Below, in pieces: positions 1-64,000 of a stretch of 64,000 nucleotides of DNA. The stretch is from assembly GCA_947447975.1 (NCBI GenBank), contig CANFLU010000010.1, positions 1-64,000 on the forward strand, in the 5' to 3' direction. Position 1 is the first letter of the stretch; every line of letters begins with the position of its first letter. Both the position numbers and the translations under genes were made by a program. Below the pieces are notes generated by a model that was not told where the DNA came from, made no database searches, and worked only from the letters and a program-made list of their open reading frames with translations. The stretch comes from Comamonadaceae bacterium. GTDB lineage: Bacteria > Pseudomonadota > Gammaproteobacteria > Burkholderiales > Burkholderiaceae_C.

Positions 1-4
1 CATC

Positions 5-1654
5 ATGGAAGAACGTAAAACCATATCGATCAAAGACCTGAATATCAAAGACCTGCTGGATACGGAGGTCAAGACGGCTGATATTTCGCGCGATCTGCCA
101 TTTCGCAAATGGCTGTACTCATGGGTGCTGGACCCTGCCATTCCTGGCAATTTCCAGGGGAGTTTTGATAAGTGGATTGGCATCTTGATTATTGCCAATC
201 TGTTCAGTCTGATATTTGAAAATGTTCCAGGCATCTACGAGCCCTATAAGCCCTGGTTTGAATTTTTTGACTTGCTCTCCATCGCCGTTTTCACGGTCGA
301 GTATCTGCTGCGCTTTTATTTGTCGGCAGAAGACGCCGCTTTCCAAGGCAAAGTTAGCTCGCGTCTGGCCTATGTCCTGAGCCCGTTTGCGATTATTGAC
401 GCCTTGGCCATCGTGCCTTTCTACTTGGTGCGCGTGTTTGGTTTGTCGATTGACTTGCATGTACTCAAAGCGCTGCGGATTTTGCGTTTGCTCAAGATCT
501 TCCGCATCGTTATTCCGGCTTACTACGAGTTTGCCGCGCTCAACCGTGGACGTACCTTTCGCCAAAAGATCCATGCGCTGATCTTCGAGAGCGCCTATGG
601 CGGACGCTTGCAAGAAATGTTCGAACTGTTTATCGCCATGTGGGTACTGGTTTCCGTCTTTGCGGTGATCTTGGAGTCGGTGCACGGCATTTCGTATCTG
701 CTCAATGTGGAATTTGTGATTCTTGATGCGGTAGCGGTGGCGGTGTTCACGATTGAATACTGCATGCGCATGTATTCGTGCGTGGAAGAGCCGGGCTATG
801 AGGGCACTGTGATGGGTCGCTGGCGCCAGGCAAAACATCCTTCCACGGTGATTGACCTGCTGGCTATCTTGCCCTTCTTTTTGGAAGTGTTTTTGCACCA
901 CTTGCTGGACTTGCGATTCCTGCGGGTCTTCCGCCTGACGCGTTTACTCAAACTTACGCGGGGCAACGACGCCACGGCGACCCTGGTCAAAGTGGTTTCG
1001 CGCGAATGGCCGGTGATCGCCGCTGCCGCTTTCATCATGATTTTGCTGGTGGTGCTCACCGCATCACTGGGCTACTTGTTTGAATACGAAGCGCAGCCGG
1101 ATAAGTTTGAAAACATCCCCACCTCGATCTACTGGGCGGTGATTACCTTGGCTTCGGTGGGTTATGGCGATATTTCGCCGGTAACCGTTCCGGGTCGGGC
1201 CATGACGATTGTGCTGGCCTTCATCGGTATCGGTATCTTCGCCATCCCTGCCGCTTTGTTGTCCTCCGCCTTTAGCGATGAACTGCAAAAAGAGCGGGAT
1301 GAGCTGAAGAACAATCTCTACAAAATCCTGAAAGACGGCGTCATTGATGAGGATGAAATTCACACCATCCGCCACGAAGCGCATCGTATGCACTTGAGCG
1401 TGGAGGAGGTTAACGCCCTCATCAAGCTGATACAGCATGAATTAGAGAAAGAGGCTGAGCTGCAAACCTTACCGATCAGTACGATCGCGCAAAGACCGGA
1501 TCTGGCGGTAGAGCATTACAAGTCACTCATCAGCGATATCCGCCGCTTAGCCCTGCTCACCGACGAGGCTGCCTTCAATGCTTCCGTGAAAGCCCGTGAC
1601 AGCTTGAGCGCAAGCGATATGGCGTTGTGGCGGCAAATTCAGGGTAAAAGCTGA
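5..1654 (+). CDS. Ion channel with two voltage-sensor domains and one K+-type pore
   Basis: The 549-residue protein looks like an inner-membrane cation channel. Seen: a first four-helix sensor at about residues 57-170, with basic residues every third position in S4 (R158, R161, K164, R167), not followed by a pore. A second sensor follows at about 205-319 (R304, R307, R310, R313, K316, R319), then S5 (336-356), a pore loop with filter SVGYGD (384-389) and S6 (397-424). This gives about ten membrane segments instead of the usual six. The filter is that of K+ channels, so potassium selectivity is inferred. A soluble tail carries a KDGVIDEDE motif (443-451) shared with the next two genes. The ATG lies four bases from the window edge, so the true start could be further upstream. 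Ninety bases separate it from the next channel gene, which is co-directional. Confidence 0.85.
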   Translation: MEERKTISIKDLNIKDLLDTEVKTADISRDLPFRKWLYSWVLDPAIPGNFQGSFDKWIGILIIANLFSLIFENVPGIYEPYKPWFEFFDLLSIAVFTVEYLLRFYLSAEDAAFQGKVSSRLAYVLSPFAIIDALAIVPFYLVRVFGLSIDLHVLKALRILRLLKIFRIVIPAYYEFAALNRGRTFRQKIHALIFESAYGGRLQEMFELFIAMWVLVSVFAVILESVHGISYLLNVEFVILDAVAVAVFTIEYCMRMYSCVEEPGYEGTVMGRWRQAKHPSTVIDLLAILPFFLEVFLHHLLDLRFLRVFRLTRLLKLTRGNDATATLVKVVSREWPVIAAAAFIMILLVVLTASLGYLFEYEAQPDKFENIPTSIYWAVITLASVGYGDISPVTVPGRAMTIVLAFIGIGIFAIPAALLSSAFSDELQKERDELKNNLYKILKDGVIDEDEIHTIRHEAHRMHLSVEEVNALIKLIQHELEKEAELQTLPISTIAQRPDLAVEHYKSLISDIRRLALLTDEAAFNASVKARDSLSASDMALWRQIQGKS

Positions 1655-1670
1655 TAGGACTGGTTTCCCA

Positions 1671-1695
1671 GCGCCGGCGCGCTAAGCGTCGGCGC
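1671..1695 (+). other. Stem-loop between the first and second channel genes
   Basis: GCGCCGGCGC (1671-1680) and GCGTCGGCGC (1686-1695) are inverted repeats with one mismatch around a five-base loop. No U-run follows, so this is more likely an mRNA-stability or attenuation hairpin than a complete intrinsic terminator. Confidence 0.4.
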
Positions 1696-1744
1696 CAGAA
1701 GTTTGATAGTTAGCGTGTCCCTTGTTAGATTGTGAAGTGCCGCC

Positions 1745-2650
1745 ATGAATTTGTCCCAATTGCAGCATAGTGTGATGGAGGTCCTGGAAGGATCGCCCAG
1801 TTACAAGATCAGCAAGTACGTGGAATGGCTGATCACCGTGGTGGTGCTGGTCAATTGCTCGGCCGTGATTTTGGATTCGGTGCCAGAGATACACGCGGTC
1901 TACAAAGACTTCTTCCATGAGCTCGAGTTCTGGAGTGTGACCTTCTTCACCATCGAATACGTGCTGCGCGTCTGGTCGCTGGGGGCCAAGTTCGCGGGCG
2001 GCGAGGGCGGCTCCTGGAAAGGGCGCAGCGAGTACATCTTCAGTCCCTTCGGGTTGGTGGACTTTTTTGCCACTATGCCGCATTACATGCACATGTTTTT
2101 CCCGTCGCTGGACTTGCGCATTCTGCGTGTCTTGCGGCTCTTGCGGATTCTCAAGCTGTCCAAGTACAACACCGCGCTGCAGGACTTATTCCACGCGGTG
2201 TATTCCGAGCGTCGGGCTTTTGGTTCAGCCGCTTTTTTGTTGCTGATTGCTACCGTGGTGTCGGCCTCGCTCATGCACTTTGCTGAAGGGCATGAGCAGC
2301 CCGAGCAATTTGGCTCTATCCCGCACGCGATCTACTGGTCCATCGTGACCATTACCTCGGGCTACGGCAACGTCGACCCGGTCACCAAGGCGGGCGAGGT
2401 AATTGCGCTTCTGACCGGCTTTTTGGGCGTGTGTATGGCGGCCATCATGACCGGCATCGTCGCCTCGGCCTTCTCCAATCAGATCTCACGCAAAAAAGCG
2501 GCTTACCAGAGCCAGTTGCGGCTGGTCTTGGCCGATGGCGTGGTGAGCGATGCCGAACGTGAATCCCTCAAAGCCCTCCAAGTTAAATACCGATTGTCCG
2601 ATGCGCAGGTGCAGGTATTTATCGATGAAGCGCAAGGGAAGAAAAAATAA
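1745..2650 (+). CDS. Voltage-gated-type ion channel with GYGN filter
   Basis: The 301-residue protein has the six-segment architecture of the Ion_trans family. The sensor spans about residues 25-140, with S4 basic residues R125, R128, R131, R134 and K137. S5 is near 160-178, the pore loop carries ITSGYGNVDP (203-212) and S6 is at about 217-243. The filter has Thr-Ser-Gly-Tyr-Gly-Asn, whereas the K+ channel signature is Thr-Val-Gly-Tyr-Gly-Asp. The Asn after GYG recalls eukaryotic EAG/ERG channels (GFGN). The C-terminal tail holds LADGVVSDAER (262-272). The stop codon shares one base with the next gene's start (TAATG), indicating translational coupling and perhaps a mixed-subunit channel. Ion selectivity cannot be decided from sequence. 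Confidence 0.82.
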   Translation: MNLSQLQHSVMEVLEGSPSYKISKYVEWLITVVVLVNCSAVILDSVPEIHAVYKDFFHELEFWSVTFFTIEYVLRVWSLGAKFAGGEGGSWKGRSEYIFSPFGLVDFFATMPHYMHMFFPSLDLRILRVLRLLRILKLSKYNTALQDLFHAVYSERRAFGSAAFLLLIATVVSASLMHFAEGHEQPEQFGSIPHAIYWSIVTITSGYGNVDPVTKAGEVIALLTGFLGVCMAAIMTGIVASAFSNQISRKKAAYQSQLRLVLADGVVSDAERESLKALQVKYRLSDAQVQVFIDEAQGKKK

Positions 2651-3603
2651 TGCATATCGACAACCCGATCGAAGGGCTGACCGGCATACGCCGCGTCAAG
2701 CGCCGCATATTTGAAATTCTGGATGGCGCAGTAGTGGATGACGCCAACCGGGCTTGCGAAATATTTATCGCGACACTCGTGGTTGCTAATGTGCTCTCCA
2801 TTATTTTGGAGTCGCTGCATGAGGTACATGAGGCCTACCACGAGTATTTTTACGCCTTTGATGTGTTTAGCGTGATCGTGTTCTCCATCGAGTATGTGCT
2901 GCGTGTCTGGTCCTATGGCGAGAAGTACCCCAAGGCCGAGGGCAGCGCCTGGCGTGGCCGCAAAGACTATATGTTCAGCGCCTTTGGCGTGGTGGATTTC
3001 GCAAGCACTGTGCCCTTCTATCTGCAGCTGATTTTCCCAGGCGCTGATTTGCGCGTGCTGCGCATGTTCCGCTTACTTCGGATCTTCAAGCTTTCACGCT
3101 ACAACAGTGCAATGGACGATATGTTTGCTGCCATCAAGGCGGAGAAGGACTCTTTTTCTTCGGCCATGTTTTTGCTGCTGATCAGTTGCCTGCTCTTTTC
3201 TTCGCTGATTTACATCATCGAGGGGACAGACCAGCCCGATGTGTTCCCTTCCATCCCGGCGGCTATGCACTGGTTTATCCTGACCATCATCTCCGGCTGG
3301 GGCAATGTGGACCCAGTCACCTTCCTAGGCGTCGTGCTAGTGGTGGTGACGCAAATTTTGGCTATTGCATTGGCCGCTATCCTGACCGGTGTGGTCGCCA
3401 CGGCCTACACCGCGCAGGTGCAGCGGCGTGAATCCGAATACGAGCTACAGGTGCGCGAAGTGCTGGCCGATGGCGTAGTCACTGAAGAAGAACGACTCCA
3501 GCTCAAACAAATGCAAGCCAAGTTTGGCATGACGGACGAGCAGGTCGAAGCGATAGCTGAACAAGTACGACACGAGAAAGCGGAAAGTACCGTCAAGCTG
3601 TAA
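2650..3603 (+). CDS. Voltage-gated-type ion channel with GWGN filter
   Basis: The 317-residue protein is a close paralogue of the preceding one: same helix order, sensor S4 with R135, R138, R141, R144, K147 and R150, S6 near 226-252, and tail motif LADGVVTEEER (272-282). Its pore motif is IISGWGNVDP (213-222). Relative to TVGYG, the Thr is replaced by Ile, the Val by Ser and the Tyr by Trp, so a homomeric standard K+ filter is doubtful. Its ATG overlaps the previous stop by one base. A bidirectional terminator follows 15 bases after the stop, so the three channel genes probably end one transcript. An obligate subunit, a nonselective channel or a regulatory subunit are all possible. Confidence 0.82.
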   Translation: MHIDNPIEGLTGIRRVKRRIFEILDGAVVDDANRACEIFIATLVVANVLSIILESLHEVHEAYHEYFYAFDVFSVIVFSIEYVLRVWSYGEKYPKAEGSAWRGRKDYMFSAFGVVDFASTVPFYLQLIFPGADLRVLRMFRLLRIFKLSRYNSAMDDMFAAIKAEKDSFSSAMFLLLISCLLFSSLIYIIEGTDQPDVFPSIPAAMHWFILTIISGWGNVDPVTFLGVVLVVVTQILAIALAAILTGVVATAYTAQVQRRESEYELQVREVLADGVVTEEERLQLKQMQAKFGMTDEQVEAIAEQVRHEKAESTVKL

Positions 3604-3617
3604 GTTGCGGATGGATC

Positions 3618-3652
3618 AAAAAAAGCCCATGGCCGCGCGCATGGGCTTTTTT
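3618..3652. terminator. Bidirectional rho-independent terminator
   Basis: A-run plus AAGCCCATG (to 3631) pairs with CATGGGCTT (from 3640), followed by a T-run to 3652. The stem has a run of A on one side and T on the other, so it can terminate both the channel operon (plus) and the tct/oxalate operon (minus), which converge here. Confidence 0.85.
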
Positions 3653-3705
3653 ATTTGGCAGCACTGGGGGCGCTGCCGGGGCTAGCGATGCAGTCCGCCG
3701 AAGGC

Positions 3706-5208
3706 CTAAGCAGCCGCCTTGCTGCGCAGCGCGCCCACAATGCCACCGACCAAGGGCCAGATCAGCATCAGCATGGCCAAGGCGAAGATGCCACCGACCA
3801 GTCCGTTAGACCAGAAGATCGACAAACTACCTTGCGAGAGCAGCATGGACTGGCGAAAACTGGCTTCGGCCATATCACCCAGCACCAGCGCAAGCACCAT
3901 AGGTGCCATCGGGTACTTGAGCTTTTTGAACAAATAACCCACTACGCCAAAGACCATCATCATCACCACGTCAAACATGGCGCTGTGCACGGTATAGGCC
4001 CCGATGGCGCATATCACCACGATGACTGGCGCGATCACCGAGAAGGGAATGCGCAAAAACGCAGCCCAATAGGGCACGGTAGTCAGCACCACCAAGAGCC
4101 CGACGATATTGCCCAGGTACATCGATGCGATCAGCCCCCAGACAAAGTCTTTGTGCTCGACAAACAGCATAGGCCCTGGCTGCAGGCCCCAAATCATCAG
4201 GCCGCCCAGGAGTACCGCCGCTGTGGGCGAGCCGGGAATACCTAGCGTGAGCATGGGCAGCAGCGCCGAAGTGCCCGCCGCATGCGCAGCCGTTTCGGGC
4301 GCCAGCACACCCTCAATCTGGCCCTTGCCAAAGGTTTCCGGCTCATTGGACATGCGCTGGGCGATGCCATAGCTCATAAACGAAGCAGGCGTCGCACCGC
4401 CGGGGGTAATACCCATCCAGCAGCCGATGGCCGTGGAGCGCAAAAAGGTCAGCCAGTAGCGGGGCAGCGTCTTCCAGGTCTCCCACACCACTTTGGGGTT
4501 GAGCTTGGCGGACTTGCCTTTGAAAGCCAGGCCCTCTTCCATGGTCAGCAAAATCTCGCCGATACCAAACAGGCCGATCACCGCGATCAAAAAGTCAAAG
4601 CCTTTGAGCAGCACCGGAAAGCCATAGGTCATGCGCAATTGACCGGTGACCGTGTCCATGCCCACCGCAGCCAGCGCAAAGCCCAGCATCATGGACACAA
4701 TGACTTTGGCCGGTGGTTCCTTGCTCATACCCACAAAGCTGCAAAAGGTGAGCAGTTGGACCGCAAAGTATTCGGCCGGCCCGAAGTTGAGCGCGAACTT
4801 GGCCAATACCGGCGCTAAAAAGGTAATCAGCGCTACCGCAAAAAACGCGCCGATGAAGGACGAGGTGAATGCCGCCGTCAGCGCCTGCGCCGCTTTGCCT
4901 TGTTGGGCCATGGGGTAGCCGTCAAAGGTGGTGGCTACCGACCAGGGTTCGCCCGGGATGTTGAACAAGATCGAGGTAATGGCCCCGCCAAACAAAGCGC
5001 CCCAGTAAATACAGGAGAGCATGATGATGGCCGAGGTCGGGTTCATCGAAAAGGTCAGCGGCAGCAAGATGGCAATGCCATTGGCACCACCCAGCCCGGG
5101 CAACACCCCGATCAACACCCCCAGGGTGATGCCGATCAGCATATAGACAATATTGGGCAGCGTCAGCGCCACCGCAAAGCCATTAAACAGATTGTTAATT
5201 TCGTCCAT
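3706..5208 (-). CDS. tctA: Tripartite tricarboxylate transporter, large permease TctA
   Basis: The 500-residue, very hydrophobic protein has the TctA hallmarks: an N-terminal GVLIGVLPGLGGANGIAIL stretch (about residues 30-48) and an internal GITPGGATPASFMSYG stretch (about 266-281), the two related glycine-rich loops thought to line the transport path. Length matches the family (about 500). The ATG overlaps the tctB stop by one base (TAATG). It is the last gene of a minus-strand operon that starts with oxalyl-CoA decarboxylase. TTT systems carry carboxylates by secondary transport with a periplasmic binding protein; oxalate or a related dicarboxylate as substrate is inferred from the operon. 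Confidence 0.93.
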   Translation of the reverse strand: MDEINNLFNGFAVALTLPNIVYMLIGITLGVLIGVLPGLGGANGIAILLPLTFSMNPTSAIIMLSCIYWGALFGGAITSILFNIPGEPWSVATTFDGYPMAQQGKAAQALTAAFTSSFIGAFFAVALITFLAPVLAKFALNFGPAEYFAVQLLTFCSFVGMSKEPPAKVIVSMMLGFALAAVGMDTVTGQLRMTYGFPVLLKGFDFLIAVIGLFGIGEILLTMEEGLAFKGKSAKLNPKVVWETWKTLPRYWLTFLRSTAIGCWMGITPGGATPASFMSYGIAQRMSNEPETFGKGQIEGVLAPETAAHAAGTSALLPMLTLGIPGSPTAAVLLGGLMIWGLQPGPMLFVEHKDFVWGLIASMYLGNIVGLLVVLTTVPYWAAFLRIPFSVIAPVIVVICAIGAYTVHSAMFDVVMMMVFGVVGYLFKKLKYPMAPMVLALVLGDMAEASFRQSMLLSQGSLSIFWSNGLVGGIFALAMLMLIWPLVGGIVGALRSKAAA

Positions 5209-5732
5209 TAGAACCCCAGCATGTTTTCAATCGGGCCCTTGGGTAGCGGCACCAAAAACCATTTCTCGAACACCAGAAAAAATACCAGCGGCACGCCAAT
5301 GGAAACGCCCAGGCTAGAAGGCCAGGCAAACTTGCCGTGGTGGCGCATGAAGTAGCCGATCAAAATGGCAGACGGGAGGTAAATGCCAAGAAACACCATG
5401 GCCACCACATAGATGACCATCGGCACCAGCATTTGAAAAACCGGCACCAGCTCCTCCCGCGTCGCAAATACCGCTTGCGACTTGCCCCACTTCAACAGCG
5501 TCGTCACTACCACCGTAGCACTGGCCGCTAAAAGGATCAGACCGATATAAAAAGGGAAGTAGCCCGCTTGCGGACCCTCGTCGCCCCAGCCAATACCGAC
5601 CCGCATGCTGTCGGTAATGACCAGGCCGGCCAGGCCCATGATGATCAGGCCGACAACCAGTTCCGGGCCGCGCGTGAGCGTGGCCCCGGCGCTGGCTCCT
5701 TCCTGCTCTGGGGAATCGTGTGGAGTTGTCAT
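5208..5732 (-). CDS. tctB: Tripartite tricarboxylate transporter, small permease TctB
   Basis: The 174-residue protein has a short hydrophilic N-terminus, then four predicted membrane helices (about residues 27-46, 61-82, 108-128 and 137-158), the layout of the TctB small membrane subunit. It lies between the binding-protein and TctA genes in canonical tctCBA order, 25 bases after tctC and overlapping tctA by one base. TctB sequences diverge widely, so the assignment rests on topology and context as much as on motifs. Confidence 0.88.
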   Translation of the reverse strand: MTTPHDSPEQEGASAGATLTRGPELVVGLIIMGLAGLVITDSMRVGIGWGDEGPQAGYFPFYIGLILLAASATVVVTTLLKWGKSQAVFATREELVPVFQMLVPMVIYVVAMVFLGIYLPSAILIGYFMRHHGKFAWPSSLGVSIGVPLVFFLVFEKWFLVPLPKGPIENMLGF

Positions 5733-5757
5733 GGCGTAATACCTGTTTGTAGAGGTC

Positions 5758-6762
5758 TTAGTTGGCGAGGAAACCGGCTTCGCGCATCAACTCGCGATGC
5801 TGCTGCTCGGCTTTACCCAGCCATTCAAAATAATCCTTGCCTGTCAATGTCGTTTGCTTGAACGCGCCTTCTTCCATAAAGGCTTTCCACTCGGGCAGCG
5901 CGCTGACTTTCTTAAACAAGTCCAGGTAAAACTTCACTTGGTCGTCCGACACGCCGGGCGGCATAAAGATGCCACGCAACATCAGGTACTCCACCGGCAA
6001 ACCAGCCGAAGTACAGGTGGGAATATCGTTCCACGACTGCGTGGCGGTGAGCTTGGTTTTGTAAGGGAGTTTGTCTTTATCAAATACACACAAGGGACGC
6101 AGCGCTCCCGAGCGCCAATGCGTTTCGGCCTCGATAGGGTTGTTTACCGTGGAGTCAATATGCTTGCCGACTAATTGAACTGCCACATCGCCACCCCCCT
6201 TGAGCGGGATGTAAATCATTTTCTTACCCGTGGATTTTTCCATCAGCACGGTGATGATCTGGTCTTCCTGCTTAGAGCCGGTGCCGCCCATTTTGAACGT
6301 TTTGTCGGGTTGGGCCTTGATTGCGGCCATGTAGTCAGCCGCGGTTTTGTAAGGCGTATCCGAGTGCACCCACAAAATGAATTGGTCCAACGCCAGCATT
6401 TGGACCGGCGTCATATCGCGCCAGTTGAACGGTACGCCTGTCGCCAGTGGTGTGGTGAACAGGTTGGACAAGGTGATGATGATTTTGTGTCCATTGCCCT
6501 TGTCACCCTTGACGTCCAGAAAGCCCTCGGCGCCTGCGCCACCAGACTTATTGACCACGATGATGGGCTGCGGGCTCAGCTTGTTTTTAGCGACCACGCC
6601 TTGCAGAAAGCGCGCCATTTGGTCAGCGCCACCACCAGTCCCAGCGGGTACTACAAACTCGATCGGTTTGGTCGGCTCCCAAGCTTGGGCCGGTGCCAAA
6701 AAGCTGGCCATGGCCAGCACCACTGCGGTCTGCGTCGCGCGAATAAGGTTTTTCAGTTTCAT
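5758..6762 (-). CDS. Periplasmic TctC/Bug-family binding protein of the oxalate operon
   Basis: The start is placed at the ATG preceded by GAGGAGA, giving 334 residues. The N-terminus MKLKNLIRATQT plus a hydrophobic stretch ending in APAQA is a Sec signal peptide cleaved before Trp. The mature protein begins with the Bug-family strand EFVVPAGTGGGADQMARFLQ and has the typical ENKSGGAGAEG-like loop (VVNKSGGAGAEGF). Such proteins capture carboxylates and deliver them to TctAB. Being encoded between the formyltransferase and tctBA, it probably binds oxalate or a structurally related acid. A longer reading frame upstream overlaps the neighbouring gene and lacks a signal peptide at its start, so it was not chosen. 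Confidence 0.92.
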   Translation of the reverse strand: MKLKNLIRATQTAVVLAMASFLAPAQAWEPTKPIEFVVPAGTGGGADQMARFLQGVVAKNKLSPQPIIVVNKSGGAGAEGFLDVKGDKGNGHKIIITLSNLFTTPLATGVPFNWRDMTPVQMLALDQFILWVHSDTPYKTAADYMAAIKAQPDKTFKMGGTGSKQEDQIITVLMEKSTGKKMIYIPLKGGGDVAVQLVGKHIDSTVNNPIEAETHWRSGALRPLCVFDKDKLPYKTKLTATQSWNDIPTCTSAGLPVEYLMLRGIFMPPGVSDDQVKFYLDLFKKVSALPEWKAFMEEGAFKQTTLTGKDYFEWLGKAEQQHRELMREAGFLAN

Positions 6763-6841
6763 GGTGTCTCCTCGTGTAATAAAAAAAATTTCCGTTTGAC
6801 CGGGGCCCTGCGCGCCCCGCCCCCGCAGTGCCGATAAGGCG

Positions 6842-7771
6842 TCAGCCCAGCCGACTTCCGGCGACGAGGCCGTTCGCGCGTGCATAGTCACCCGCACCCA
6901 TTTTTTTACCATCGTCGGCGCGCAATTTCAGCACCTCGATCTGCCCGCTCTGCGTGCTGACAAATATCGACCCCTCGGTAACCAAGGTAATTTCACCGGG
7001 TTTACCCTTGCTATCGCCATAGCGCCCGATGCGGTGTTTGCGGCAGTCAAAGATAAAAACCTTTTTTCCGTCGGCCATCGTCCAGGCGCCTGGCGCTGGG
7101 TTGCAGGCACGTACCAAGTCATAGACCACGTCGATATGGTTGTGCCAGTGGATTTGCGACTCAGCGGCTAAAAACCAGCCCTCGTAGCTCGCCTGCGATT
7201 CATCTTGCGCTATTTCCTGGTGCGTGCCGGCCACCACGGCGTCTGCAGCTTCCAACAAGGCGCTAACGCCCAGCGGAAATAGCTTGTTGAAATACAGCTC
7301 GCCCAATGTTTCGTCCGGGCCGATGTCGCAGCGCTTTTGCAAAATCACCAGGCCCTCGTCCAAGCCGTCGCTGGGCCGAAAGATGGTAAGGCCCGTTTCT
7401 TTCTCGCCGCGCGACATGGCCCAACTAATGGCCGATGGACCGCGGTATTTGGGCAGCAGCGAAGGGTGGTACTGAATGGTGCCGTGCTTGGGGACCTTCA
7501 GCAGCGATTGCGGCGCGAACTGCACCACATAGGCCATCACCCCCAGGTCAGGCGCCAGCGCTTGCATAGCCTGGTGCGCGTCATCGCCTGTTAACTTGTC
7601 GAGCTGAAATACCTGTAAACCGCGCGCTTGCGCTTCCACGCGCAAGGCGTCGGGCTTGGTACCGGGCTTTTCCGGGCGGCAAAACACGCCCACCACCTCA
7701 TCGCCCCGCGCTAAAAAAGCTTCTAGAGCGGCTTTACCGAAATCTTGTTGACCGATTAGCACGATACGCAT
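6842..7771 (-). CDS. 10-formyl-THF hydrolase/formyltransferase-like protein
   Basis: The 309-residue protein has an N-terminal formyltransferase Rossmann domain (MRIVLIGQQDFG) and an FMT-type C-terminal domain. The catalytic segment reads IQYHPSLLPKYRG (99-111): His102 is kept and DGLDEG supplies the Asp (138), but the Asn of methionyl-tRNA formyltransferase (N-x-H) is Gln100. This arrangement, and the later YEGW and PGAWT motifs, match the hydrolase domain of 10-formyltetrahydrofolate dehydrogenase (ALDH1L1) better than Fmt. Position directly after oxc and frc suggests it handles the formyl group, either formyl-CoA/formyl-THF exchange or release of formate; that is inference. It is not a housekeeping fmt, which normally pairs with def. 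Confidence 0.85.
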   Translation of the reverse strand: MRIVLIGQQDFGKAALEAFLARGDEVVGVFCRPEKPGTKPDALRVEAQARGLQVFQLDKLTGDDAHQAMQALAPDLGVMAYVVQFAPQSLLKVPKHGTIQYHPSLLPKYRGPSAISWAMSRGEKETGLTIFRPSDGLDEGLVILQKRCDIGPDETLGELYFNKLFPLGVSALLEAADAVVAGTHQEIAQDESQASYEGWFLAAESQIHWHNHIDVVYDLVRACNPAPGAWTMADGKKVFIFDCRKHRIGRYGDSKGKPGEITLVTEGSIFVSTQSGQIEVLKLRADDGKKMGAGDYARANGLVAGSRLG

Positions 7772-7816
7772 GACTTCTTACCTCGTAGGTGGCGGCGCTG
7801 GGCCGCGTGGGGGGAC

Positions 7817-9064
7817 TTAAATGACCTTGGCTTCGCGCAGCGCGCCAATGTCGGCGCTGGAGTAGCCCAATTGCACCAGTACCTCGTCGGTGTGCTCGCC
7901 AAGCAGTGGTGAGCGCGTGACTTCGGTCATGCTGTCGGACATCTTGATCGGGTTGCCCACCGTCAGGTACTTGCCGCGCTCGGGGTGGTCCACTTCCACC
8001 ACCGTGCCAGTGGCCCGCAGCGAAGGCTCTTCGGCGATTTCCTTCATCGACAAAATCGGCCCGCAAGGAATGTCAAACTGGTTAAGGATGTCCATGGCTT
8101 CGAACTTGGTTTTGGTCATGGTCCACTCTTCAATGCGCGCAAAAATCTTCTTCAGATGCGGCAGGCGTTTGGGCGGTGTCGCGTAGTCCGGGTGGGTAAT
8201 CCAATCTTCTTGGCCGATCACTTTGCACACCGCAGGCCACACGGCCGCTTGGGTAATGAAGTAGATATAGGCGTTGGGGTCGGTTTCCCAGCCTTTGCAC
8301 TTCAGGATAGAGCCAGGTTGCCCGCCGCCCGAGGCATTGCCAGCGCGGGGCACGGCGTCGCCGAAAGGCGTATCCGGGTATTGCGGGTACTCGTTCATGG
8401 TGCCGGTACGGTCCAGGCGCTGCTGGTCGCGCAGCTTGACGCGGCACAGGTTGAGCACCGCGTCTTGCATAGGCGCCAGCACTTTTTGGCCGCGTCCGCT
8501 GCTGTTGCGTTGGTACAAGGCCGCCACGATGCCCAGCGCCAAATGCAAGCCGGTGCCCGAGTCGCCAATTTGCGCGCCGGTCACCAGGGGCGGGCCGTCG
8601 TCAAAACCGGTGGTCGATGCCGCGCCGCCAGCGCACTGCGCCACGTTTTCATAGACCTTGCAGTCCTCGTACTTGCCCGGGCCAAAGCCTTTGACCGAGG
8701 CCACAATCATGCGCGGGTTCAGCTCCTGGATGCGTTCCCACGTAAAGCCCATGCGGTCTAGGGCGCCGGGTGCAAAATTTTCTACCAGCACATCGCAGGT
8801 CTTGATCAAGCGGTCCAGCACCTCTTTGCCCTTGGGGTCCTTGGTGTTGATGGTGATTGAGCGCTTGTTGTGGTTGAGCATGGTGAAGTACAGGCTGTCC
8901 ACGCCGGGAATATCGCGCAGTTGTCCGCGTGTGGCGTCGCCTTCACCGGCTTTTTCTACCTTGATCACGTCGGCGCCAAACCAGGCCAGCAGCTGGGTGC
9001 AGGTCGGGCCCGATTGCACATGGGTGAAGTCGAGAATACGTACGCCGTCTAATGCTTTGCTCAT
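7817..9064 (-). CDS. frc: Formyl-CoA:oxalate CoA-transferase
   Basis: The 415-residue class III CoA-transferase moves CoA from formyl-CoA to oxalate in the cytoplasm. Seen: opening [16 protein letters not shown] typical of Frc, the catalytic Asp168 within [10 protein letters not shown] (Asp169 in Oxalobacter formigenes Frc) and the glycine loop GGGQPG (246-251) that closes over the active site. Length is close to the 428 residues of the Oxalobacter enzyme. It lies 29 bases downstream of oxc on the same strand. The GGGQ loop and the operon partner separate it from the many CaiB-like paralogues, so the specific name is well supported. Confidence 0.94.
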
Positions 9065-9093
9065 AGCTGAAGAGTCCTTTGGAATTGCAAAAA

Positions 9094-10830
9094 TCAGGTT
9101 TTTTTCGCGGTTTGCGGATTCAACATGGTAATGCGTCCGCTCTCCGTGCCCGCTGTCTCGTCGATGACAGCGTTGATCAGGGTAGGTTGCCCGCTTGCGA
9201 TAGCGGCTTCCATGGCCTCTTGCAATTGGGCCGGGGTGGTGGCTTGTACGCCGACCCCGCCAAAAGCTTCCATCATTTTGTCATAGCGCGCGCCCTTGAC
9301 GAACACCGTGGGCGCGACGTCCGCGCCGCCCGATGCGTTGACGTCGGTACCGCGGTACACCCCGTTGTTGTTGAATACCACCACGCAAATGGGCAGGTGG
9401 TAGCGGCAAATCGTCTCCACCTCCATGCCGCTAAATCCAAACGCGCTATCGCCTTCAATCGCAATCACAGGTTTGCCGGTCACCACGGCAGCGGCCACGG
9501 CAAAGCCCATGCCAATGCCCATGATGCCCCAGGTGCCCACGTCCAGGCGCTTGCGCGGCTGGTACATGTCCACAATGCTGCGGGTGAAGTCCAGAGTGTT
9601 GGCGCCTTCGTTGACCAGCATGGCGTCGGGGTGGGCTTTGATGACGGCGCGCACGGCGCTCAGGGCGCTGTGGAAATTCATGGGCGAGGGGTTTTTGGCC
9701 AGGGTCTCGGCCATCTTGGCTTGGTTGGCGTCGCGCTTGCTAAAAACCGGTCCGGTCCAGTCCGCTGGGGCCTTGGGCCAGTGGCTGCCCATGCCGGCCA
9801 CCAGCGCCGCCACGCAAGAGCCAATGTCGCCCACCAGCGGTGCGGCAATCGCCACATTGCTGTCCATCTCGGTCGGTGAGATATCTATCTGAATGAACTG
9901 CTTGCCGTGGGGCGCCCCCCAGGTCTTGCCCTTGCCGTGGGAGAGTAGCCAGTTCAGGCGCGCGCCAATGAGCAGCACCACGTCGGACTCGGCCAGTACA
10001 TAGGAGCGCGCTGCCGAGGCGCACAGCGCGTGGGTGTCGGGGAGCAAACCCTTGGCCATGGACATAGGCAGATAGGGGATGCCCGAAGTCTCCACCAGCG
10101 CCCGCACATCGGCGTCGGCCTGCGCATAGGCCGCGCCTTTGCCCAGCAAAATCAGCGGGCGCTTGGCGCCTTTGAGCAAGTCCAGCGCCCGCGCTACCGC
10201 GTCGGGGGCTGGAATCTGGCGCGGCGCCGGGTCCACCACCTTGATGAGTGAGGCCGCTCCCTTGGCCGCGTCCATGGTCTGCGCAAACAGCTTGGCCGGC
10301 AAATCCAAGTACACACCGCCAGGTCGACCCGACAAAGCCGAGCGGATAGCGCGTGCAATGCCCACACCAATGTCCTCAGCATGCAGCACCCGAAAGGCCG
10401 CTTTGCACAAGGGCTTGGCAATAGCCAACTGGTCCATCTCTTCGTAATCGCCTTGCTGCAAATCAACAATCTCGCGCTCGCTGGAGCCGCTGATCAAAAT
10501 CATGGGAAAGCAATTGGTGGTGGCATTGGCCAGCGCCGTCAGGCCGTTCAAAAAGCCAGGGGCTGAAACCGTGAGGCAAATGCCTGGCTTTTGCGTCAAG
10601 AACCCGGCTGCGGCTGCGGCATTGCCCGCATGCTGCTCGTGGCGGAAAGAAATGACCCGCATGCCCTGCGCCTGCGCCATGCGTGTCAGGTCGGTTATCG
10701 GGATGCCCGGCAGGCCGAAGATGGTGTCAATACCGTTGAGCTTGAGGGCATCAATCACTAAATGGAAACCGTCGGTTTGGGCGCCGGAATCGGCAACGGC
10801 AGTATTTTCTTGGGGGCTGTTGGCAGTCAT
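9094..10830 (-). CDS. oxc: Oxalyl-CoA decarboxylase
   Basis: The 578-residue thiamine-diphosphate enzyme converts oxalyl-CoA to formyl-CoA and CO2. Seen: catalytic Glu65 in [13 protein letters not shown], the middle domain, and the ThDP/Mg motif starting GDSAFGFSG (460) and ending in NNNG (487-490). The [11 protein letters not shown] opening and the GVYRGTD segment after the NNN are as in Oxc rather than acetolactate synthase. Length matches the family (about 565-580). First gene of the minus-strand operon, it faces the divergent urease gene ureD across a 378-base intergenic region. The product is the substrate of the next gene, frc, closing the oxalate cycle. Confidence 0.95.
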
Positions 10831-11006
10831 GGCTGTGCTCCTTGAAGTCCTAGGTGAAGCGATTTTCCACCGGCTGTTCTTCGCACCTTACTCCTTGGCC
10901 TTAAGCCTGGATTCCCAGCCACGCCTGGCCGCCTGCGGCCTGCGTGACAAGGCGCAACCCATGGAGTTACGAATTCAGCCTGTGAAATTCACTCTCGCAT
11001 AGTAGA

Positions 11007-11043
11007 CCTACGCGCGCGGAATTTCGAGAGGGTAAATACCTAG
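11007..11043 (+). promoter_or_regulatory. Candidate ureD upstream control block shared with urtA
   Basis: Reading toward ureD, the ordered pieces CCTACGC, CGCGG, ATTTCGA, GAGGGT, AA and CCTAG occur here and again, with small gaps, upstream of urtA at 17882-17927 on the minus strand. The same order and orientation toward the gene suggest a common activator site; which protein binds is unknown, with the LuxR-type regulator next to urtA the obvious candidate. Confidence 0.5.
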
Positions 11044-11052
11044 TATGCATAC
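11043..11052. promoter_or_regulatory. Palindrome GTATGCATAC upstream of oxc
   Basis: A perfect 10-base palindrome, about 210 bases upstream of the oxc start. Sites of this kind are used by GntR/FCD-type regulators, but no such regulator gene is in the window. Confidence 0.35.
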
Positions 11053-11208
11053 ACGTTTTTAGGAGGTGTCGCTTTGTGAAATTCCTAAGTACACGGCCTG
11101 CGCAACACCGAAGCCTGTACCCCAAAATGCGCTGAACTGCCTGCTTATGGGGCGGCATGCCACGCCTAGAATGCCTCAGCCCGCCGGGCTTGCGCACTAG
11201 CCAAGCCC

Positions 11209-12069
11209 TTGCAATACCTACGCGCCACCAGTTCCACCATGCCTTGGCACGCCAGCCTTCAACTTGACTACGCCTTAGAACAAGGCCGCAGCGTCGCGCG
11301 CCACCGGCATACTGGGCCTTTGCGCATATTGCAAAGCCTCTACCCCGAGGGCGACGCGGTGTGCCACAACGTGCTGGTGCACCCGCCAGGCGGCCTGGTC
11401 GGGGGCGATACGCTGGAGTTAGCGATCCATGCTGGCGTCGGTAGCCACGGCCTGATAACGACGCCGGGCGCCACCCGTTTTTACCGCGCCGAGGATGCCC
11501 CGGCCCGCCAGATCACCCGGCTGCGTTTGGACGAGGGTGCCCGTCTGGAATGGCTACCCCAGGAGACGCTGTGCTACAGCGGCTGCCGGGCCGAAAACAC
11601 CCTCACCATGGAGATCGCGCCCGGCGCCGAACTGATGGGCTGGGACATCACCGCCCTGGGCCTGCCGCACGCCGGCTTGCCTTTTGAAAGCGGCTATGTG
11701 CAGCAGCACTTGCAATGGCCCGGCGTCTGGTTAGAGCGGGCGCGCATAGCGGCGGACGATACCTTGCTGATGCAAGGCCGCGCCGGTCTGGCCGGTATGC
11801 GCTGCACAGCCACGCTGTACCTGGCCTGCGGCACCCCCCTGGGCCGCGCCGCCAAAGAAGCGGCGCTGGACGCCGCGCGCGCGCTGATCGCCGAGCACCG
11901 CCTGTCCGCGAGCGCTGGCGCCACCAGCCCGAACCCACAGACCGTACTGGTGCGCGTCCTGTCCGATCAAGTGGAGCCCACGGTGCAATTGCTACGCGCC
12001 GTCCGCCTGGCCTGGCGCCAGGCCCACTGGCAGTTGTCCGCCGCCGCGCCGCGGATCTGGGCGATGTAA
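11209..12069 (+). CDS. ureD: Urease accessory protein UreD
   Basis: UreD (UreH) binds apo-urease and, with UreF and UreG, forms the nickel-insertion complex in the cytoplasm. Seen: the family segments RILQSLYPEGDAVCHNVLVH, HPPGGLVGGD, TTPGATRFYR and LEWLPQETLCYSG. The frame opens with TTG at 11209; an ATG at 11239 gives 276 residues and may be the real start. It stands alone on the plus strand, converging with urtE; the rest of the urease genes resume 7.3 kb further on, after the inverted urt operon. Length matches the family. Confidence 0.94.
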   Translation: MQYLRATSSTMPWHASLQLDYALEQGRSVARHRHTGPLRILQSLYPEGDAVCHNVLVHPPGGLVGGDTLELAIHAGVGSHGLITTPGATRFYRAEDAPARQITRLRLDEGARLEWLPQETLCYSGCRAENTLTMEIAPGAELMGWDITALGLPHAGLPFESGYVQQHLQWPGVWLERARIAADDTLLMQGRAGLAGMRCTATLYLACGTPLGRAAKEAALDAARALIAEHRLSASAGATSPNPQTVLVRVLSDQVEPTVQLLRAVRLAWRQAHWQLSAAAPRIWAM

Positions 12070-12121
12070 TTGGGTGAGCCGCTTTTTGCGGCCCGCACCG
12101 TCGCTGATACACAGTGCTAGC

Positions 12122-12141
12122 CTATACGCGCTGGCGTATAG
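12122..12141. terminator. Stem-loop between convergent ureD and urtE
   Basis: CTATACGC and GCGTATAG form a perfect eight-base stem with loop GCTG. There is no U-run on either side, so termination is likely but not certain; location between two convergent gene ends supports it. Confidence 0.45.
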
Positions 12142-12167
12142 CGTGCCAATGCAATTTGCCTAGGGGC

Positions 12168-12860
12168 TTATATCGTCACCAACTCCCGCACGCCGTCGAT
12201 TTCCATATTTCCGCCGCGCCCGTGCGCGAGGACTGAGCCGCGTTCCATGACCACGTAGCTGTCGGCCAGTTCACGGGCAAAGTCGTAGTACTGTTCTACC
12301 AACACAATGGCCATAGAGCCCTGGTCGGCCAGCTTGCGGATGACGCGGCCAATGTCTTTGATAATGCTTGGTTGTATGCCTTCAGTGGGTTCGTCCAGCA
12401 CCAGTACTTTGGGGTCTGCAGCCAATGCGCGGCCAATGGCCAGTTGTTGTTGTTGCCCGCCTGAGAGGTCGCCACCCCGGCGCTTGCGCATGTCGTGCAA
12501 CACCGGAAACCATTCAAAAATCTCTTGCGGTAGTGGCGTACCTGCGGGTTTGCCGGACAGTCCCATCAGCAGGTTTTCTTCTACCGTCAGGCGCGCAAAA
12601 ATCTCGCGACCTTGCGGCACATAGCCCAGGCCGGCGCGGGCACGCTCGTAAGGCGTGGCTTTCTCTAAAGCCTTACCGTCCAGCCCGATGCTGCCGGTGC
12701 GAATGGGCACCAGGCCCATCAAAGACTTGAGCAGCGTGGTCTTGCCCACGCCATTGCGTCCCAGCACCACCGTTATTTTGCCGGCGTGGGCCTGCAAATC
12801 CACATCCCGCAAAATATGCGAGCCGCCGTAATACTGGTTCACGCCTGACATCGAGAGCAT
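12168..12860 (-). CDS. urtE: Urea ABC transporter ATPase UrtE
   Basis: The 230-residue ATPase of the LivF type has Walker A GRNGVGKTT (about residues 34-42), signature LSGGQQQQLAIGRAL and Walker B VLVLDEPTEGI. The QYYGGSHILRDV opening and the tail VRELVTI are those of UrtE. Together with UrtD it energises high-affinity urea import. Last gene of the minus-strand urtABCDE operon, four bases after urtD. Name rests on the gene order as well as on sequence, because LivF and UrtE are close relatives. Confidence 0.93.
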   Translation of the reverse strand: MLSMSGVNQYYGGSHILRDVDLQAHAGKITVVLGRNGVGKTTLLKSLMGLVPIRTGSIGLDGKALEKATPYERARAGLGYVPQGREIFARLTVEENLLMGLSGKPAGTPLPQEIFEWFPVLHDMRKRRGGDLSGGQQQQLAIGRALAADPKVLVLDEPTEGIQPSIIKDIGRVIRKLADQGSMAIVLVEQYYDFARELADSYVVMERGSVLAHGRGGNMEIDGVRELVTI

Positions 12861-12864
12861 GGAC

Positions 12865-13746
12865 TTACCTTCCTAAATAGACTTCAATCACGCGCTCGTC
12901 CGCCTGCACCTGCGCCAGCGTGCCTTGCGCCAGCACCGCGCCTTCGCACAGCACGGTTACCGTGTCCGATATCGCTTTGATAAATGCCATATCGTGTTCC
13001 ACCACCACCAGCGAGTGCTTGCCCTTCAGGCTTAAAAACAATTCGGCGGTGCGCTCGGTTTCCTGGTCCGTCATACCGGCTACCGGTTCGTCCAGTAACA
13101 AGAGCTTGGGCTCTTGCGTCAGCAACATGCCGATCTCCAGCCATTGCTTTTGTCCATGGGATAGCAGGCCGGCCTGGCGCAGCAGACTGTCTTGCAGGGC
13201 AATGGTTTCCAGTACTTCGCAAAGGCGCTCAGACTGCGCAGCGCTGCGTTGAAAGCGCAAGGAACTGGCCACATCTTTTTGCATGGACATTGCCAACTCC
13301 AGGTTCTCAAACACGCTTAAGTTTTCAAACGCCGTGGGCTTTTGAAACTTGCGGCCAATGCCTAAACGTGCGATCTCAGGCTCGGAGTAGCGCAGCAGAT
13401 CGATGGTGCTGCCAAAGTACACCGTGCCGCTGTCGGGCCGGGTCTTGCCGGTAATGATGTCCATCATCGTGGTCTTGCCCGCACCATTGGGCCCGATGAT
13501 GCAGCGCAGTTCGCCTGGCGCAATGTCCAGTGACAAATTATTAATGGCCTTAAAGCCGTCAAAACTGACGCTCACGTCTTCGAGGTACAGAATGCGTCCA
13601 TGCGCCAGGTCCAACTCCGCGCCCGCACGGATGCGCCCAATGCCCGCACTGCGCCCGCCGGATGCGGTTTGTGCCTGGCCCGCCTGATAGGCATCTAGCA
13701 TCACCTGCCTGCGCGCTGCGCCTTGCTCTAAAAGCTCCGGTGTCAT
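12865..13746 (-). CDS. urtD: Urea ABC transporter ATPase UrtD
   Basis: The start is taken at the ATG that overlaps the urtC stop (ATGA, 13743-13746), giving 293 residues; the longer frame runs backwards through urtC and is not used. The N-terminal 35 or so residues precede the LivG-type ATPase: GPNGAGKTTMMDIITG (Walker A), LSHGQKQWLEIGM (signature, with Ser-His where most have Ser-Gly) and LLLLDEPVAGM (Walker B). The SHGQKQWLEIGM form is characteristic of UrtD. Pairs with UrtE on the membrane. Confidence 0.93.
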   Translation of the reverse strand: MTPELLEQGAARRQVMLDAYQAGQAQTASGGRSAGIGRIRAGAELDLAHGRILYLEDVSVSFDGFKAINNLSLDIAPGELRCIIGPNGAGKTTMMDIITGKTRPDSGTVYFGSTIDLLRYSEPEIARLGIGRKFQKPTAFENLSVFENLELAMSMQKDVASSLRFQRSAAQSERLCEVLETIALQDSLLRQAGLLSHGQKQWLEIGMLLTQEPKLLLLDEPVAGMTDQETERTAELFLSLKGKHSLVVVEHDMAFIKAISDTVTVLCEGAVLAQGTLAQVQADERVIEVYLGR

Positions 13747-14846
13747 GCGCCACCTCGCTTGCGTTGTTGCAGGAGGCCCACCACGCCTTGCGGCAGGTAC
13801 AGCGTCACGCCAATAAACAAAGCGCCCAAAAAGTAAAGCCAAAACTCGGGGTAGGCCACCGTCAACCAACTCTTGGCGCCGTTGACCAAAAACGCGCCGA
13901 TGATGGGCCCGATCAGGGTCGCACGCCCACCAACGGCGGTCCACACGGCAATCTCAATGGAATTGGCCGGGCTCATCTCGCTGGGATTGATGATGCCCAC
14001 TTGCATCACATACAGCGCACCGGCTACGCCGCAGAGCACCGCCGACAGCGTCCAGATCGCCAGCTTGTAGCCCAGCGGCGAATAGCCGCTGAACATCAGG
14101 CGCGATTCGGCATCGCGTATGGCTTGCAGCACGCGCCCAAACTTAGACCGCACCACCCAGCGCGCCAGCAAAAAGCTGCCCAGCAGCACTAGCGCGGTCA
14201 CCACGAATACCACCATGCGCATCGATGGTGTGGCTATGGGTATCCCGGCAAAGCGTTTGAAATCGGTAAAGCCGTTATTCCCGCCAAAGCCCGTCTCATT
14301 GCGGAAAAAAAGCAACATGGCGGCAAACGTCAGGGCCTGGGTAATGATAGAAAAATACACCCCTTTGATGCGCGAGCGAAATGCGAAAAAACCGAAGACC
14401 AGCGCTATCAGCGCAGGCACCAGTGGCACCAAAATCAGCGTCGCCCACAGGTTGTCAGACAAAGCCCAATGCCACGGCAAAGTCTTCCAATCCAAAAAAA
14501 CCATAAAGTCCGGGAGAGGGCTTTTGTAATTGCCGTCCAGCCCAATTTGTCGCATCAGGTACATGCCCATGACATAGCCGCCCAGCGCAAAAAACAAGCC
14601 ATGCCCCAGGCTGAGGATGCCGGTGTAGCCCCAGATCAAATCCATGGCCAGCGCGCACAGTGCGTAGCACATGATCTTGCCGACCAAGGCCACCGCAAAA
14701 TCGCTCAGGTGCCACACACTGCCCTCGGGCATCCACAAATTGAGCAGCGGTGCGAGGCCACACAACAGCACCAGACAGGCCAGCCAGGCGGTCCATCCGC
14801 TACGCGTCAGCAGCGCAGGGCTTTGGGGAAGCATGCGTGCGCTCAT
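13743..14846 (-). CDS. urtC: Urea ABC transporter permease UrtC
   Basis: The 367-residue LivM-type permease has about ten hydrophobic segments and the family motif GILSLGHGLFFALGGY (roughly residues 74-89), followed by an MGMYLMRQIG stretch. It forms the translocation pore with UrtB. Its start overlaps the urtB stop by four bases (ATGA, 14843-14846) and its stop overlaps the urtD start in the same way, so urtB, urtC and urtD are translationally coupled. A second in-frame ATG five codons in is an alternative start. Confidence 0.93.
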   Translation of the reverse strand: MSARMLPQSPALLTRSGWTAWLACLVLLCGLAPLLNLWMPEGSVWHLSDFAVALVGKIMCYALCALAMDLIWGYTGILSLGHGLFFALGGYVMGMYLMRQIGLDGNYKSPLPDFMVFLDWKTLPWHWALSDNLWATLILVPLVPALIALVFGFFAFRSRIKGVYFSIITQALTFAAMLLFFRNETGFGGNNGFTDFKRFAGIPIATPSMRMVVFVVTALVLLGSFLLARWVVRSKFGRVLQAIRDAESRLMFSGYSPLGYKLAIWTLSAVLCGVAGALYVMQVGIINPSEMSPANSIEIAVWTAVGGRATLIGPIIGAFLVNGAKSWLTVAYPEFWLYFLGALFIGVTLYLPQGVVGLLQQRKRGGA

Positions 14847-16456
14847 GCTTCTACGCTCCGCCCCTTGAGGGCAAAAATACCTTGCGGGCGTTTTTGGATA
14901 AACACGATGATGAACAGCAGCACCGCAATCTTGGCCAAGACCGCGCCGGTCAGCCCTTCCAAAAACTTGTTGATCACGCCCAGGCCCAGCGCGGCCAAGA
15001 CCGTGCCGGCCAATTGGCCTACGCCGCCTAGCACCACCACCATAAATGCATCGACGATGTAGCTTTGCCCTAAATCAGGTCCCACGTTGCCGATCTGGCT
15101 GAGCGCGCAACCGGCCAGCCCGGCAATGCCCGAGCCCAGCGCAAACGCATAGGTATCCACCCGCGCGGTATGCACGCCCATACAGGCGGCTATAGGCCGG
15201 TTTTGCGTCACCGCGCGCACAAACAAACCGAGCCGGGTTTTGCTGATCAATAGCGCTACCGCCAGCAGCACCGTGAGCGCAAACGCAATGATGATGATGC
15301 GGTTATAGGGCAGGGCCAGGTTGCCCATTAGCTGCACGCCGCCGCTCATCCACGAGGGGTTTTCAACGCCCACGTTTTGCGCGCCAAACACGCTGCGTAC
15401 CGCTTGCATCAACACCAGGCTGATGCCCCAGGTGGCGAGCAAGGTCTCCAAGGGGCGGCCGTATAAATGGCGTATCACGCTGCGCTCCAGCAGCGCGCCT
15501 ACCAGCGCCGACACCATAAATGCCACCGGCACGCTGGCCAGCAAATACCAATCAAACGCGCCGGGCAGGTACTGGCGAAACAGGGCTTGCACCACATAGG
15601 TGGCATAGGCGCCAATCATCATCAGCTCGCCATGGGCCATATTGATCACGCCCATCAGGCCATAGGTAATTGCCAAGCCCAACGCCACCAGCAGCAAGAT
15701 TGATCCCAGACTGATACCGCTAAACATAGCGCCCAGGCGGTCGCCCCAAGCCAGGCGTTGTTGCACGGCTAGCAGGCTTTTGCGCAAAGCCTGGCGCACC
15801 TTGGCATCGCTCTCAGCGCCAAGGCGTTCTTGCAACAAGGTTTGAGTGGCCGCTTGCGCGCTGGCGCCCAGCAGCTCAGCAGCGGCCAGGCGCTTGGCCG
15901 GACTTTCGCTACCCAGCAAGGCTGCAGCACGCAGCAGGTTCAGGCTATCGCGAATACCGCCATCGCTCTCTTTGGCAATCGCGCTGTCAATCAGCGGCAA
16001 TTGCGCCTCGCTCACCTGGCCTTGTAAGGCCTTGACCGCCGCGCGGCGCACGGCGGTATCGGGGCTGAGCAATTGCAGCGCGGATAAAGCGTTGTCGATC
16101 TCGCCGCGCAATCGGTTGTTGACCATCGCATCTTCGGCGGCCTGTAGCGCGTCGGCGGTGATCGCAAGCGCACTGCCGTCGATGGGGCTGACGGCTTTGC
16201 CCTCGCGCAGCAGCACGGGCTTACCGGCCACGATCTTCACCATGCCATCGGCCAGTGCTTGCAAAAAAATCAGGGTCGCTTCGTCAGGGGTTTGCACTGC
16301 GGCCTGCAAGGCGGCAATACGGCTGTCCGCTTCGCCGATGGCGATGGACTGGGCTTGGTCGCCCGTTAAAGCATGTGCACTCAATGCCCATGTTTGGCTG
16401 CACAGGAACAGCAGCAGAACGCGGCTCCATCGGTCAATTACATGCATGCGTTCCAC
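14843..16456 (-). CDS. urtB: Urea ABC transporter permease UrtB
   Basis: The 537-residue protein is longer than an ordinary LivH permease, as is usual for UrtB. After a signal-like N-terminus, residues about 30-225 form a helical, HEAT-like periplasmic domain (VRRAAVKALQG and similar). The LivH-type permease follows, with GLAITYGLMGVINMAHGE and MVVVLGGVGQLAGTVLAALG. Partner of UrtC. Four-base overlap with urtC. The start could be the first ATG or the one three codons on (MHVID). Confidence 0.93.
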   Translation of the reverse strand: MERMHVIDRWSRVLLLFLCSQTWALSAHALTGDQAQSIAIGEADSRIAALQAAVQTPDEATLIFLQALADGMVKIVAGKPVLLREGKAVSPIDGSALAITADALQAAEDAMVNNRLRGEIDNALSALQLLSPDTAVRRAAVKALQGQVSEAQLPLIDSAIAKESDGGIRDSLNLLRAAALLGSESPAKRLAAAELLGASAQAATQTLLQERLGAESDAKVRQALRKSLLAVQQRLAWGDRLGAMFSGISLGSILLLVALGLAITYGLMGVINMAHGELMMIGAYATYVVQALFRQYLPGAFDWYLLASVPVAFMVSALVGALLERSVIRHLYGRPLETLLATWGISLVLMQAVRSVFGAQNVGVENPSWMSGGVQLMGNLALPYNRIIIIAFALTVLLAVALLISKTRLGLFVRAVTQNRPIAACMGVHTARVDTYAFALGSGIAGLAGCALSQIGNVGPDLGQSYIVDAFMVVVLGGVGQLAGTVLAALGLGVINKFLEGLTGAVLAKIAVLLFIIVFIQKRPQGIFALKGRSVEA

Positions 16457-16522
16457 TTTCTACAAACTCTCATCGCTGCGGGGTGCAGCCTTGGGCTGCA
16501 CCCCGCAGTCAGCGCGGCGCGC

Positions 16523-17785
16523 TTACTTCTTCACAGGCTCGTCAGGCTTCTTGTCGTTGCCTTCGATAAACGGAGACCAGGGCTTGGCCTTGACCGGGCC
16601 GGGCGTCTTCCACACCACGTTGAACTGACCATCGGCTTTCACTTCGCCGATAAACACCGACTTGTGCAAGTGGTGGTTTTTCTCGTCCATCTTGGAGGTA
16701 ATGCCGCTCGGTGCGGTAAAGGTTTGGCCGGCCATCGCAGCGATCACTTTGTCCACGTCGGTGGACTTGGCTTTCTCCACTGCTTGCTTCCACATATTGA
16801 TACCGATGTAGGTCGCCTCCATCGGGTCATTGGTCAAAGGCTTGTCTTTGTGTCCGGCGATGCCCTTGGCCTTGGCGTAGTCCGACCATTTCTTGATGAA
16901 AGCATCGTTGCTGGGGTTCTTGATGCTCATGAAATAGTTCCATGCAGCCAAGTGGCCCACCAGCGGCTTGGTGTCCACGCCGCGCAGCTCTTCTTCACCC
17001 ACCGAGAAAGCCACCACCGGCACGTCTTTGGCTTTGAGGCCGGCATTGCCCAGCTCTTTGTAGAAAGGCACGTTGGAGTCACCATTGATGGTCGAGACAA
17101 CCGCGGTCTTGCCACCGGCGGCAAACTTTTTCACGTCCGCCACGATGGTTTGGTAGTCCGAGTGACCAAAGGGGGTGTACTTCTCGTCGATGTCGCTGTC
17201 CTTCACACCTTTGCTATGCAGGTAGGCGCGCAAGATTTTGTTGGTGGTACGGGGGTACACATAGTCGGTGCCCAGCAGCACCCAACGCTTGGCGCCGCCG
17301 CCGTCTTTGCTCATCAGGTAGTCCACCGCAGGGATGGCTTGCTGGTTGGGCGCAGCACCGGTGTAGAACACGTTTTTAGACAGTTCTTCGCCTTCGTATT
17401 GCACGGGATAGAACAGCAGGCCATTCATTTCTTCCACGACGGGCAACACCGATTTGCGCGACACCGAAGTCCAGCAACCAAAAATCACATCGACCTTGTC
17501 CTGGCCGAGCAACTGCTTGGTTTTTTCGGCAAACAGGGGCCAGTTGGACGCAGGGTCTACCACCACCGGCTCGAGCTTTTTGCCCAGCAGGCCGCCTTTG
17601 GCGTTGATCTCGTCGATCGCCATCAGCACCGTGTCTTTCAATACGGTTTCCGAAATCGCCATGGTGCCTGACAAGCTATGCAGCACGCCGACTTTGATGG
17701 TGTCGCCAGCAAGGGCGGGGAAAGCGGACAAACCGCTGAGGGCGACGGCAGCAGTAAGCGCCTTGAGCGTAAAACGACGTTGCAT
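16523..17785 (-). CDS. urtA: Urea-binding periplasmic protein UrtA
   Basis: The start chosen gives 420 residues with a signal peptide MQRRFTLKALTAAV...FPALAG, cleaved before DTIKVGVLHSLSGTMA. That opening, the FGCWTSVSRKSVLPVVEE segment and the FYTGAAPNQQAIPAVDYL segment are diagnostic of UrtA/AmiC-like amide and urea binders. It delivers urea to UrtBC. First gene of the urtABCDE operon, with 66 bases before urtB and a good AAGGAAG ribosome site. The upstream region holds the motif block described separately. Confidence 0.94.
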   Translation of the reverse strand: MQRRFTLKALTAAVALSGLSAFPALAGDTIKVGVLHSLSGTMAISETVLKDTVLMAIDEINAKGGLLGKKLEPVVVDPASNWPLFAEKTKQLLGQDKVDVIFGCWTSVSRKSVLPVVEEMNGLLFYPVQYEGEELSKNVFYTGAAPNQQAIPAVDYLMSKDGGGAKRWVLLGTDYVYPRTTNKILRAYLHSKGVKDSDIDEKYTPFGHSDYQTIVADVKKFAAGGKTAVVSTINGDSNVPFYKELGNAGLKAKDVPVVAFSVGEEELRGVDTKPLVGHLAAWNYFMSIKNPSNDAFIKKWSDYAKAKGIAGHKDKPLTNDPMEATYIGINMWKQAVEKAKSTDVDKVIAAMAGQTFTAPSGITSKMDEKNHHLHKSVFIGEVKADGQFNVVWKTPGPVKAKPWSPFIEGNDKKPDEPVKK

Positions 17786-17881
17786 GAAAGCTTCCTTAAG
17801 TAGTTGAACAATCCATCCCAAACCGCCTGCGTTGCAAGGCCACAAGCCCTGTAACACCGTTGGTGCTGAAACGTGATTCCA

Positions 17882-17927
17882 CTTTAGGGTTAACCCTCAG
17901 ATTTCGAAATACGCCGAGTGGCGTAGG
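17882..17927 (-). promoter_or_regulatory. Palindrome cluster upstream of urtA
   Basis: Three adjacent symmetric elements: AGGGTTAACCCT (17886-17897), ATTTCGAAAT (17901-17910) and TACGCC-GAGT-GGCGTA (17910-17925). Read toward urtA the block contains CCTACGC, CGG, ATTTCGA, GAGGGT and CCTA in the order seen upstream of ureD. It lies about 97 bases before the urtA start and is a likely activator or nitrogen-control site. Confidence 0.55.
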
Positions 17928-17944
17928 CCGCTGCCAGGGGATGC

Positions 17945-19039
17945 TCATAAGCTCACCTGTTGCTGCAATTGGGGTATGCGCGCCGTAGCTTTGCCGGCGG
18001 CAGCGGTGCGGGTTTCCACGCCGAGTTTGACAAACACCCGCTCTAGGTGTTTCTTCACGGTCATGGGGCTGCTGCCCAAGATATCGCCGATGTCTTTATT
18101 GGTCTTGCCTTTGACCACCCAATATAAAACCTCGGCCTCACGCGCCGTCAGCGTAAAGGCCGCGGACATGGCTTGCATCACGGCATGGTCTGACATCTCA
18201 CGCATCACGATCAGCCAATCGTCCGCGTCCAGCAATTCGCCGTGCGCGCTGGATTTGTCTGTGGACTTGTCTCCGGTTTGCTGGTGTAGGCGTATCACCA
18301 AACGGGCACCCTTGTCTTGGTACAGCGTCAGGTGGCGTGGCGCATCGCCTCGTTCTAAAGCGCGCATACAGGTTTGCAGCCACTCCTGCACCTGCGGGGC
18401 GGTGTGGCTGGCATAGGGCGGGTGCAGCGGGCAATAGCGCGCCAGCAATTCGCGCGACAGCGCGGTTTGCCACATCAGCTTGCCGTCGCTAGGGCGCACT
18501 GTCATGGTGGCATAGCCGAACGCATCGAGTGCATTGCGCGTTTGTCGGCGTTCGCGCGCACCGGCCAGGTGCATGGCGCTGCGGGCCAGCAATTCTTGGG
18601 GCCGCACTGGCTTGTGCACCACATCGGCGCAGCCCGCTTGCAGCGCTTGCACCAGTTGCTGCGGCTGTGCGCTATCGGCCAAAAATATCACCGGACAATG
18701 GGTTCCAGACGCTATGGCCTGCCAGTGCTTCACCATGGCCAGACCGTCCACGTCTTCGAGTTGGCCGTCCAGCAGTAGCAAATCTGGGGCTTGGATTCCC
18801 GCTTGCGCCAGGGCATGCACACCGCTGCTAAAGGACTCCACGCTATAGCCCGCGCGCTCCATCAAGGGGCGCAAATACGCTTGCTCCGCGCTGTGGGGGC
18901 TTAGTATCCAGACCAGTTCCCCTTGGCCGGCGCCAGGCAAGGTCATGAGTCCTGCCAACGCTGGCGTGGAGTAATCCGACATCTCGGACGTTTTGGGCAA
19001 GGCCCCAGGTAGGGAGGCTTGCAGCAAAGCCATATTCAC
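17945..19039 (-). CDS. LuxR-family regulator with an atypical receiver domain
   Basis: The 364-residue protein has a receiver-like fold (about residues 41-150) with the phospho-acceptor position Asp91 in LLLLDGQ and the conserved Lys in VHKPVRP. The acidic pair normally found at the end of the first strand is missing (the segment reads WILSPHS). The middle (about 165-290) is PAS-like, and the C-terminus is a LuxR helix-turn-helix (LTAREAEVLYWVVKGKTNKD to VKKHLERVFVKLGV). It is co-directional with and 159 bases upstream of urtA, so control of urea uptake is likely. Starts at GTG 19039; ATG 19033 is an alternative. No histidine kinase gene is next to it. Confidence 0.85.
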   Translation of the reverse strand: MNMALLQASLPGALPKTSEMSDYSTPALAGLMTLPGAGQGELVWILSPHSAEQAYLRPLMERAGYSVESFSSGVHALAQAGIQAPDLLLLDGQLEDVDGLAMVKHWQAIASGTHCPVIFLADSAQPQQLVQALQAGCADVVHKPVRPQELLARSAMHLAGARERRQTRNALDAFGYATMTVRPSDGKLMWQTALSRELLARYCPLHPPYASHTAPQVQEWLQTCMRALERGDAPRHLTLYQDKGARLVIRLHQQTGDKSTDKSSAHGELLDADDWLIVMREMSDHAVMQAMSAAFTLTAREAEVLYWVVKGKTNKDIGDILGSSPMTVKKHLERVFVKLGVETRTAAAGKATARIPQLQQQVSL

Positions 19040-19399
19040 AGTCCCGCCCCTGGCGCCGCGTAGGCCAAGCCCGCGATGGGCTCACCAAAGAGATGCGTTA
19101 AAGGCGTATTGCGGCGTTGCGACACCAATTCGGTGCGCTTTTGCGAGACGTGCACCGCCATCGCGCGGAAAATACCTTGCTTTTGGTGCAGGGTGCTGGC
19201 GCTATTTGCGCTGGTAGTGCAGAGGGGAGGGCCATTGTGCATAGAGTCCACGTTTGCAGAAAGCGTGCCATGCGTCCTTGGACGTAGCCAGCGCTGTTGC
19301 GGCATGCAGATTGCTTAGTGCAGTCATGGGCTGCGGCGCCGCTAAGGTTGCATGCAGTGTTGCAGCTTTGCAGAACGAACGGAGCAGGCGAAGAGCGCT
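19040..19399. other. Divergent regulator/ureA intergenic region
   Basis: These 360 bases lie between the regulator start (minus) and the ureA start (plus). A minus-strand frame of up to 89 codons ends in TGA overlapping the regulator GTG, but it resembles no family and has no clear ribosome site. I see no convincing sigma-54 element (a TGGCGC/TTGCG pair near 19196 has the wrong spacing). Confidence 0.5.
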
Positions 19400-19702
19400 A
19401 TGGAACTGACCCCCCGCGAAAAAGACAAGTTGTTGATCTTCACCGCAGCCTTGCTGGCCGAGCGGCGCAAGGCGCGTGGCCTCAAGCTCAACTACCCCGA
19501 AGCCGTCGCCCTGATTAGCGCCGCAGTGATGGAAGGCGCGCGCGACGGCAAGACGGTCGCTCAGCTGATGAGCGAAGGCCGCGAGGTCTTGACCCGCGCC
19601 GATGTGATGGACGGTATCGCCGAGATGATCCCCGACATCCAGGTGGAAGCGAGCTTCCCCGATGGAACCAAGCTGGTTACTGTGCACCAACCGATTGTCT
19701 AA
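19400..19702 (+). CDS. ureA: Urease gamma subunit
   Basis: The 100-residue protein begins [20 protein letters not shown], the standard UreA opening, and contains [20 protein letters not shown] and [17 protein letters not shown]-like sequence near the end ([10 protein letters not shown]). Length equals the family norm. With UreB and UreC it forms the cytoplasmic (UreABC)3 nickel enzyme that splits urea to ammonia and carbamate. Upstream in-frame ATG at 19352 would add 16 unrelated residues and is rejected. First gene of the ureABC part of the operon. Confidence 0.96.
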
Positions 19703-19774
19703 GCCCGCGCCGTACACCCTACACGCCAAGCGCTGCCTCTTCAACCTATACCCCGCCAACCTCAGGAGAAATGT

Positions 19775-19993
19775 ATGTCTTTGCGCCTTTTGCCTTCCGC
19801 TTTGTTGCATGGTTGTAAGCCTGCCCATCGCAGCATCGCCCTGGCTTGGGCGCTGATGGCCCTTAGCGGTCTGGCGCTGGCCCACGAGGGCCACGGTATG
19901 GAAGGCAGCCACTGGCATGCGACCGATCTCTTAGGCCTGCTGGTGGGCTTGGGGGTTGCGGCGCTGACCTGGCGTTCGCGGGGCGACGAATAA
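19775..19993 (+). CDS. Small His-rich membrane protein between ureA and ureB
   Basis: The 72-residue protein has a strong ribosome site (CAGGAG) ahead of its ATG and ends three bases before ureB. Seen: a hydrophobic helix (about residues 21-36) that may be a signal sequence, then a loop HEGHGMEGSHWH (37-48) with four His, and a second hydrophobic segment (about 52-66) with a charged tail. Location inside the urease operon and His spacing suggest a metal role, perhaps nickel handling, but no function is established here. It does not match UreJ/HupE, which is much longer. Confidence 0.75.
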   Translation: MSLRLLPSALLHGCKPAHRSIALAWALMALSGLALAHEGHGMEGSHWHATDLLGLLVGLGVAALTWRSRGDE

Positions 19994-19996
19994 ACC

Positions 19997-20302
19997 ATGA
20001 TCCCCGGCGAATTCCTCATTGATGCGGGTACGCATGCGCTCAATAGCGGACGGCGTACGTGTACCTTGCTGGTCAAAAACACCGCAGACCGGCCCATCCA
20101 AGTGGGCTCGCATTACCACTTTGCCGAAACCAATGGCGCGCTGGGCTTTGACCGCAGCGCGGCGCGTGGCATGCGGCTGAACATTGCATCAGGCTCGGCG
20201 GTGCGCTTTGAGCCGGGGCAAGAACGCACTGTCGAACTGGTGGACTTTGGCGGCGACCGCGTGGTCTATGGCTTTCAGGGCCTGACCCAAGGCAAACTCT
20301 AA
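19997..20302 (+). CDS. ureB: Urease beta subunit
   Basis: The 101-residue protein starts [19 protein letters not shown] and has the family core [18 protein letters not shown] and [20 protein letters not shown]. It is the small structural subunit packed against UreC. Its length matches free-standing UreB (not the fused UreAB of Helicobacter). Start three bases after the small His-rich gene and 13 bases before ureC indicate tight co-translation. Confidence 0.96.
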
Positions 20303-20315
20303 AAGGACAGCTTCC

Positions 20316-22061
20316 ATGGCAAGCATAGACCGGCGTGCGTACGCCGAAATTTTTGGGCCCACGGTGGGCGACCGCGTGCGTTTGGCCGACACCGATTTGC
20401 GCATTGAAGTGGAGCAGGACTTGACGCTGCGCGCTGGGAGCTACGGTGAAGAAGTGAAGTTTGGTGGCGGCAAAACCATACGCGACGGCATGGCCCAAAG
20501 CCAGCGCACGCGGGCGCAAGGCGCGGTCGATTGCGTGATGACCAATGCGCTTATCTTGGACCACACTGGCATCATCAAAGCCGACATCGGCCTTCAAGGT
20601 GGGCGCATTGTCGCTATTGGCAAAGCGGGCAATCCGGACACGCAGACGGGCGTGGACATCATCATCGGGCCGGGCACCGAAATCATTAGCTGCGAAGGCC
20701 ATATCGTCACTGCGGGCGGCATCGATTGCCATATCCATTTCATCTGCCCGCAGCAGATCGAGGAAGCGCTGGCCAGCGGCGTTACCACCATGATGGGTGG
20801 CGGCACCGGCCCTGCCACGGGTACCTTTGCCACCACCTGCACGCCCGGCCCCTGGAATATCGAGCGCATGCTGCAAGCGGCCGACGCATTCCCCATGAAC
20901 CTGGGCTTTTTTGGCAAGGGCAATGCCTCGCTGCCTGCGGCTTTGCACGAGCAAATTGACGCCGGTGTGATTGGCCTCAAATTACATGAGGACTGGGGCA
21001 CCACACCCGCGGCCATCAGCAATTGCTTGGACGTGGCCGACGCCACTGATACACAAGTGGCGATTCATTCGGACACGCTCAATGAATCCGGCTTTGTCGA
21101 AAACACCATTGCTGCGACCAAGGGCCGCACCCTGTGTGCCTTCCATACCGAAGGCGCAGGCGGCGGGCATGCGCCAGACATTTTGAAGGTCGTGGGCCAA
21201 GAGAATTTTTTACCCAGCTCCACCAACCCCACCATGCCCTATACCGTCAACACGCTGGACGAGCATGTGGACATGCTGATGGTATGCCACCACCTGGACG
21301 CGGGCATTGCCGAAGACCTGGCTTTTGCCGAAAGCCGCATCCGCAAAGAAACCATTGCTGCCGAAGACATGCTGCACGACATGGGCGCCATCTCCATGAT
21401 GAGCAGCGACAGCCAGGCCATGGGCCGCGTGGGCGAAGTCATCATCCGCACTTGGCAAACCGCCGACAAAATGAAAGCCCAGCGCGGCTGGCTCAGCCCG
21501 GACGCGGGCCGCCATGAGGCCACCGAAAAAGACAGCCGCAACGACAACTTTCGCGCCAAACGCTACATCGCCAAATACACCATCAACCCCGCCATTGCGC
21601 ATGGCATCAGCCACGAGGTGGGCAGCATCGAGGTGGGCAAATGGGCTGACCTTGTCGTTTGGAAACCGGCCTTCTTTGGCGTGAAACCCGCGCTGGTACT
21701 CAAAGGTGGCTTTATCGCACTGGCCGCTATGGGCGATCCCAATGCCTCCATACCTACGCCCCAGCCGGTCCATTACCGACCCATGTTTGGCGCCTTTGGC
21801 GGCGCGCTGACCCGCGGTTCGCTCACCTTTGTGTCCCAGGCCGGATTGAACGCCGGCATCCAAGAGCGCTTCGGCCTGGCCAAGCCCCTGGCCGCCATCA
21901 AAAATGTGCGCGGCATACGCAAACAGCACATGCGCCTGAACAGCTATTTGCCCACCATGGAGATTGATGCCCAAACCTACACGGTGCGCGCCGACGGCCA
22001 ACTGCTCACCTGCGAGCCCGCCGTCAAACTGCCCATGGCACAACGTTACTTTTTGTTTTGA
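20316..22061 (+). CDS. ureC: Urease alpha (catalytic) subunit
   Basis: The 581-residue protein carries all the nickel-site residues: His139 and His141 ([10 protein letters not shown]), carbamylated Lys222 (GLKLHEDWG), His251 ([11 protein letters not shown]), His277 and Asp365 (SSDSQAMGR), plus flap residues Cys324-His325 (MVCHHLD). It is about ten residues longer than most UreC (567-572). The ribosome site AAGGACAG lies upstream. It is followed not by ureE but by an antisense toxin-antitoxin pair, and its 3' end faces the 3' end of doc across 26 bases. Confidence 0.97.
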
Positions 22062-22087
22062 TGGCGATGGGCAAGCGCGCTATCGAA

Positions 22088-22474
22088 TTAACGGGGTTTC
22101 ATGTGCGCACGAATCCAAAGCGCCAACGCCGCTTCGTCGACGTCGCCTGCGGCGACGCCCAGCATCGTCCGGGTTGCATCGACTTGGTTTGCCGACAAAC
22201 GGAAACCGTTGATGGCCAAAAACAGACCCACTGCCAAGAAAGCGACGCGCTTATTACCGTCAATAAAAGGATGGTTTTTTGCCAAGCTAAGGCCGTAGAT
22301 CGCGGCAAGGTCGGCAAGGTCCGGCGAACCGTAAAGCGCGACATTCAAAGGGCGTGCAAGCGCGGATTCCAGCAGTCCTTCATTACGAAGTCCGGGTGCG
22401 CCGCCGTGTTCGGCCAGGCTTTCGTCATGCAGAAGCAGCAAGACTTCGCGGCTGACCCAATTCCATTGGCTCAT
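22088..22474 (-). CDS. doc: Doc-type death-on-curing toxin
   Basis: The 128-residue Fic/Doc-fold protein has the active motif HPFIDGNKRVAF (about residues 67-78), matching HxFx(D/N)GNKR with Asp as in Doc. Doc of phage P1 phosphorylates EF-Tu; this homologue probably blocks translation likewise. It overlaps its partner antitoxin gene by four bases (ATGA). The pair sits antisense to the urease genes between ureC and ureE. Length fits Doc (about 126), and the catalytic motif is intact, so it should be functional. Confidence 0.9.
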   Translation of the reverse strand: MSQWNWVSREVLLLLHDESLAEHGGAPGLRNEGLLESALARPLNVALYGSPDLADLAAIYGLSLAKNHPFIDGNKRVAFLAVGLFLAINGFRLSANQVDATRTMLGVAAGDVDEAALALWIRAHMKPR

Positions 22475-22695
22475 TTGGCGAGCTGGTGGAAGGTGTCGCG
22501 AAACTCATGCATAAATTCGCGCCCCAAAGCCAATTGCTTTTCCACTTCCGGGTCGTACGGGGTGAGTGTCACTCCGTTAGGCGCATCGGTCCAAAAAACG
22601 CTGTCGCCCTTTTCTAGTTTGAGCCTGGACAGCATCTCTTTGGGAAGAATGACCCCGAGGGAATTGCCGATTTGCGTAAGTTTGAGAGCAGCCAT
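22471..22695 (-). CDS. AbrB/MazE-type antitoxin of the Doc pair
   Basis: The 74-residue protein has a SpoVT/AbrB swapped-hairpin DNA-binding domain at its N-terminus: LKLTQIGNSLGVILPKEML (4-22) is the typical opening, followed by LKLEKGDSVFW. The C-terminal tail (about residues 50-74) likely wraps the toxin. Upstream gene of the operon, so it can autoregulate it; an 8-base palindrome GTTATAAC (22709-22716) lies just before its start in a locally AT-rich stretch. Confidence 0.88.
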   Translation of the reverse strand: MAALKLTQIGNSLGVILPKEMLSRLKLEKGDSVFWTDAPNGVTLTPYDPEVEKQLALGREFMHEFRDTFHQLAK

Positions 22696-22810
22696 GGCGA
22701 ACCTCTAAGTTATAACGTTTGTAATACTAACTAATTTTATGCAGGCAGGCAAGTCCTAAATGGCGCCTTCCAATATGCTCTGCACTGCGCAAGCCACCAC
22801 AAAAACAACC

Positions 22811-23365
22811 ATGCTCCAAATCTCCAAATGCATTGCGCAAGGCAAAGGCCTCGCACCCGTTCTTATAAAGCGTGCGGCTACGGTAGAACTGGATTGGGAC
22901 GTACGCCAGAAAAGCCGTTTTGACGCTACTGACTCGCAAGGCCGCAGCCTGGGCATTTTTTTGCCGCGCGGCACGGTGGTGCGTGGGGGCGATGTGCTGG
23001 TGGCGGACGATGGATCGTTTATCCGCGCCATCGCCGCGCCGCAGGCGGTGCTGAAGATCACGCATTGCACGCAGCACGGCACACCATACGACTTGATACG
23101 CGCCGCCTACCACCTGGGTAACCGGCATGTGCCCATTGAGCTCAAGCCTGACCACCTGAAGATCGAGCCCGACCATGTACTGGCCGACATGCTGCGCGCC
23201 ATGCACCTGATCGTGCATGCGGTGGACGAAAGCTTTGAGCCGGAAAACGGCGCTTACGCCACTGGCGGGCATGGGCATGGGCATAGCCATGTAGACCACG
23301 CACATGGTCATGACCATGACCACGAGCACAAGCACAAGCACGAAGGCCACGGCCATTCGCACTAA
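22811..23365 (+). CDS. ureE: Urease nickel metallochaperone UreE
   Basis: From the ATG at 22811 the protein has 184 residues, starting [13 protein letters not shown]. Earlier in-frame ATGs exist at 22760 and 22775, and no start has a clear ribosome site. The body has the UreE segments [11 protein letters not shown] and [10 protein letters not shown]. The last 35 residues are dominated by His and Asp/Glu ([15 protein letters not shown] and onward), a tail that buffers nickel before transfer to UreG. It restarts the urease operon after the antisense toxin-antitoxin pair, so it may need its own promoter in the 22696-22810 interval. Confidence 0.94.
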
Positions 23366-23376
23366 GCGCGCACTCC

Positions 23377-24054
23377 ATGCTTGACACCAGCCTCTTGCAG
23401 CTGATGTGGCTGGCCTCACCGGCTTTGCCTATTGGGGGGTTTTCGTATTCCGAGGGGCTGGAGGCCGCTGTGGATACCGGTTTGGTGCGCGACGAGCACG
23501 AGGCCGCAGCCTGGTTGGTAGAGCAATTGCAACTGGGCCTGGCGCGCGCCGAGTTGCCGGTGCTGGCCCATGCCTGGCAGGCTTGGCATGACGGGGATGC
23601 AGCGGCCATTGATGCGCTGAACGCCTGGGTACTGCACACCCGCGAAAGCGCCGAGCTGCGCGCCCAGACCGAGCAAATGGGCCGCTCTTTGTTGGAATGG
23701 CTGCGCAACCACACCACCGCGCCGCAAGTGCAAATTGCGCAACTAGCGGCCCACAGCCCCAGCTACCCGGTGGCCTTTGCGCTAGCGGCCTACAGCACCC
23801 AAGCGCCTAAGCGCGCCTGCCTGCTGGCCTATGCCTTTGGCTGGGCCGAAAACATGGCGCAAGCAGCCATCAAATCGGTGCCGCTAGGCCAAAGCGCGGG
23901 CCAGCGCATTTTGTCGGCGCTCAGCGCGGCCATACCGCCGGCCGTGGACCATGCGCTGGGTCTGCCCACCGGCGCGCAGCAATCGTTTTCACCCATGCTG
24001 GCCATTTTGTCGGCGCAGCATGAAGTGCAATATTCCCGCCTGTTTCGTTCGTAA
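23377..24054 (+). CDS. ureF: Urease accessory protein UreF
   Basis: The 225-residue helical protein has the family opening [20 protein letters not shown] and [12 protein letters not shown], and a C-terminal [16 protein letters not shown] segment. UreF bridges UreD and UreG and acts in the GTP-dependent nickel-insertion complex. It lies 11 bases after ureE and 22 before ureG. Length is at the family average, and nothing is missing. Confidence 0.95.
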
Positions 24055-24076
24055 AAGACCCTTAGAGAGAAGCCCC

Positions 24077-24733
24077 ATGTCCGCACTGCACCACATCGCC
24101 CACCGCACCAAAAAACTACCACCCCTGCGCGTTGGCATAGGCGGCCCCGTCGGCTCGGGCAAAACCACTTTGCTCGAAATGCTGTGCAAAGCCATGCGCG
24201 ACAAATACGACCTGGTGGCCATCACCAACGACATCTATACCAAAGAAGACCAGCGCTTGCTGACCGTCAGCGGCGCGCTGCCGCCCGAGCGCATCATGGG
24301 CGTGGAGACCGGCGGCTGCCCGCACACCGCCATCCGCGAAGATGCCTCCATCAACCTCGAAGCCATAGACCGCATGCTGGTGGACTTTCCGCAAGCAGAT
24401 ATTGTGTTTATCGAAAGCGGCGGCGACAACTTGGCCGCGACCTTCAGCCCGGAACTGTCGGACCTGACCATCTATGTGATTGACGTGGCCGCGGGCGAAA
24501 AAATCCCCCGCAAAGGCGGCCCCGGCATCACCAAGAGCGATTTGTTCATCATCAACAAAACCGACCTGGCCCCCCACGTAGGCGCCAACCTGGACGTGAT
24601 GCACGCCGACACCACCCGCATGCGCAGCACCCCCAAAGGCCTGCGTCCTTTTGTCATGACCAACCTGAAAACATTGAGTGGGTTGGGGGAGGTGGTAAGT
24701 TTTATTGAGACCAAGGGGATGTTGGTGGCCTAG
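24077..24733 (+). CDS. ureG: Urease accessory GTPase UreG
   Basis: The 218-residue SIMIBI-class GTPase has the P-loop GPVGSGKT (23-30), the nickel-binding motif [13 protein letters not shown] and the [15 protein letters not shown] segment. Start chosen at ATG 24077 preceded by AGAGAGAAG; the longer frame reads into ureF and was not used. It delivers Ni(II) to urease with GTP hydrolysis. Last gene of the urease group; no clear terminator follows. Confidence 0.96.
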
Positions 24734-24737
24734 TCCA

Positions 24738-24767
24738 CAATCCCAAATCAATCCCAAATCAATCCCA
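24738..24767. repeat. Short tandem repeat after ureG
   Basis: The 11-base unit CAATCCCAAAT occurs twice in a row, followed by a third partial copy (CAATCCCA). No role is evident. Confidence 0.7.
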
Positions 24768-24846
24768 GCATAAGGCTGGCACAGGGCGGGGTTCTGTGAT
24801 TCGGATGGGGGCGCAGCAGCCTGCCGCGCTAGGTGCGCAACTCCCT

Positions 24847-25119
24847 CTAGTGGCTATGCAGCTTTTCTTGCAGCCAAACTTTGATAAGCGACTGGTAGGG
24901 TACGTCACGCGCATTGGCTGCTACCTTGATGCCGTCAAGTAAGTGCTGGGGCAGGCGCAGGGAAATGGTTTTGGTCGTTGGGCGCAAATTGGGCAGTCTG
25001 ACTTTTTGCGCCTGACTCCAGTCCAGATGCACGGTGGAGTCGTGCGTCTCCCAGTAAGCGCGCTCCTGCGCTTCGTTCTTGAACTTGGGTATGGCCTGCT
25101 TAGCGGTCTGCTTGTTCAT
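24847..25119 (-). CDS. brnA: BrnA-type antitoxin
   Basis: The 90-residue protein ends in a ribbon-helix-helix-like segment (KTISLRLPQHLLDGIKVAAN, 50-69) followed by VPYQSLIKVWLQEKL, as in CopG-like BrnA antitoxins. The acidic N-terminal half with HDSTVHLDWSQ is also typical. It follows and overlaps brnT by 20 bases, in the BrnT-BrnA order (toxin first). It should neutralise BrnT and repress the operon through the inverted repeat upstream. Confidence 0.87.
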   Translation of the reverse strand: MNKQTAKQAIPKFKNEAQERAYWETHDSTVHLDWSQAQKVRLPNLRPTTKTISLRLPQHLLDGIKVAANARDVPYQSLIKVWLQEKLHSH

Positions 25120-25402
25120 AAATGCTGCGCTCCTTTTTGTGCATGTCTTGCGCCGAAATCACCCGGATCAGCGCACCGGATTGGCGTAGCGTGAAGGTGA
25201 TGTGCAACTGCCGCCCTTCGTCCGTTTTGCCTAGCGCATGGAATCGGGCTTCATCCAGACTATGCGCCGCATCGTCCAGCAAAAGTAGAGGAACATTAAA
25301 GAACACTTGCTCGGCTTCGGCTGTGCTGACCCCATGCTTCTCGTACTTGCGTTCGTTGCCCGCGTCCCACTCAAAACCGAGGATGGCGGAAAAGTCGATC
25401 AT
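25100..25402 (-). CDS. brnT: BrnT-type ribonuclease toxin
   Basis: The 100-residue protein matches the BrnT/DUF497 pattern: FEWDAGNERKYEKHGVSTAEA (9-29 region), followed by VFFNVPLLLLDD, ARFHALGKTDEGRQLHITFT and IRVISAQDMHKKER. BrnT is a RelE-fold RNase that inhibits translation. Compared with the usual FEWDxxKxxxNxxKHGV pattern, the Asn position is Tyr-Glu here, but the rest is kept. Upstream gene of the pair. Confidence 0.88.
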   Translation of the reverse strand: MIDFSAILGFEWDAGNERKYEKHGVSTAEAEQVFFNVPLLLLDDAAHSLDEARFHALGKTDEGRQLHITFTLRQSGALIRVISAQDMHKKERSIYEQADR

Positions 25403-25407
25403 GATGT

Positions 25408-25426
25408 GTATATTACCATAATATAC
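25408..25426. promoter_or_regulatory. Inverted repeat in the brnTA promoter
   Basis: GTATATT-ACCAT-AATATAC is a perfect inverted repeat six bases upstream of the brnT start and overlaps plausible -10 sequence. It is a good candidate operator for the BrnTA complex. Confidence 0.6.
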
Positions 25427-25508
25427 AATTTATGTACTATTTTGCCCTATGCGACTACAGAAGTAGACTACAGAAGTAATCAGTTAAATCTGGGACTGTT
25501 GTGAGAGC

Positions 25509-26207
25509 CTAAGCCCGCGTATTCGCCCTTACCAAGTCCACGATAGCCGTGGCGATTTCTTCGATGGAACGGCTGTGCTGGGGGTCGTCGAAGTAAAACA
25601 GCAGGTCGTGCGAATACCAGCCGTAGCTCAGGGCGTGGGCGGTGCGCGCCAAAGAGGTGATCTTGGCTTCGGGCAGTGCGGCCGACGATTGGCGAAGGGC
25701 CTGGGCCCATATGTCGACAAACTCTTCATGTACTTTGCGCAGGGCCGAGGCCGACGACACCTGGCGCTCTAGCAGCAGCAATGCGGTCCATTCCTTAGGC
25801 CGCGAAAAGCCCGACTGCACCAGTGCTTGCAGCAGCGCCGCGACCATGAGGTCCACGGGCTTGCCGGCGTGGTGGGCGACGGCAGCGCGCAGCACGATGG
25901 CACTGTCCAGGCAGCGCTGGTTGATGGTGGAGGCGCCCAGTGCGCGCAGATTGGGCACGTAGTCGTAAAAAGTGCCGATGCCCACACCGGCCACCGAAAC
26001 GACCTCGCGGATGGTCATTTTTTCGAAGCCGCGCTCTATCAATACCCGAACAAAGGCTTCCTGTAAGGCGCCCAGGGTAACCAGTGCTCTGCTTTGCACG
26101 GGCTTTTTGCGCGGGCGCGGGGCCTGCAGGGCTTGGTCAGTGCCCTTGCCTTTTAAAACCCGAACATTCATCATATTGATTTCCAATAGACTGTGCAGTT
26201 CGGCCAT
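25509..26207 (-). CDS. TetR-family transcriptional regulator
   Basis: The 232-residue protein has a TetR N-terminal helix-turn-helix (about residues 45-90: LGALQEAFVRVLIERGFEKM, then TIREVVSVAGVGIGTFYDYV) and a C-terminal helical ligand domain. A basic leader of about 35 residues (RPRKKPVQSR) precedes it; the ATG at 26174 is an alternative start. It is divergent from the half-AraC gene and the hydroxylase gene. The palindrome 41 bases upstream of its start is a likely operator. Ligand unknown; lipid-related control is suggested only by the neighbour. Confidence 0.88.
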   Translation of the reverse strand: MAELHSLLEINMMNVRVLKGKGTDQALQAPRPRKKPVQSRALVTLGALQEAFVRVLIERGFEKMTIREVVSVAGVGIGTFYDYVPNLRALGASTINQRCLDSAIVLRAAVAHHAGKPVDLMVAALLQALVQSGFSRPKEWTALLLLERQVSSASALRKVHEEFVDIWAQALRQSSAALPEAKITSLARTAHALSYGWYSHDLLFYFDDPQHSRSIEEIATAIVDLVRANTRA

Positions 26208-26247
26208 TGTGCACTGAACCGGGTTATTCCGTTCAATTATGTCAACT

Positions 26248-26261
26248 GAATATCAATATTC
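26248..26261. promoter_or_regulatory. Palindrome GAATAT-CA-ATATTC
   Basis: A perfect inverted repeat between the TetR gene and the plus-strand genes. It is suited to a TetR dimer controlling both directions. Its location argues that the AraC-like gene starts at 26269, not at 26239. Confidence 0.5.
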
Positions 26262-26268
26262 TGGCGAT

Positions 26269-26544
26269 ATGACTTCCCCGCACGAGCAGGTGGCGCAGCT
26301 ATGCCATTGGATCGATGCCCATATTCACGAGGATATTGGATGGAGTGATTTAACCCGACAAAGCGGCATGGACCACAAATTAATCATGGCCAGCTTTAAT
26401 AAGCATTTGGCCACCACGCCGATGACTTGGATACGCCAGCGGCGCGCGCAATTAAACGGGCCTGCTCCGGTACCGGACATGGAGACGCACAGCATCGCTT
26501 TTTTGCTCAAGCGCACCCCACCGGCCCATAACAAGCGCCATTGA
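26269..26544 (+). CDS. Truncated AraC-type DNA-binding protein (one helix-turn-helix)
   Basis: The 91-residue reading frame resembles the first half of an AraC/XylS DNA-binding domain: VAQLCHWIDAHIHEDIGWSD, LTRQSGMDHKLIMASFNKHL and TPMTWIRQRRAQ. A full domain has two such motifs in about 100 residues; here the second is absent and the remaining 30 residues are unrelated. No ligand domain is present. It could be a decayed regulator or a stand-alone small DNA-binding protein. It lies 34 bases before the hydroxylase gene on the same strand. Confidence 0.55.
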   Translation: MTSPHEQVAQLCHWIDAHIHEDIGWSDLTRQSGMDHKLIMASFNKHLATTPMTWIRQRRAQLNGPAPVPDMETHSIAFLLKRTPPAHNKRH

Positions 26545-26578
26545 GTGTTTTGCAGGCCGTGTTTTCAAAAGGAAAAAA

Positions 26579-27478
26579 ATGAACCCCACCCAAATTCAAA
26601 ATACCCTGGTTTTATGCCTGATCCTTGGCTATGCGCTGATGGAGATCCTTAGCCGCTTGTACCACCGCAAGGTCAACGCCACCGGGGATGACACCAAGCT
26701 AGAACTATTGATGTTTGTGAGTTTATTGGCCATCACCCAGCCGCTGGCGATTTTGGTGACATCTAAAGTGGGTAATACGTTTTTCCCGGACGCCAAAGGT
26801 GCGATCGCAGATTGGCCTTGGTGGGCGATGGTGGGTATGCTGCTGGTGTTGGATGACCTGAGCCAATATGGGTGGCACCGTTTGTCGCACACTACGTTTT
26901 TATGGCCGCTGCACCGCGCGCACCATTCAGCGCAGTACATGAGTATCCGCGTCACCTTCCGCAATAATTTCTTTTATTACCTGATGATGCCCGGCTTGTG
27001 GTTTGCGGGCGCGCTCTTGTATTTGGGCGTGGGCGGCTATGTGTACGCGTTGTATGTGGTGGTGAAGTTGGCAGTAATTTTGGGCGCGCACTGCGCTTGG
27101 CGCTGGGACCAGGCGCTGTACAAAATACCGGCGCTGCGCCCGCTCATGTGGGTGCTAGAGCGCACTATCTCCACCCCCGCCACGCACTGGGCGCACCACG
27201 CGATTACCAATGCCGACGGCGTGGGCCATTACAAAGGCAATTTTGGCAATTTGCTGTTTATCTGGGATTTGATTTTCGGTAGCGCCCTGATTACGCGCCA
27301 ATACCCCGAAGAAGTAGGCTTGGCCGACGACCACCTGTTTGGGCCGGAGCGCTGGTACCACCAGATGTTTTATCCGCTGTTCCAATCCAAGCGCGAACAC
27401 AGCGCCCTGCGTTTTGGCGGCGAGATTTATGACGGGGATGCGCCAGCCACTAGCCCATCACCAAGTGCCATCGCCTGA
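26579..27478 (+). CDS. Fatty acid hydroxylase / sterol desaturase family protein
   Basis: The 299-residue integral membrane protein has the His-box pattern of this di-iron family: HRLSH (100-104), HRAHHS (112-117) and HWAHH (204-208), with further His in GVGHYKGNFG. Four to five hydrophobic segments surround them. Such enzymes hydroxylate or desaturate lipid chains with O2. A good ribosome site (AGGAAAAAA) precedes the ATG. The neighbouring TetR and AraC-like genes may control it. Substrate cannot be named from sequence. Confidence 0.88.
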   Translation: MNPTQIQNTLVLCLILGYALMEILSRLYHRKVNATGDDTKLELLMFVSLLAITQPLAILVTSKVGNTFFPDAKGAIADWPWWAMVGMLLVLDDLSQYGWHRLSHTTFLWPLHRAHHSAQYMSIRVTFRNNFFYYLMMPGLWFAGALLYLGVGGYVYALYVVVKLAVILGAHCAWRWDQALYKIPALRPLMWVLERTISTPATHWAHHAITNADGVGHYKGNFGNLLFIWDLIFGSALITRQYPEEVGLADDHLFGPERWYHQMFYPLFQSKREHSALRFGGEIYDGDAPATSPSPSAIA

Positions 27479-27525
27479 TAGGCCAAGGGTCGCAGGCGAA
27501 CCCCGCAGTTAGAATCTCGGCCCAT

Positions 27526-27615
27526 GGAAGCTTGGCCGAGCGGTTTAAGGCACCGGTCTTGAAAACCGGCGAGGATGTGAGTCCTCCGTGAGTTCGAATC
27601 TCACAGCTTCCGCCA
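27526..27615 (+). tRNA. tRNA-Ser (anticodon UGA)
   Basis: A 90-base cloverleaf: acceptor GGAAGCT with AGCTTCC, anticodon stem CCGGT/ACCGG around loop CTTGAAA with TGA at 27560-27562, a long variable arm (GAGGA...TCCTC) typical of class II tRNAs, T-arm GTGAG-TTCGAAT-CTCAC, discriminator G and encoded CCA. A TAGAAT -10-like hexamer lies at 27510. It reads UCA and, by wobble, UCG and UCU. No integrase or direct repeat of its 3' end is seen nearby. Confidence 0.97.
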
Positions 27616-27619
27616 GATT

Positions 27620-27641
27620 CCCCTCTCCTGGGGTATTTTTT
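27620..27641 (+). terminator. Short intrinsic terminator after tRNA-Ser
   Basis: CCCC-TCTCCT-GGGG followed by TATTTTTT. The stem has only four GC pairs but the T-run is clear and starts immediately after it. Confidence 0.6.
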
Positions 27642-27647
27642 CGCGGA

Positions 27648-28040
27648 TTATTTCCCGCAAGCCATGTTCATGCGCTGCGCAAAAATGCTGTCCGCTGGCA
27701 CGGCTTCCCAGCCATCAGGGTCCGGTCCGAGTTGTTGCAACACTTTGCCGGCGCCCATGGGCTCTTTATAGGTTTGCATATCCAGACCGCGGCTGCGCTG
27801 GCCTTTGCAGTCGTACTCGACCAAAAAGCGGCTGGAGCGTACGCCCTCGCCATCGGCCTGCTCCATATTCACCAGTTCCCAGACTTGCACCATGCCCGCT
27901 TTGCGCGTGAGGCTGGCCTTGTCCATAAAAAATTGTGCGCTCCCCTCAGGTCCGACAGGTGTCCACTCGGCGTGCGCAGCGCTGGCAAATAGCAGGGTGG
28001 CGATGCCGATAAGGTGTGTGAGCGAATCTTGGTTTTTCAT
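27648..28040 (-). CDS. Secreted surface-adhesin E-like protein
   Basis: The 130-residue protein has a signal peptide cleaved after SAAHA. The mature part (EWTPVGPEGSAQFFMDKASL, then VQVWELVNMEQ and FLVEYDCKGQRSRGLDM) matches the surface-adhesin protein E domain, first described in Haemophilus, with two Cys (in DCKG and MACGK) that may form a disulfide. In Burkholderiales such proteins are common small periplasmic or surface proteins of unknown role, so adhesion should not be assumed. It lies 11 bases after the GMC gene on the same strand. Confidence 0.75.
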   Translation of the reverse strand: MKNQDSLTHLIGIATLLFASAAHAEWTPVGPEGSAQFFMDKASLTRKAGMVQVWELVNMEQADGEGVRSSRFLVEYDCKGQRSRGLDMQTYKEPMGAGKVLQQLGPDPDGWEAVPADSIFAQRMNMACGK

Positions 28041-28051
28041 GGCTTTTCAGC

Positions 28052-29671
28052 TTATGCCAGCGCCACTGCCGAACCGCCCAAGCGCTTGGCCAGACCTTGG
28101 GCCAGGCGATTCACGTTGCCGTAAATCGAGAGCTGGGGGTTGGCGCCAATGCTGGTGGGGAAGATGGAGCCGTCGTGGATGGACAAGTTTTCTATTTGCC
28201 AGTGCTGGCCGTCGGGCCGGGTGACGCCCAGTTTTTCGTCGCCCGCCAGACCGCAGCCGCCCATGACGTGGGCGCTGCCGATTTTTGTCAGCAGAGGTTT
28301 CATCGGCAGGGCCTCAATCGCGGCTTTGGTGGCCGCCCAGGTGCTGCTGCCGTCTGCCAGTTCGTGGCCCGGGTAGACCATGGTGGCACCGGCCTCAAAC
28401 TGGATTTGCGCCATGGCCAGCATAGAGCGGCGCGCGCCCTCGAGCACATAGTCGGTGAGCGGGTAGTCCAAGAGTGGCGAGCCATCGCCCTGCAGTTCCA
28501 CTTTGCCTCCTACGGCGCCTTCATGAAAGCCGTCGCGCATCAGCGCGAGCATCACATTGGCCTGGGGGTATTGGCGGTACAAGGCGGCCTGTTTTTCACC
28601 AAAGCCGGGCAGGTTGGCCCCGAAAAACACCGGGTGCAGCGGCGCCACTTCCAGCTTGAAGCCGATGGGGCCATCTACTGCTTGGGTGTGCAAAAAATGG
28701 TCAGAGTAAATGGTCTGCGGCGCACCGGCCCAGGCCGCCACGGTGTCTTTCATGACGGCGGTGGTGATAGCCACCGGATGCAAAAAAGTGCGCGTGCCCA
28801 GGCGCTTGTGGGGGTCCAGTGCCTTGGAACGCAAGAGCAGGGCAGGTGAATTGATCGCGCCACCGGCCAGCACATAGTGCTTGGCGATGATGCGCGTCGG
28901 CGTTTGCGCGCTATCGAGCGGCGCCGCATTGGGCTTGACGGAAATGCATTGCAAATCGCTGATACGGCCCTTGTCGATCGTCATGCGTTCGACGCGCGTT
29001 TCTACCAGGAGCGTAGCGCCATGGTCCAAGGCGTAAGGAATAGTGGTTACCAGCATCGATTGCTTGGCGTTGGTGGGACAGCCCATGCCGCAAGAGCCTA
29101 GGTTGTAGCAACCCTTCACATTGCGTTGCATCACCTCGGCTTTGATGCCTAGCTTTTCTGCGCCCCGGCGCATGAGTTCGTTGTTTTCATTCGGCGCCAC
29201 GGTCCAAGGCGCGATGTTGAGGCGGGCTTCGGCCTGGGCGAAGTAGGGCGCAAGCGCCTCGGGTGTGTAGTCGGGCAGGGCGAATTTGTCGCGCCAGAAA
29301 TTAAGCGTATCGGTGGGCGTGCGAAAGGAGCTGGTCCAGTTGACGGTGGTGGTGCCGCCGACGCTGCGGCCTTGCAAAATCGTGATGCCCTTGTCCTTGG
29401 TTTTGCGCCCGGCAGATTCCTGGTACAGCGAGGCATAGGCCTCGGGCTCGCGCTGCTTAAAGTCGGTGCTGGTTTTGAGCTGGCCTTCTTCGATGATGAT
29501 GACCGATAGGCCTGCCTTGGTCAGCAACTCTGCGGTGATGCCCGCACCCGCGCCCGAGCCGATGATGGCAACGTCGCAATTGAGAATAGCCGGTACTGCG
29601 CCGTGTTTACCGCCCAAGACTTTCCAGCCCCGCTGCAGACCTTGGAGAATGGGATCAGGAATATTGCTCAT
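28052..29671 (-). CDS. GMC-family FAD-dependent dehydrogenase
   Basis: The 539-residue protein begins, after a short leader, with the dinucleotide fold CDVAIIGSGAGAGITAELL (29-47) and has the GMC signature GRSVGGTTTVNWTSSFRTP (100-118). The catalytic His lies in AHVMGGCGLAG, and a Cys-rich segment CYNLGSCGMGCPTNAK (167-182) follows the pattern of some alcohol and gluconate dehydrogenases. Its partner, 60 bases upstream, is a Tat-exported small-subunit-like protein, so it may be co-exported to the periplasm. Substrate (alcohol, sugar acid or sterol-like) is unknown. Confidence 0.88.
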   Translation of the reverse strand: MSNIPDPILQGLQRGWKVLGGKHGAVPAILNCDVAIIGSGAGAGITAELLTKAGLSVIIIEEGQLKTSTDFKQREPEAYASLYQESAGRKTKDKGITILQGRSVGGTTTVNWTSSFRTPTDTLNFWRDKFALPDYTPEALAPYFAQAEARLNIAPWTVAPNENNELMRRGAEKLGIKAEVMQRNVKGCYNLGSCGMGCPTNAKQSMLVTTIPYALDHGATLLVETRVERMTIDKGRISDLQCISVKPNAAPLDSAQTPTRIIAKHYVLAGGAINSPALLLRSKALDPHKRLGTRTFLHPVAITTAVMKDTVAAWAGAPQTIYSDHFLHTQAVDGPIGFKLEVAPLHPVFFGANLPGFGEKQAALYRQYPQANVMLALMRDGFHEGAVGGKVELQGDGSPLLDYPLTDYVLEGARRSMLAMAQIQFEAGATMVYPGHELADGSSTWAATKAAIEALPMKPLLTKIGSAHVMGGCGLAGDEKLGVTRPDGQHWQIENLSIHDGSIFPTSIGANPQLSIYGNVNRLAQGLAKRLGGSAVALA

Positions 29672-29731
29672 GGCGTACTAACTCTGTGAAAAAAGGGGAT
29701 AGGCGAGTGGCGCACTCACGGCGCCAGTTGG

Positions 29732-30238
29732 CTAGACAGCAGTAGGGCCGGGATAGCCCAGTACCGCCCAGGATTCTTCACCCGAAAAATACGGCGCACA
29801 CACCAGGTCGTGCAGGCCCAGGTAGGCTTGTTGCTTCAGCTCGGTGCCTGAGGCGCGCATGGCTTGCAAGGCCTGGCCCACCTCGGCCGCGGTGGCGTTT
29901 TCCCAGGAGGCAGATAAACCCACGATGCCGCGCCGCCCTGCCAGGGTAGGTAGGAGCGCAAACAGTTGCGATAGCTCTGCTTGCACCGACTGAGGCGTTC
30001 CAGCAATGAAGTTGTCAGCGCGATCCAGATAGGCCAGCAGCGATGCCTCTTGCGCCGCCGCGTCGGCCGGCAAGCTACCGGCCAGCATGGCTTGGGCCAC
30101 GCGCCTGAGGACCAGGCGCGCCGGGTCACTAAGCTTGCCTTTGACCAGTCCGGGTTGCAGCAGTGCCACTGCGCCTCCGGCTGCGGCCAGCACAATGGCC
30201 GAGCCGATACCTAATTTGAAAAAAGTTCGTCTTTGCAT
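29732..30238 (-). CDS. Tat-exported gluconate 2-dehydrogenase subunit 3-like protein
   Basis: The 168-residue protein starts MQRRTFFKLGIGSAIVLAA, a twin-arginine (RRTFFK) signal. The rest is helical and resembles the small subunit of three-subunit membrane dehydrogenases. It lies upstream of the GMC subunit. The usual third component, a multihaem cytochrome c, is not encoded here. It probably carries the folded GMC protein through the Tat system. Confidence 0.75.
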   Translation of the reverse strand: MQRRTFFKLGIGSAIVLAAAGGAVALLQPGLVKGKLSDPARLVLRRVAQAMLAGSLPADAAAQEASLLAYLDRADNFIAGTPQSVQAELSQLFALLPTLAGRRGIVGLSASWENATAAEVGQALQAMRASGTELKQQAYLGLHDLVCAPYFSGEESWAVLGYPGPTAV

Positions 30239-30297
30239 AGCCCTACTATCGCACAGCGCAGGGCATTTGTAGTCGCCAAAGCGTCGGGGTTTTCCCC

Positions 30298-31674
30298 CTA
30301 TCCCACGGTACGTGTACGCGCCAGCGGTGGGTTTTTGCCGAAGTAGGCGCTGATGCCGCGCATCAAGGCATCGGCGATCTGGTTTTGGTAGTCCTCAGTA
30401 ATGAGCTTTTTTTCTTCTTCAGGGTTGCTGATAAAAGCCGCTTCAACCAGTACGCTGGGAATATCCGGTGCTTTAAGCACGGCGAAAGTGGCTTGCTCCA
30501 CGCTGCCTTTATGCAGTTTGCCTACACGGCCCATTTCGCCCAGCAGCGTGCCGCCTAGTTTCAAGCTATCGCTGATTTGCGCCGTGGTGCTCATGTCCAA
30601 GAGCGCGCTTTGGACTACCGCGTCTTTGGCCTTGACGTTCAGGCCGCCTATCAAGTCGGCCTTGTTTTCTTTGGCCGCCATCCAGCGCGCCGCGCTGCTG
30701 GAGGCGCCGCCCTGGCTGAGGGCGAACACACTGGCGCCTTGGGGCGCTGGGGTATAGAACGCATCGGCATGCAGGCTGACAAACAGGTCGGCTTGCACAC
30801 GACGGGCTTTTTGTACGCGCACATGCAGGGGTACAAAAAAATCGGCATCGCGCGTGAGGTAGGCGCGCATGGGGTTGCCTTTGACGCTGGCGGCGTTGAT
30901 GCGGTCGCGCAGTAAAAAGGCAAGCTGCAGCACTACATCTTTTTCCTGCGTACCGGCGGGGCCAATGGCGCCCGGGTCTTCGCCGCCGTGGCCCGGGTCT
31001 AGCGCAATGATGATTAGCCGGTCGGTGCCGGTGAGCGGCGAGCTAGGCCCGATAAAGGCGCCGGGGCTGGTGCTTTCCACCGCTTTGCTTGTCGATACGG
31101 GCTTGGCGGGCGGGCCAAGCGGCGTGGTGCTGTTCCCTGCCACGGCGGGTGGTAAATCCCCTCGGCTGCCGCGCTGTGCCAGCAAATCGGTCATCGCGTC
31201 AGCTGCTTTACTGGCGGCAGGCGTGGGTACATGCTGGGCGATCAAGGCATCCAAGGGGTCAATCGCTTGCAAAGGGTAAAGGTCTAAGACCAGGCGGTGC
31301 TGGTAGGCAGCGATAGGGGTCAGGCTAAAGACTTGTGGTCGCACGCTTTGCTTGAGGTCTATGACCAGGCGCACCACGTCGGCGGTGTATTGGCCCACCC
31401 GTATGCCCGCAATATTGGGATCGTCTTGCCGGACTTTGGCCACCAGTTCTTTGAGCGCCGGGTTCAGACTGATACCGGCAATGTCCACAGCCAAACGCGG
31501 CGGGTTGTTCACCATGCTTTGCGTGGCTTGCAGCGGGCTGTCGGACTCGATGGTGACGCGCGAATAGTCTGGCGCTGGCCAGACGCGCACGTTCACAATG
31601 CTGGCCCCGCGCACCAGGCCTGCGCCCAGACATAGCACTACCGCCCCGCTTTGCACAAATGCGCGCCGTTTCAT
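30298..31674 (-). CDS. amiC: N-acetylmuramoyl-L-alanine amidase AmiC
   Basis: The 458-residue start is the ATG overlapping the tsaE stop (ATGA). An RR-type signal (MKRRAFVQSG) leads to the periplasm, then an AMIN domain (about 28-130), a Ser/Pro/Thr-rich linker and an Amidase_3 domain (about 220-450) with the zinc-site segment IALDPGHGGEDPGAIG and the late catalytic segment VLVEAAFISNPEEE. It splits septal peptidoglycan at cell separation. The longer frame reads into tsaE and was not used. Conserved order tsaE-amiC supports the call. Confidence 0.93.
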   Translation of the reverse strand: MKRRAFVQSGAVVLCLGAGLVRGASIVNVRVWPAPDYSRVTIESDSPLQATQSMVNNPPRLAVDIAGISLNPALKELVAKVRQDDPNIAGIRVGQYTADVVRLVIDLKQSVRPQVFSLTPIAAYQHRLVLDLYPLQAIDPLDALIAQHVPTPAASKAADAMTDLLAQRGSRGDLPPAVAGNSTTPLGPPAKPVSTSKAVESTSPGAFIGPSSPLTGTDRLIIIALDPGHGGEDPGAIGPAGTQEKDVVLQLAFLLRDRINAASVKGNPMRAYLTRDADFFVPLHVRVQKARRVQADLFVSLHADAFYTPAPQGASVFALSQGGASSSAARWMAAKENKADLIGGLNVKAKDAVVQSALLDMSTTAQISDSLKLGGTLLGEMGRVGKLHKGSVEQATFAVLKAPDIPSVLVEAAFISNPEEEKKLITEDYQNQIADALMRGISAYFGKNPPLARTRTVG

Positions 31675-32180
31675 GGGGCTCCAGCTTGGATGTTGTCGGG
31701 CGCAACGTGCAGGGCGCGCAGCAGTGCAAGGCCAGTTGCGGTCTGTGCTTGCAGGGCGGCGCTGCGGCTTTGGTCCGCAAGGACGTCCAAGTGGATCTCC
31801 ACATCCGGCCGAGGTAGTACGCCAGCAGCTTTTTCCGGCCACTCGGCCAATTTGAGGCCTGGGCTGGCAAAAATATCCCGAAAGCCCGCGTCTTCCCATT
31901 CGCGCGGATTGCTAAAGCGGTAGAAGTCGAAATGCCAGATATCCAGGCCCGGCAATGTGTAGGGTTCGACCACTCCATAGGTAGGGCTTTTGACGCGACC
32001 TTGCACCCCTAAGGCGCGCAACAGATGGCGTACCAGCGTAGTTTTGCCGGCGCCTAAATTGCCTTGCAGGCTGACAAAAGCATTGCGCAAGAGCGGCTGC
32101 GCGGCCAAGTGCTGCGCAAAGGCCTGCGTGGCGTTTTCGTCAGGCCAATGCAGCAGCAAGGGCGGGGTTTTTACAATCAC
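31671..32180 (-). CDS. tsaE: tRNA t6A biosynthesis ATPase TsaE
   Basis: The 169-residue protein has the Walker A GNLGAGKTTLVRHLLR (40-55), then SPTYGVVEPY and HFDFYRF, and LAEWPEKA, all typical of TsaE (YjeE). It powers the TsaBD complex that makes threonylcarbamoyladenosine at position 37 of ANN-decoding tRNAs. The frame starts at GTG; the divergent queG also starts at GTG three bases away, so both promoters must lie within the other coding region or start sites differ. Confidence 0.93.
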   Translation of the reverse strand: MIVKTPPLLLHWPDENATQAFAQHLAAQPLLRNAFVSLQGNLGAGKTTLVRHLLRALGVQGRVKSPTYGVVEPYTLPGLDIWHFDFYRFSNPREWEDAGFRDIFASPGLKLAEWPEKAAGVLPRPDVEIHLDVLADQSRSAALQAQTATGLALLRALHVAPDNIQAGAP

Positions 32181-32183
32181 AGC

Positions 32184-33293
32184 GTGAACAATCCAAAGGC
32201 CCAGACTAGCACCCCCGATGTGGCGGCGCTGAGCATGGCGCAGTTACAAACCTGGGGGCAGGAACTGGGATTCTCCCAAATCGGCGTAGCAGGGGTGGAT
32301 TTGTCCAGTGCCGAGCCCGGTTTATTAGCCTGGCTAGAGGCCGGTTTTCATGGTGGTATGGACTATATGCAGCGCCATGGTCTGAAGCGGGCACGGCCCG
32401 CCGCACTGGTTCCCGGCACCCTGAGCGTCATCACTGCGCGCATGGACTACCTGCCGCGCAGCACCCCGCCGGGCTGGCAAAGCATAGAAATGAAACGCCT
32501 GCAAAGGCCGGGCACCGGCACGGTGGCTTTGTATGCGCGGGGGCGGGACTACCACAAGGTGTTGCGCAGCCGCTTGCAAACTTTGGCCCAGCGCTTGGCC
32601 GCACATCTGGGGCCGCTGGGCCATCGCGTGTTTACTGATTCTGCGCCAGTGCTGGAAGCCGAATTGGCGACGCGTAGCGGCCTGGGCTGGCGCGGTAAAC
32701 ATACCTTGGTCTTGCACCGGGAAGCGGGCTCCCTATTTTTTTTGGGTGAAATATTTATCGATGTGGCGCTGCCACCTACACCGCCGGTGGAGCCGCATTG
32801 CGGGACTTGCAGCGCTTGTATCGAGGTGTGTCCTACGCAGGCCATCGTCGCGCCTTATCAACTTGATGCACGGCGTTGCATCTCGTATTTGACGATTGAG
32901 CATGCGGGCAGCATCGATGTGCAACTGCGCCCCCTGATGGGTAACCGCATCTATGGTTGTGATGATTGCCAAAGCGTCTGCCCCTGGAATAAATACGCAC
33001 GCACCAACCACTTGCCCGACTTTGACGAACGCGAGGGGCTCAATGGACAGTCCTTGGCGCATTTGCTGGGCTGGAGCGAAGCCGAGTTTTTGCAGCGCAC
33101 GCAAGGCAGTGCCATCCGCCGCATAGGGCATGTGCGCTGGCTGCGCAATCTAGCGGTGGCTGCCGGCAATGCTTTGCGCGCGGAAGATGCGTGCGGGCCG
33201 GTGTTGCGCCAGGCCTTGCAGGTGCACTTGGGGCACGAGAGCGAAGTCGTGCGCGAGCATGTCCAATGGGCCTTGGCACAAGTGCCTTGCTAG
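32184..33293 (+). CDS. queG: Epoxyqueuosine reductase QueG
   Basis: The GTG start gives 369 residues; ATG 32235 would give 352. QueG reduces epoxyqueuosine to queuosine in tRNA, using cobalamin and two 4Fe-4S clusters. Seen: WGQELGFSQIGVAG near the N-terminus, GMDYMQRHG, the Asp segment FTDSAPVLEAE, and two ferredoxin-like cluster segments, CGTCSACIEVCPTQAI and CDDCQSVCPWN, with HEAT-like repeats at the end. The GTG lies only three bases from the tsaE start on the opposite strand. Confidence 0.94.
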   Translation: MNNPKAQTSTPDVAALSMAQLQTWGQELGFSQIGVAGVDLSSAEPGLLAWLEAGFHGGMDYMQRHGLKRARPAALVPGTLSVITARMDYLPRSTPPGWQSIEMKRLQRPGTGTVALYARGRDYHKVLRSRLQTLAQRLAAHLGPLGHRVFTDSAPVLEAELATRSGLGWRGKHTLVLHREAGSLFFLGEIFIDVALPPTPPVEPHCGTCSACIEVCPTQAIVAPYQLDARRCISYLTIEHAGSIDVQLRPLMGNRIYGCDDCQSVCPWNKYARTNHLPDFDEREGLNGQSLAHLLGWSEAEFLQRTQGSAIRRIGHVRWLRNLAVAAGNALRAEDACGPVLRQALQVHLGHESEVVREHVQWALAQVPC

Positions 33294-33316
33294 CCGGCAA
33301 GCGCTTAAGCCACGCC

Positions 33317-34237
33317 TTAAACGCTGTAAAAAGGCAGCAAAATTCCCAGCGAAAGCCCCAGGCTGCCCATTCCCAACAGGGTGGAGGCGGTGATCAGGGC
33401 GCCGACGTAGCCGCCGTCGTAGCCCATTTTGGCGGCCAGCACATAGCCGCTGGCCGCAGTGGGGACTGCGGCGAAAGTAAGCAAGATAGCCGCGTGTGCT
33501 GTCGATAGCTTGAGCCCAAAAGCCAGGCCCAGGCCTACCAGGGGCAAGAGCACATGCCGGATGCTCAGTAGCGCAATACCGAGCGTCTTGGCCCGCGCCA
33601 GTGACTGCAACTGCATGCCGGCGCCCGCCGCCATCAGGCCCAGTGCCAGCGAGGCTGCGCCAATATGCGCCACCGTGGGTTCGAGCCAGTGCGGCAGCGA
33701 CAAGCCCAGCAAATTGGCCAGCAGCCCGCTGGTGGTGGCGATGATCAAAGGGTTGCGCAATAACTCGCGCCCAAAGCCACGCTCGCTACCGCGCGCCATG
33801 GGCCAGACCGCCGCCACGTTGGCCAAAGGCACGCAAAAGCCGATCAAAACGGCGATGGATAGCGAGCCGCTAGCGCCCCCTAGGCGCTCGGCCAGTGCCA
33901 GAGCAATGAACGAATTGAAACGAAAACCCACCTGTGCAGCGGCGGCATGTTCGCGCGTTGCAATGTATCCGCGCAGGCCCGGCAGATAGGGCAGGCTGTA
34001 GGCCAGGGTCACGCCGCTGCATAGTACCGCTATGCCGCCAGCCAAAAGGCGCGATGCGTCGCCCAAGTCGAGCGGGCTTTTGATGATGGAGTGGAACAAC
34101 AGCGTGGGAAATAGCAGGTAGTAGACCAGTGCGTCCACTTGGCTCCAGACGCCACGGTTCAGGGCGGTATGGCGGCAAATCAGGTAGCCCAGCAGGATCA
34201 AAGAAAACTCGGGCAGCAGAAGTAGGGCATAGCTCAC
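33317..34237 (-). CDS. AEC-family auxin-efflux-like transporter
   Basis: The GTG at 34237 starts a 306-residue protein with about ten hydrophobic helices, typical of AEC proteins (LLPEFSLILLGYLICRH at the start; PNxxxxP-like motifs; GYDGGYVGALITASTLLGM near the end). A longer frame reaches 34534 but its first 99 residues are not membrane-like. AEC members export small carboxylic acids or auxin-like compounds, but the substrate cannot be read from the sequence. Confidence 0.85.
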   Translation of the reverse strand: MSYALLLLPEFSLILLGYLICRHTALNRGVWSQVDALVYYLLFPTLLFHSIIKSPLDLGDASRLLAGGIAVLCSGVTLAYSLPYLPGLRGYIATREHAAAAQVGFRFNSFIALALAERLGGASGSLSIAVLIGFCVPLANVAAVWPMARGSERGFGRELLRNPLIIATTSGLLANLLGLSLPHWLEPTVAHIGAASLALGLMAAGAGMQLQSLARAKTLGIALLSIRHVLLPLVGLGLAFGLKLSTAHAAILLTFAAVPTAASGYVLAAKMGYDGGYVGALITASTLLGMGSLGLSLGILLPFYSV

Positions 34238-34505
34238 CGGGGCAAGGATACCAGTGCAAGACCAGGAGCGCTGGGCCCCGCGGCCCGCCCAATCGGCCCT
34301 TCCATCCAAGCATAGCGATGGCGAGGGCAGCGCACTGGCAGGCCTGTGCAACGCGGTTTGGCTGCCTACTGCCTTGCCCTGGCTAGGGTCAGGCACACGC
34401 GCCTTAATGGCTTTAGCCTTTACTGGGCTGGCTTCGTTGTAGTATTGCTGCTTTCCATCTAGGCCCTTGCGCTTGGCAAAGGCTCTTGTTTCATTGGAGT
34501 TTTCT

Positions 34506-35480
34506 ATGCAGCGTCGCCCCTTAGTCGTTTCCACTTTGGCCCTCAGTGTGCTGCTGGCGACCAGCGGTGCCTGGGCCCAGGCCTATCCCAACAAGCCAGT
34601 GAAATTGCAGGTGCCTTTTGCGCCCGGTGGCACCACGGATATTGTGGCCCGGGTCATTTCCGAGGCCATGGGTAAAGCCCTGGGGCAGAACGTGGTCGTG
34701 GAAAACAAAGCCGGTGGCGGCGGGGTGATTGGCGCCAACGAAACCGCCAAGTCTGCCCCCGACGGTTATTCGCTAGGGATGGCCACGGTGTCCACCGTTG
34801 CAGCCAACCCGGCCATTAACCCCAAGATTCCGTATAACGCCCTGACCGATTTCACGCCCATCATCAATGTGGCGGCTACGCCTAATGTGATTGCCGTGCA
34901 TCCCAGCTTCCCTGCCAAGGACTACAAGGGCTTTGTCGCAGAGCTGAAGAAAAATCCGGGCCAGCATTCCTACTCCTCCTCGGGCACAGGGGGTATCGGA
35001 CATTTGCAAATGGAGCTGTACAAAAACCTGGCAGGTGTGTTTGTGACCCATATCCCCTACCGGGGCGCAGGCCCGGCCCTCAATGACACCGTGGCTGGCC
35101 AGGTGCCGATTATTTTTGACAATATGCCGTCGGCCCTGCCTTTTATTCAGGCGAATAAATTGGTAGCTATTGCCGTAGCGGCCCCACAGCGACTGTCGCA
35201 ATTGCCGCAAGTGCCGACCTTCAAAGAAGTCGGTTTAGAGCCGGTGAACCGCATGGCTTTTTACGGTATTTACGGACCTAAAGGTTTGCCCAAAGAGGTG
35301 GTGGATAAGGTCAATGCAGCCGTGCGCAAAGCCCTGGAAGACCCGTCTGTGCGCAAGCGCATCGAGGACACCGGCTCCATCATCATTGGAAATACGCCCG
35401 AGCAATTTGCCGAACAAATCAAGGCCGAATACGCGGTGTACAAACAAGTGGTGGATACGTCCAAACTCAAGCTCGACTGA
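34506..35480 (+). CDS. Bug-family (TctC-like) periplasmic binding protein
   Basis: The 324-residue protein has a signal peptide (MQRRPLVVSTLA...GAWAQA), then YPNKPVKLQVPFAPGGTTDI, VVENKAGGGGVIGA, SSSGTGGIGHL and IPYRGAGPALND, all standard Bug-family segments. No tctAB genes are adjacent, so it is an orphan member of the kind expanded in Burkholderiales. The ligand, probably a carboxylate, is unknown. It stands just upstream of xerD and may share its transcript. Confidence 0.93.
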   Translation: MQRRPLVVSTLALSVLLATSGAWAQAYPNKPVKLQVPFAPGGTTDIVARVISEAMGKALGQNVVVENKAGGGGVIGANETAKSAPDGYSLGMATVSTVAANPAINPKIPYNALTDFTPIINVAATPNVIAVHPSFPAKDYKGFVAELKKNPGQHSYSSSGTGGIGHLQMELYKNLAGVFVTHIPYRGAGPALNDTVAGQVPIIFDNMPSALPFIQANKLVAIAVAAPQRLSQLPQVPTFKEVGLEPVNRMAFYGIYGPKGLPKEVVDKVNAAVRKALEDPSVRKRIEDTGSIIIGNTPEQFAEQIKAEYAVYKQVVDTSKLKLD

Positions 35481-35482
35481 GT

Positions 35483-36409
35483 TTGCCCCAACTACCCGCC
35501 AGCGTAGCCCTTAGCCCTTCGGGCGATGGATCTATCGACGCTTTTGTCGATGCCCTTTGGCTGGAGGACGGCTTGGCACTGAACAGTTTGCAGGCCTATA
35601 GGCGCGATCTGCTCAAGTTGCAAGCCCATCTCCAAGGGACACCGCTGACTGCTTGTTCGCAATGGCAACTACAGCAGTACTTTGCGGCGCAACATGCCGA
35701 CAGCAAATCCACCACCGCCAACCGGCGCCTAACGGTGTTTAAACGCTATTTCCGCTGGGCGCTGCGCCATGGCCTAGTGCAGCAGGATCCGACCTTGCAG
35801 TTGCAATCGGCCAAGCAGGCGCTTCGGGTACCCAAGACATTGAGCGAAGCGCAAGTAGAGGCCTTGTTGGCCGCGCCCGATACCGGCACCGACATCGGCG
35901 TGCGCGACCGCACTATGCTGGAGCTCATGTACGCCAGCGGCCTTCGGGTCAGTGAATTGGTCGGCCTGAAGGTATTTCAACTCGGGCTCAACGACAACGT
36001 GTTGCGCGTGATGGGCAAGGGCTCGAAAGAACGTCTCGTGCCTTATGGTGAAGTGGCCAGTCAGTGGCTGCGCAATTACCTGGGCGGCGCCCGTGAGGCC
36101 TTGCTCGCGGGCAAACAGACCGATGCCTTGTTTGTGACCACACGTGGCTTGGACGCGGGCAGCGCGATGACGCGGGTCATGTTTTGGATGCTGGTAAAAA
36201 AATACGCGTTGCTGGCGAACATCCACACGCCCTTGTCGCCGCATACCTTGCGCCACGCCTTTGCCACACACTTACTCAACCATGGCGCCGATTTGCGCGC
36301 TGTGCAATTGCTGCTGGGCCATGCCGATATTTCCACCACCACGATCTACACCCATGTCGCTCGCGAGCGCCTGGCCAAGTTGCATGCGGAGCACCATCCA
36401 CGAGGCTAA
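35483..36409 (+). CDS. xerD: Tyrosine recombinase XerD
   Basis: The 308-residue protein carries the full active-site set: R155 (ASGLRVSEL), K179 (KGSKERLVP), H254 and R257 (LSPHTLRHAF), H280 (LLGHADIST) and Y289 (IYTHV). It resolves chromosome dimers at dif with XerC and FtsK. The frame opens with TTG at 35483, directly after the Bug gene stop. N-terminal SAM-like domain (about 18-110) is present. It is the chromosomal XerD, not a phage or integron integrase. Confidence 0.93.
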   Translation: MPQLPASVALSPSGDGSIDAFVDALWLEDGLALNSLQAYRRDLLKLQAHLQGTPLTACSQWQLQQYFAAQHADSKSTTANRRLTVFKRYFRWALRHGLVQQDPTLQLQSAKQALRVPKTLSEAQVEALLAAPDTGTDIGVRDRTMLELMYASGLRVSELVGLKVFQLGLNDNVLRVMGKGSKERLVPYGEVASQWLRNYLGGAREALLAGKQTDALFVTTRGLDAGSAMTRVMFWMLVKKYALLANIHTPLSPHTLRHAFATHLLNHGADLRAVQLLLGHADISTTTIYTHVARERLAKLHAEHHPRG

Positions 36410-36486
36410 GCCGCGTTTGCACACCTGTTTTTTGCCGAGGCCTTAAGCGTCTGGGGTAATAGACGTGCTTACCGAAGCCTTAGGGT

Positions 36487-36498
36487 CTGAGCGCTCAG
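36487..36498. other. 12-base palindrome CTGAGCGCTCAG
   Basis: Perfect palindrome in the 98-base gap between convergent xerD and the DMT permease gene. No U-run; function unknown. Confidence 0.4.
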
Positions 36499-36507
36499 CA
36501 CAAGGGC

Positions 36508-37437
36508 TTAGTCTGCTACGCGCGGCTTTAAAAATGGCAGACTCCACAAACCACTGGACAAGCTGGTACCCAAGACGATGACCAAGGCGCAGGCCAGCAT
36601 CCAGTGCGTCACGCCTTCTCCCAGCAAGATGACGCCATAGGCAATAGCAAACACCGGTATGGCGAAAGTGACTGTTAAAGCGCGGGATGGACCGGCGTTG
36701 GCAATGAGCCGGAAATACAGGATGTAGGCGGTGCCGGTACACAACACACCCAGCACAGTGACGGCCAGCCAGGCTTGGGTGCTGGGCGCTTGCGCCGGCC
36801 AGTACCACAGGCAAAAAGGCAGCAGAAAAATAGTGGCACCTAGCTGGCTGCCGGTAGCTGATACCAAAGAGGGCACGCCACCCAAAAAGCGCCGCGTATA
36901 GCTGGCGGCAATGCCGTAACACATGCAGGCCAGCAGGCTGGCCGCAATGCCCCAGGCGCTGGAGCTACCCAGGGCATTGGTGTCAAAGCTGGCGTTTTCA
37001 CTGGCCAAGAGGGCAATACCGGCAAAGCCAATCAGCAAACCCAGCACCCGCGAGCCCGATGGCCGCTCACCCAGCCAGAACCAAGCGATGAGCGCGCCAA
37101 ACAAGGGCACGGTGGCATTGAGCACCGAGGACTGGCCTATGGAAATACTTTGCAGCGCAAAGGCTATGCAGACAAAAGGAATAGCCGAATTGATTACCCC
37201 GACCAGCAGGACTTTTTTCCAGTGCGTTGCAAAGTCCGCCCGGTGCCCGCGCAGCAGCATCAAGGGCAGCAGCACGGCACTGGCAATGAAGACGCGCAGC
37301 GCCGCAGTGACCACCGGCCCGAAGCCCAGCAGGCTCAAACGGGTAAACAAAAATGAAGCGCCCCAGATGGCCGCTAGCGCAAGAAAATCAGGCACCCAGC
37401 GCGGCGGTCGGTGGGTCTGAGCAGCAAGGGAATTCAA
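36508..37437 (-). CDS. EamA/DMT-family metabolite exporter
   Basis: The 309-residue protein has ten predicted membrane helices in two EamA repeats (about 19-145 and 160-300), with WGASFLFTRLSL at the start and LGERPSGSRVLGLLIGFAGI before the second half. It probably exports amino acids or related metabolites; the substrate is unknown. It overlaps ogt by four bases (ATGA), so it is translated with the alkylation-repair genes. Confidence 0.9.
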   Translation of the reverse strand: MNSLAAQTHRPPRWVPDFLALAAIWGASFLFTRLSLLGFGPVVTAALRVFIASAVLLPLMLLRGHRADFATHWKKVLLVGVINSAIPFVCIAFALQSISIGQSSVLNATVPLFGALIAWFWLGERPSGSRVLGLLIGFAGIALLASENASFDTNALGSSSAWGIAASLLACMCYGIAASYTRRFLGGVPSLVSATGSQLGATIFLLPFCLWYWPAQAPSTQAWLAVTVLGVLCTGTAYILYFRLIANAGPSRALTVTFAIPVFAIAYGVILLGEGVTHWMLACALVIVLGTSLSSGLWSLPFLKPRVAD

Positions 37438-37931
37438 AAAGCGCTTTCAAGTTGCAAGAGGGCGATCTTACGTGGCAGGCCACCGGCATAACCGGTCAAG
37501 GCGCCATTGCTGCCGATCACCCGATGGCAGGGCACCACAATGCTTAAGGGGTTGCGACCGATGGCGCCACCCACAGCGCGTACCGCAGCCCGATTGCCGA
37601 TGGCCAGCGCAATCGCTGCATAGCTCGTGGTTTGCCCTGGTGCTGTCAAAGTTAACTGGCGCCAGACTGCTTGTTGAAAGTCAGTCCCGACGGTGTAATC
37701 CAGTGGCAGCGAAAAGGTTTGACGTTGTTGCAAAAAATACGCGTCCAGTTGCGCGTGTGCCATGTCGTGTACGGGATGCGTGCGTACAGATGCAAAAGCA
37801 TCGAGTGCGGGAAAGTGTTCTTGACCTTCAAACCACAAGCCTAAAAGTGCGTGCGCATTGGCCAAGAGATGCATCCGGCCCAGGGGACTGCGGTAGGTCG
37901 ATTGCAGGGCATGGGGGTCAAAGGGTTTCAT
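37434..37931 (-). CDS. ogt: O6-alkylguanine-DNA alkyltransferase
   Basis: The 165-residue protein has the acceptor Cys135 in IVVPCHRVIG and the helix segment SYAAIALAIGNRAAVRAVGGAIGRN. It takes alkyl groups from O6-guanine and O4-thymine in a suicide reaction. ATG 37931 is preferred because the frame from 37976 overlaps the neighbouring gene. It follows the Ada-AlkA gene by 31 bases, so a common induction by alkylation damage is plausible. Confidence 0.93.
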   Translation of the reverse strand: MKPFDPHALQSTYRSPLGRMHLLANAHALLGLWFEGQEHFPALDAFASVRTHPVHDMAHAQLDAYFLQQRQTFSLPLDYTVGTDFQQAVWRQLTLTAPGQTTSYAAIALAIGNRAAVRAVGGAIGRNPLSIVVPCHRVIGSNGALTGYAGGLPRKIALLQLESAF

Positions 37932-37962
37932 GGCATTGATTTTTTCGATGGATTGCAAAAGC

Positions 37963-39540
37963 TTAGATCTGCGCACGCGCCGTCGCTGCCACGCTTTGCC
38001 AGGCCCGGATGGTGGCGTAACTGCGCCAGGGTCGCCAAACTTGCGATGCCGCTTGCGCTAAGGCTTTGGCGCGGGGCGCATGCGCCAGGCCCAGCGCTTT
38101 GTGCAAGGCCACGTCGCCAGGCGGAAAGGCGTCGGGCCAGCGCAGTGCTCGCATCGCGATGTACTGCGCCGTCCAGGGCCCAATGCCTTCAATGGATTGC
38201 AGGCGCTCCAATGTGCGCTCCAGCGGCGCGCCCGGTTCGAGTCGCAGATCGCACTGCGCCATGGCGCGTGCCAGCCCCAAAATCGCAGTCTGCCGTTGCC
38301 TAACAATGCCCAGCGCACCCAAAGCCGATGCAGGCACCCCAGCGATGCGCGCAGCGTCTGGGAAAAAGTGGCTCATGCCCGGCACCGGCATGGGCCCGTG
38401 CTCTGTAGTGGCCAGACCGAATTGGGCCACCAAGCGCGCGCACAGTGTGCGCGCCGCCGCAACGGTGACTTGCTGACCCAAAATAGCGCGTACCGCCAGT
38501 TCGAAACCATCGACGGCGCCGGGCAGGCGCATACCTTCGGTTCCCGGAAAAGCCGACGCCAAAAGCGGCTCATACGCCAGGGGGTCGGCATCGAGGTCTA
38601 GCAAGCGCCGGCACATACCTTGTACCTCCAGCAAGGCCGGACTGAGCGATGCACTGATTTGCAACTGCACCAGCGCTTTATCCGGAACAAAGCGTGCAAG
38701 CATCCAACCTTCGCAGCGGTGTGCGCTAGGTCCCACACGCAAACTGCGGGCGTAGTGCAGTTCGGCCAGGTCCACCACCTCAACGCCGGGTAGCGCCCGC
38801 TGATGCAAAAAGCCCATCAGGTGGCGTGCATCCAGCGGTGGCCGGTAAGGCAACATCACGGTGAAACCTGCGGCCGGTGCAGGGCTGCTGATGGCGGCTG
38901 TCGTGTCCCTGCGTGTGTGCGATGTGCGCATCGCGCCCGGCGTGAGCCGGTAGTGTTTGGCAAAAACGGCATTAAAGCGCCGCACGCTGCCAAAGCCGCT
39001 GCGCTGTGCCACCTCACGGATGGGCAACTGGGTGTCCGTGAGCCACTGTTTCGCCTGCAAAAGCCGGCGCGTTTGCAGGTATTGCAGGGGTGCGACATGC
39101 AAGCGTTCCTCCATAAGGCGGCGCAAATGGCGCTCGCTAATTCCCATGCGTCTGGCCCAACGGCTGACCGTCCATTGCGCCGACGCATCCCCGGCGGTGT
39201 CCAGTAGTTCAAACGCCTGCTTAACCAGCAAGGCACCGGCGTCCTGCATGGACCACGGGGACAGACCGGGCGCCGCCGGTGCCAGTTCGGGCCTACAACG
39301 CAAGCAGGGACGAAAACCCGCCGCCTCCGCCTGCGCTGGCAACGCGAAAAAACGGCAGTTTTTGGCCAAGGGTATACGCACTTTGCAGACCGGGCGACAG
39401 TAGATGCCGGTGGAGCGCACACCGGTAAAGAAATGGCCGTCAAAGCGCGCATCGCGTGCCTGCAGCACGCGGTAACAGGCCACGGCGTCCAAGGCCAGGC
39501 CGTTGGGCGCAGAGAGCGATAAAGGTGTATGCGATGGCAT
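37963..39540 (-). CDS. Ada N-terminal/AraC domain fused to AlkA glycosylase
   Basis: The 525-residue protein has three parts. First, an Ada metal-binding domain (about 15-85) with four Cys (GIYCRPVCKV and GFRPCLRCRPE), one of which accepts methyl from phosphotriesters in E. coli Ada. Second, an AraC-type helix-turn-helix domain (about 100-195). Third, an AlkA N-domain plus HhH-GPD glycosylase (about 220-520) with LQSIEGIGPWTAQYIAMRAL. It would sense methylation and excise alkylated bases, with Ogt encoded separately. Start at MPSHTPL (39540); the longer frame starts at MTNRG. The glycosylase Asp is in the PPGDVAL segment. Confidence 0.9.
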   Translation of the reverse strand: MPSHTPLSLSAPNGLALDAVACYRVLQARDARFDGHFFTGVRSTGIYCRPVCKVRIPLAKNCRFFALPAQAEAAGFRPCLRCRPELAPAAPGLSPWSMQDAGALLVKQAFELLDTAGDASAQWTVSRWARRMGISERHLRRLMEERLHVAPLQYLQTRRLLQAKQWLTDTQLPIREVAQRSGFGSVRRFNAVFAKHYRLTPGAMRTSHTRRDTTAAISSPAPAAGFTVMLPYRPPLDARHLMGFLHQRALPGVEVVDLAELHYARSLRVGPSAHRCEGWMLARFVPDKALVQLQISASLSPALLEVQGMCRRLLDLDADPLAYEPLLASAFPGTEGMRLPGAVDGFELAVRAILGQQVTVAAARTLCARLVAQFGLATTEHGPMPVPGMSHFFPDAARIAGVPASALGALGIVRQRQTAILGLARAMAQCDLRLEPGAPLERTLERLQSIEGIGPWTAQYIAMRALRWPDAFPPGDVALHKALGLAHAPRAKALAQAASQVWRPWRSYATIRAWQSVAATARAQI

Positions 39541-39695
39541 AGGGTGATGATACGCAGAGTGGGTGCCGCGATTGGTCACAATCGGACATCTGGTTACGCA
39601 GGCGCAGGATGCGACCTTGGAATACGGCCCCTTCTACAATGCGGTGCACACAGCGCGCGCCGCGCACACCATAAAACTTCAAGCACAGCCACGCT

Positions 39696-41078
39696 ATGCA
39701 ACTTTCCCCCAGCATTTTTAAAGCCTACGACATCCGGGGCATCGTGCCCTCTACCGTGCATGCGGAAATGGCACGTGCGTTGGGCCGCGCCTTCGGCACC
39801 CTGGCTATGCGTCAGGGTGAGCGCATCGTCGCGGTCGGGCGTGATGGACGGCTGAGCGGACCCTTGTTGGCGACCGCTTTGATGCAAGGCTTGCAGGATG
39901 CAGGTGTGCAGGTCATCGACATCGGTGCCGTCACCACGCCCATGTTGTACTTTGCGGCCTGTACTTTGTGCCACAGTGGAATCCAGGTCACGGGCAGCCA
40001 CAATCCGCGTGATTACAACGGCTTCAAAATGGTCCTGGGCAGTAAAGCGATTTACGGCGAGGAAATCCAGTCGCTTCGCCACATCATGGAAGAGGAAAGT
40101 TGGGTCTTGCAAGCGGGTGGGGCTTGTACCCGGACCGATGTGCTGCCCGCTTACCGAGAACGTATCGTCAGTGATATCCACTTGGCCCGGCCTCTCAAGA
40201 TCGTGGTCGATTCGGGTAACGGTATTGCCGGGGCTAGCGCACCGGGCATTTTGCGCGCCATCGGCTGCGAAGTCACCGAGTTGTACAGCGAGGTAGATGG
40301 CAATTTCCCCAACCACCACCCAGACCCGAGCAAGCCCGAAAACCTACGCGACCTGATTGCCGCCCTGCAGGCGGGGGACGCTGAGTTAGGCCTGGCGTTT
40401 GATGGTGACGGCGACCGCCTGGGCATCGTGACGCGCGATGGCTGCAATATTTACCCCGACCGGCAAATGATGTTGTTTGCCCAAGATGTGCTGTCGCGGG
40501 TACCCGGCGGCACGATAGTGTTTGACGTGAAATGCTCGCAGCGACTGGCGCCTGCGATTGCCGCCGCAGGCGGCGTGCCGCTGATGTTCAAAACCGGCCA
40601 TTCCTTGATCAAAGCCAAGATGCGCGAGATCGATTCACCCCTGGGTGGCGAGATGAGCGGCCATATCTTTTTCAAAGAGCGATGGTTCGGTTTTGACGAC
40701 GGCACTTACGCCGGATGCCGGCTGCTGGAGATTGTCAGCGGCGTTGCCGACTCCAACGTTTTGTTACACGCGCTGCCCACCAGTTTTTCTACCCCTGAAC
40801 TCAATGTGCCTTGCGAGGAAGGCGAACCGCATGCGGTGGTCGAGCGCCTGATTGCCGCCGCTGATTTTGCAGCGCCTGCCGTAGCTAGCACGATCGATGG
40901 TTTGCGTGTAGATTGGCCTGATGGCTTTGGCCTGGTGCGCGCCTCGAACACGACACCGGTACTGGTGCTGCGCTTTGAGGGGCACGACGCGCAAGCGCTT
41001 GCCCGGATTCAAGATGCCATGATGGTGCTGCTGCGCAGCGTCAAGCCCGATGCACGGTTTGAAGCGTCAGCGCATTGA
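39696..41078 (+). CDS. Phosphomannomutase/phosphoglucomutase
   Basis: The 460-residue protein of the alpha-D-phosphohexomutase family has the phosphoserine loop TGSHNPRDYNGFK (Ser101), the metal loop DGDGDR (236-241), the sugar-binding GGEMSGHIFF segment and the C-terminal phosphate-binding RASNTTPVLVLRF. This matches AlgC/ManB. It interconverts mannose-1-P/6-P or glucose-1-P/6-P for surface glycans. The following waaC and waaA suggest an envelope-polysaccharide context. Confidence 0.93.
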   Translation: MQLSPSIFKAYDIRGIVPSTVHAEMARALGRAFGTLAMRQGERIVAVGRDGRLSGPLLATALMQGLQDAGVQVIDIGAVTTPMLYFAACTLCHSGIQVTGSHNPRDYNGFKMVLGSKAIYGEEIQSLRHIMEEESWVLQAGGACTRTDVLPAYRERIVSDIHLARPLKIVVDSGNGIAGASAPGILRAIGCEVTELYSEVDGNFPNHHPDPSKPENLRDLIAALQAGDAELGLAFDGDGDRLGIVTRDGCNIYPDRQMMLFAQDVLSRVPGGTIVFDVKCSQRLAPAIAAAGGVPLMFKTGHSLIKAKMREIDSPLGGEMSGHIFFKERWFGFDDGTYAGCRLLEIVSGVADSNVLLHALPTSFSTPELNVPCEEGEPHAVVERLIAAADFAAPAVASTIDGLRVDWPDGFGLVRASNTTPVLVLRFEGHDAQALARIQDAMMVLLRSVKPDARFEASAH

Positions 41079-41107
41079 ACGCTGGGGCTTCAAGGAAAAT
41101 TTTTTCC

Positions 41108-42118
41108 ATGCGTATTCTCATCGTCAAGCTGTCCTCACTGGGCGATGTGATTCAGACCATGGCGGTCTTGCCCGATCTCTTGGAACTTTTTCCGCAGGCA
41201 CAGGTGGATTGGGTCGTGGAGGAAGCTTTTGCACCCTTGGTCCATTTGGCGCGTGGTGTGCGGGCGGTCATCCCCATTGGACAGCGGCGCTGGCGCAAGT
41301 CGTATTTCAGCGCCGCTACGCGCCATGAGCGGCGACGCTTTGATGCGCGCCTGTGCCAGGACGCGTATGACGTGGTAATTGATTTTCAAGGGCTGGTGAA
41401 GTCCGCTTGGGTGGCACGTGCAGCGCGCCTGCAGCCCGGCGGCTTTAGCGTGACCTACGCCAATGGCAGCGATGCCTGTTCCTACGAATGGCCGGTGCGC
41501 TACCTGGTGCAGCGCAGTGTGCCAATGCCGCAGCGCATCCACGCAGTGGCGCGCTACCGACTGCTGGCAGCGCAGGCCTTGGGCTATAGCCATGCGCCGC
41601 TCTTGCAAATGCCTGCGCGCTACGCCTGGGATATCGCAAGCCGGCACCCATCGGCCCTGGACAGGCCCGAAGTGGTGCTGGCGCATGGCACTACGCGCAT
41701 GGACAACGAGTGGCCCGATGCCCATTGGCTTGCCCTGGCGCACCAATGCATCGATGCCGGATTCTCGGTGGGCCTGCCGCACGCAGGGCCCCGCGAGCTG
41801 GCGCGGGTCCGTGCACTGGCGCAAAGTCTGGGGCCGATGGCTTGCGTTTGGCCGGCACAAAGCCTGGATGCCTTGGCCCGTCGAATGGCCGCAAGCGCCG
41901 GCGTGATTGGCGTCGATTCTGGGCTGAGCCATTTGGCAGTGGCATTGGACTTGCCACATGTGCAGATCTTCAGCCAGGACCGTGCCTGGCGTGCGGGCCC
42001 CATAGGGAGGGACTACCAACGGGTTGCCGGTGGGGCCCAGGCGCCCGACGTGGCCCAGGTGTGGGACAGCTGGACGGCAGTCCTAGCGGCATCGCATCGG
42101 GCTGGGGTATGTTCATGA
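41108..42118 (+). CDS. waaC: Lipopolysaccharide heptosyltransferase I
   Basis: The 336-residue GT9 protein opens MRILIVKLSSLGDVIQTMAV and has HGTTRMDNEWP and GVDSGLSHLAVAL, typical of WaaC. It adds the first heptose to Kdo in the LPS inner core, at the cytoplasmic face of the inner membrane. ATG 41108 with upstream AAGGAAA is chosen over the frame start at 41075. It overlaps waaA by four bases. The second sugar-binding Asp-Ser replaces Asp-Thr of E. coli, a common variation. Confidence 0.92.
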   Translation: MRILIVKLSSLGDVIQTMAVLPDLLELFPQAQVDWVVEEAFAPLVHLARGVRAVIPIGQRRWRKSYFSAATRHERRRFDARLCQDAYDVVIDFQGLVKSAWVARAARLQPGGFSVTYANGSDACSYEWPVRYLVQRSVPMPQRIHAVARYRLLAAQALGYSHAPLLQMPARYAWDIASRHPSALDRPEVVLAHGTTRMDNEWPDAHWLALAHQCIDAGFSVGLPHAGPRELARVRALAQSLGPMACVWPAQSLDALARRMAASAGVIGVDSGLSHLAVALDLPHVQIFSQDRAWRAGPIGRDYQRVAGGAQAPDVAQVWDSWTAVLAASHRAGVCS

Positions 42119-43449
42119 GCGATGGGGCGAAGAGGCCACTAACGCCGCCTTCTATGTCCGCAGTCCAAGGACTCGCGCTGGCGGTTTACAGCGGGTTGAC
42201 GATTTTGTTACAGCCCGCGCTGCGCTGGAAGCTACGCCGCCGTGCCCGCAGCGAACCGGCTTATGCACAACATTTAGAACAGCGTTTTGGGCATTACGGT
42301 ACCGCCGCTTTGCACGCCGGACCGGTGCTGTGGGTGCATTCGGTGTCCCTGGGCGAAACCCGCGCTGTCGGGGCATTGATTAGCGTGTTGCGCGCCCAAT
42401 GGCCTGGCATGCGTTTGTTACTCACCCACGGCACGGCGACGGGCATGGAGGCCGGTGCGCAATGGCTGCAAGAAGGTGATCTGCAAGTTTGGCAACCTTG
42501 GGATACGCCGGCTGCCACGCGCCGCTTTGTGCAGCACTTCAGGCCGCGCTTAGGTTTGCTGGTGGATACCGAAATCTGGCCCAACTTGGTACATGCCTGT
42601 GCGCTGGCCTCGGTACCTCTGTGCCTGGTCAATGCCCGCCTCAGTGCGCACTCCTTGCAGCGCGCGCAGCGCTTGCACGGGCTGGCGGAACCGGCTTACC
42701 AAAGCCTGGCCGCAGTCTGGCCGCAGGACGAGGACCAGGCGAAGCGTTTTCGGGTGCTGGGGGTCAGGCCGCAGCCGCCTACCGGCAACATCAAATTTGA
42801 TATGGAGCCCGATCTGGCTTTGTGGGAACAAGGACAGGCGGCCCGCCAGGCGCAGTTGCGTCCGGTGCTGCTGCTGGCCGTGAGCCGCGAAGGCGAAGAG
42901 CAAATGTGGCTCGATGCGATGCGCGGTATGCGCGCAGGTGGGGCGATTGACAAGCGCGTGCAATGGCTGATCGTGCCACGCCACCCGCAACGCTTTGACG
43001 CGGTGGCCCAATTACTGCAGTCGGCGGGCTTGTCGGTAGCGCGTCGTTCGGTGGACGGGGCCATATTTTCCAGCGCTGACGTTTGGTTGGGCGATACGCT
43101 TGGAGAGATGGCGTTCTATTACGGCCTGGCCGATGTGGCCTTGCTGGGCGGCAGCTTTGCGCCACTGGGCGGGCAAAACCTGATCGAGGCAGCGGCTTGC
43201 CGTTGCCCGGTGGTGATGGGCCCGCATACGTTCAATTTCGCGCAAGCCGCTGAGATGGCCCAGGAGGCGGGCGCCGCCCTGGAGCGGCCAACCATGGCAG
43301 CAGCTATTGAAACTGCCATGCAATGGCTGGACGACCCTACCGCTTTAGAGGCCGCCAGCAGTGCGGCCTGGGCTTTTGCCCAGACCCACCGGGGCGCGGC
43401 CTTGCGTTTGAGCCGTGCCTTGGATGCCATGTGGCGCGAGGGCGACTAG
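42115..43449 (+). CDS. waaA: 3-deoxy-D-manno-octulosonic acid transferase
   Basis: The ATG of the ATGA overlap with waaC gives 444 residues; ATG 42154 would give 431 and fits the usual N-terminus better. Seen: a membrane anchor near the start (LALAVYSGLTILLQPALRW), the base Glu in VHSVSLGETRAVGAL, the PWDTPAA segment, TGNIKFDM, and the C-terminal GGSFAPLGGQNLIEAAA loop that binds CMP-Kdo. It attaches Kdo to lipid A precursor. It converges with tolC. Confidence 0.92.
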   Translation: MSDGAKRPLTPPSMSAVQGLALAVYSGLTILLQPALRWKLRRRARSEPAYAQHLEQRFGHYGTAALHAGPVLWVHSVSLGETRAVGALISVLRAQWPGMRLLLTHGTATGMEAGAQWLQEGDLQVWQPWDTPAATRRFVQHFRPRLGLLVDTEIWPNLVHACALASVPLCLVNARLSAHSLQRAQRLHGLAEPAYQSLAAVWPQDEDQAKRFRVLGVRPQPPTGNIKFDMEPDLALWEQGQAARQAQLRPVLLLAVSREGEEQMWLDAMRGMRAGGAIDKRVQWLIVPRHPQRFDAVAQLLQSAGLSVARRSVDGAIFSSADVWLGDTLGEMAFYYGLADVALLGGSFAPLGGQNLIEAAACRCPVVMGPHTFNFAQAAEMAQEAGAALERPTMAAAIETAMQWLDDPTALEAASSAAWAFAQTHRGAALRLSRALDAMWREGD

Positions 43450-43467
43450 GCCCCCTGCGCCTCAGCC

Positions 43468-44781
43468 CTAGCGCAGTAGTGCGTTGATGGCTTGTAGATC
43501 CGCGGGCTTCAAGATACCACTGGCCTGGCGCAGTTTGAGGTTGCCCACCAACACGTCGTAGCGTGCTTTGGACAACTTGGCCTTGGTGTCGTACAACTGA
43601 CTTTGTGAATTGAGCACATCGATGTTGATACGCACACCCACCTGATACCCCAGTTTGTTGGCGTCCAGCGCGCTTTGGCTCGAAATGGCTGCCGCCTCAT
43701 AGGCTCTTACCTGTCCCAGTGCCGAATCCACGCCCATGAAGGCTGCACGCGTATTTTGGGTCACATTGCGTTGTACGGCCTCCAGATCGGCGCGCGCTTT
43801 CTCTTCCAAGGACAGGGTTTCTTTGATCCGGTTTTGGATCGAATAGCCAGCGAACAAGGGCAGGTTGATATTGAAGCCCAAGGTGTAGGCGTTGGTGCTG
43901 AAAAACAAGGGCGACGATAGGCTGCCGTTATTGGTCGTGGTTTGGAAGCGGCCCACCAAGTCCACCGTGGGCATGTTGCCAGCATTGGCCTTGCGCGTTT
44001 CCAATTGGGCTACCTCGAGGGCCAACTTGTACTGGCGGATGGCGGGGTGCGCGGTTTGACCGATGGTTAACCACTCGTTGATGTCGGCGGGCGAAAACTC
44101 AGACAGATTGAAATTCTGTGCCACCGCTAGCGGCTTGACATCCGGCTTCCCTACCAGTTGCGCCAGTGCCAGGGTTTTCACCCGCAAATCATTTTCGGCG
44201 GCTATTTCTTGTGCCAGCACCAGGTCAAAGCGGGCCTGGGCTTCGCGCGCATCGGTGATGGTGGAGGTACCAACTTCAAAGTTGCGCTTGGCGGCTGCCA
44301 GTTGCTCTTGCACGGCTACTTTTTGGGCCCTCACAAACTCCAGGCTATCGGTCGAGGCCAGCACGTCAAAATAGGCCTGGCTCAGGCGCAAAATAAGGTC
44401 TTGTTCAGCGGTTTGCAAGGTCGCGGCCGATTGCTCCAATGCCTTGCGGCTTTGCGCGAAGCTGGCGTCATCTGCCGGTCGGTATAAGCCTTGGCTGGCA
44501 TCGAGCGTCATGGAGTTGTTGTTAAAGCCACGGTCGTCAACCGCTAATCCGGCGCTCACCGTGGCGTTGATGCCGACCCTGGGTAACACCAGGGCCAATG
44601 ACTGGTCTGCTTTGAATAAATTCGCGTCGTTTTGCGCCTTCGCAGATTGGTAGGTAGCGTCAAAGTCACGCGCTGCAGCATACAAATCCACCAGGCTTTG
44701 TGCTTGCGCAGCACCGCCCAGGCCGAGGGCCATCATCAGTGCAAGAGGGCGCAAACGCAGGGTTGGGAAGTGATGTGTCAT
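43468..44781 (-). CDS. TolC-family outer-membrane channel
   Basis: The 437-residue protein has a signal peptide (ending GAAQAQ) and two OEP repeats with long coiled-coil helices (heptads around residues 100-220 and 320-430). It starts SLVDLYAAARDFDATYQSA, the normal TolC opening. It should complete the RND pump encoded upstream on the same strand, the tripartite exit duct. Pcm and rhodanese genes lie between pump and channel. Confidence 0.92.
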   Translation of the reverse strand: MTHHFPTLRLRPLALMMALGLGGAAQAQSLVDLYAAARDFDATYQSAKAQNDANLFKADQSLALVLPRVGINATVSAGLAVDDRGFNNNSMTLDASQGLYRPADDASFAQSRKALEQSAATLQTAEQDLILRLSQAYFDVLASTDSLEFVRAQKVAVQEQLAAAKRNFEVGTSTITDAREAQARFDLVLAQEIAAENDLRVKTLALAQLVGKPDVKPLAVAQNFNLSEFSPADINEWLTIGQTAHPAIRQYKLALEVAQLETRKANAGNMPTVDLVGRFQTTTNNGSLSSPLFFSTNAYTLGFNINLPLFAGYSIQNRIKETLSLEEKARADLEAVQRNVTQNTRAAFMGVDSALGQVRAYEAAAISSQSALDANKLGYQVGVRINIDVLNSQSQLYDTKAKLSKARYDVLVGNLKLRQASGILKPADLQAINALLR

Positions 44782-44853
44782 GGGAAGTTTCTCGGTCGTT
44801 AAATTGAAGTGGTGTGGGCCAGATTGCGTATGGAAGAAAATCTTGTTGTATGG

Positions 44854-45207
44854 TCAGTAACGCGCAATCGCGCTGTCGACCTCGGTGGACCAGGCATCTA
44901 TGCCGCCGTCGATATTGACTACGTGGTCAAAACCATTGCTATGGAGAAACCGCGCCACTTGCATGCTACGCACTCCATGGTGGCACAAACACGCAATCGG
45001 CTGGTCGGGGTCTAGTTCAGTGAGTCGGCCCGGCACACTCGCCATAGGAATCGCCAGGAGACGAAAGCCAGGGCCTGGTTCTAGTTGGGCCCAGCCCAGT
45101 TCATAGGGTTCACGCAAATCAAGCACCAAAGGCGCGTCCAGCGGATGCGATTGACCGACTGAGGCCAGCCAAGCGGGGAAATCAGCGGGTCTAACCTGTG
45201 CAATCAT
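44854..45207 (-). CDS. Single-domain rhodanese
   Basis: The 117-residue protein has the rhodanese fold with active Cys75 in CHHGVRS (75-81) and VLDLREPYE near the start; WINIDGG-like VVNIDGGIDAW closes the domain. It transfers sulfane sulfur or acts as a sulfur carrier. Cytoplasmic, with no signal. It lies between pcm and tolC; this trio recurs in beta-proteobacteria, so it may not be specific to efflux. Confidence 0.9.
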   Translation of the reverse strand: MIAQVRPADFPAWLASVGQSHPLDAPLVLDLREPYELGWAQLEPGPGFRLLAIPMASVPGRLTELDPDQPIACLCHHGVRSMQVARFLHSNGFDHVVNIDGGIDAWSTEVDSAIARY

Positions 45208-45225
45208 CGTTGGATCGGTAGTGCT

Positions 45226-45888
45226 TTAGAAGTGGAACTGCGAATGTTCGGGAAAGCCTTGCAAACGTGGTGCATTGGCATCCCATGGGGTGGTACTGCG
45301 CAAAGCGGTATCGCTGACGCGGGTTATGAGCTGCGCAGACATGATGGGCTCATCGCCCACAATGGCTATCAGGCGTCCGCCTACAGCCAGCAGATCTAGC
45401 AAATGCTGGGGCACCACAGGTACCGAGCCGCTGAGCACGATAGCGTCAAACCTGCCCAAGCCGCTCAGGGCTTGTGCGGCATCCGCAACACGTACTTCCA
45501 CGTTCTGTAAGCCGGCCCTTTGCAAATGGGTTCGCGCACTAGCGGCCAGCTCGGGTATACGTTCCAGGCTGAGCACGCTATGTGCACGACGCCCCAAAAG
45601 CGCTGCCATGTAACCCGAGCCGGTGCCGATCTCGAGTGCTTTTTCGTGGGGCTGGATTTGCAAGTCTTGCAGCATACGCGCTTCCAGGCGTGGGGCTAGC
45701 ATGCACTGGCCGTATCCCAGAGGCACCTCCAGATCGGCAAAGGCAAGGGCTTGGTGCGCTAGCGGCACAAATTCCTCGCGCCGCACATCGGCCAACAGAT
45801 TCAGGACATCGGCATCGAGCACGTTCCAGGGCCTAATTTGTTGCTCAATCATGTTGAAGCGGGCTTGGGCGATGTTAGCAAGGTTCAT
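45226..45888 (-). CDS. pcm: Protein-L-isoaspartate O-methyltransferase
   Basis: The 220-residue SAM-dependent methyltransferase has motif I ALEIGTGSGYMAALLG, the N-terminal MIEQQIRPWNVLD and GYGQCMLAPRLEARML, and AIVLSGSVPVVP. It repairs isoaspartyl residues in aged proteins. Many Pcm have Q-x-I-S-x-P in the second block; here MLAPRLEARM replaces the usual Ser/Pro arrangement, so the catalytic details may differ. It follows the RND gene by 23 bases. Confidence 0.85.
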   Translation of the reverse strand: MNLANIAQARFNMIEQQIRPWNVLDADVLNLLADVRREEFVPLAHQALAFADLEVPLGYGQCMLAPRLEARMLQDLQIQPHEKALEIGTGSGYMAALLGRRAHSVLSLERIPELAASARTHLQRAGLQNVEVRVADAAQALSGLGRFDAIVLSGSVPVVPQHLLDLLAVGGRLIAIVGDEPIMSAQLITRVSDTALRSTTPWDANAPRLQGFPEHSQFHF

Positions 45889-45911
45889 GACAATACTTTC
45901 AGGAGCGCAGC

Positions 45912-48900
45912 TCAGACGCTCTCAATTTTACCGGCGGCTGGTGACGTCGCCATGCGGGCAGGTTCCGGTAACCCGAACCAACGGCGAATCCATTGACCCA
46001 GATCGTCCAAATAGCAATACACCACCGGCACCACGACCAGCGTCAGCAGGGACGAGGTAATCACACCGCCGATGACCGCCTGGCCCATGGGTGCGCGCAT
46101 TTCCGAGCCTTCGGAGAGTGCAAAAGCCAGCGGCACCATGCCGAAAATCATAGCCAGCGTTGTCATCAAAATCGGGCGCAAGCGCACCTTGGCGGCCATT
46201 AATAAGGCGGCATTACGGTCCATGCCGGGAACGGCTTGCCCTCGTGCGTCTATACCGCCCGCCCGCGCCCGAATGGCAAAGTCCACCAGCAAAATCGCGT
46301 TTTTGGTGACCAGGCCCATGAGCATGAGGACCCCGATGATCGAGAACATGGACAGGGTGGAGCGAAAGGCCATCAGCGCCAGCACCACACCAATCAGGGT
46401 CAGCGGCAGGGCGGTCATCAGTGCCAAGGGCTGCAAAAAGCTTTTGAACTGGCTGGCCAAAATCATATAAATGAACACGATGCCCAGCGCTAGCGCCGAC
46501 ACGGCATAGCCAAAGGAGTCCGCCATGTCTTTGGTGGAGCCGCTGAACTGAGTGCTGTAGCCCGGTGGCATGCTGATGCCGTCCATCACTTTTTTGATGT
46601 CCTTGGACACTTCGCCCGCGGAGCGCCCGCTGACGTTGGCGCTGATCGACACCTCGCGTAGCAAGTCACGCCGGTTGATTTGGTTGGAGGTCCGGGTCTC
46701 CACCAGTTTGGCGACCTGGTTCAAGCGCACGATACGGCCGGATCCATCTGCATTGCTGCCCAGCGTCAGGGGCATGCGTTCCAGGTCGGTAGCACTGTCA
46801 CGCGCGCTCGGGTTGAGCCGCACGTTGACGTCGTAGGTTTGGTCGTCACTGGCGCGCCAATTGCCCACGGTTTGCCCGGCCACCAGGGTACGCAGGCTGT
46901 TGCCAATTTGGGACAGGCTGATGCCTAAGTCGGAGGCCGCATCGCGGTTGACTTGCAATTCCAGCGTGGGCTTATTGGGTTTCATGCTGGAGTCCAGGTC
47001 CACCAGACCAGGGATGTCGCGCAGCTTGGGTAACGCGCTTTGCGCGATGCGCTCCAAGGTTTGGATGTCGCCGCCCAGGACCGAAAACGTGATTTGTTTG
47101 CTACCGCCCACGGAATCGAACAAACCAATATGCGTGACGGTAATGCCCGGCACATGGGCCAAACGTTCGCGCAGGATGGTGGATATCTCTTCGATGCCGC
47201 GTTTGCGCGCTTTGCGGTCCACCATGCGTATGTAAATGCTGGCGTACATCTTGCCCTGCGCATTGCCGGTGTTGATCGTGGTCAGCGTGTAGCGCACTTC
47301 TGGGAAATCCCGCACGATGGCTTCGACCTGTTTGGCGCGCGCCTCGGTCACTTCCAAGGAGGAGCCGACCGGGGTGTAAAAGTTGACCGTGGTTTCTGAA
47401 AAATCCGATTTGGGCACGAACTCGGTGCCCAGCAATGGCACCATCAATACACTGGCCACAAAAATACCCAGCGCCAGCAACACGGTGGCCAATTTGTGCC
47501 CCAATGCCCAACGCAAAATACTTTGGTACACATCCACCAGGTAATCCGTGCCCCGGTCAAACCAGCCCGTGACGCGGCCTATCGTTTTGTCATACCAATT
47601 CGCAGGCCCACTGTGTTTGCCATGACTTTCCACGCTGGGGTCATGCCAGACGCTCGATAGCATAGGGTCCAGCGTAAAGCTCACGAACATAGAGATCAGC
47701 ACGGCTACCACAATCGTCAGGCCAAACTCGTGGAAGAATTTGCCGATGATGCCGGCCATAAATCCAATCGGTAAAAACACCGCCACGATAGACAGCGTGG
47801 TGGCTAGCACCGCCAAGCCAATTTCTTGCGTGCCATCCATGGCGGCTTGAAATGGTGTCTTGCCCATCTGGATGTGGCGCACAATGTTTTCGCGCACCAC
47901 GATGGCATCGTCGATCAGCAAACCCACACACAGGCTAAGCGCCATCATGCTGATCATATTGATCGTAAAGCCGAGCATGTACATGAATAAAAACGTGCCT
48001 ATCAGGGCAATGGGCAGCGTCAGGCCGGTGATGATGGTCGAGCGCCAAGAGTTTAGAAACAGGAACACAATCAGAACAGTCAGCGCAGCGCCTTCGACCA
48101 GCGTGCGGTTGACGTTCTCTACCGACACGCGGATTTGACGCGATCCATCTGCAATCGTTTCCAGGCGGATACCGGCAGGTACTTGTTTACGTACTTCGGC
48201 CAAAGTTTTTTCCAAGCCGTCGACTACGGCAATAGTGTTTTCATCCTGGGATTTTTGTACCGACAACAGCAAGGTCCGCTGGCCGTTGTACAGGGCCAGA
48301 TTTTCTACTTCCTGCGCGCCGTCTTTGAGTTGTGCAACCTGGCCCACGCGCACTGGTGCGCCATTTTTGCGGGTGATGATGATGTTGCCAAAATCTTCGG
48401 GCCTTTGCACGCGGCCGGAGACTTGAATCACCCGCTCTTGGTCTAAAGATCGGATACTGCCTAAGGGCATGTCCTGGTTCTCATTGCGTACTGCAGCAAC
48501 CACTTGGTCTGGCGTGATACCCAGGGACTCCATGGCCTGCGGGTTGAGGTAAATATTGACCTCGCGTTTGGTGCCTCCGACCACGCTGGCCGAGCCGACA
48601 CCGGGTACGTTTTCCACTCGCTGTTTAAGCACTTGCTCGGCCCAATTGGTCAGCTCAACCGGGCTGAGTGCTGGTCCCTTGCCGTCGGGTAAGACGGCAA
48701 CGGACCAAATGGCTTTGGCCGACGGGTCAAAGCGCAAGACCCTTGGCTCCTTCACCTCGGTGCGCAACAGGGGTTTGACGGATGCAACCTTCTCGCGGAC
48801 ATCATCGGCCGCTTTGCGTCCGTCCATGGTGAGGTCAAAATTGATGATGACCACCGATTGGCCTTCGTAGCTGCGGGAGGTGAGAGAGCTGATGCCGGCG

Positions 48901-49121
48901 ATCGAGTTGACCGCTTCTTCCAGTTTTTTAGAAACTTCGCTCTCGACAATTTCTGGCGCGGCGCCAGGGTAATCGGTAATGACGACCACGGTGGGGAAGT
49001 CAATGTTCGGAAACTGGTCGACCTTGAGCCGATTCATGGAGAACAGGCCCAGCACCACCAGCGCGGCCATCATCATGGTGGCCAGCACCGGGTTGTGCAG
49101 GCTGACGCGGGTAAACCACAT
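45912..49121 (-). CDS. RND multidrug efflux permease (AcrB/MdtB type)
   Basis: The 1069-residue inner-membrane trimeric pump has the N-terminal [20 protein letters not shown] helix, large periplasmic porter domains, and the proton-relay pair Asp404-Asp405 in [14 protein letters not shown]. The segment [19 protein letters not shown] is typical of HAE-1 pumps. It exports hydrophobic drugs, dyes or solvents by proton antiport. Partner adaptor lies three bases upstream; the outer channel is the TolC-type gene downstream. Substrates not predictable. Confidence 0.93.
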
Positions 49122-49124
49122 AAA

Positions 49125-50282
49125 TTATTTGCCCGCTTCGTTCACGGTGACGGGCGTGCCCGCAAGCAATGCGCCCACGCTGCCCAGCAGCGCGCGCGTG
49201 CCGCTGGGTAAACCCATCACTTCGACCATGGTTTGCCCCTGGTAGTCACCAATAAAGCCGGTCACTACAGGTTGATGCTCCACTTTGCCGTCCACAATAA
49301 TTTGCACATAGGTCACAGGTTTGTCGGTGCGCACCGCGCTCAAGGGCAGCGCTGGACCAGTCCGGCTGCCGGTGGAGAGCTGGCCTTGCACGAACAGGCC
49401 CTGGCGCAATTGCGCATGAGGTGAAAGCGCTAGGTAGACCACCACGGCGCGGCTGCCGGCGGTGGCATTCGGGTTGACCCGCACCAGCTTGGCGGCGACG
49501 GTGTCCGTGCTGCCGTCAATGCTTACCTGTGCCACCTGGCCCAGTCGTACCCGGGTCGCGTCTTCGGCGCTCAGGCTGGCTTCCATTTCTAGCTGTGCCA
49601 GATCCACAATCTCTACCACCCGGCCATCAATGGCTACGCGTTCCCCGTTTTGTGCCAGGCGTTGCGATACCTGCCCACTAATGGGCGCCCGCATCACGGC
49701 ATCGTCCAAAGATTTTTGTAGTACGTCCACACCCGATTGCGCCGCTTGGTAACTGGCCTGGCTGGCTGCCAGGTTGGAGGCCGAAATCTCCAGCGCGGTT
49801 TTGGAAATAAAGCCCTGCTCCACCAGCGAGCGGTTGTTGTCGTAGGTGCGCTGGGCGATATCGACCTGGGCTTTGGCTGATTGGGCTTGCTGCTGGGCTT
49901 GGCGCAGGCGCGCCTGGTATTCGGTGCTGTCCACGCGCGCAATCACTTGTCCAGCTTTAACATAGTCGCCTTCGCGCACGAGCAGGTCTTGCAATTCGCC
50001 TGCCACGCGGGCTTTGACAAAGGCCGAATTGACCGCTTTGACCGGGCCAGAAATTGGCAACATTTGCACCAGAGGGATGGTTTGCAGGTGCACCAGGTCA
50101 TTGGCTGCTAGTGCCACCACCGGCAATGGCCTCAGGGTCGCACTGGCCACTGCAGCCGGTGTTGCCGGCGCGCTCGTGACGGTGTTCGCACCCGCATTGC
50201 TTTTCATGCGTTGCCATTGGAACGCGCCGCCGCCTGCAACAAGCGCCAGCACCAAAAATATCCAGGGTAATTTCGATTTCAT
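49125..50282 (-). CDS. RND membrane-fusion (adaptor) protein
   Basis: The 385-residue protein has an N-terminal membrane anchor (LPWIFLVLALVAGGGAF), then a biotinyl-lipoyl hairpin domain with VREGDYVKAGQVIARVDS, a coiled-coil hairpin (about 120-190) and a beta-barrel domain with GSRAVVVYL. It links the RND pump to the TolC channel in the periplasm. Its start overlaps the regulator stop by four bases (ATGA) and its stop is three bases from the pump start. Confidence 0.92.
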   Translation of the reverse strand: MKSKLPWIFLVLALVAGGGAFQWQRMKSNAGANTVTSAPATPAAVASATLRPLPVVALAANDLVHLQTIPLVQMLPISGPVKAVNSAFVKARVAGELQDLLVREGDYVKAGQVIARVDSTEYQARLRQAQQQAQSAKAQVDIAQRTYDNNRSLVEQGFISKTALEISASNLAASQASYQAAQSGVDVLQKSLDDAVMRAPISGQVSQRLAQNGERVAIDGRVVEIVDLAQLEMEASLSAEDATRVRLGQVAQVSIDGSTDTVAAKLVRVNPNATAGSRAVVVYLALSPHAQLRQGLFVQGQLSTGSRTGPALPLSAVRTDKPVTYVQIIVDGKVEHQPVVTGFIGDYQGQTMVEVMGLPSGTRALLGSVGALLAGTPVTVNEAGK

Positions 50283-50938
50283 ACAGCGTATTCTTTGTGG
50301 GCGGGGTGGGTCGGATCGCGCAGCAACACCCCGCTGAGGTAGGTATCAATCAAGGCATCTAAGTAGGCCAGCGGTTGCAACGCGCTAATGTGCGAAGGAC
50401 TCAAGGCTGGCGCGTGCCGCCATAAAGCCAGAAACAGGATAGAGGACAGCAATGTCAAGGGGCCATAGCTAGGGTCAATTGGCCGAAATTCCCCCTGCTT
50501 CACGCCGCGCGCGTGCACCCGTGCGATCAATTCGCGCGCTGGGTCAATCACTTCCTCTCGGTAAAAAGCCGCTAGTTCTGGGAATTGCTGGCCCTCACTG
50601 AGCATCAGCTTGGCAATGCCGCTGCTTTGGCTAGCGTCTGCCTGTTGCCACCACGCATGCAAAAAAGTGCGCATCAATTGGTCGGTAGGCCCTTTGAAAG
50701 CCTCAATTGCTGCATGAAACTGTGACAACTGGCCCACGATCTTGTCCCGTACCACCGCTTTGAACAACTCTTCTTTGCTGCTGAAGTACAAGAACAAGGT
50801 GCCCTTGGAGACACCGGCCAGCCGGGCCACGTCTTCTACCTTGGTGGCAGCAAAGCCCTTTTCCACGAACAAGGTCAATGCCGCTTGCAGCAGCTCCCCA
50901 GGGCGTGCCTCTTTGCGGCGCTCGCGCTTGACCGGCAT
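50279..50938 (-). CDS. TetR/AcrR-family repressor of the efflux operon
   Basis: The start MPVKRERRKEARP (50938) gives 219 residues; ATG 50977 is an alternative that would lie just five bases from the operator. The helix-turn-helix (about residues 12-57) contains LLQAALTLFVEKGFAATKVE and VSKGTLFLYFSSKEELF. The rest is the ligand-binding dimer domain. It is the first gene of the efflux operon and probably represses itself and the pump genes until a ligand binds. Confidence 0.9.
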   Translation of the reverse strand: MPVKRERRKEARPGELLQAALTLFVEKGFAATKVEDVARLAGVSKGTLFLYFSSKEELFKAVVRDKIVGQLSQFHAAIEAFKGPTDQLMRTFLHAWWQQADASQSSGIAKLMLSEGQQFPELAAFYREEVIDPARELIARVHARGVKQGEFRPIDPSYGPLTLLSSILFLALWRHAPALSPSHISALQPLAYLDALIDTYLSGVLLRDPTHPAHKEYAV

Positions 50939-50981
50939 GGGGCAGCCGGGTTGGAAGAGGTTTTTGATCAAATGCATTTTT

Positions 50982-50999
50982 ACTGACCGGATGGTTAGT
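50982..50999. promoter_or_regulatory. Operator-like palindrome before the efflux repressor
   Basis: ACTGACC-GGAT-GGTTAGT is an inverted repeat with one mismatch, positioned in the promoter zone of the tetR-adaptor-pump operon. It fits a TetR dimer site. Confidence 0.6.
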
Positions 51000-51217
51000 A
51001 GTGTAACGCCTCGCTGTGTCCCCTGACGCTGCTTCGCTGCGAGCCCAGCCCTTGGGCGGGCCCGCGATGTAGCGCATGCCTGCAAACTGGTGGGCCTTGC
51101 CTGCACAAGGTGCAGGCCATTGCCGCTGTCCGTAATGGGCTTCACCGAGGGGACACGCAAGCGCCGTATGCTCAGGGGTTTTGATGCCCCGGTCTGGGGA
51201 TATAGGAGCTCTTGCGC

Positions 51218-51760
51218 ATGACCTCTGATACACAAACCCTGGTGCTAGGGGGAGGATGTTTTTGGTGCACCGAATCGGTGTTTTTGCAGGTGCGTGGCCT
51301 CACGCTGGTGGAATCCGGCTATAGCAACGGCCATGCACCCCATCCCAACTACGAGATGGTTTGCACTGGCACCAGTGGCCACAACGAGGTCGTTCGTCTG
51401 GCGTATGACCCGCAGCAAATCAGTTTGACAGAGTTGCTAGAGGTTTTTTTCCTCATTCACGACCCTACAACGCTGAACCGCCAGGGTCATGACGTGGGCA
51501 CGCAGTACCGCAGCGGGATTTACTGCACCACGTCTGAGCAACGCGACGCGGCGCAGGCTATGGTGCATGCGCTCGATGCGGCTGGGGACTTTGGCAAACC
51601 TATTGTGACGGAGGTGGAAATGCTGTCCAACTACGCACGGGCGGAGGAATACCATCAAAACTACTTTGCCAAAAACCCCGGCCAAGGCTACTGCCTGGCG
51701 GTGGCCGCACCCAAAGTGGCCAAGTTCCGAAAGACATTTGCGCGCCTGGCCAAGCCCTGA
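51218..51760 (+). CDS. msrA: Peptide methionine (S)-S-oxide reductase
   Basis: The 180-residue protein has the catalytic motif GGCFWCTE (Cys14) and the family segments SGYSNGH (usually SGYAGG), THDPTTLNRQG-like HDPTTLNRQGHDVGTQYRS, and EEYHQNYFAKNP. It repairs oxidised methionine in the cytoplasm. GGAGCT ribosome site precedes ATG 51218. The SNG for AGG substitution in the conserved loop is seen in some MsrA subgroups. Confidence 0.94.
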   Translation: MTSDTQTLVLGGGCFWCTESVFLQVRGLTLVESGYSNGHAPHPNYEMVCTGTSGHNEVVRLAYDPQQISLTELLEVFFLIHDPTTLNRQGHDVGTQYRSGIYCTTSEQRDAAQAMVHALDAAGDFGKPIVTEVEMLSNYARAEEYHQNYFAKNPGQGYCLAVAAPKVAKFRKTFARLAKP

Positions 51761-51789
51761 TAGTCGATCTCTCGCCTAGCCCTATTTGT

Positions 51790-52491
51790 ATGATTGAAAC
51801 GCAGCAATTGCAATTTACCTATGGTGCGGGCCAGACCTTGGAATTCCCCGATGTGACGGTGCCACAAGGCGCTGTAGTCTTGCTCAGCGGTCCCTCGGGT
51901 AGCGGTAAATCAACTTGGTTGGCGCTGCTAGCGGCACTCCTGCAGGTACAACACGGCACGCTGCGCGTGGCCGGGCAGGACTTGGGCGCTTTGGCTGGCC
52001 GCACTGCCGACGCCTGGCGCGCGCACACCATCGGGTTTCTGCCCCAAAAGTTGCATTTAAGTGCCGCTTTGACGGTGCAGCACAACCTGGAGCTGGCTTT
52101 TTGGGCCGCAGGCTTGCCGGTCGATGCGCAGCGGGTGCGGCAGGTCTTGGACCAATTTGCCGTGGCGCAATGGGCCCAGCGTTTTCCCGGGCAGCTGTCA
52201 GGTGGGCAGGCGCAGCGCGTCGCCCTGGCGCGGGCGGTCTTGATGCAGCCCCGACTGATCCTGGCCGACGAACCCACCGCCAGCCTGGACGATGCGGCAG
52301 CGCATGACGCAGTGCAATTGCTGGTGCAAGCTGCGCAGCAGCACCATGCGACCTTGGTCATTGCCACGCATGATGCGCGTGTCGCGCAGGCCTTAGCGCT
52401 GACCTCGGCCCTTGCGCCGACGTTGCTGCAGCTTGCTTCGGCAACGCGGGATACCGCATCCAGCGCGGCCGCTGCGAGCACACCGACATGA
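51790..52491 (+). CDS. ABC transporter ATPase (MacB/LolD-like)
   Basis: The 233-residue ATPase has Walker A GPSGSGKST (34-42), signature LSGGQAQRVALARAV and Walker B LILADEPTASLDD. It overlaps the permease gene by four bases (ATGA). With the FtsX-type permease and the DUF3299 protein it makes a three-gene cassette. The layout recalls zinc-responsive operons such as Pseudomonas PA4063-4066, without the His-rich periplasmic protein; that link is from memory and would need homology support. Confidence 0.9.
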   Translation: MIETQQLQFTYGAGQTLEFPDVTVPQGAVVLLSGPSGSGKSTWLALLAALLQVQHGTLRVAGQDLGALAGRTADAWRAHTIGFLPQKLHLSAALTVQHNLELAFWAAGLPVDAQRVRQVLDQFAVAQWAQRFPGQLSGGQAQRVALARAVLMQPRLILADEPTASLDDAAAHDAVQLLVQAAQQHHATLVIATHDARVAQALALTSALAPTLLQLASATRDTASSAAAASTPT

Positions 52492-53693
52492 ACACGCTGT
52501 CCTATGCCTGGCGCTATGTGTGGGCGCGCCCCATGGCGGCTTTTCTCAATGTGTTGCTATTGAGTCTGGGCTTGGGCTCGATGACGTTTTTATTGCTGGT
52601 GTCGCACCATGTAGAGCGTGCTTTTGACCGCGACCTGGCCGGAATCGACGCCGTGGTGGGGGCTAAGGGCAGCCCTATGCAATTGATTTTGTCCGGCGTA
52701 CTGCATTTGGACGTACCTCCGGGCAACGTTCCCTTGGCAGCGGTCAATGCGCTCAAGAAAAATCCCCTGGTTGCACAAGTGATTCCCATCAGCCTGGGTG
52801 ATAACTTGCAGGGTTACCGGATTGTGGGTAGCTCCCCGGATTACCTCACCCATTACCAGGCCACGCTGGCGCAAGGTCGCGTGTGGGATGCACCCATGCA
52901 AGTGGTGCTGGGAGCCACGGTGGCGCGGACCTTAGGTTTGCAGCTAGGTCAACAATTTGCAGGCTCCCATGGCTTGGGCGCAGGCGGCCATGCCCACGGC
53001 GACCAGGCCTATGCCGTGGTAGGGGTGCTCGCACCCCAGGGCGGCGTCGTTGACCGACTGATCATCACCGACATTGCCTCCGTCTGGAAAGTGCATGAAG
53101 ACGCCCACGCGTTGGAGGAAGATGACCACCAAACCCTAGAGGACGAACGCGAAGTCACGATGGCATTGGTGCGCTATACCAGCCCGCTGGCAGCCGTGAC
53201 TTTTCCGCGCTGGGTGAATACGACTACCGAAATGCAAGCCGCCGCACCGGCGCTTGAAGTGACCCGCTTATTGCATATGCTGGGGCTAGGCACCGATGTG
53301 TTGCGTGCTTTTGCTGGTCTGCTGCTATTTACCGCGGGCCTGAGCGTCTTCATTGCTTTATGGAGTGCGGTGCGCGAGCGCCGAGGCGACTTGGCATTGC
53401 TGCGCATGTTGGGCGCGCCGGCCAGTCGGCTTGCCGCATTGTTGATGGCAGAGGCGCTCTGGTTGGCGCTCTTGTCTGCGGTTTGCGGCTTGGCCTTGGG
53501 CCAGGCGTTTGTTCTGGCATTGGGCTGGGTGCTGGGCCTGCAAAGCCAGCTGATGGCCACCGGCTTGCTTTGGCCGCCAACGCTGTGGGTAGTGCCCGTG
53601 CTGGCGGCGCTAGTAGCTCTGGGCGCTGCGGTACTGCCGGTCTGGCAGGCCTACCGCAGCGATGTGTTGCAACTGTTGCAGACTAAGGAATAG
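52488..53693 (+). CDS. FtsX/MacB-type ABC permease with His-rich periplasmic loop
   Basis: The 401-residue protein has four membrane helices: one near the N-terminus (about 17-36) and three at the end (about 268-395), with a large periplasmic domain between them. That domain contains His-rich patches GAGGHAHGDQAY (about 165-176) and HEDAHALEEDDH (about 203-214), which suggest metal contact. Such transporters move lipids or act mechanically from the periplasm rather than importing substrates through a channel. Coupled to the ATPase gene by overlap. Confidence 0.88.
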   Translation: MNTLSYAWRYVWARPMAAFLNVLLLSLGLGSMTFLLLVSHHVERAFDRDLAGIDAVVGAKGSPMQLILSGVLHLDVPPGNVPLAAVNALKKNPLVAQVIPISLGDNLQGYRIVGSSPDYLTHYQATLAQGRVWDAPMQVVLGATVARTLGLQLGQQFAGSHGLGAGGHAHGDQAYAVVGVLAPQGGVVDRLIITDIASVWKVHEDAHALEEDDHQTLEDEREVTMALVRYTSPLAAVTFPRWVNTTTEMQAAAPALEVTRLLHMLGLGTDVLRAFAGLLLFTAGLSVFIALWSAVRERRGDLALLRMLGAPASRLAALLMAEALWLALLSAVCGLALGQAFVLALGWVLGLQSQLMATGLLWPPTLWVVPVLAALVALGAAVLPVWQAYRSDVLQLLQTKE

Positions 53694-53696
53694 ACT

Positions 53697-54287
53697 ATGT
53701 ATTGCGTTACTCAAGGGGTGGAAGTGAAAAAGATGTTTTCGAATCGGCTTGTCATGGGCGTGTGTGCTGCGGGTTTGACCATCTGGTCCATAGAGGCTGC
53801 GCGTGCCCAATCGGCACCCGCCAGTAGCGCGTCGGCTCCAAGTGCCCCCAGCCAAGCCCTGGCGGTGCCGATGGGAACGGGAGCGGGCGAGCACGGGGCT
53901 AACAGCCCGTTTGCCCCCTTGCAGCCGCGCGCTGATGTAGTCCCCTGGTCGGTGCTGACCGATGTCAAAACCAAAACAGTGAAGAACCGTATCCTGCCGA
54001 TCTTCGGGTCTGTGCAACAGGGCTTGCATCAGAAAACCCAGCGCGTTCAAGGCTTCATGATGCCGCTGGACCCCGGGGAAAAGCAGCGCCATTTCTTGAT
54101 CAGCTCGGTGCCCTTGACTTGCGCTTTTTGCCTGCCCGGTGGACCCGAGAGCATGGTCGAGGTGACCACCAAAATCCCGGTGCGCTATTCCATGGAGCCG
54201 GTGGTGGTTGAGGGTAAATTTGCCGTGCTGGGCGATGACCCCTATGGCATGTACTACCGGATGACGGACGCGGTGGCGGTCAAGTAA
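53697..54287 (+). CDS. Exported DUF3299-type protein
   Basis: The 196-residue protein has an N-terminal hydrophobic segment and an Ala-Gln cleavage region (AARAQS), then a Ser/Ala-rich stretch and a DUF3299 domain (about 75-195) with GFMMPLDPGEKQRHFLISSV and CAFCLPGGPESMVEV. The Cys-x-x-Cys may bind a metal. ATG 53733 is an alternative start. It lies three bases after the permease gene. Function of DUF3299 is not established; several relatives sit beside metal-related ABC genes. Confidence 0.75.
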   Translation: MYCVTQGVEVKKMFSNRLVMGVCAAGLTIWSIEAARAQSAPASSASAPSAPSQALAVPMGTGAGEHGANSPFAPLQPRADVVPWSVLTDVKTKTVKNRILPIFGSVQQGLHQKTQRVQGFMMPLDPGEKQRHFLISSVPLTCAFCLPGGPESMVEVTTKIPVRYSMEPVVVEGKFAVLGDDPYGMYYRMTDAVAVK

Positions 54288-54301
54288 ATCGCGCTATGCC
54301 A

Positions 54302-54327
54302 AGGCGCCGCTTCAATGCGGCACGCCT
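54302..54327. terminator. Stem-loop between convergent DUF3299 gene and yqjK-like gene
   Basis: GCCGC-TTCAAT-GCGGC (54306-54321) with a partial outer pair AGGC/GCCT. No T-run, so termination is uncertain. Confidence 0.4.
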
Positions 54328-54332
54328 GCCCA

Positions 54333-54623
54333 TTAGCGGCCGAACAAGGTCTGCAAGGAGCGCCACACACGCCATAGGCGCAATGCCTTGAGGCCCCAGG
54401 GGCGGGTTTTTCCAAATAGAAGGCTGGCGGCAGTCAAGGCCCACAGCGCATTGCGCGGTGTGGCTTTGTGCATCCATTGCATGCCCTGTTGCACTTGCGC
54501 TAGCGGGGCGACTACCGTGGCCATTTGGTGCCTGGCACGCTGGCGCAGCATGGCGCTTTGAGCGCGTAAAGCGTTTTGCCTCTCCAGCAATAGCGCATCG
54601 CGCGAGGCAATGGGGGTTGCCAT
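54333..54623 (-). CDS. YqjK-like small protein
   Basis: The 96-residue protein opens with a charged helical segment (SRDALLLERQNALRAQSA), then a central hydrophobic part and a basic C-terminus with WGLKALRLWRVWRSL. It resembles the YqjK family and follows YqjE- and YqjD-like genes on the same strand, the usual trio. Function unknown. Confidence 0.7.
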   Translation of the reverse strand: MATPIASRDALLLERQNALRAQSAMLRQRARHQMATVVAPLAQVQQGMQWMHKATPRNALWALTAASLLFGKTRPWGLKALRLWRVWRSLQTLFGR

Positions 54624-54629
54624 GGCCGC

Positions 54630-55001
54630 CTAGTCCTTGGCGCGGTCGCGTTGTAGTTCGGCCAGGCTGTTTTCGAACAGACCCGAGGGCGCGCTTAACG
54701 TTTGCTTGGCGCGGTACATCAAATAGGTGCCCCCACCGCCAAACAGCAAGGCCAGTGCGCACGCGGCTGCTAAGCGGTAGCTGTCCCAAAAAATCAGTAA
54801 GACGACGACACTGAGCATCACCAAGGCCAGTGCCAGGCAGACCAAGCCTACAGCGGCCAGCACCAGCGCCGAAAACACGCGGCGCTTTTCCTGCTCCAGC
54901 TCGGTACCCAGTAACTCCAGTCGTACGTGCAGGGTTTCGAGTAGGGTGGCCAGCAACTGGCGCACGCTGGCAAGAAAACCCGCACCTGGTAATTCGCTCA
55001 T
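54630..55001 (-). CDS. YqjE / phage-holin-superfamily inner-membrane protein
   Basis: The 123-residue protein has a helical N-terminus, then two membrane helices (about 45-73 and 78-95) and a charged tail. This is the Phage_holin_3_6/YqjE pattern. The name holin does not imply a prophage; these are ordinary envelope proteins of unknown role next to yqjD and yqjK. Confidence 0.82.
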   Translation of the reverse strand: MSELPGAGFLASVRQLLATLLETLHVRLELLGTELEQEKRRVFSALVLAAVGLVCLALALVMLSVVVLLIFWDSYRLAAACALALLFGGGGTYLMYRAKQTLSAPSGLFENSLAELQRDRAKD

Positions 55002-55013
55002 GTTGGCAATTGC

Positions 55014-55325
55014 TTAGCGGCGACTAATCAGCAAACCGATGACCAAGCCCGCCGCCGCAGCGATACCCAAGGACTTCCAAGGATGGTCCTGCACATAGGC
55101 TTCGGTTGCCTCGGCGGCTTCCTTGGTGCTTTGGAAAGCGGCTTCTTTGAAGTCCTGCAATTCTTGTGTGGCCCGGTGCAGGCGCTCTTGCACGCGGGCG
55201 CGCACCTGCGCGGCCTCGTCGCCCACTTCATGGGCTGTCATGCGCAACAAGGCTTCGGCGTCTTTGATGGTGAGTTCAATATCCTGCATCACGCGGGCTC
55301 TTTGGGCTGCACTGGCGGTACTCAT
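55014..55325 (-). CDS. YqjD/ElaB-type DUF883 protein
   Basis: ATG 55325 gives 103 residues with a long amphipathic helix (about 12-75) and a C-terminal membrane segment LGIAAAAGLVIGLLISRR. DUF883 proteins in E. coli tether ribosomes to the membrane in stationary phase. First gene of the yqjDEK-like trio. The longer frame upstream has no family resemblance. Confidence 0.85.
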   Translation of the reverse strand: MSTASAAQRARVMQDIELTIKDAEALLRMTAHEVGDEAAQVRARVQERLHRATQELQDFKEAAFQSTKEAAEATEAYVQDHPWKSLGIAAAAGLVIGLLISRR

Positions 55326-55472
55326 GGGGGTCCTTCTTTCAAAAAAATCGGTAAGACGCTCACTGTAAAGGCAATGGTTTGCGGCGGTATTGATACGCAT
55401 CAATCAAAAGTTGCCTTGGCTTAAGTAGGCCGCTGGGTGCTAAGGGTTGGGTTGCCATCGGCGCACCGGGGT

Positions 55473-56294
55473 CTAGCTCTGCGATTCTCTCCACGCGTGG
55501 AGCCAAGCCAATCCTTGCGATGTGCCGCAGGGCACTGCGCCGCGTGCGGGCCGGTATTCGCAGCCTATCCAGCCATCCCATCCGCATTGCGCGGACACCG
55601 CGTCGATGACCTCAAACAAGTAGGCATAGTTCAGTTCACCGAGCGCGGGCTCTTGCCGCTGGGGAACCCCGGCAATTTGCAGATGGCCAACCCGGCCCGT
55701 GGGCAGGTAGTGACGTATCTTGCTCGCCACATCGCCTTCCATCACCTGGCAGTGGTAGAGATCCATCTGTACTTTCAAATTGGGCGCGCCCACCGCTTGC
55801 ACGGTATGGTGGGCAGCGTCCTGATGGTGCAGAAAATAGCCCGGCATATCGCGGGTGTTAATCGGTTCGATGAGCACCTCCACGCCCGCGGGCTGGGCTG
55901 CTTCAGCGGCCCAGCGCAGATTGGCTTCAAAGGTTTTTTGCAGCACGATGGCTCCGGTAGAAACGGGCGCAATGCCGGCCATCACATGCACGCGCGGGCA
56001 GGCCAGCGCGCTGGCGTAATCGAGCGCCTTGGCAAAGCCATTGCGAAACTCGGTCTCACGCCCAGGCAGGCAGGCCAAGCCACGTTCTCCCGCATCCCAG
56101 TCGCCTGGCGGTGCGTTCAACAGCACCTGCTGCAAGCCATTGTTTTGCAATTTTTGTTGCAGCACTGGTGCGGAAAACGCATAGGGGAACAAAAATTCCA
56201 CTGCGCGAAATCCATCTTGCGCTGCGGCGGCGAAGCGGTCCAAAAAACCGTGCTCGGTATAGAGCATCGTCAGATTGGCGGCAAAGCGGGGCAT
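55473..56294 (-). CDS. hyi: Hydroxypyruvate isomerase (Hyi/OtnI family)
   Basis: The 273-residue TIM-barrel protein has [20 protein letters not shown] at the start, [17 protein letters not shown]-like [30 protein letters not shown] and [11 protein letters not shown], typical of Hyi. It interconverts hydroxypyruvate and tartronate semialdehyde. No glyoxylate carboligase gene is adjacent. The alternative, the related OtnI 2-oxo-tetronate isomerase, cannot be excluded. Confidence 0.88.
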
Positions 56295-56336
56295 GCGATC
56301 TGCGCAAAAAAAGAGTTGACTGGGTGGCGCCAGAGA

Positions 56337-56981
56337 TCAGGGTGCCAGCCGCTGGCGCAACCACGGCCCATCGGGGCCGCCCTGTAGCCGGTACTCCAGC
56401 CGATCATGCAAGCGGCTTTTACGGCCCTGCCAGAACTGCCAGTTGTCTGGCCGCAGGCGGTAGCCACCCCAATGCGAAGGGCGTGGCGGGTTCAGCAAGA
56501 ACTGTGCGGCATATTTGGCCGCATTGGCTACCAGCACAGCGCGCCCGCTAATTACCTGGCTTTGCGGTGAGGCCCAGGCACCGATACGTGAATCGAGTGG
56601 ACGGCTGGCAAAGTAAGCATCGGCCTCGGTGTCGCTGACTTTTTCCACCCGCCCCTCAATGCGCACCACACGCTCCAACTCCACCCAATGAAATTGCAGT
56701 GCGGCAAAAGGGTTGCCCGCCAGCTCTTGGCCTTTGCGGCTTTCAAAATTGGTGTACCAGACGATGCCTTGCGCGTCATAGCCTTTGATCAGCACCACCC
56801 GCGTCGAGGGCCGCAAGTCGCTGCCCACGGTGGCCAGTGTCATGGCATTGGGCTCGGGCAGCTGCGCGGCAATAGCCTCGTTCAGCCATTGGTCAAACTG
56901 GGCCAGCGGGTCGGACTGCGAGGCGTTTTCGTCCAGCTCGGCGCGTTCGTAGCTTTTGCGTAAATCGGCGATGGGGGTCAT
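56337..56981 (-). CDS. pdxH: Pyridoxamine 5'-phosphate oxidase
   Basis: The 214-residue FMN enzyme has [68 protein letters not shown] and the C-terminal RLAP. It makes pyridoxal 5'-phosphate from PNP or PMP. Length matches the family. No neighbour is functionally tied to it. Confidence 0.95.
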
Positions 56982-57128
56982 GGTGGCAGTATAAGGAGCG
57001 GCTCTTGCCCCGGCCTCACTTTTCTTTGCTTGTACGAAGAACGGCGAACAAAAGCAATGTGAGCCATAGGGCTATGTTTTTCGAAAGTGGGGTGTCGGTA
57101 TGCTGGCTGCGGGGTGCCCGCCGCAGGC

Positions 57129-57162
57129 CTTACTTTTCTTTGCTTCGCCAAAGAAAAGTAAG
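57129..57162. repeat. Perfect 14-base inverted repeat (CTTACTTTTCTTTG)
   Basis: CTTACTTTTCTTTG pairs exactly with CAAAGAAAAGTAAG around a six-base loop. The same text in degenerate form occurs at about 57016-57053. This element is widespread in Comamonadaceae genomes as I recall them; role unknown. Confidence 0.8.
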
Positions 57163-57378
57163 CAAAAGAAAGGCGAGCCAAGTGCCGTGGCCCTGCGGGC
57201 TCCCTGGCGCTACTCGCATCGCCCGGGGTCGTGCGCAAACTCGCTACGCTCAAACAAGCGCCCGCCCTGATCCGTGCGCCGCTGCGTTGCTCAGCACGGC
57301 CAATGGCAAGAGGAGCCCAAATACCGCATGTTCTCGTTCGCTTCGCTCACCTTGCACACGCTCGCGCACCATCGCTGC

Positions 57379-57427
57379 CAATCCTCAATCCTCAATCCTC
57401 AATCCTCAATCCTCAATCCTCAATCCA
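57379..57427. repeat. Heptanucleotide tandem array CAATCCT
   Basis: Six perfect head-to-tail copies of CAATCCT and a seventh with one change (CAATCCA). A typical slippage-prone VNTR. Confidence 0.9.
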
Positions 57428-57532
57428 TCTACTACGACTGCTACGTTCACCAATCTGGGCGAATAAACCTGCACCACCACCTCTCGCACCGACGCCCCTA
57501 TCCGGTACAAAAAACCAAATTGGCTGTTAAGG

Positions 57533-57564
57533 CGCCCCTTCACCCCGGCGGGGGTGAAGGGGCG
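57533..57564. repeat. Perfect GC-rich hairpin (CGCCCCTTCACCCC)
   Basis: CGCCCCTTCACCCC and GGGGTGAAGGGGCG form a perfect 14-base stem with a four-base loop, followed by a G-run. It may be a repeat unit or a transcription barrier upstream of edd. Confidence 0.7.
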
Positions 57565-57662
57565 GGGGGGAAGCGGGGGGATAAACCCATATTCCGGTAA
57601 TTCAGTAACCGCCAGGTAATTTATTGCCAATGGGCAAGGTGAAACTGGGTTACCATCGATTG

Positions 57663-57677
57663 TGTAATTTTGTTACA
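57663..57677 (+). promoter_or_regulatory. HexR-like operator upstream of edd
   Basis: TGTAATTTTGTTACA has arms TGTAA/TTACA around five bases and lies 23 bases before the edd ATG. It resembles the HexR site (TGTAATTAAATTACA) known to control edd, zwf and eda in other Proteobacteria. No hexR gene is in the window. Confidence 0.6.
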
Positions 57678-57699
57678 TATCTTTATTACATCCATCGCC

Positions 57700-59556
57700 A
57701 TGCCAATCCATCCCCGTATCCAATCCGTCACCAGCAGCATCGTCGCCCGCAGCGTTCCCACGCGCCGGGCCTACCTGGCACAGGTCGACGCGATGGCCCA
57801 GCGCCCGCCCGGCGCGCAGCGCATGGGCTGCGCCAATGTGGCGCACGCCTTTGCCGCCATGGAGCCTGCCGACAAGCGCCGCGCCAGCGCCTTGGACAAG
57901 GTCCACGTGGTGGGTCAGCGATCGCCCAATATCGCCATCATCAATGCCTACAACGACATGCTCTCGGCGCACGCGCCATTGCAACATTACCCCGCCATCA
58001 TCAAACACGAAGCCCGCCAGTGGGGCGCTACCGCACAGGTCGCCGGTGGCGTGCCCGCGATGTGCGACGGCGTAACCCAGGGCACAGCCGGCATGGAGCT
58101 CAGCCTGTTCTCGCGCGACGCGATTGCCATGGCCACTGCTGTGTCGCTCAGCCACGATATGTTTGATTGCGCGCTGATGCTGGGCGTGTGCGACAAGATT
58201 GTTCCCGGCCTTTTGATCGGGGCTTTGCACTTCGGGCATTTGCCCACGGTGTTTGTGCCCGCTGGGCCTATGACCTCTGGCTTGCCCAATAAAGAAAAAG
58301 CCAAGGTGCGCGAACAAGCCGCATTGGGCCTGGTGGGCCGCGCCGAGCTATTGCAAGCCGAGTCCGCTGCCTACCACGGCGAAGGCACTTGCACTTTTTA
58401 CGGCACCGCCAATAGCAACCAGATGCTGCTCGAAGCCATGGGCCTGCATGTGCCGGGCACTGCGTTTGTGAGCCCCGGCGCCAGTCTGCGGGAGCAACTG
58501 ACCCGGGAGGCGGCGCGTACGGTGCTGGGCCATAGCCAGGGGGCAGCCACTGGCGCGGCATGCCCGCCCATTGGACGTGTGGTGGACGAGCGCTGCATCG
58601 TGAACGCCATGGTCGCCTTGTTGGCGACCGGCGGGTCCACCAACCATTTAATTCATTGGGTGGCCGTGGCCCGCGCTGCCGGCATTTTGATTGATTGGGA
58701 CGATTTTTCCGCCCTGTCCGATGTGGTGCCCACGCTCACCCGGGTCTACCCCAATGGCAGTGCTGATGTGAACCAATTCCAGGCCGCCGGTGGCCCCGGC
58801 TATGTGATCCGCGAACTGCTGGATGCGGGTTTGCTGCACGCCGATGTGTTGACGGTGCGCCCTGGTGGGCTGCGCGAATTTACCCGCATACCTGAGGCGG
58901 ACGCGCAAGGCGGGCTGGTTTGGCGCGAGGCCGGTGCCAGTGGCGACCTGGCCGTGGTGCGACCTGCCGCCGATCCGTTTAACGCCAGCGGCGGCTTAAA
59001 GCTTTTGCAAGGCAAGCTAGGGCGCAGCGTCATGAAAGTGTCTTCCGTGCCCGAAGAGCGGCACATCGTGCAAGCGCCGTGCCGCGTGTTTGCCTCACAG
59101 GAAGCACTGCATGCGGCCTTTCAGGCCGGCGAATTAGACCGCGATGTGGTCTGCGTGGTGCGTTGGCAAGGCCCGCAAGCCAATGGCATGCCCGAGCTGC
59201 ACAAGCTCACGCCGCCCTTGGCGATTTTGCAAAACAAAGGCTTTGAAGTAGCTTTGGTGACCGATGGGCGCATGAGTGGCGCGTCGGGCAATGTGCCTGC
59301 CGCCATCCATGTGTCGCCCGAGGCCGCAGCCGGAGGGCCACTGGCCAAGGTGCAGGATGGCGACATCATCCGGGTGGATGCCGTCATGGGCAGCCTGGAT
59401 GTACTGGTGGACGCAGCACAATGGGAAGCCCGGCCTACCGCTACCATGCCCCCAGCCTTGCAAGCGGCCAATGGTCTAGGCATGGGCCGCGAGCTGTTTG
59501 CCGGCATGCGGCGCAATGCGCTGGCGGCCGAGCAGGGCGCCTGTAGTTGGCTTTAA
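57700..59556 (+). CDS. edd: 6-phosphogluconate dehydratase
   Basis: The 618-residue protein of the IlvD/Edd family has [54 protein letters not shown] and [13 protein letters not shown], with Cys residues for its 4Fe-4S cluster (CDG, CDK and ACPPIG). It makes KDPG from 6-phosphogluconate. The KxxxRE-like pattern [14 protein letters not shown] separates Edd from IlvD. ATG 57700 is preferred to TTG 57670. Eda follows 18 bases later, so the Entner-Doudoroff pair is one operon. Confidence 0.95.
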
Positions 59557-59574
59557 TTTTTAAGGGATACGACC

Positions 59575-60216
59575 ATGACGCAAACTCCTTTGACTTCCTT
59601 GCAAGTGATGCAAGACGCGCCCGTGATTCCGGTCATCGTACTGAACGACGTGGCCCACGCCGTCCCCATGGCGCGTGCGCTGGTGGAGGGTGGCATCCGC
59701 ATGCTGGAAGTGACGCTGCGTACCCCGCAAGCCCTGGCCTGCATCGAAGCGATTGCCAAGGCCGTACCCGAAGCGGTAGTGGGCGCGGGCACCTTGCGCT
59801 CCAAAGCTGATGCGCAGGCGGCAGCGAATGCGGGTGCGCGCTTTGCCGTCAGCCCCGGCTATACCAGCGCGCTGGGTGCAGCCTGCCGTGAACTGGGGCT
59901 GCCCTTGCTGCCTGGCGTGGCTACCGGCGGCGAGATCATGGCGGCGCAGGAGGACGGCTTTAGCGCCTTGAAATTTTTCCCCGCCATGCAAGCCGGTGGC
60001 AGCGCCATGCTCAAGGCCTGGAGCGGGCCATTTTTTGATGTGAAGTTCTGCCCCACTGGCGGTATCAGCCTGCAAAACGCCCCCGACTTTTTGGCGCTGC
60101 CCAATGTGCTTTGCGTGGGTGGCTCTTGGTTGGTTCCCGCGGATGCCCTTGCGCAGGGCGACTGGTTGCGTATCACCACGCTGGCGCGCGAGGCAGTGGG
60201 TTTACGGCAGTCTTAG
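59575..60216 (+). CDS. eda: KDPG aldolase
   Basis: The 213-residue TIM-barrel aldolase has Schiff-base Lys133 in ALKFFPA, Glu45 in LEVTLRT, GAGTLRSKAD, SPGYTSALG and CPTGGISLQNAPDFLALPNV. It splits KDPG (or KHG) into pyruvate and glyceraldehyde-3-P. Length matches the family. Ribosome site AAGGGA lies 8 bases before ATG. Downstream is a 177-base gap before the YHYH gene. Confidence 0.96.
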   Translation: MTQTPLTSLQVMQDAPVIPVIVLNDVAHAVPMARALVEGGIRMLEVTLRTPQALACIEAIAKAVPEAVVGAGTLRSKADAQAAANAGARFAVSPGYTSALGAACRELGLPLLPGVATGGEIMAAQEDGFSALKFFPAMQAGGSAMLKAWSGPFFDVKFCPTGGISLQNAPDFLALPNVLCVGGSWLVPADALAQGDWLRITTLAREAVGLRQS

Positions 60217-60324
60217 TGGGCCACTTTGGCAATCCAGCTCATGGGTAAGTTGCTACCTTGGTAAATGCTTTACATAGGAGCGATAAGGTTGTGTCGCTTC
60301 GCCCTTTTATTTCCATAATAATCG

Positions 60325-60345
60325 CGGGCAGTCATTGACCGCCCG
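60325..60345. promoter_or_regulatory. 21-base near-perfect palindrome
   Basis: CGGGCAGTCA-T-TGACCGCCCG has one mismatch in its ten-base arms and lies 49 bases before the YHYH gene. It could be an operator for that gene or, as RNA, an eda terminator; no U-run follows. Confidence 0.4.
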
Positions 60346-60393
60346 GCATGGGGTGCTTGGTCAATAAAATCGTTCGAACAATGGGAGGTATGG

Positions 60394-61410
60394 ATGCGGA
60401 TGCAATTGCTGTCATGGTGCTTGAAGGTGTGTACGGGTCTATGCGTTGTTGCCTTGATGGCATGTGGCGGTGGGTCCTCCAGCGCGCCGGATTTTGTAGG
60501 ATCCGGCGGTGGAATTTCCACGGCGGCGGTTTTATGTAGTTTGTCCGGCAACAATACACAAAATTTGGTGTACTCCAATAGCGCCCCGGGTAGTAGCCCA
60601 ACAACTGTCAATGAGAACCTAAGTTTTAATTTCAGCTGGACCTGCGGCGGCAGTCAACGTTCATTCACAGGCAATGGCGTTCCTAACCATGATGTGACGG
60701 GTGGTAATTTTGCGACCAAGGTGTCAGCCCAAGCGATTTCAGGCTCGGTGACTTTGGCGCCTGCGGCCAACAGCAATGTAATGCAGGTCAAACTTCCAGG
60801 CTACGCGCTCAATACCGTCAAGCTCGATCCCGGTACGGCCGGCACTTGTACCAATACCGCAAGCTCAGCACTGTCTGGCTGCAATTACGCGGGGGGCACT
60901 GGCACCTGGCGCATGGAAGCATTGGGCGACCCCAGCGTTAGCCCGTGGCGGTTTGACTTTGGCACGGATACTAGCAATGCGCATGTGCAGCCCAACGGGC
61001 AGTACCACTACCACGGCATGCCCACCCAATTGATCAGCAAACTCAATAGCGCCAGTGCCACCAGCATGACCCTCGTAGCCTGGGCCGCAGACGGATTCCC
61101 CATCTACGCTAACTACGGTTACAGCACCGCTAGCAGTGCCAGTTCTGCGCTCAAGGAAATGAAGGGTAGTTACCGCGTCAAGACCTCTCCCGATGCGGGC
61201 CGTCCTTCAACGAGCAGTTTCCCGATGGGGCATTTTGTGCAGGACTGGGAGTACGCTGCCGGCTCGGGCGATTTGGACGAATGCAATGGCAGAACCGGTG
61301 TGACCCCCGAGTTCCCGCAGGGCATCTATCACTACTACATCACCAAGAGCTATCCTTTCATTCAGCGTTGCGTAAAGGGTACGCCGGCTAACTGGGCAAA
61401 TATGCCTTGA
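60394..61410 (+). CDS. YHYH-domain lipoprotein
   Basis: The 338-residue protein has a lipoprotein signal with lipobox LMAC (about residues 21-24) followed by GGGSSS. The rest is secreted-like and contains the YHYH motif GQYHYHGMP (about 200-208), GFPIYANYGY, GHFVQDWEY, LDECNGRTG and IYHYYITKSYPFIQRC. YHYH proteins are outer-surface or periplasmic proteins of unknown function, often next to metal or redox genes. It overlaps the next gene by four bases, so both should act together. Ribosome site GGGAGGT. Confidence 0.82.
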   Translation: MRMQLLSWCLKVCTGLCVVALMACGGGSSSAPDFVGSGGGISTAAVLCSLSGNNTQNLVYSNSAPGSSPTTVNENLSFNFSWTCGGSQRSFTGNGVPNHDVTGGNFATKVSAQAISGSVTLAPAANSNVMQVKLPGYALNTVKLDPGTAGTCTNTASSALSGCNYAGGTGTWRMEALGDPSVSPWRFDFGTDTSNAHVQPNGQYHYHGMPTQLISKLNSASATSMTLVAWAADGFPIYANYGYSTASSASSALKEMKGSYRVKTSPDAGRPSTSSFPMGHFVQDWEYAAGSGDLDECNGRTGVTPEFPQGIYHYYITKSYPFIQRCVKGTPANWANMP

Positions 61411-62531
61411 ATTTTTCAGCGCGTGTTTGCACATCCTTCGCGTGCTTGCTGCTAGCCTGGAGTTCTTGCGCCCAGGCGCATTTAATGCTGGCGCAAAAGG
61501 GGACAATCAACTTACATGGCGATGGCGCCTATATGGTCGTGTCCTTGCCGGTCTCTGCCTTTCATGGCGTGGACGACGATGGGGATGGCGCGTTGTCAGC
61601 CCAAGAGTTGGGCTTGCACGGCCCACTTATCCAAGAGCAGATAGCGCAACAGCTGCGCTTGGGCGATGCGCAGGGCGTGCGTCCGATAGATAGCATCACC
61701 CTGGTACCCACGCCACCCGATGACAGGCCGTCTGACCCGGTAAAGCAGGTGGTGGTGTTAGCCCGTTTTCAATTGGCGCAGACGCTTGCAAGCGACGCAG
61801 CCGAACCGGCACAAGGACTGTACTTTCAGGCAGCTTTGTTTGGCCGGCAAGAGGGCGAGCGCCAATTAAGCATGACCGTAAGCCAAGGCGCTCATAAACA
61901 GCTGATGGTCTTTTCGCCCGAGCGGCAACAGCATGTCTTGTTTCCCCCTGCCATACGCGTGGTGGCTGATTTTCTGGAGCAAGGCGTCAAGCACATAGGC
62001 TTAGGTTGGGACCATTTGCTATTTTTGGCGGTGGTCTTGCTAGGTGGCGGCCATTGGCGGCAGATTTTTGGCATTCTGAGCGCCTTCACCCTAGGCCACG
62101 CGATCACCCTGGCCTGGGGGTTATGGGGTTCTGTGCCATTTCCGTCTTATGGCGTGGAGGCCGCTATTGCAGGCACGATAGTGGGCATGGCAGGGGCAGA
62201 GGCTTGGTTACAGCATAGTGAAGGCAAGCTCGCGATGCAATGGCGCTTGGGCTTGGTCACGGTCTGTGCCATGGTGCATGGCTTGGGTCTGGCATCGAGC
62301 CTGATAGACCTAGGCGTCGATCCGGCACACCGTGTTTGGAGCCTCGTGGGATTTAACCTCGGCGTGGAACTGGGGCAATGTGCTGTTGCGACGGGTGCGG
62401 CATTGGCCTGGTATCTATTGGGCCGCGTGGGTGGGCGAGGGCTTCAGTTGCGCATCCGCTGGCTGGGTATGGCCACCGCAATGGGTATAGGCACATTTTG
62501 GATGATGGAGCGCTTGGCGCTGGCGGCTTAA
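61407..62531 (+). CDS. HupE/UreJ-like membrane protein with an EF-hand loop
   Basis: The TTG at 61407 overlaps the YHYH stop and gives 374 residues. It has a signal peptide (ending CAQA), a periplasmic domain (about 25-185) with a textbook EF-hand loop DDDGDGALSAQE (56-67), then the HupE/UreJ_2 membrane domain (about 190-370) with KHIGLGWDHLLFLAVVLL and LGHAITLAWG. HupE/UreJ proteins can transport nickel. Its link to the urease 40 kb away is only a possibility; coupling to the YHYH protein is the stronger clue. Confidence 0.82.
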   Translation: MNFSARVCTSFACLLLAWSSCAQAHLMLAQKGTINLHGDGAYMVVSLPVSAFHGVDDDGDGALSAQELGLHGPLIQEQIAQQLRLGDAQGVRPIDSITLVPTPPDDRPSDPVKQVVVLARFQLAQTLASDAAEPAQGLYFQAALFGRQEGERQLSMTVSQGAHKQLMVFSPERQQHVLFPPAIRVVADFLEQGVKHIGLGWDHLLFLAVVLLGGGHWRQIFGILSAFTLGHAITLAWGLWGSVPFPSYGVEAAIAGTIVGMAGAEAWLQHSEGKLAMQWRLGLVTVCAMVHGLGLASSLIDLGVDPAHRVWSLVGFNLGVELGQCAVATGAALAWYLLGRVGGRGLQLRIRWLGMATAMGIGTFWMMERLALAA

Positions 62532-62634
62532 GTCAAACTTAGGATACCGATGCGGGGGTAGCCCAAGCCTTCAAGGCGCCTGCACCTTTGTCGCGTTCCT
62601 TGGCTTTCGCGCCACATTGGCACGCGATCAAGGG

Positions 62635-63237
62635 CTATCGCTTTGCATCCCGCTCCTGGAAACCCCGGCCTGCCAGTATGGCCGGGACGCATTTGGCAAT
62701 GCGCGCGATGCGGGTGCTACTTTGTTTAGCTTGGCCAAAGTGCAGCAAATACCCGCGCTGACGCCCGGGGGTGAGTGTGGCAAAGGCTTGCTGCAGGCCA
62801 GGCGTTTGTGCGAAGGCTTGCAGCAACTCATCAGGCAAGACACGGTCCTCGCTTTTTTCAAATACCACTTTCAACCCGGCTTGTTCGGCGGCTATGGCTT
62901 CTAGCACATAGCTTTGCAAAACACCTTTTAACTTGTTGACTTGCTGCGTGCTGGTGAATTTGAGCACCCGCGCCGATTGTGAGTTTTCGCCGGCCTTTTG
63001 CAAAATACCTTGCGGGTCTTTGAGCAAAGCGCCTTTGAAAAACAAAATCCAGCAGTGGTCTTTCAGGCCCGCCAAAGCCGCGATATTGCGACCTTCAAAG
63101 GTGTAACAGGGCTTGTACCACTTGATGGTTTCGGTCAGCGTTGTGGACAAAAACACTGCGCGCAAAGCCAGCAGTTCCGCCTGCCATTTTTTTTGGCGCT
63201 CCATAAACGCGCTTACCAGGGGATCGGGCTGGCCCAT
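62635..63237 (-). CDS. YdeI-family (DUF1801/OmdA) protein
   Basis: The 200-residue protein has the DUF1801 fold (about 15-115) with WYKPCYTFEGRNIAALAGLKDH-like sequence and FFKGALLKDP, and a C-terminal OmdA-type helical segment (about 145-195) with TLTPGRQRGYLLHFGQAK. Cytoplasmic; YdeI in E. coli is linked to stress tolerance, but the mechanism is unknown. Stands alone on the minus strand. Confidence 0.82.
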   Translation of the reverse strand: MGQPDPLVSAFMERQKKWQAELLALRAVFLSTTLTETIKWYKPCYTFEGRNIAALAGLKDHCWILFFKGALLKDPQGILQKAGENSQSARVLKFTSTQQVNKLKGVLQSYVLEAIAAEQAGLKVVFEKSEDRVLPDELLQAFAQTPGLQQAFATLTPGRQRGYLLHFGQAKQSSTRIARIAKCVPAILAGRGFQERDAKR

Positions 63238-63261
63238 GCTTTTCCTTTGGCGCCCTGCGGT

Positions 63262-64000
63262 TCAGAGCACCCGTGCCAGGCGCAATCCGTCCAGTACTGC
63301 TGCGTGCGTATTGCGCGCAGCCACCGCATCGCCAATGCGAAACAATTGAAAACGCCCTTGCGGATTGGACCTGAGGGTTTGCGGCTGCAGCGCCGTAAGC
63401 GCCGCATAGTCGGCGGCGCCCAGATTACTGGAATGGGGTTTGAGCGCAAAGTACAAGTCTTCGAGCGGCAAGGTGCCGTGGTTCACGATGACTTGGTCCA
63501 CGAGGCGTTCTTTACGCACGCCACCGTAGTCGCTACCGACCACGGCCTTTAGACCTTCGGGGGTTTTCTCCACCGACAGCAGCCGGAAGGTGACGGTAAA
63601 AGTCACGTCCAGTTTTTGCAGGCTGCGCATATAGGGCACTAAGTTCATCGCCATCACTTCGGGCGCGAAGCTGCGGTCCGGTGTCATGATTTCCAGCCGT
63701 GCGCCGCTCTTGGCAATCACTTCTGCCGATTGCAGCGCAGGGTGGTCACCGGCGTCGTCAAACAGCAGCACGTTCTTGCCCGGCGCCACGTCGCCGCTCA
63801 GGATGTCCCAGGTGGAAACCACAAGCTCGTTTCCGCTGTGCAATACCTCGGTATGCGGCATGCCACCGGTGGCGATGATGATGACGTCCGGGTTTTCGGC
63901 CATCACCGTGGCTTCGTCGGCCAGGGTATTGAACCGAAACACTACGCCGCGCTCTTCGCAGCGCGCCATGCGCCAGTCGATGATGCTCAGCATTTCGCGC
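63262..64000 (-). CDS. Flavin-dependent oxidoreductase, C-terminal part (cut by window edge)
   Basis: At least 245 residues of the C-terminal half of a protein that continues beyond the window; the first ATG in the window (63993) is internal. Seen: VIIIATGGMPHTEVLHS, VLLFDDAGDHPALQSAEVIAKSGARLEIMT (an NAD/FAD-binding fold) and IGDAVAARNTHAAVLDGLRLARVL. This resembles the ADP-binding half of the trimethylamine-dehydrogenase/2,4-dienoyl-CoA-reductase (OYE-plus-FAD) family. Without the N-terminal FMN barrel and cluster Cys, the substrate cannot be named. Confidence 0.75.
   Translation of the reverse strand, partial: REMLSIIDWRMARCEERGVVFRFNTLADEATVMAENPDVIIIATGGMPHTEVLHSGNELVVSTWDILSGDVAPGKNVLLFDDAGDHPALQSAEVIAKSGARLEIMTPDRSFAPEVMAMNLVPYMRSLQKLDVTFTVTFRLLSVEKTPEGLKAVVGSDYGGVRKERLVDQVIVNHGTLPLEDLYFALKPHSSNLGAADYAALTALQPQTLRSNPQGRFQLFRIGDAVAARNTHAAVLDGLRLARVL

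Follow-up and report, generated by a model that had tools for sequence, protein, structure and literature searches.

Organization of the locus

The window, a 64,000-nucleotide stretch of a Comamonadaceae genome, begins at the very start of its contig (G000:C10:1) and opens with a gene, hereafter T, encoding a putative K+ channel with two voltage sensors in tandem, which is followed by two further channel genes, G2 and G3 (Table 1). The gene upstream of T, hereafter U, therefore lies outside the window and was studied in related loci and on another contig of the same assembly.

Table 1. Position of T, G2, G3 and their features in the window (residue numbers are those of the T protein)
Feature	Position	Strand	Basis
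T, putative tandem-sensor K+ channel gene	5..1654	+	Open ORF, 549 aa, ATG at 5; Pfam; alignment
First voltage sensor, S1-S4, residues 51-172	155..520	+	Alignment of 50 distinct tandem proteins; model helices 51-72, 82-106, 127-143, 151-179
First S4, with K155, R158, R161, K164, R167	452..517	+	Sequence; alignment
Connector between the sensors, without pore loop	521..613	+	R167-S217 spacing
Second voltage sensor, residues 204-320, with R304-R319	614..964	+	Pfam; sequence; alignment
S4-S5 linker, S5, pore loop and S6, residues 321-430	965..1294	+	Ion_trans_2 at 345-423
Selectivity filter SVGYGD, residues 384-389	1154..1171	+	Alignment; motif count
Helical tail, presumably cytosolic, weakly TerB-like	1295..1651	+	TerB, 14.6 bits against a Pfam cut-off of 24.4; model helices
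G2, single-sensor Kv-type gene, 301 aa, filter one residue short	1745..2650	+	ORF; Pfam; alignment
Altered filter TSGYGN of G2	2354..2371	+	Sequence read; spacing
G3, single-sensor Kv-type gene, 317 aa, filter SGWGN one residue short	2650..3603	+	ORF; Pfam; spacing

Pfam recognizes two Ion_trans domains in T (148.3 bits against a curated cut-off of 25) and a single Ion_trans_2 pore, and the only G[YFLW]G motif in the protein is that of the filter, at residue 386. The second S4 reads R304, R307, R310, R313, K316 and R319. When the whole of T is compared with solved structures, the best matches are KCNQ4 and Kv2.1, which cover residues 205 or 234 to 431, and the first sensor is covered by none of the 60 matches shown of 255, the best stretches starting at residue 184 at the earliest. 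Searched by themselves, the first 196 residues match Kv-type (KCNQ, Kv4 and others) and Nav-type sensors, with Hv1 absent among the 60 matches shown of 72. A model of T from a 21-row alignment has a mean pLDDT of 67.3, with values of mostly 70-85 in the first sensor and below 50 for the greater part of the pore, and its comparison with the PDB returns Kv-type channels in the 50 matches listed of 361, all with low TM-scores. Judged by its domain, filter and S4 sequences, T is a channel of the Kv type that departs from this type by its two sensors per pore, and it very probably forms a K+ pore.

Two conserved sensors for one pore

The tandem build is found in 50 distinct proteins from the window's order (window's own included, duplicates removed), a set that leaves aside the Gemmobacter protein described below and partial T genes at contig ends (L002/L005, L020 and L118). 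An earlier, sequence-only reading of the window had described two complete sensors and one K+-type pore, and this holds for all 50 proteins; the ORF it delimited (5-1654) and its residue numbers (R158, R161, K164, R167 and R304 to R319) are borne out by the sequence, and the eight sensors per tetramer that it counted follow from two per chain, the tetramer itself being assumed from the Kv family.

In the first sensor, R158, R161, K164, R167, D89, F96, E99, R103 and D132 are unchanged in the entire set. Position 155 of its S4 is an arginine in 42 proteins and a lysine in eight (K155 in the window), while position 152 is an arginine in 42 and a histidine in eight, including H152 of the window, and the S4 charges are present at all six positions in 42/50 proteins and at five in the remaining eight. 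The second sensor is just as constrained, with R304, R307, R310, R313 and K316 kept throughout and R319 replaced by a lysine in a single protein. F248, E251 and D284 are invariant and D241 is found in 49/50; we take these four positions to be the S2/S3 counter-charges and the charge-transfer phenylalanine. All 50 proteins have a K+-type filter (ASVGYGD in the window), in which the valine is kept in 49 and is an isoleucine in one.

R167 in the first S4 and S217 in the second S1 lie exactly 50 residues apart in all 50 proteins, a distance too short for an S5-P-S6 unit between the sensors, and a second G[YFLW]G motif occurs in only one of them (L121), at residue 46, that is before the first sensor. 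A hidden first pore is thereby rejected. The dN/dS ratio of the first sensor ranges from 0.013 to 0.036 in five comparisons (the window against four relatives and against contig C54), similar to the 0.024 to 0.037 obtained in four comparisons for the second sensor, indicating that the first sensor is maintained. Decay of the first sensor is thus ruled out by these low ratios and by the charges kept in 50/50 proteins.

In a tree of 63 sensor segments, the 14 sensor-1 rows all form one clade (support 100/99) apart from the sensor-2 rows, and the most divergent tandem protein, L115, falls inside this clade. Although the few columns limit what the deeper forks can say, the branches of L115 are long and Gemmobacter is absent from the tree, this topology suggests that the tandem build probably arose once in the window's order.

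A side observation concerns the window's own assembly, two contigs of which overlap within T (window positions 1-691 and G000:C54:1-691, the latter being L005). The two copies are identical at positions 1-93 and 563-691 and differ at 68 sites within 94-562, a stretch that matches the part coding for the first sensor nearly exactly, and only about five of the changes are nonsynonymous. This looks like strain variation with exchange of the sensor-1 stretch alone, or else like a second copy of the gene.

Occurrence of tandem channels and versions without the first sensor

A search for related loci returned 19, of which 18 come from Comamonadaceae, Comamonas, Rhodoferax, Burkholderiaceae or a beta proteobacterium. 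Full-length tandem channels were found in 12 of 61 near genomes, all 12 belonging to the window's genus (g1), in 24/151 genomes of genus g41, in 3/26 genomes of family f18 and in four of 399 genomes sampled from the order (G000, G251, G379 and G405). At E-values up to 1e-45, samples of the class (369 genomes) and phylum (398 genomes) contained no full tandem beyond the window's own genome and G379, samples which can miss remote tandems since the Gemmobacter case surfaced only in a plasmid search. One genome, G031, holds three tandem channel genes (on C8, C161 and C204). In Burkholderiaceae AM_0233 (L022, region 4213-8989), the tandem channel is adjoined by genes resembling the K+ uptake genes trkH and trkA. 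A candidate from Dehalococcoidia (L024) was rejected because it is a single-sensor channel, with a tail that we take to be of the cyclic-nucleotide type.

The remote case is a gene on plasmid NZ_CP028919.1 of the alphaproteobacterium Gemmobacter aquarius (L136, 2219-3694; WP_159082572.1), annotated merely as 'ion transporter', which has two sensors and one K+ pore. It adjoins an ORF resembling a transposase, and on reading its sequence some of the charges of the first S4 are lost.

Natural versions without the first sensor also exist. Six distinct proteins, of which g41 contributes five and f18 one, share with the tandem channels everything from the second sensor through the pore to the tail; two more such matches (G1209 and G1223) stand outside this set of six. 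The six start close to where the first S4 ends, within a stretch matching PAY..F....GRTFRQK, and their sensors group with the second sensor of the tandems in the 63-row tree. Since the end of the first S4 is retained, these proteins appear to have lost the first sensor. These versions, the altered filters of G2 and G3, and gene U outside the window all go beyond what the earlier reading had described.

An upstream gene linked to the tandem channel

At most loci, U encodes a protein of about 175-245 residues (as many as 290 where the start is doubtful), with one hydrophobic segment near the N-terminus as read from its sequence. C121, C149 and C198 are invariant in 25 aligned sequences, a further cysteine being less regularly placed, and the cysteine-containing domain is probably periplasmic. 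None of the curated families came near its cut-off, whether in Pfam (four U proteins) or in NCBIfam (three), and the model of U is unusable (mean pLDDT 48.2).

Of the distinct tandem loci, 49 have 300 bp or more of upstream sequence, and in 47 of these U lies directly upstream of T, the two exceptions being L022 and L115. The commonest gaps between the genes are minus 4 bp (23/47) and 8 bp (17/47); the 47 include a fragment cut by a contig end (L096) and a gene 145 bp away from T (L114). U is also present at each of the partial T genes at contig ends (L002/L005, L020 and L118), and in the window's own assembly it is found on contig C54, where a T start follows it after 8 bp. By contrast, it accompanies none of 42 relatives lacking the tandem build (0/6 sensor-1-less versions and 0/36 single-sensor channels). 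That count excludes L049, a profile match outside the class limits, and the weaker channels L024, L038, L040, L042 and L043, and there is no U at any of these six loci either. A broader profile detected nothing in L022 (best E 0.073), L115 (0.047) or the Gemmobacter stretch (1.6), and no U in tandem-less loci except for contig C54, which bears the T start.

The same pattern is seen across genomes, with U in four of the 399 genomes sampled from the order, precisely those that carry T, and in 24/151 genomes of g41 (including a marginal match in G1208, E 8.5e-4), where T occurs in 24 and both genes in 23; the one g41 genome with T and no U is G1158, that is L115. As the alignment behind the U profile (A3) was partly built from these genomes, presence in such counts is not blind, whereas absence is. 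U is thus linked near-obligately to the tandem channel, a linkage which is new here.

Such a linkage makes it likely that U is a physical partner of T. That U sits on the first sensor itself is more doubtful. Over 45 pairs, the divergence of U correlates with that of every part of T (plain r of 0.85 for sensor 1, 0.91 for sensor 2, 0.84 for the pore and 0.92 for the tail), and partial correlations are 0.03 for sensor 1 and -0.04 for the pore as opposed to 0.48 (sensor 2) and 0.47 (tail). The correlation with sensor 1 reaches 0.95 in g41 (22 U-T pairs), but is only 0.68 in g1 (20 pairs), where it is the lowest of the four parts. That U tracks sensor 1 no better than it tracks other parts argues against a contact specific to this sensor, although exchange of sensor-1 DNA between strains could blur the comparison.

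Downstream channels with shortened filters

All four genes stand in the order U-T-G2-G3 in 12 distinct g1 loci. The distance from the pore-helix tryptophan to the first glycine of the filter is eight residues in all 31 aligned downstream proteins (17 G2 and 14 G3) and nine in all 50 T proteins, and the filter ends in GN in the former and in GD in T. L123, in family f18, has a G2-like gene whose spacing is equally short. This arrangement is not universal: some g1 loci consist of U and T with neither G2 nor G3 in about 1.5 kb downstream (L032, L034 and L035), and no G2/G3-like gene was seen in the g41 tandem loci examined. In f18, a single-sensor gene was found only at L044/L056, which represent one place, where it precedes U-T and has an ordinary filter.

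Membership of a defence system was considered and rejected, PADLOC giving no match for T or U (one U protein) and only weak PDC-S48 matches in the tails of G2 (E 0.0005) and G3 (E 0.00025). In a comparison of L018 (3000-10500) with L007, flanking genes are mostly 90-97% identical at the DNA level, while U-T is at about 55-75% and G2-G3 at about 75-90%, which suggests that the U-T-G2-G3 operon has been exchanged at a constant site or that it evolves faster.

A putative role for the additional sensor

Starting from the anatomy of T, its conservation, the purifying selection on its first sensor and the near-obligate linkage to U, we put at even chances a scheme in which T is a Kv-type channel whose tetramer carries eight sensors and U is its dedicated partner subunit, the first sensor being coupled to gating. 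Four T subunits, a number taken from the Kv family, would form one K+ pore, which the second sensor would gate in the usual way via the S4-S5 linker. The first sensor would also move with voltage and pass its state, through the connector of fixed length, to the second sensor's pre-S1 helix, thereby shifting or steepening gating. U would be a subunit of the complex, perhaps touching a part unique to tandem channels. That the first sensor is both voltage-responsive and coupled is a view we favour slightly, bearing in mind that conserved charges alone are no proof of movement. Against the scheme stand the two tandem channels (L022 and L115) and the Gemmobacter protein that have no recognizable U nearby, the charges lost from the Gemmobacter first S4, the divergence of U, which shows no particular tie to sensor 1, and a model of T of only moderate quality; moreover, the sensor-1-less versions without U may go back to no more than one or two events in evolution. 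In the cell, T would probably serve the control of K+ or of the membrane potential.

Additional domains of Kv channels frequently have a role in assembly, and the first sensor could similarly be a structural dock that holds U or lipids, or that aids assembly, without sensing voltage. U does accompany channels that have this sensor and none of the 42 relatives without one. However, a mere dock would have no need of four charges in S4, of F96 or of the acids in S2 and S3, all of which are kept in 50/50 proteins, and the divergence of U is not specific to sensor 1, which leaves this explanation rather unlikely. It is very improbable that T is the remnant of a two-domain channel similar to the two-pore channels (TPC) that has lost its first pore, with the first sensor as a passive leftover. 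Two homologous sensors in tandem might indeed have originated by duplication followed by loss of a pore, but there is no trace of S5-P-S6 between them, their spacing is identical in 50/50 proteins and the first is under purifying selection.

The earlier reading had also raised the idea that the first sensor might be a conduction pathway in its own right, for protons or cations, beside the K+ pore (as in Hv1 or an omega pore). Isolated sensor domains do conduct in eukaryotes, as Hv1 does, and the histidine that eight of the 50 proteins, the window's included, have at position 152 replaces the arginine of most relatives. According to a 2023 review, the hallmarks of Hv1 are RxWRxxR in S4 and an acid in the S1 core acting as selectivity filter, Hv1 is not known in prokaryotes and every voltage-sensing domain known from prokaryotes is paired with a pore (PMC10377628). 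In all 50 tandem proteins, S4 has no tryptophan and the S1 core (residues 58-71) has no aspartate or glutamate, and the S4 ladder is complete or lacks a single charge; the structural matches shown for the first sensor of T are sensors of the Kv and Nav types, and we regard such a pathway as very improbable. The same reading knew of no characterized family with this build, and a search of the open-licence literature for tandem or additional sensors did not contradict it, bringing up nothing apparently relevant.

T might, lastly, work only within a heteromer with U, G2 and G3, in which the last two would poison or retune the pore. The recurrence of the U-T-G2-G3 order in 12 distinct loci of the genus, the homology of T, G2 and G3 and the filter shortened by one residue in all 31 aligned G2 and G3 proteins all point in this direction. 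Nevertheless, the occurrence of U-T without G2 and G3 at L032, L034 and L035, and of g41 tandem loci that have neither gene, indicates that T is not always in need of them, and such a strict dependence is unlikely. It is also quite unlikely, by a slightly wider measure, that the four proteins make up one voltage-gated heteromer, a K+ channel with surplus sensors, a single-helix auxiliary subunit and two short-filter subunits tuning or blocking conduction. If this were nonetheless true, the cell could combine voltage with a periplasmic signal, and U would be, to our knowledge, the first dedicated single-helix auxiliary subunit of a prokaryotic voltage-gated channel.

To return to the scheme in which the first sensor is coupled to gating, its interest lies in the fact that studies of the coupling between voltage sensor and pore usually rely on sensors that have been cut or transplanted, while T is a natural channel that has a spare, conserved sensor with no pore directly behind it, and that has natural relatives without that sensor. 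A comparison of tandem and sensor-1-less channels, in the presence and absence of U, could show whether gating of a pore by a sensor can be indirect. It would in itself be unexpected for a voltage-gated channel of bacteria to have a dedicated auxiliary protein, and the short-filter subunits G2 and G3 could show how much deletion the K+ filter withstands.

Comparison with known systems

T shares with channels of the Kv/KCNQ type (KCNQ4, Kv2.1 and Kv4.2) its second sensor, its S5-pore-S6 unit and its K+ filter, the best match covering residues 205-431, but differs from them in that a second complete sensor precedes this unit, so that there is more than one sensor per pore. What the first sensor has in common with Hv1 is the absence of a pore of its own directly behind it, from which it is set apart by the lack of the S4 tryptophan and of the S1 core acid and by its place within the chain of a K+ channel. 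TPC and other tandem-domain channels carry two homologous sensors in one chain, as T does, whereas T has one pore domain only, with a K+-type filter. A counterpart in build is the Gemmobacter protein WP_159082572.1, with two sensors, one K+ pore and 40% identity over 346 aligned positions, although its tail is different and its S4 charge ladders read as weaker. As for U, its single hydrophobic segment and its tie to a Kv-type channel recall, by analogy, KCNE and DPP6, which are auxiliary subunits of Kv channels, but unlike these it matches no curated family in Pfam or NCBIfam, is bacterial and is encoded directly upstream of the channel that it accompanies.
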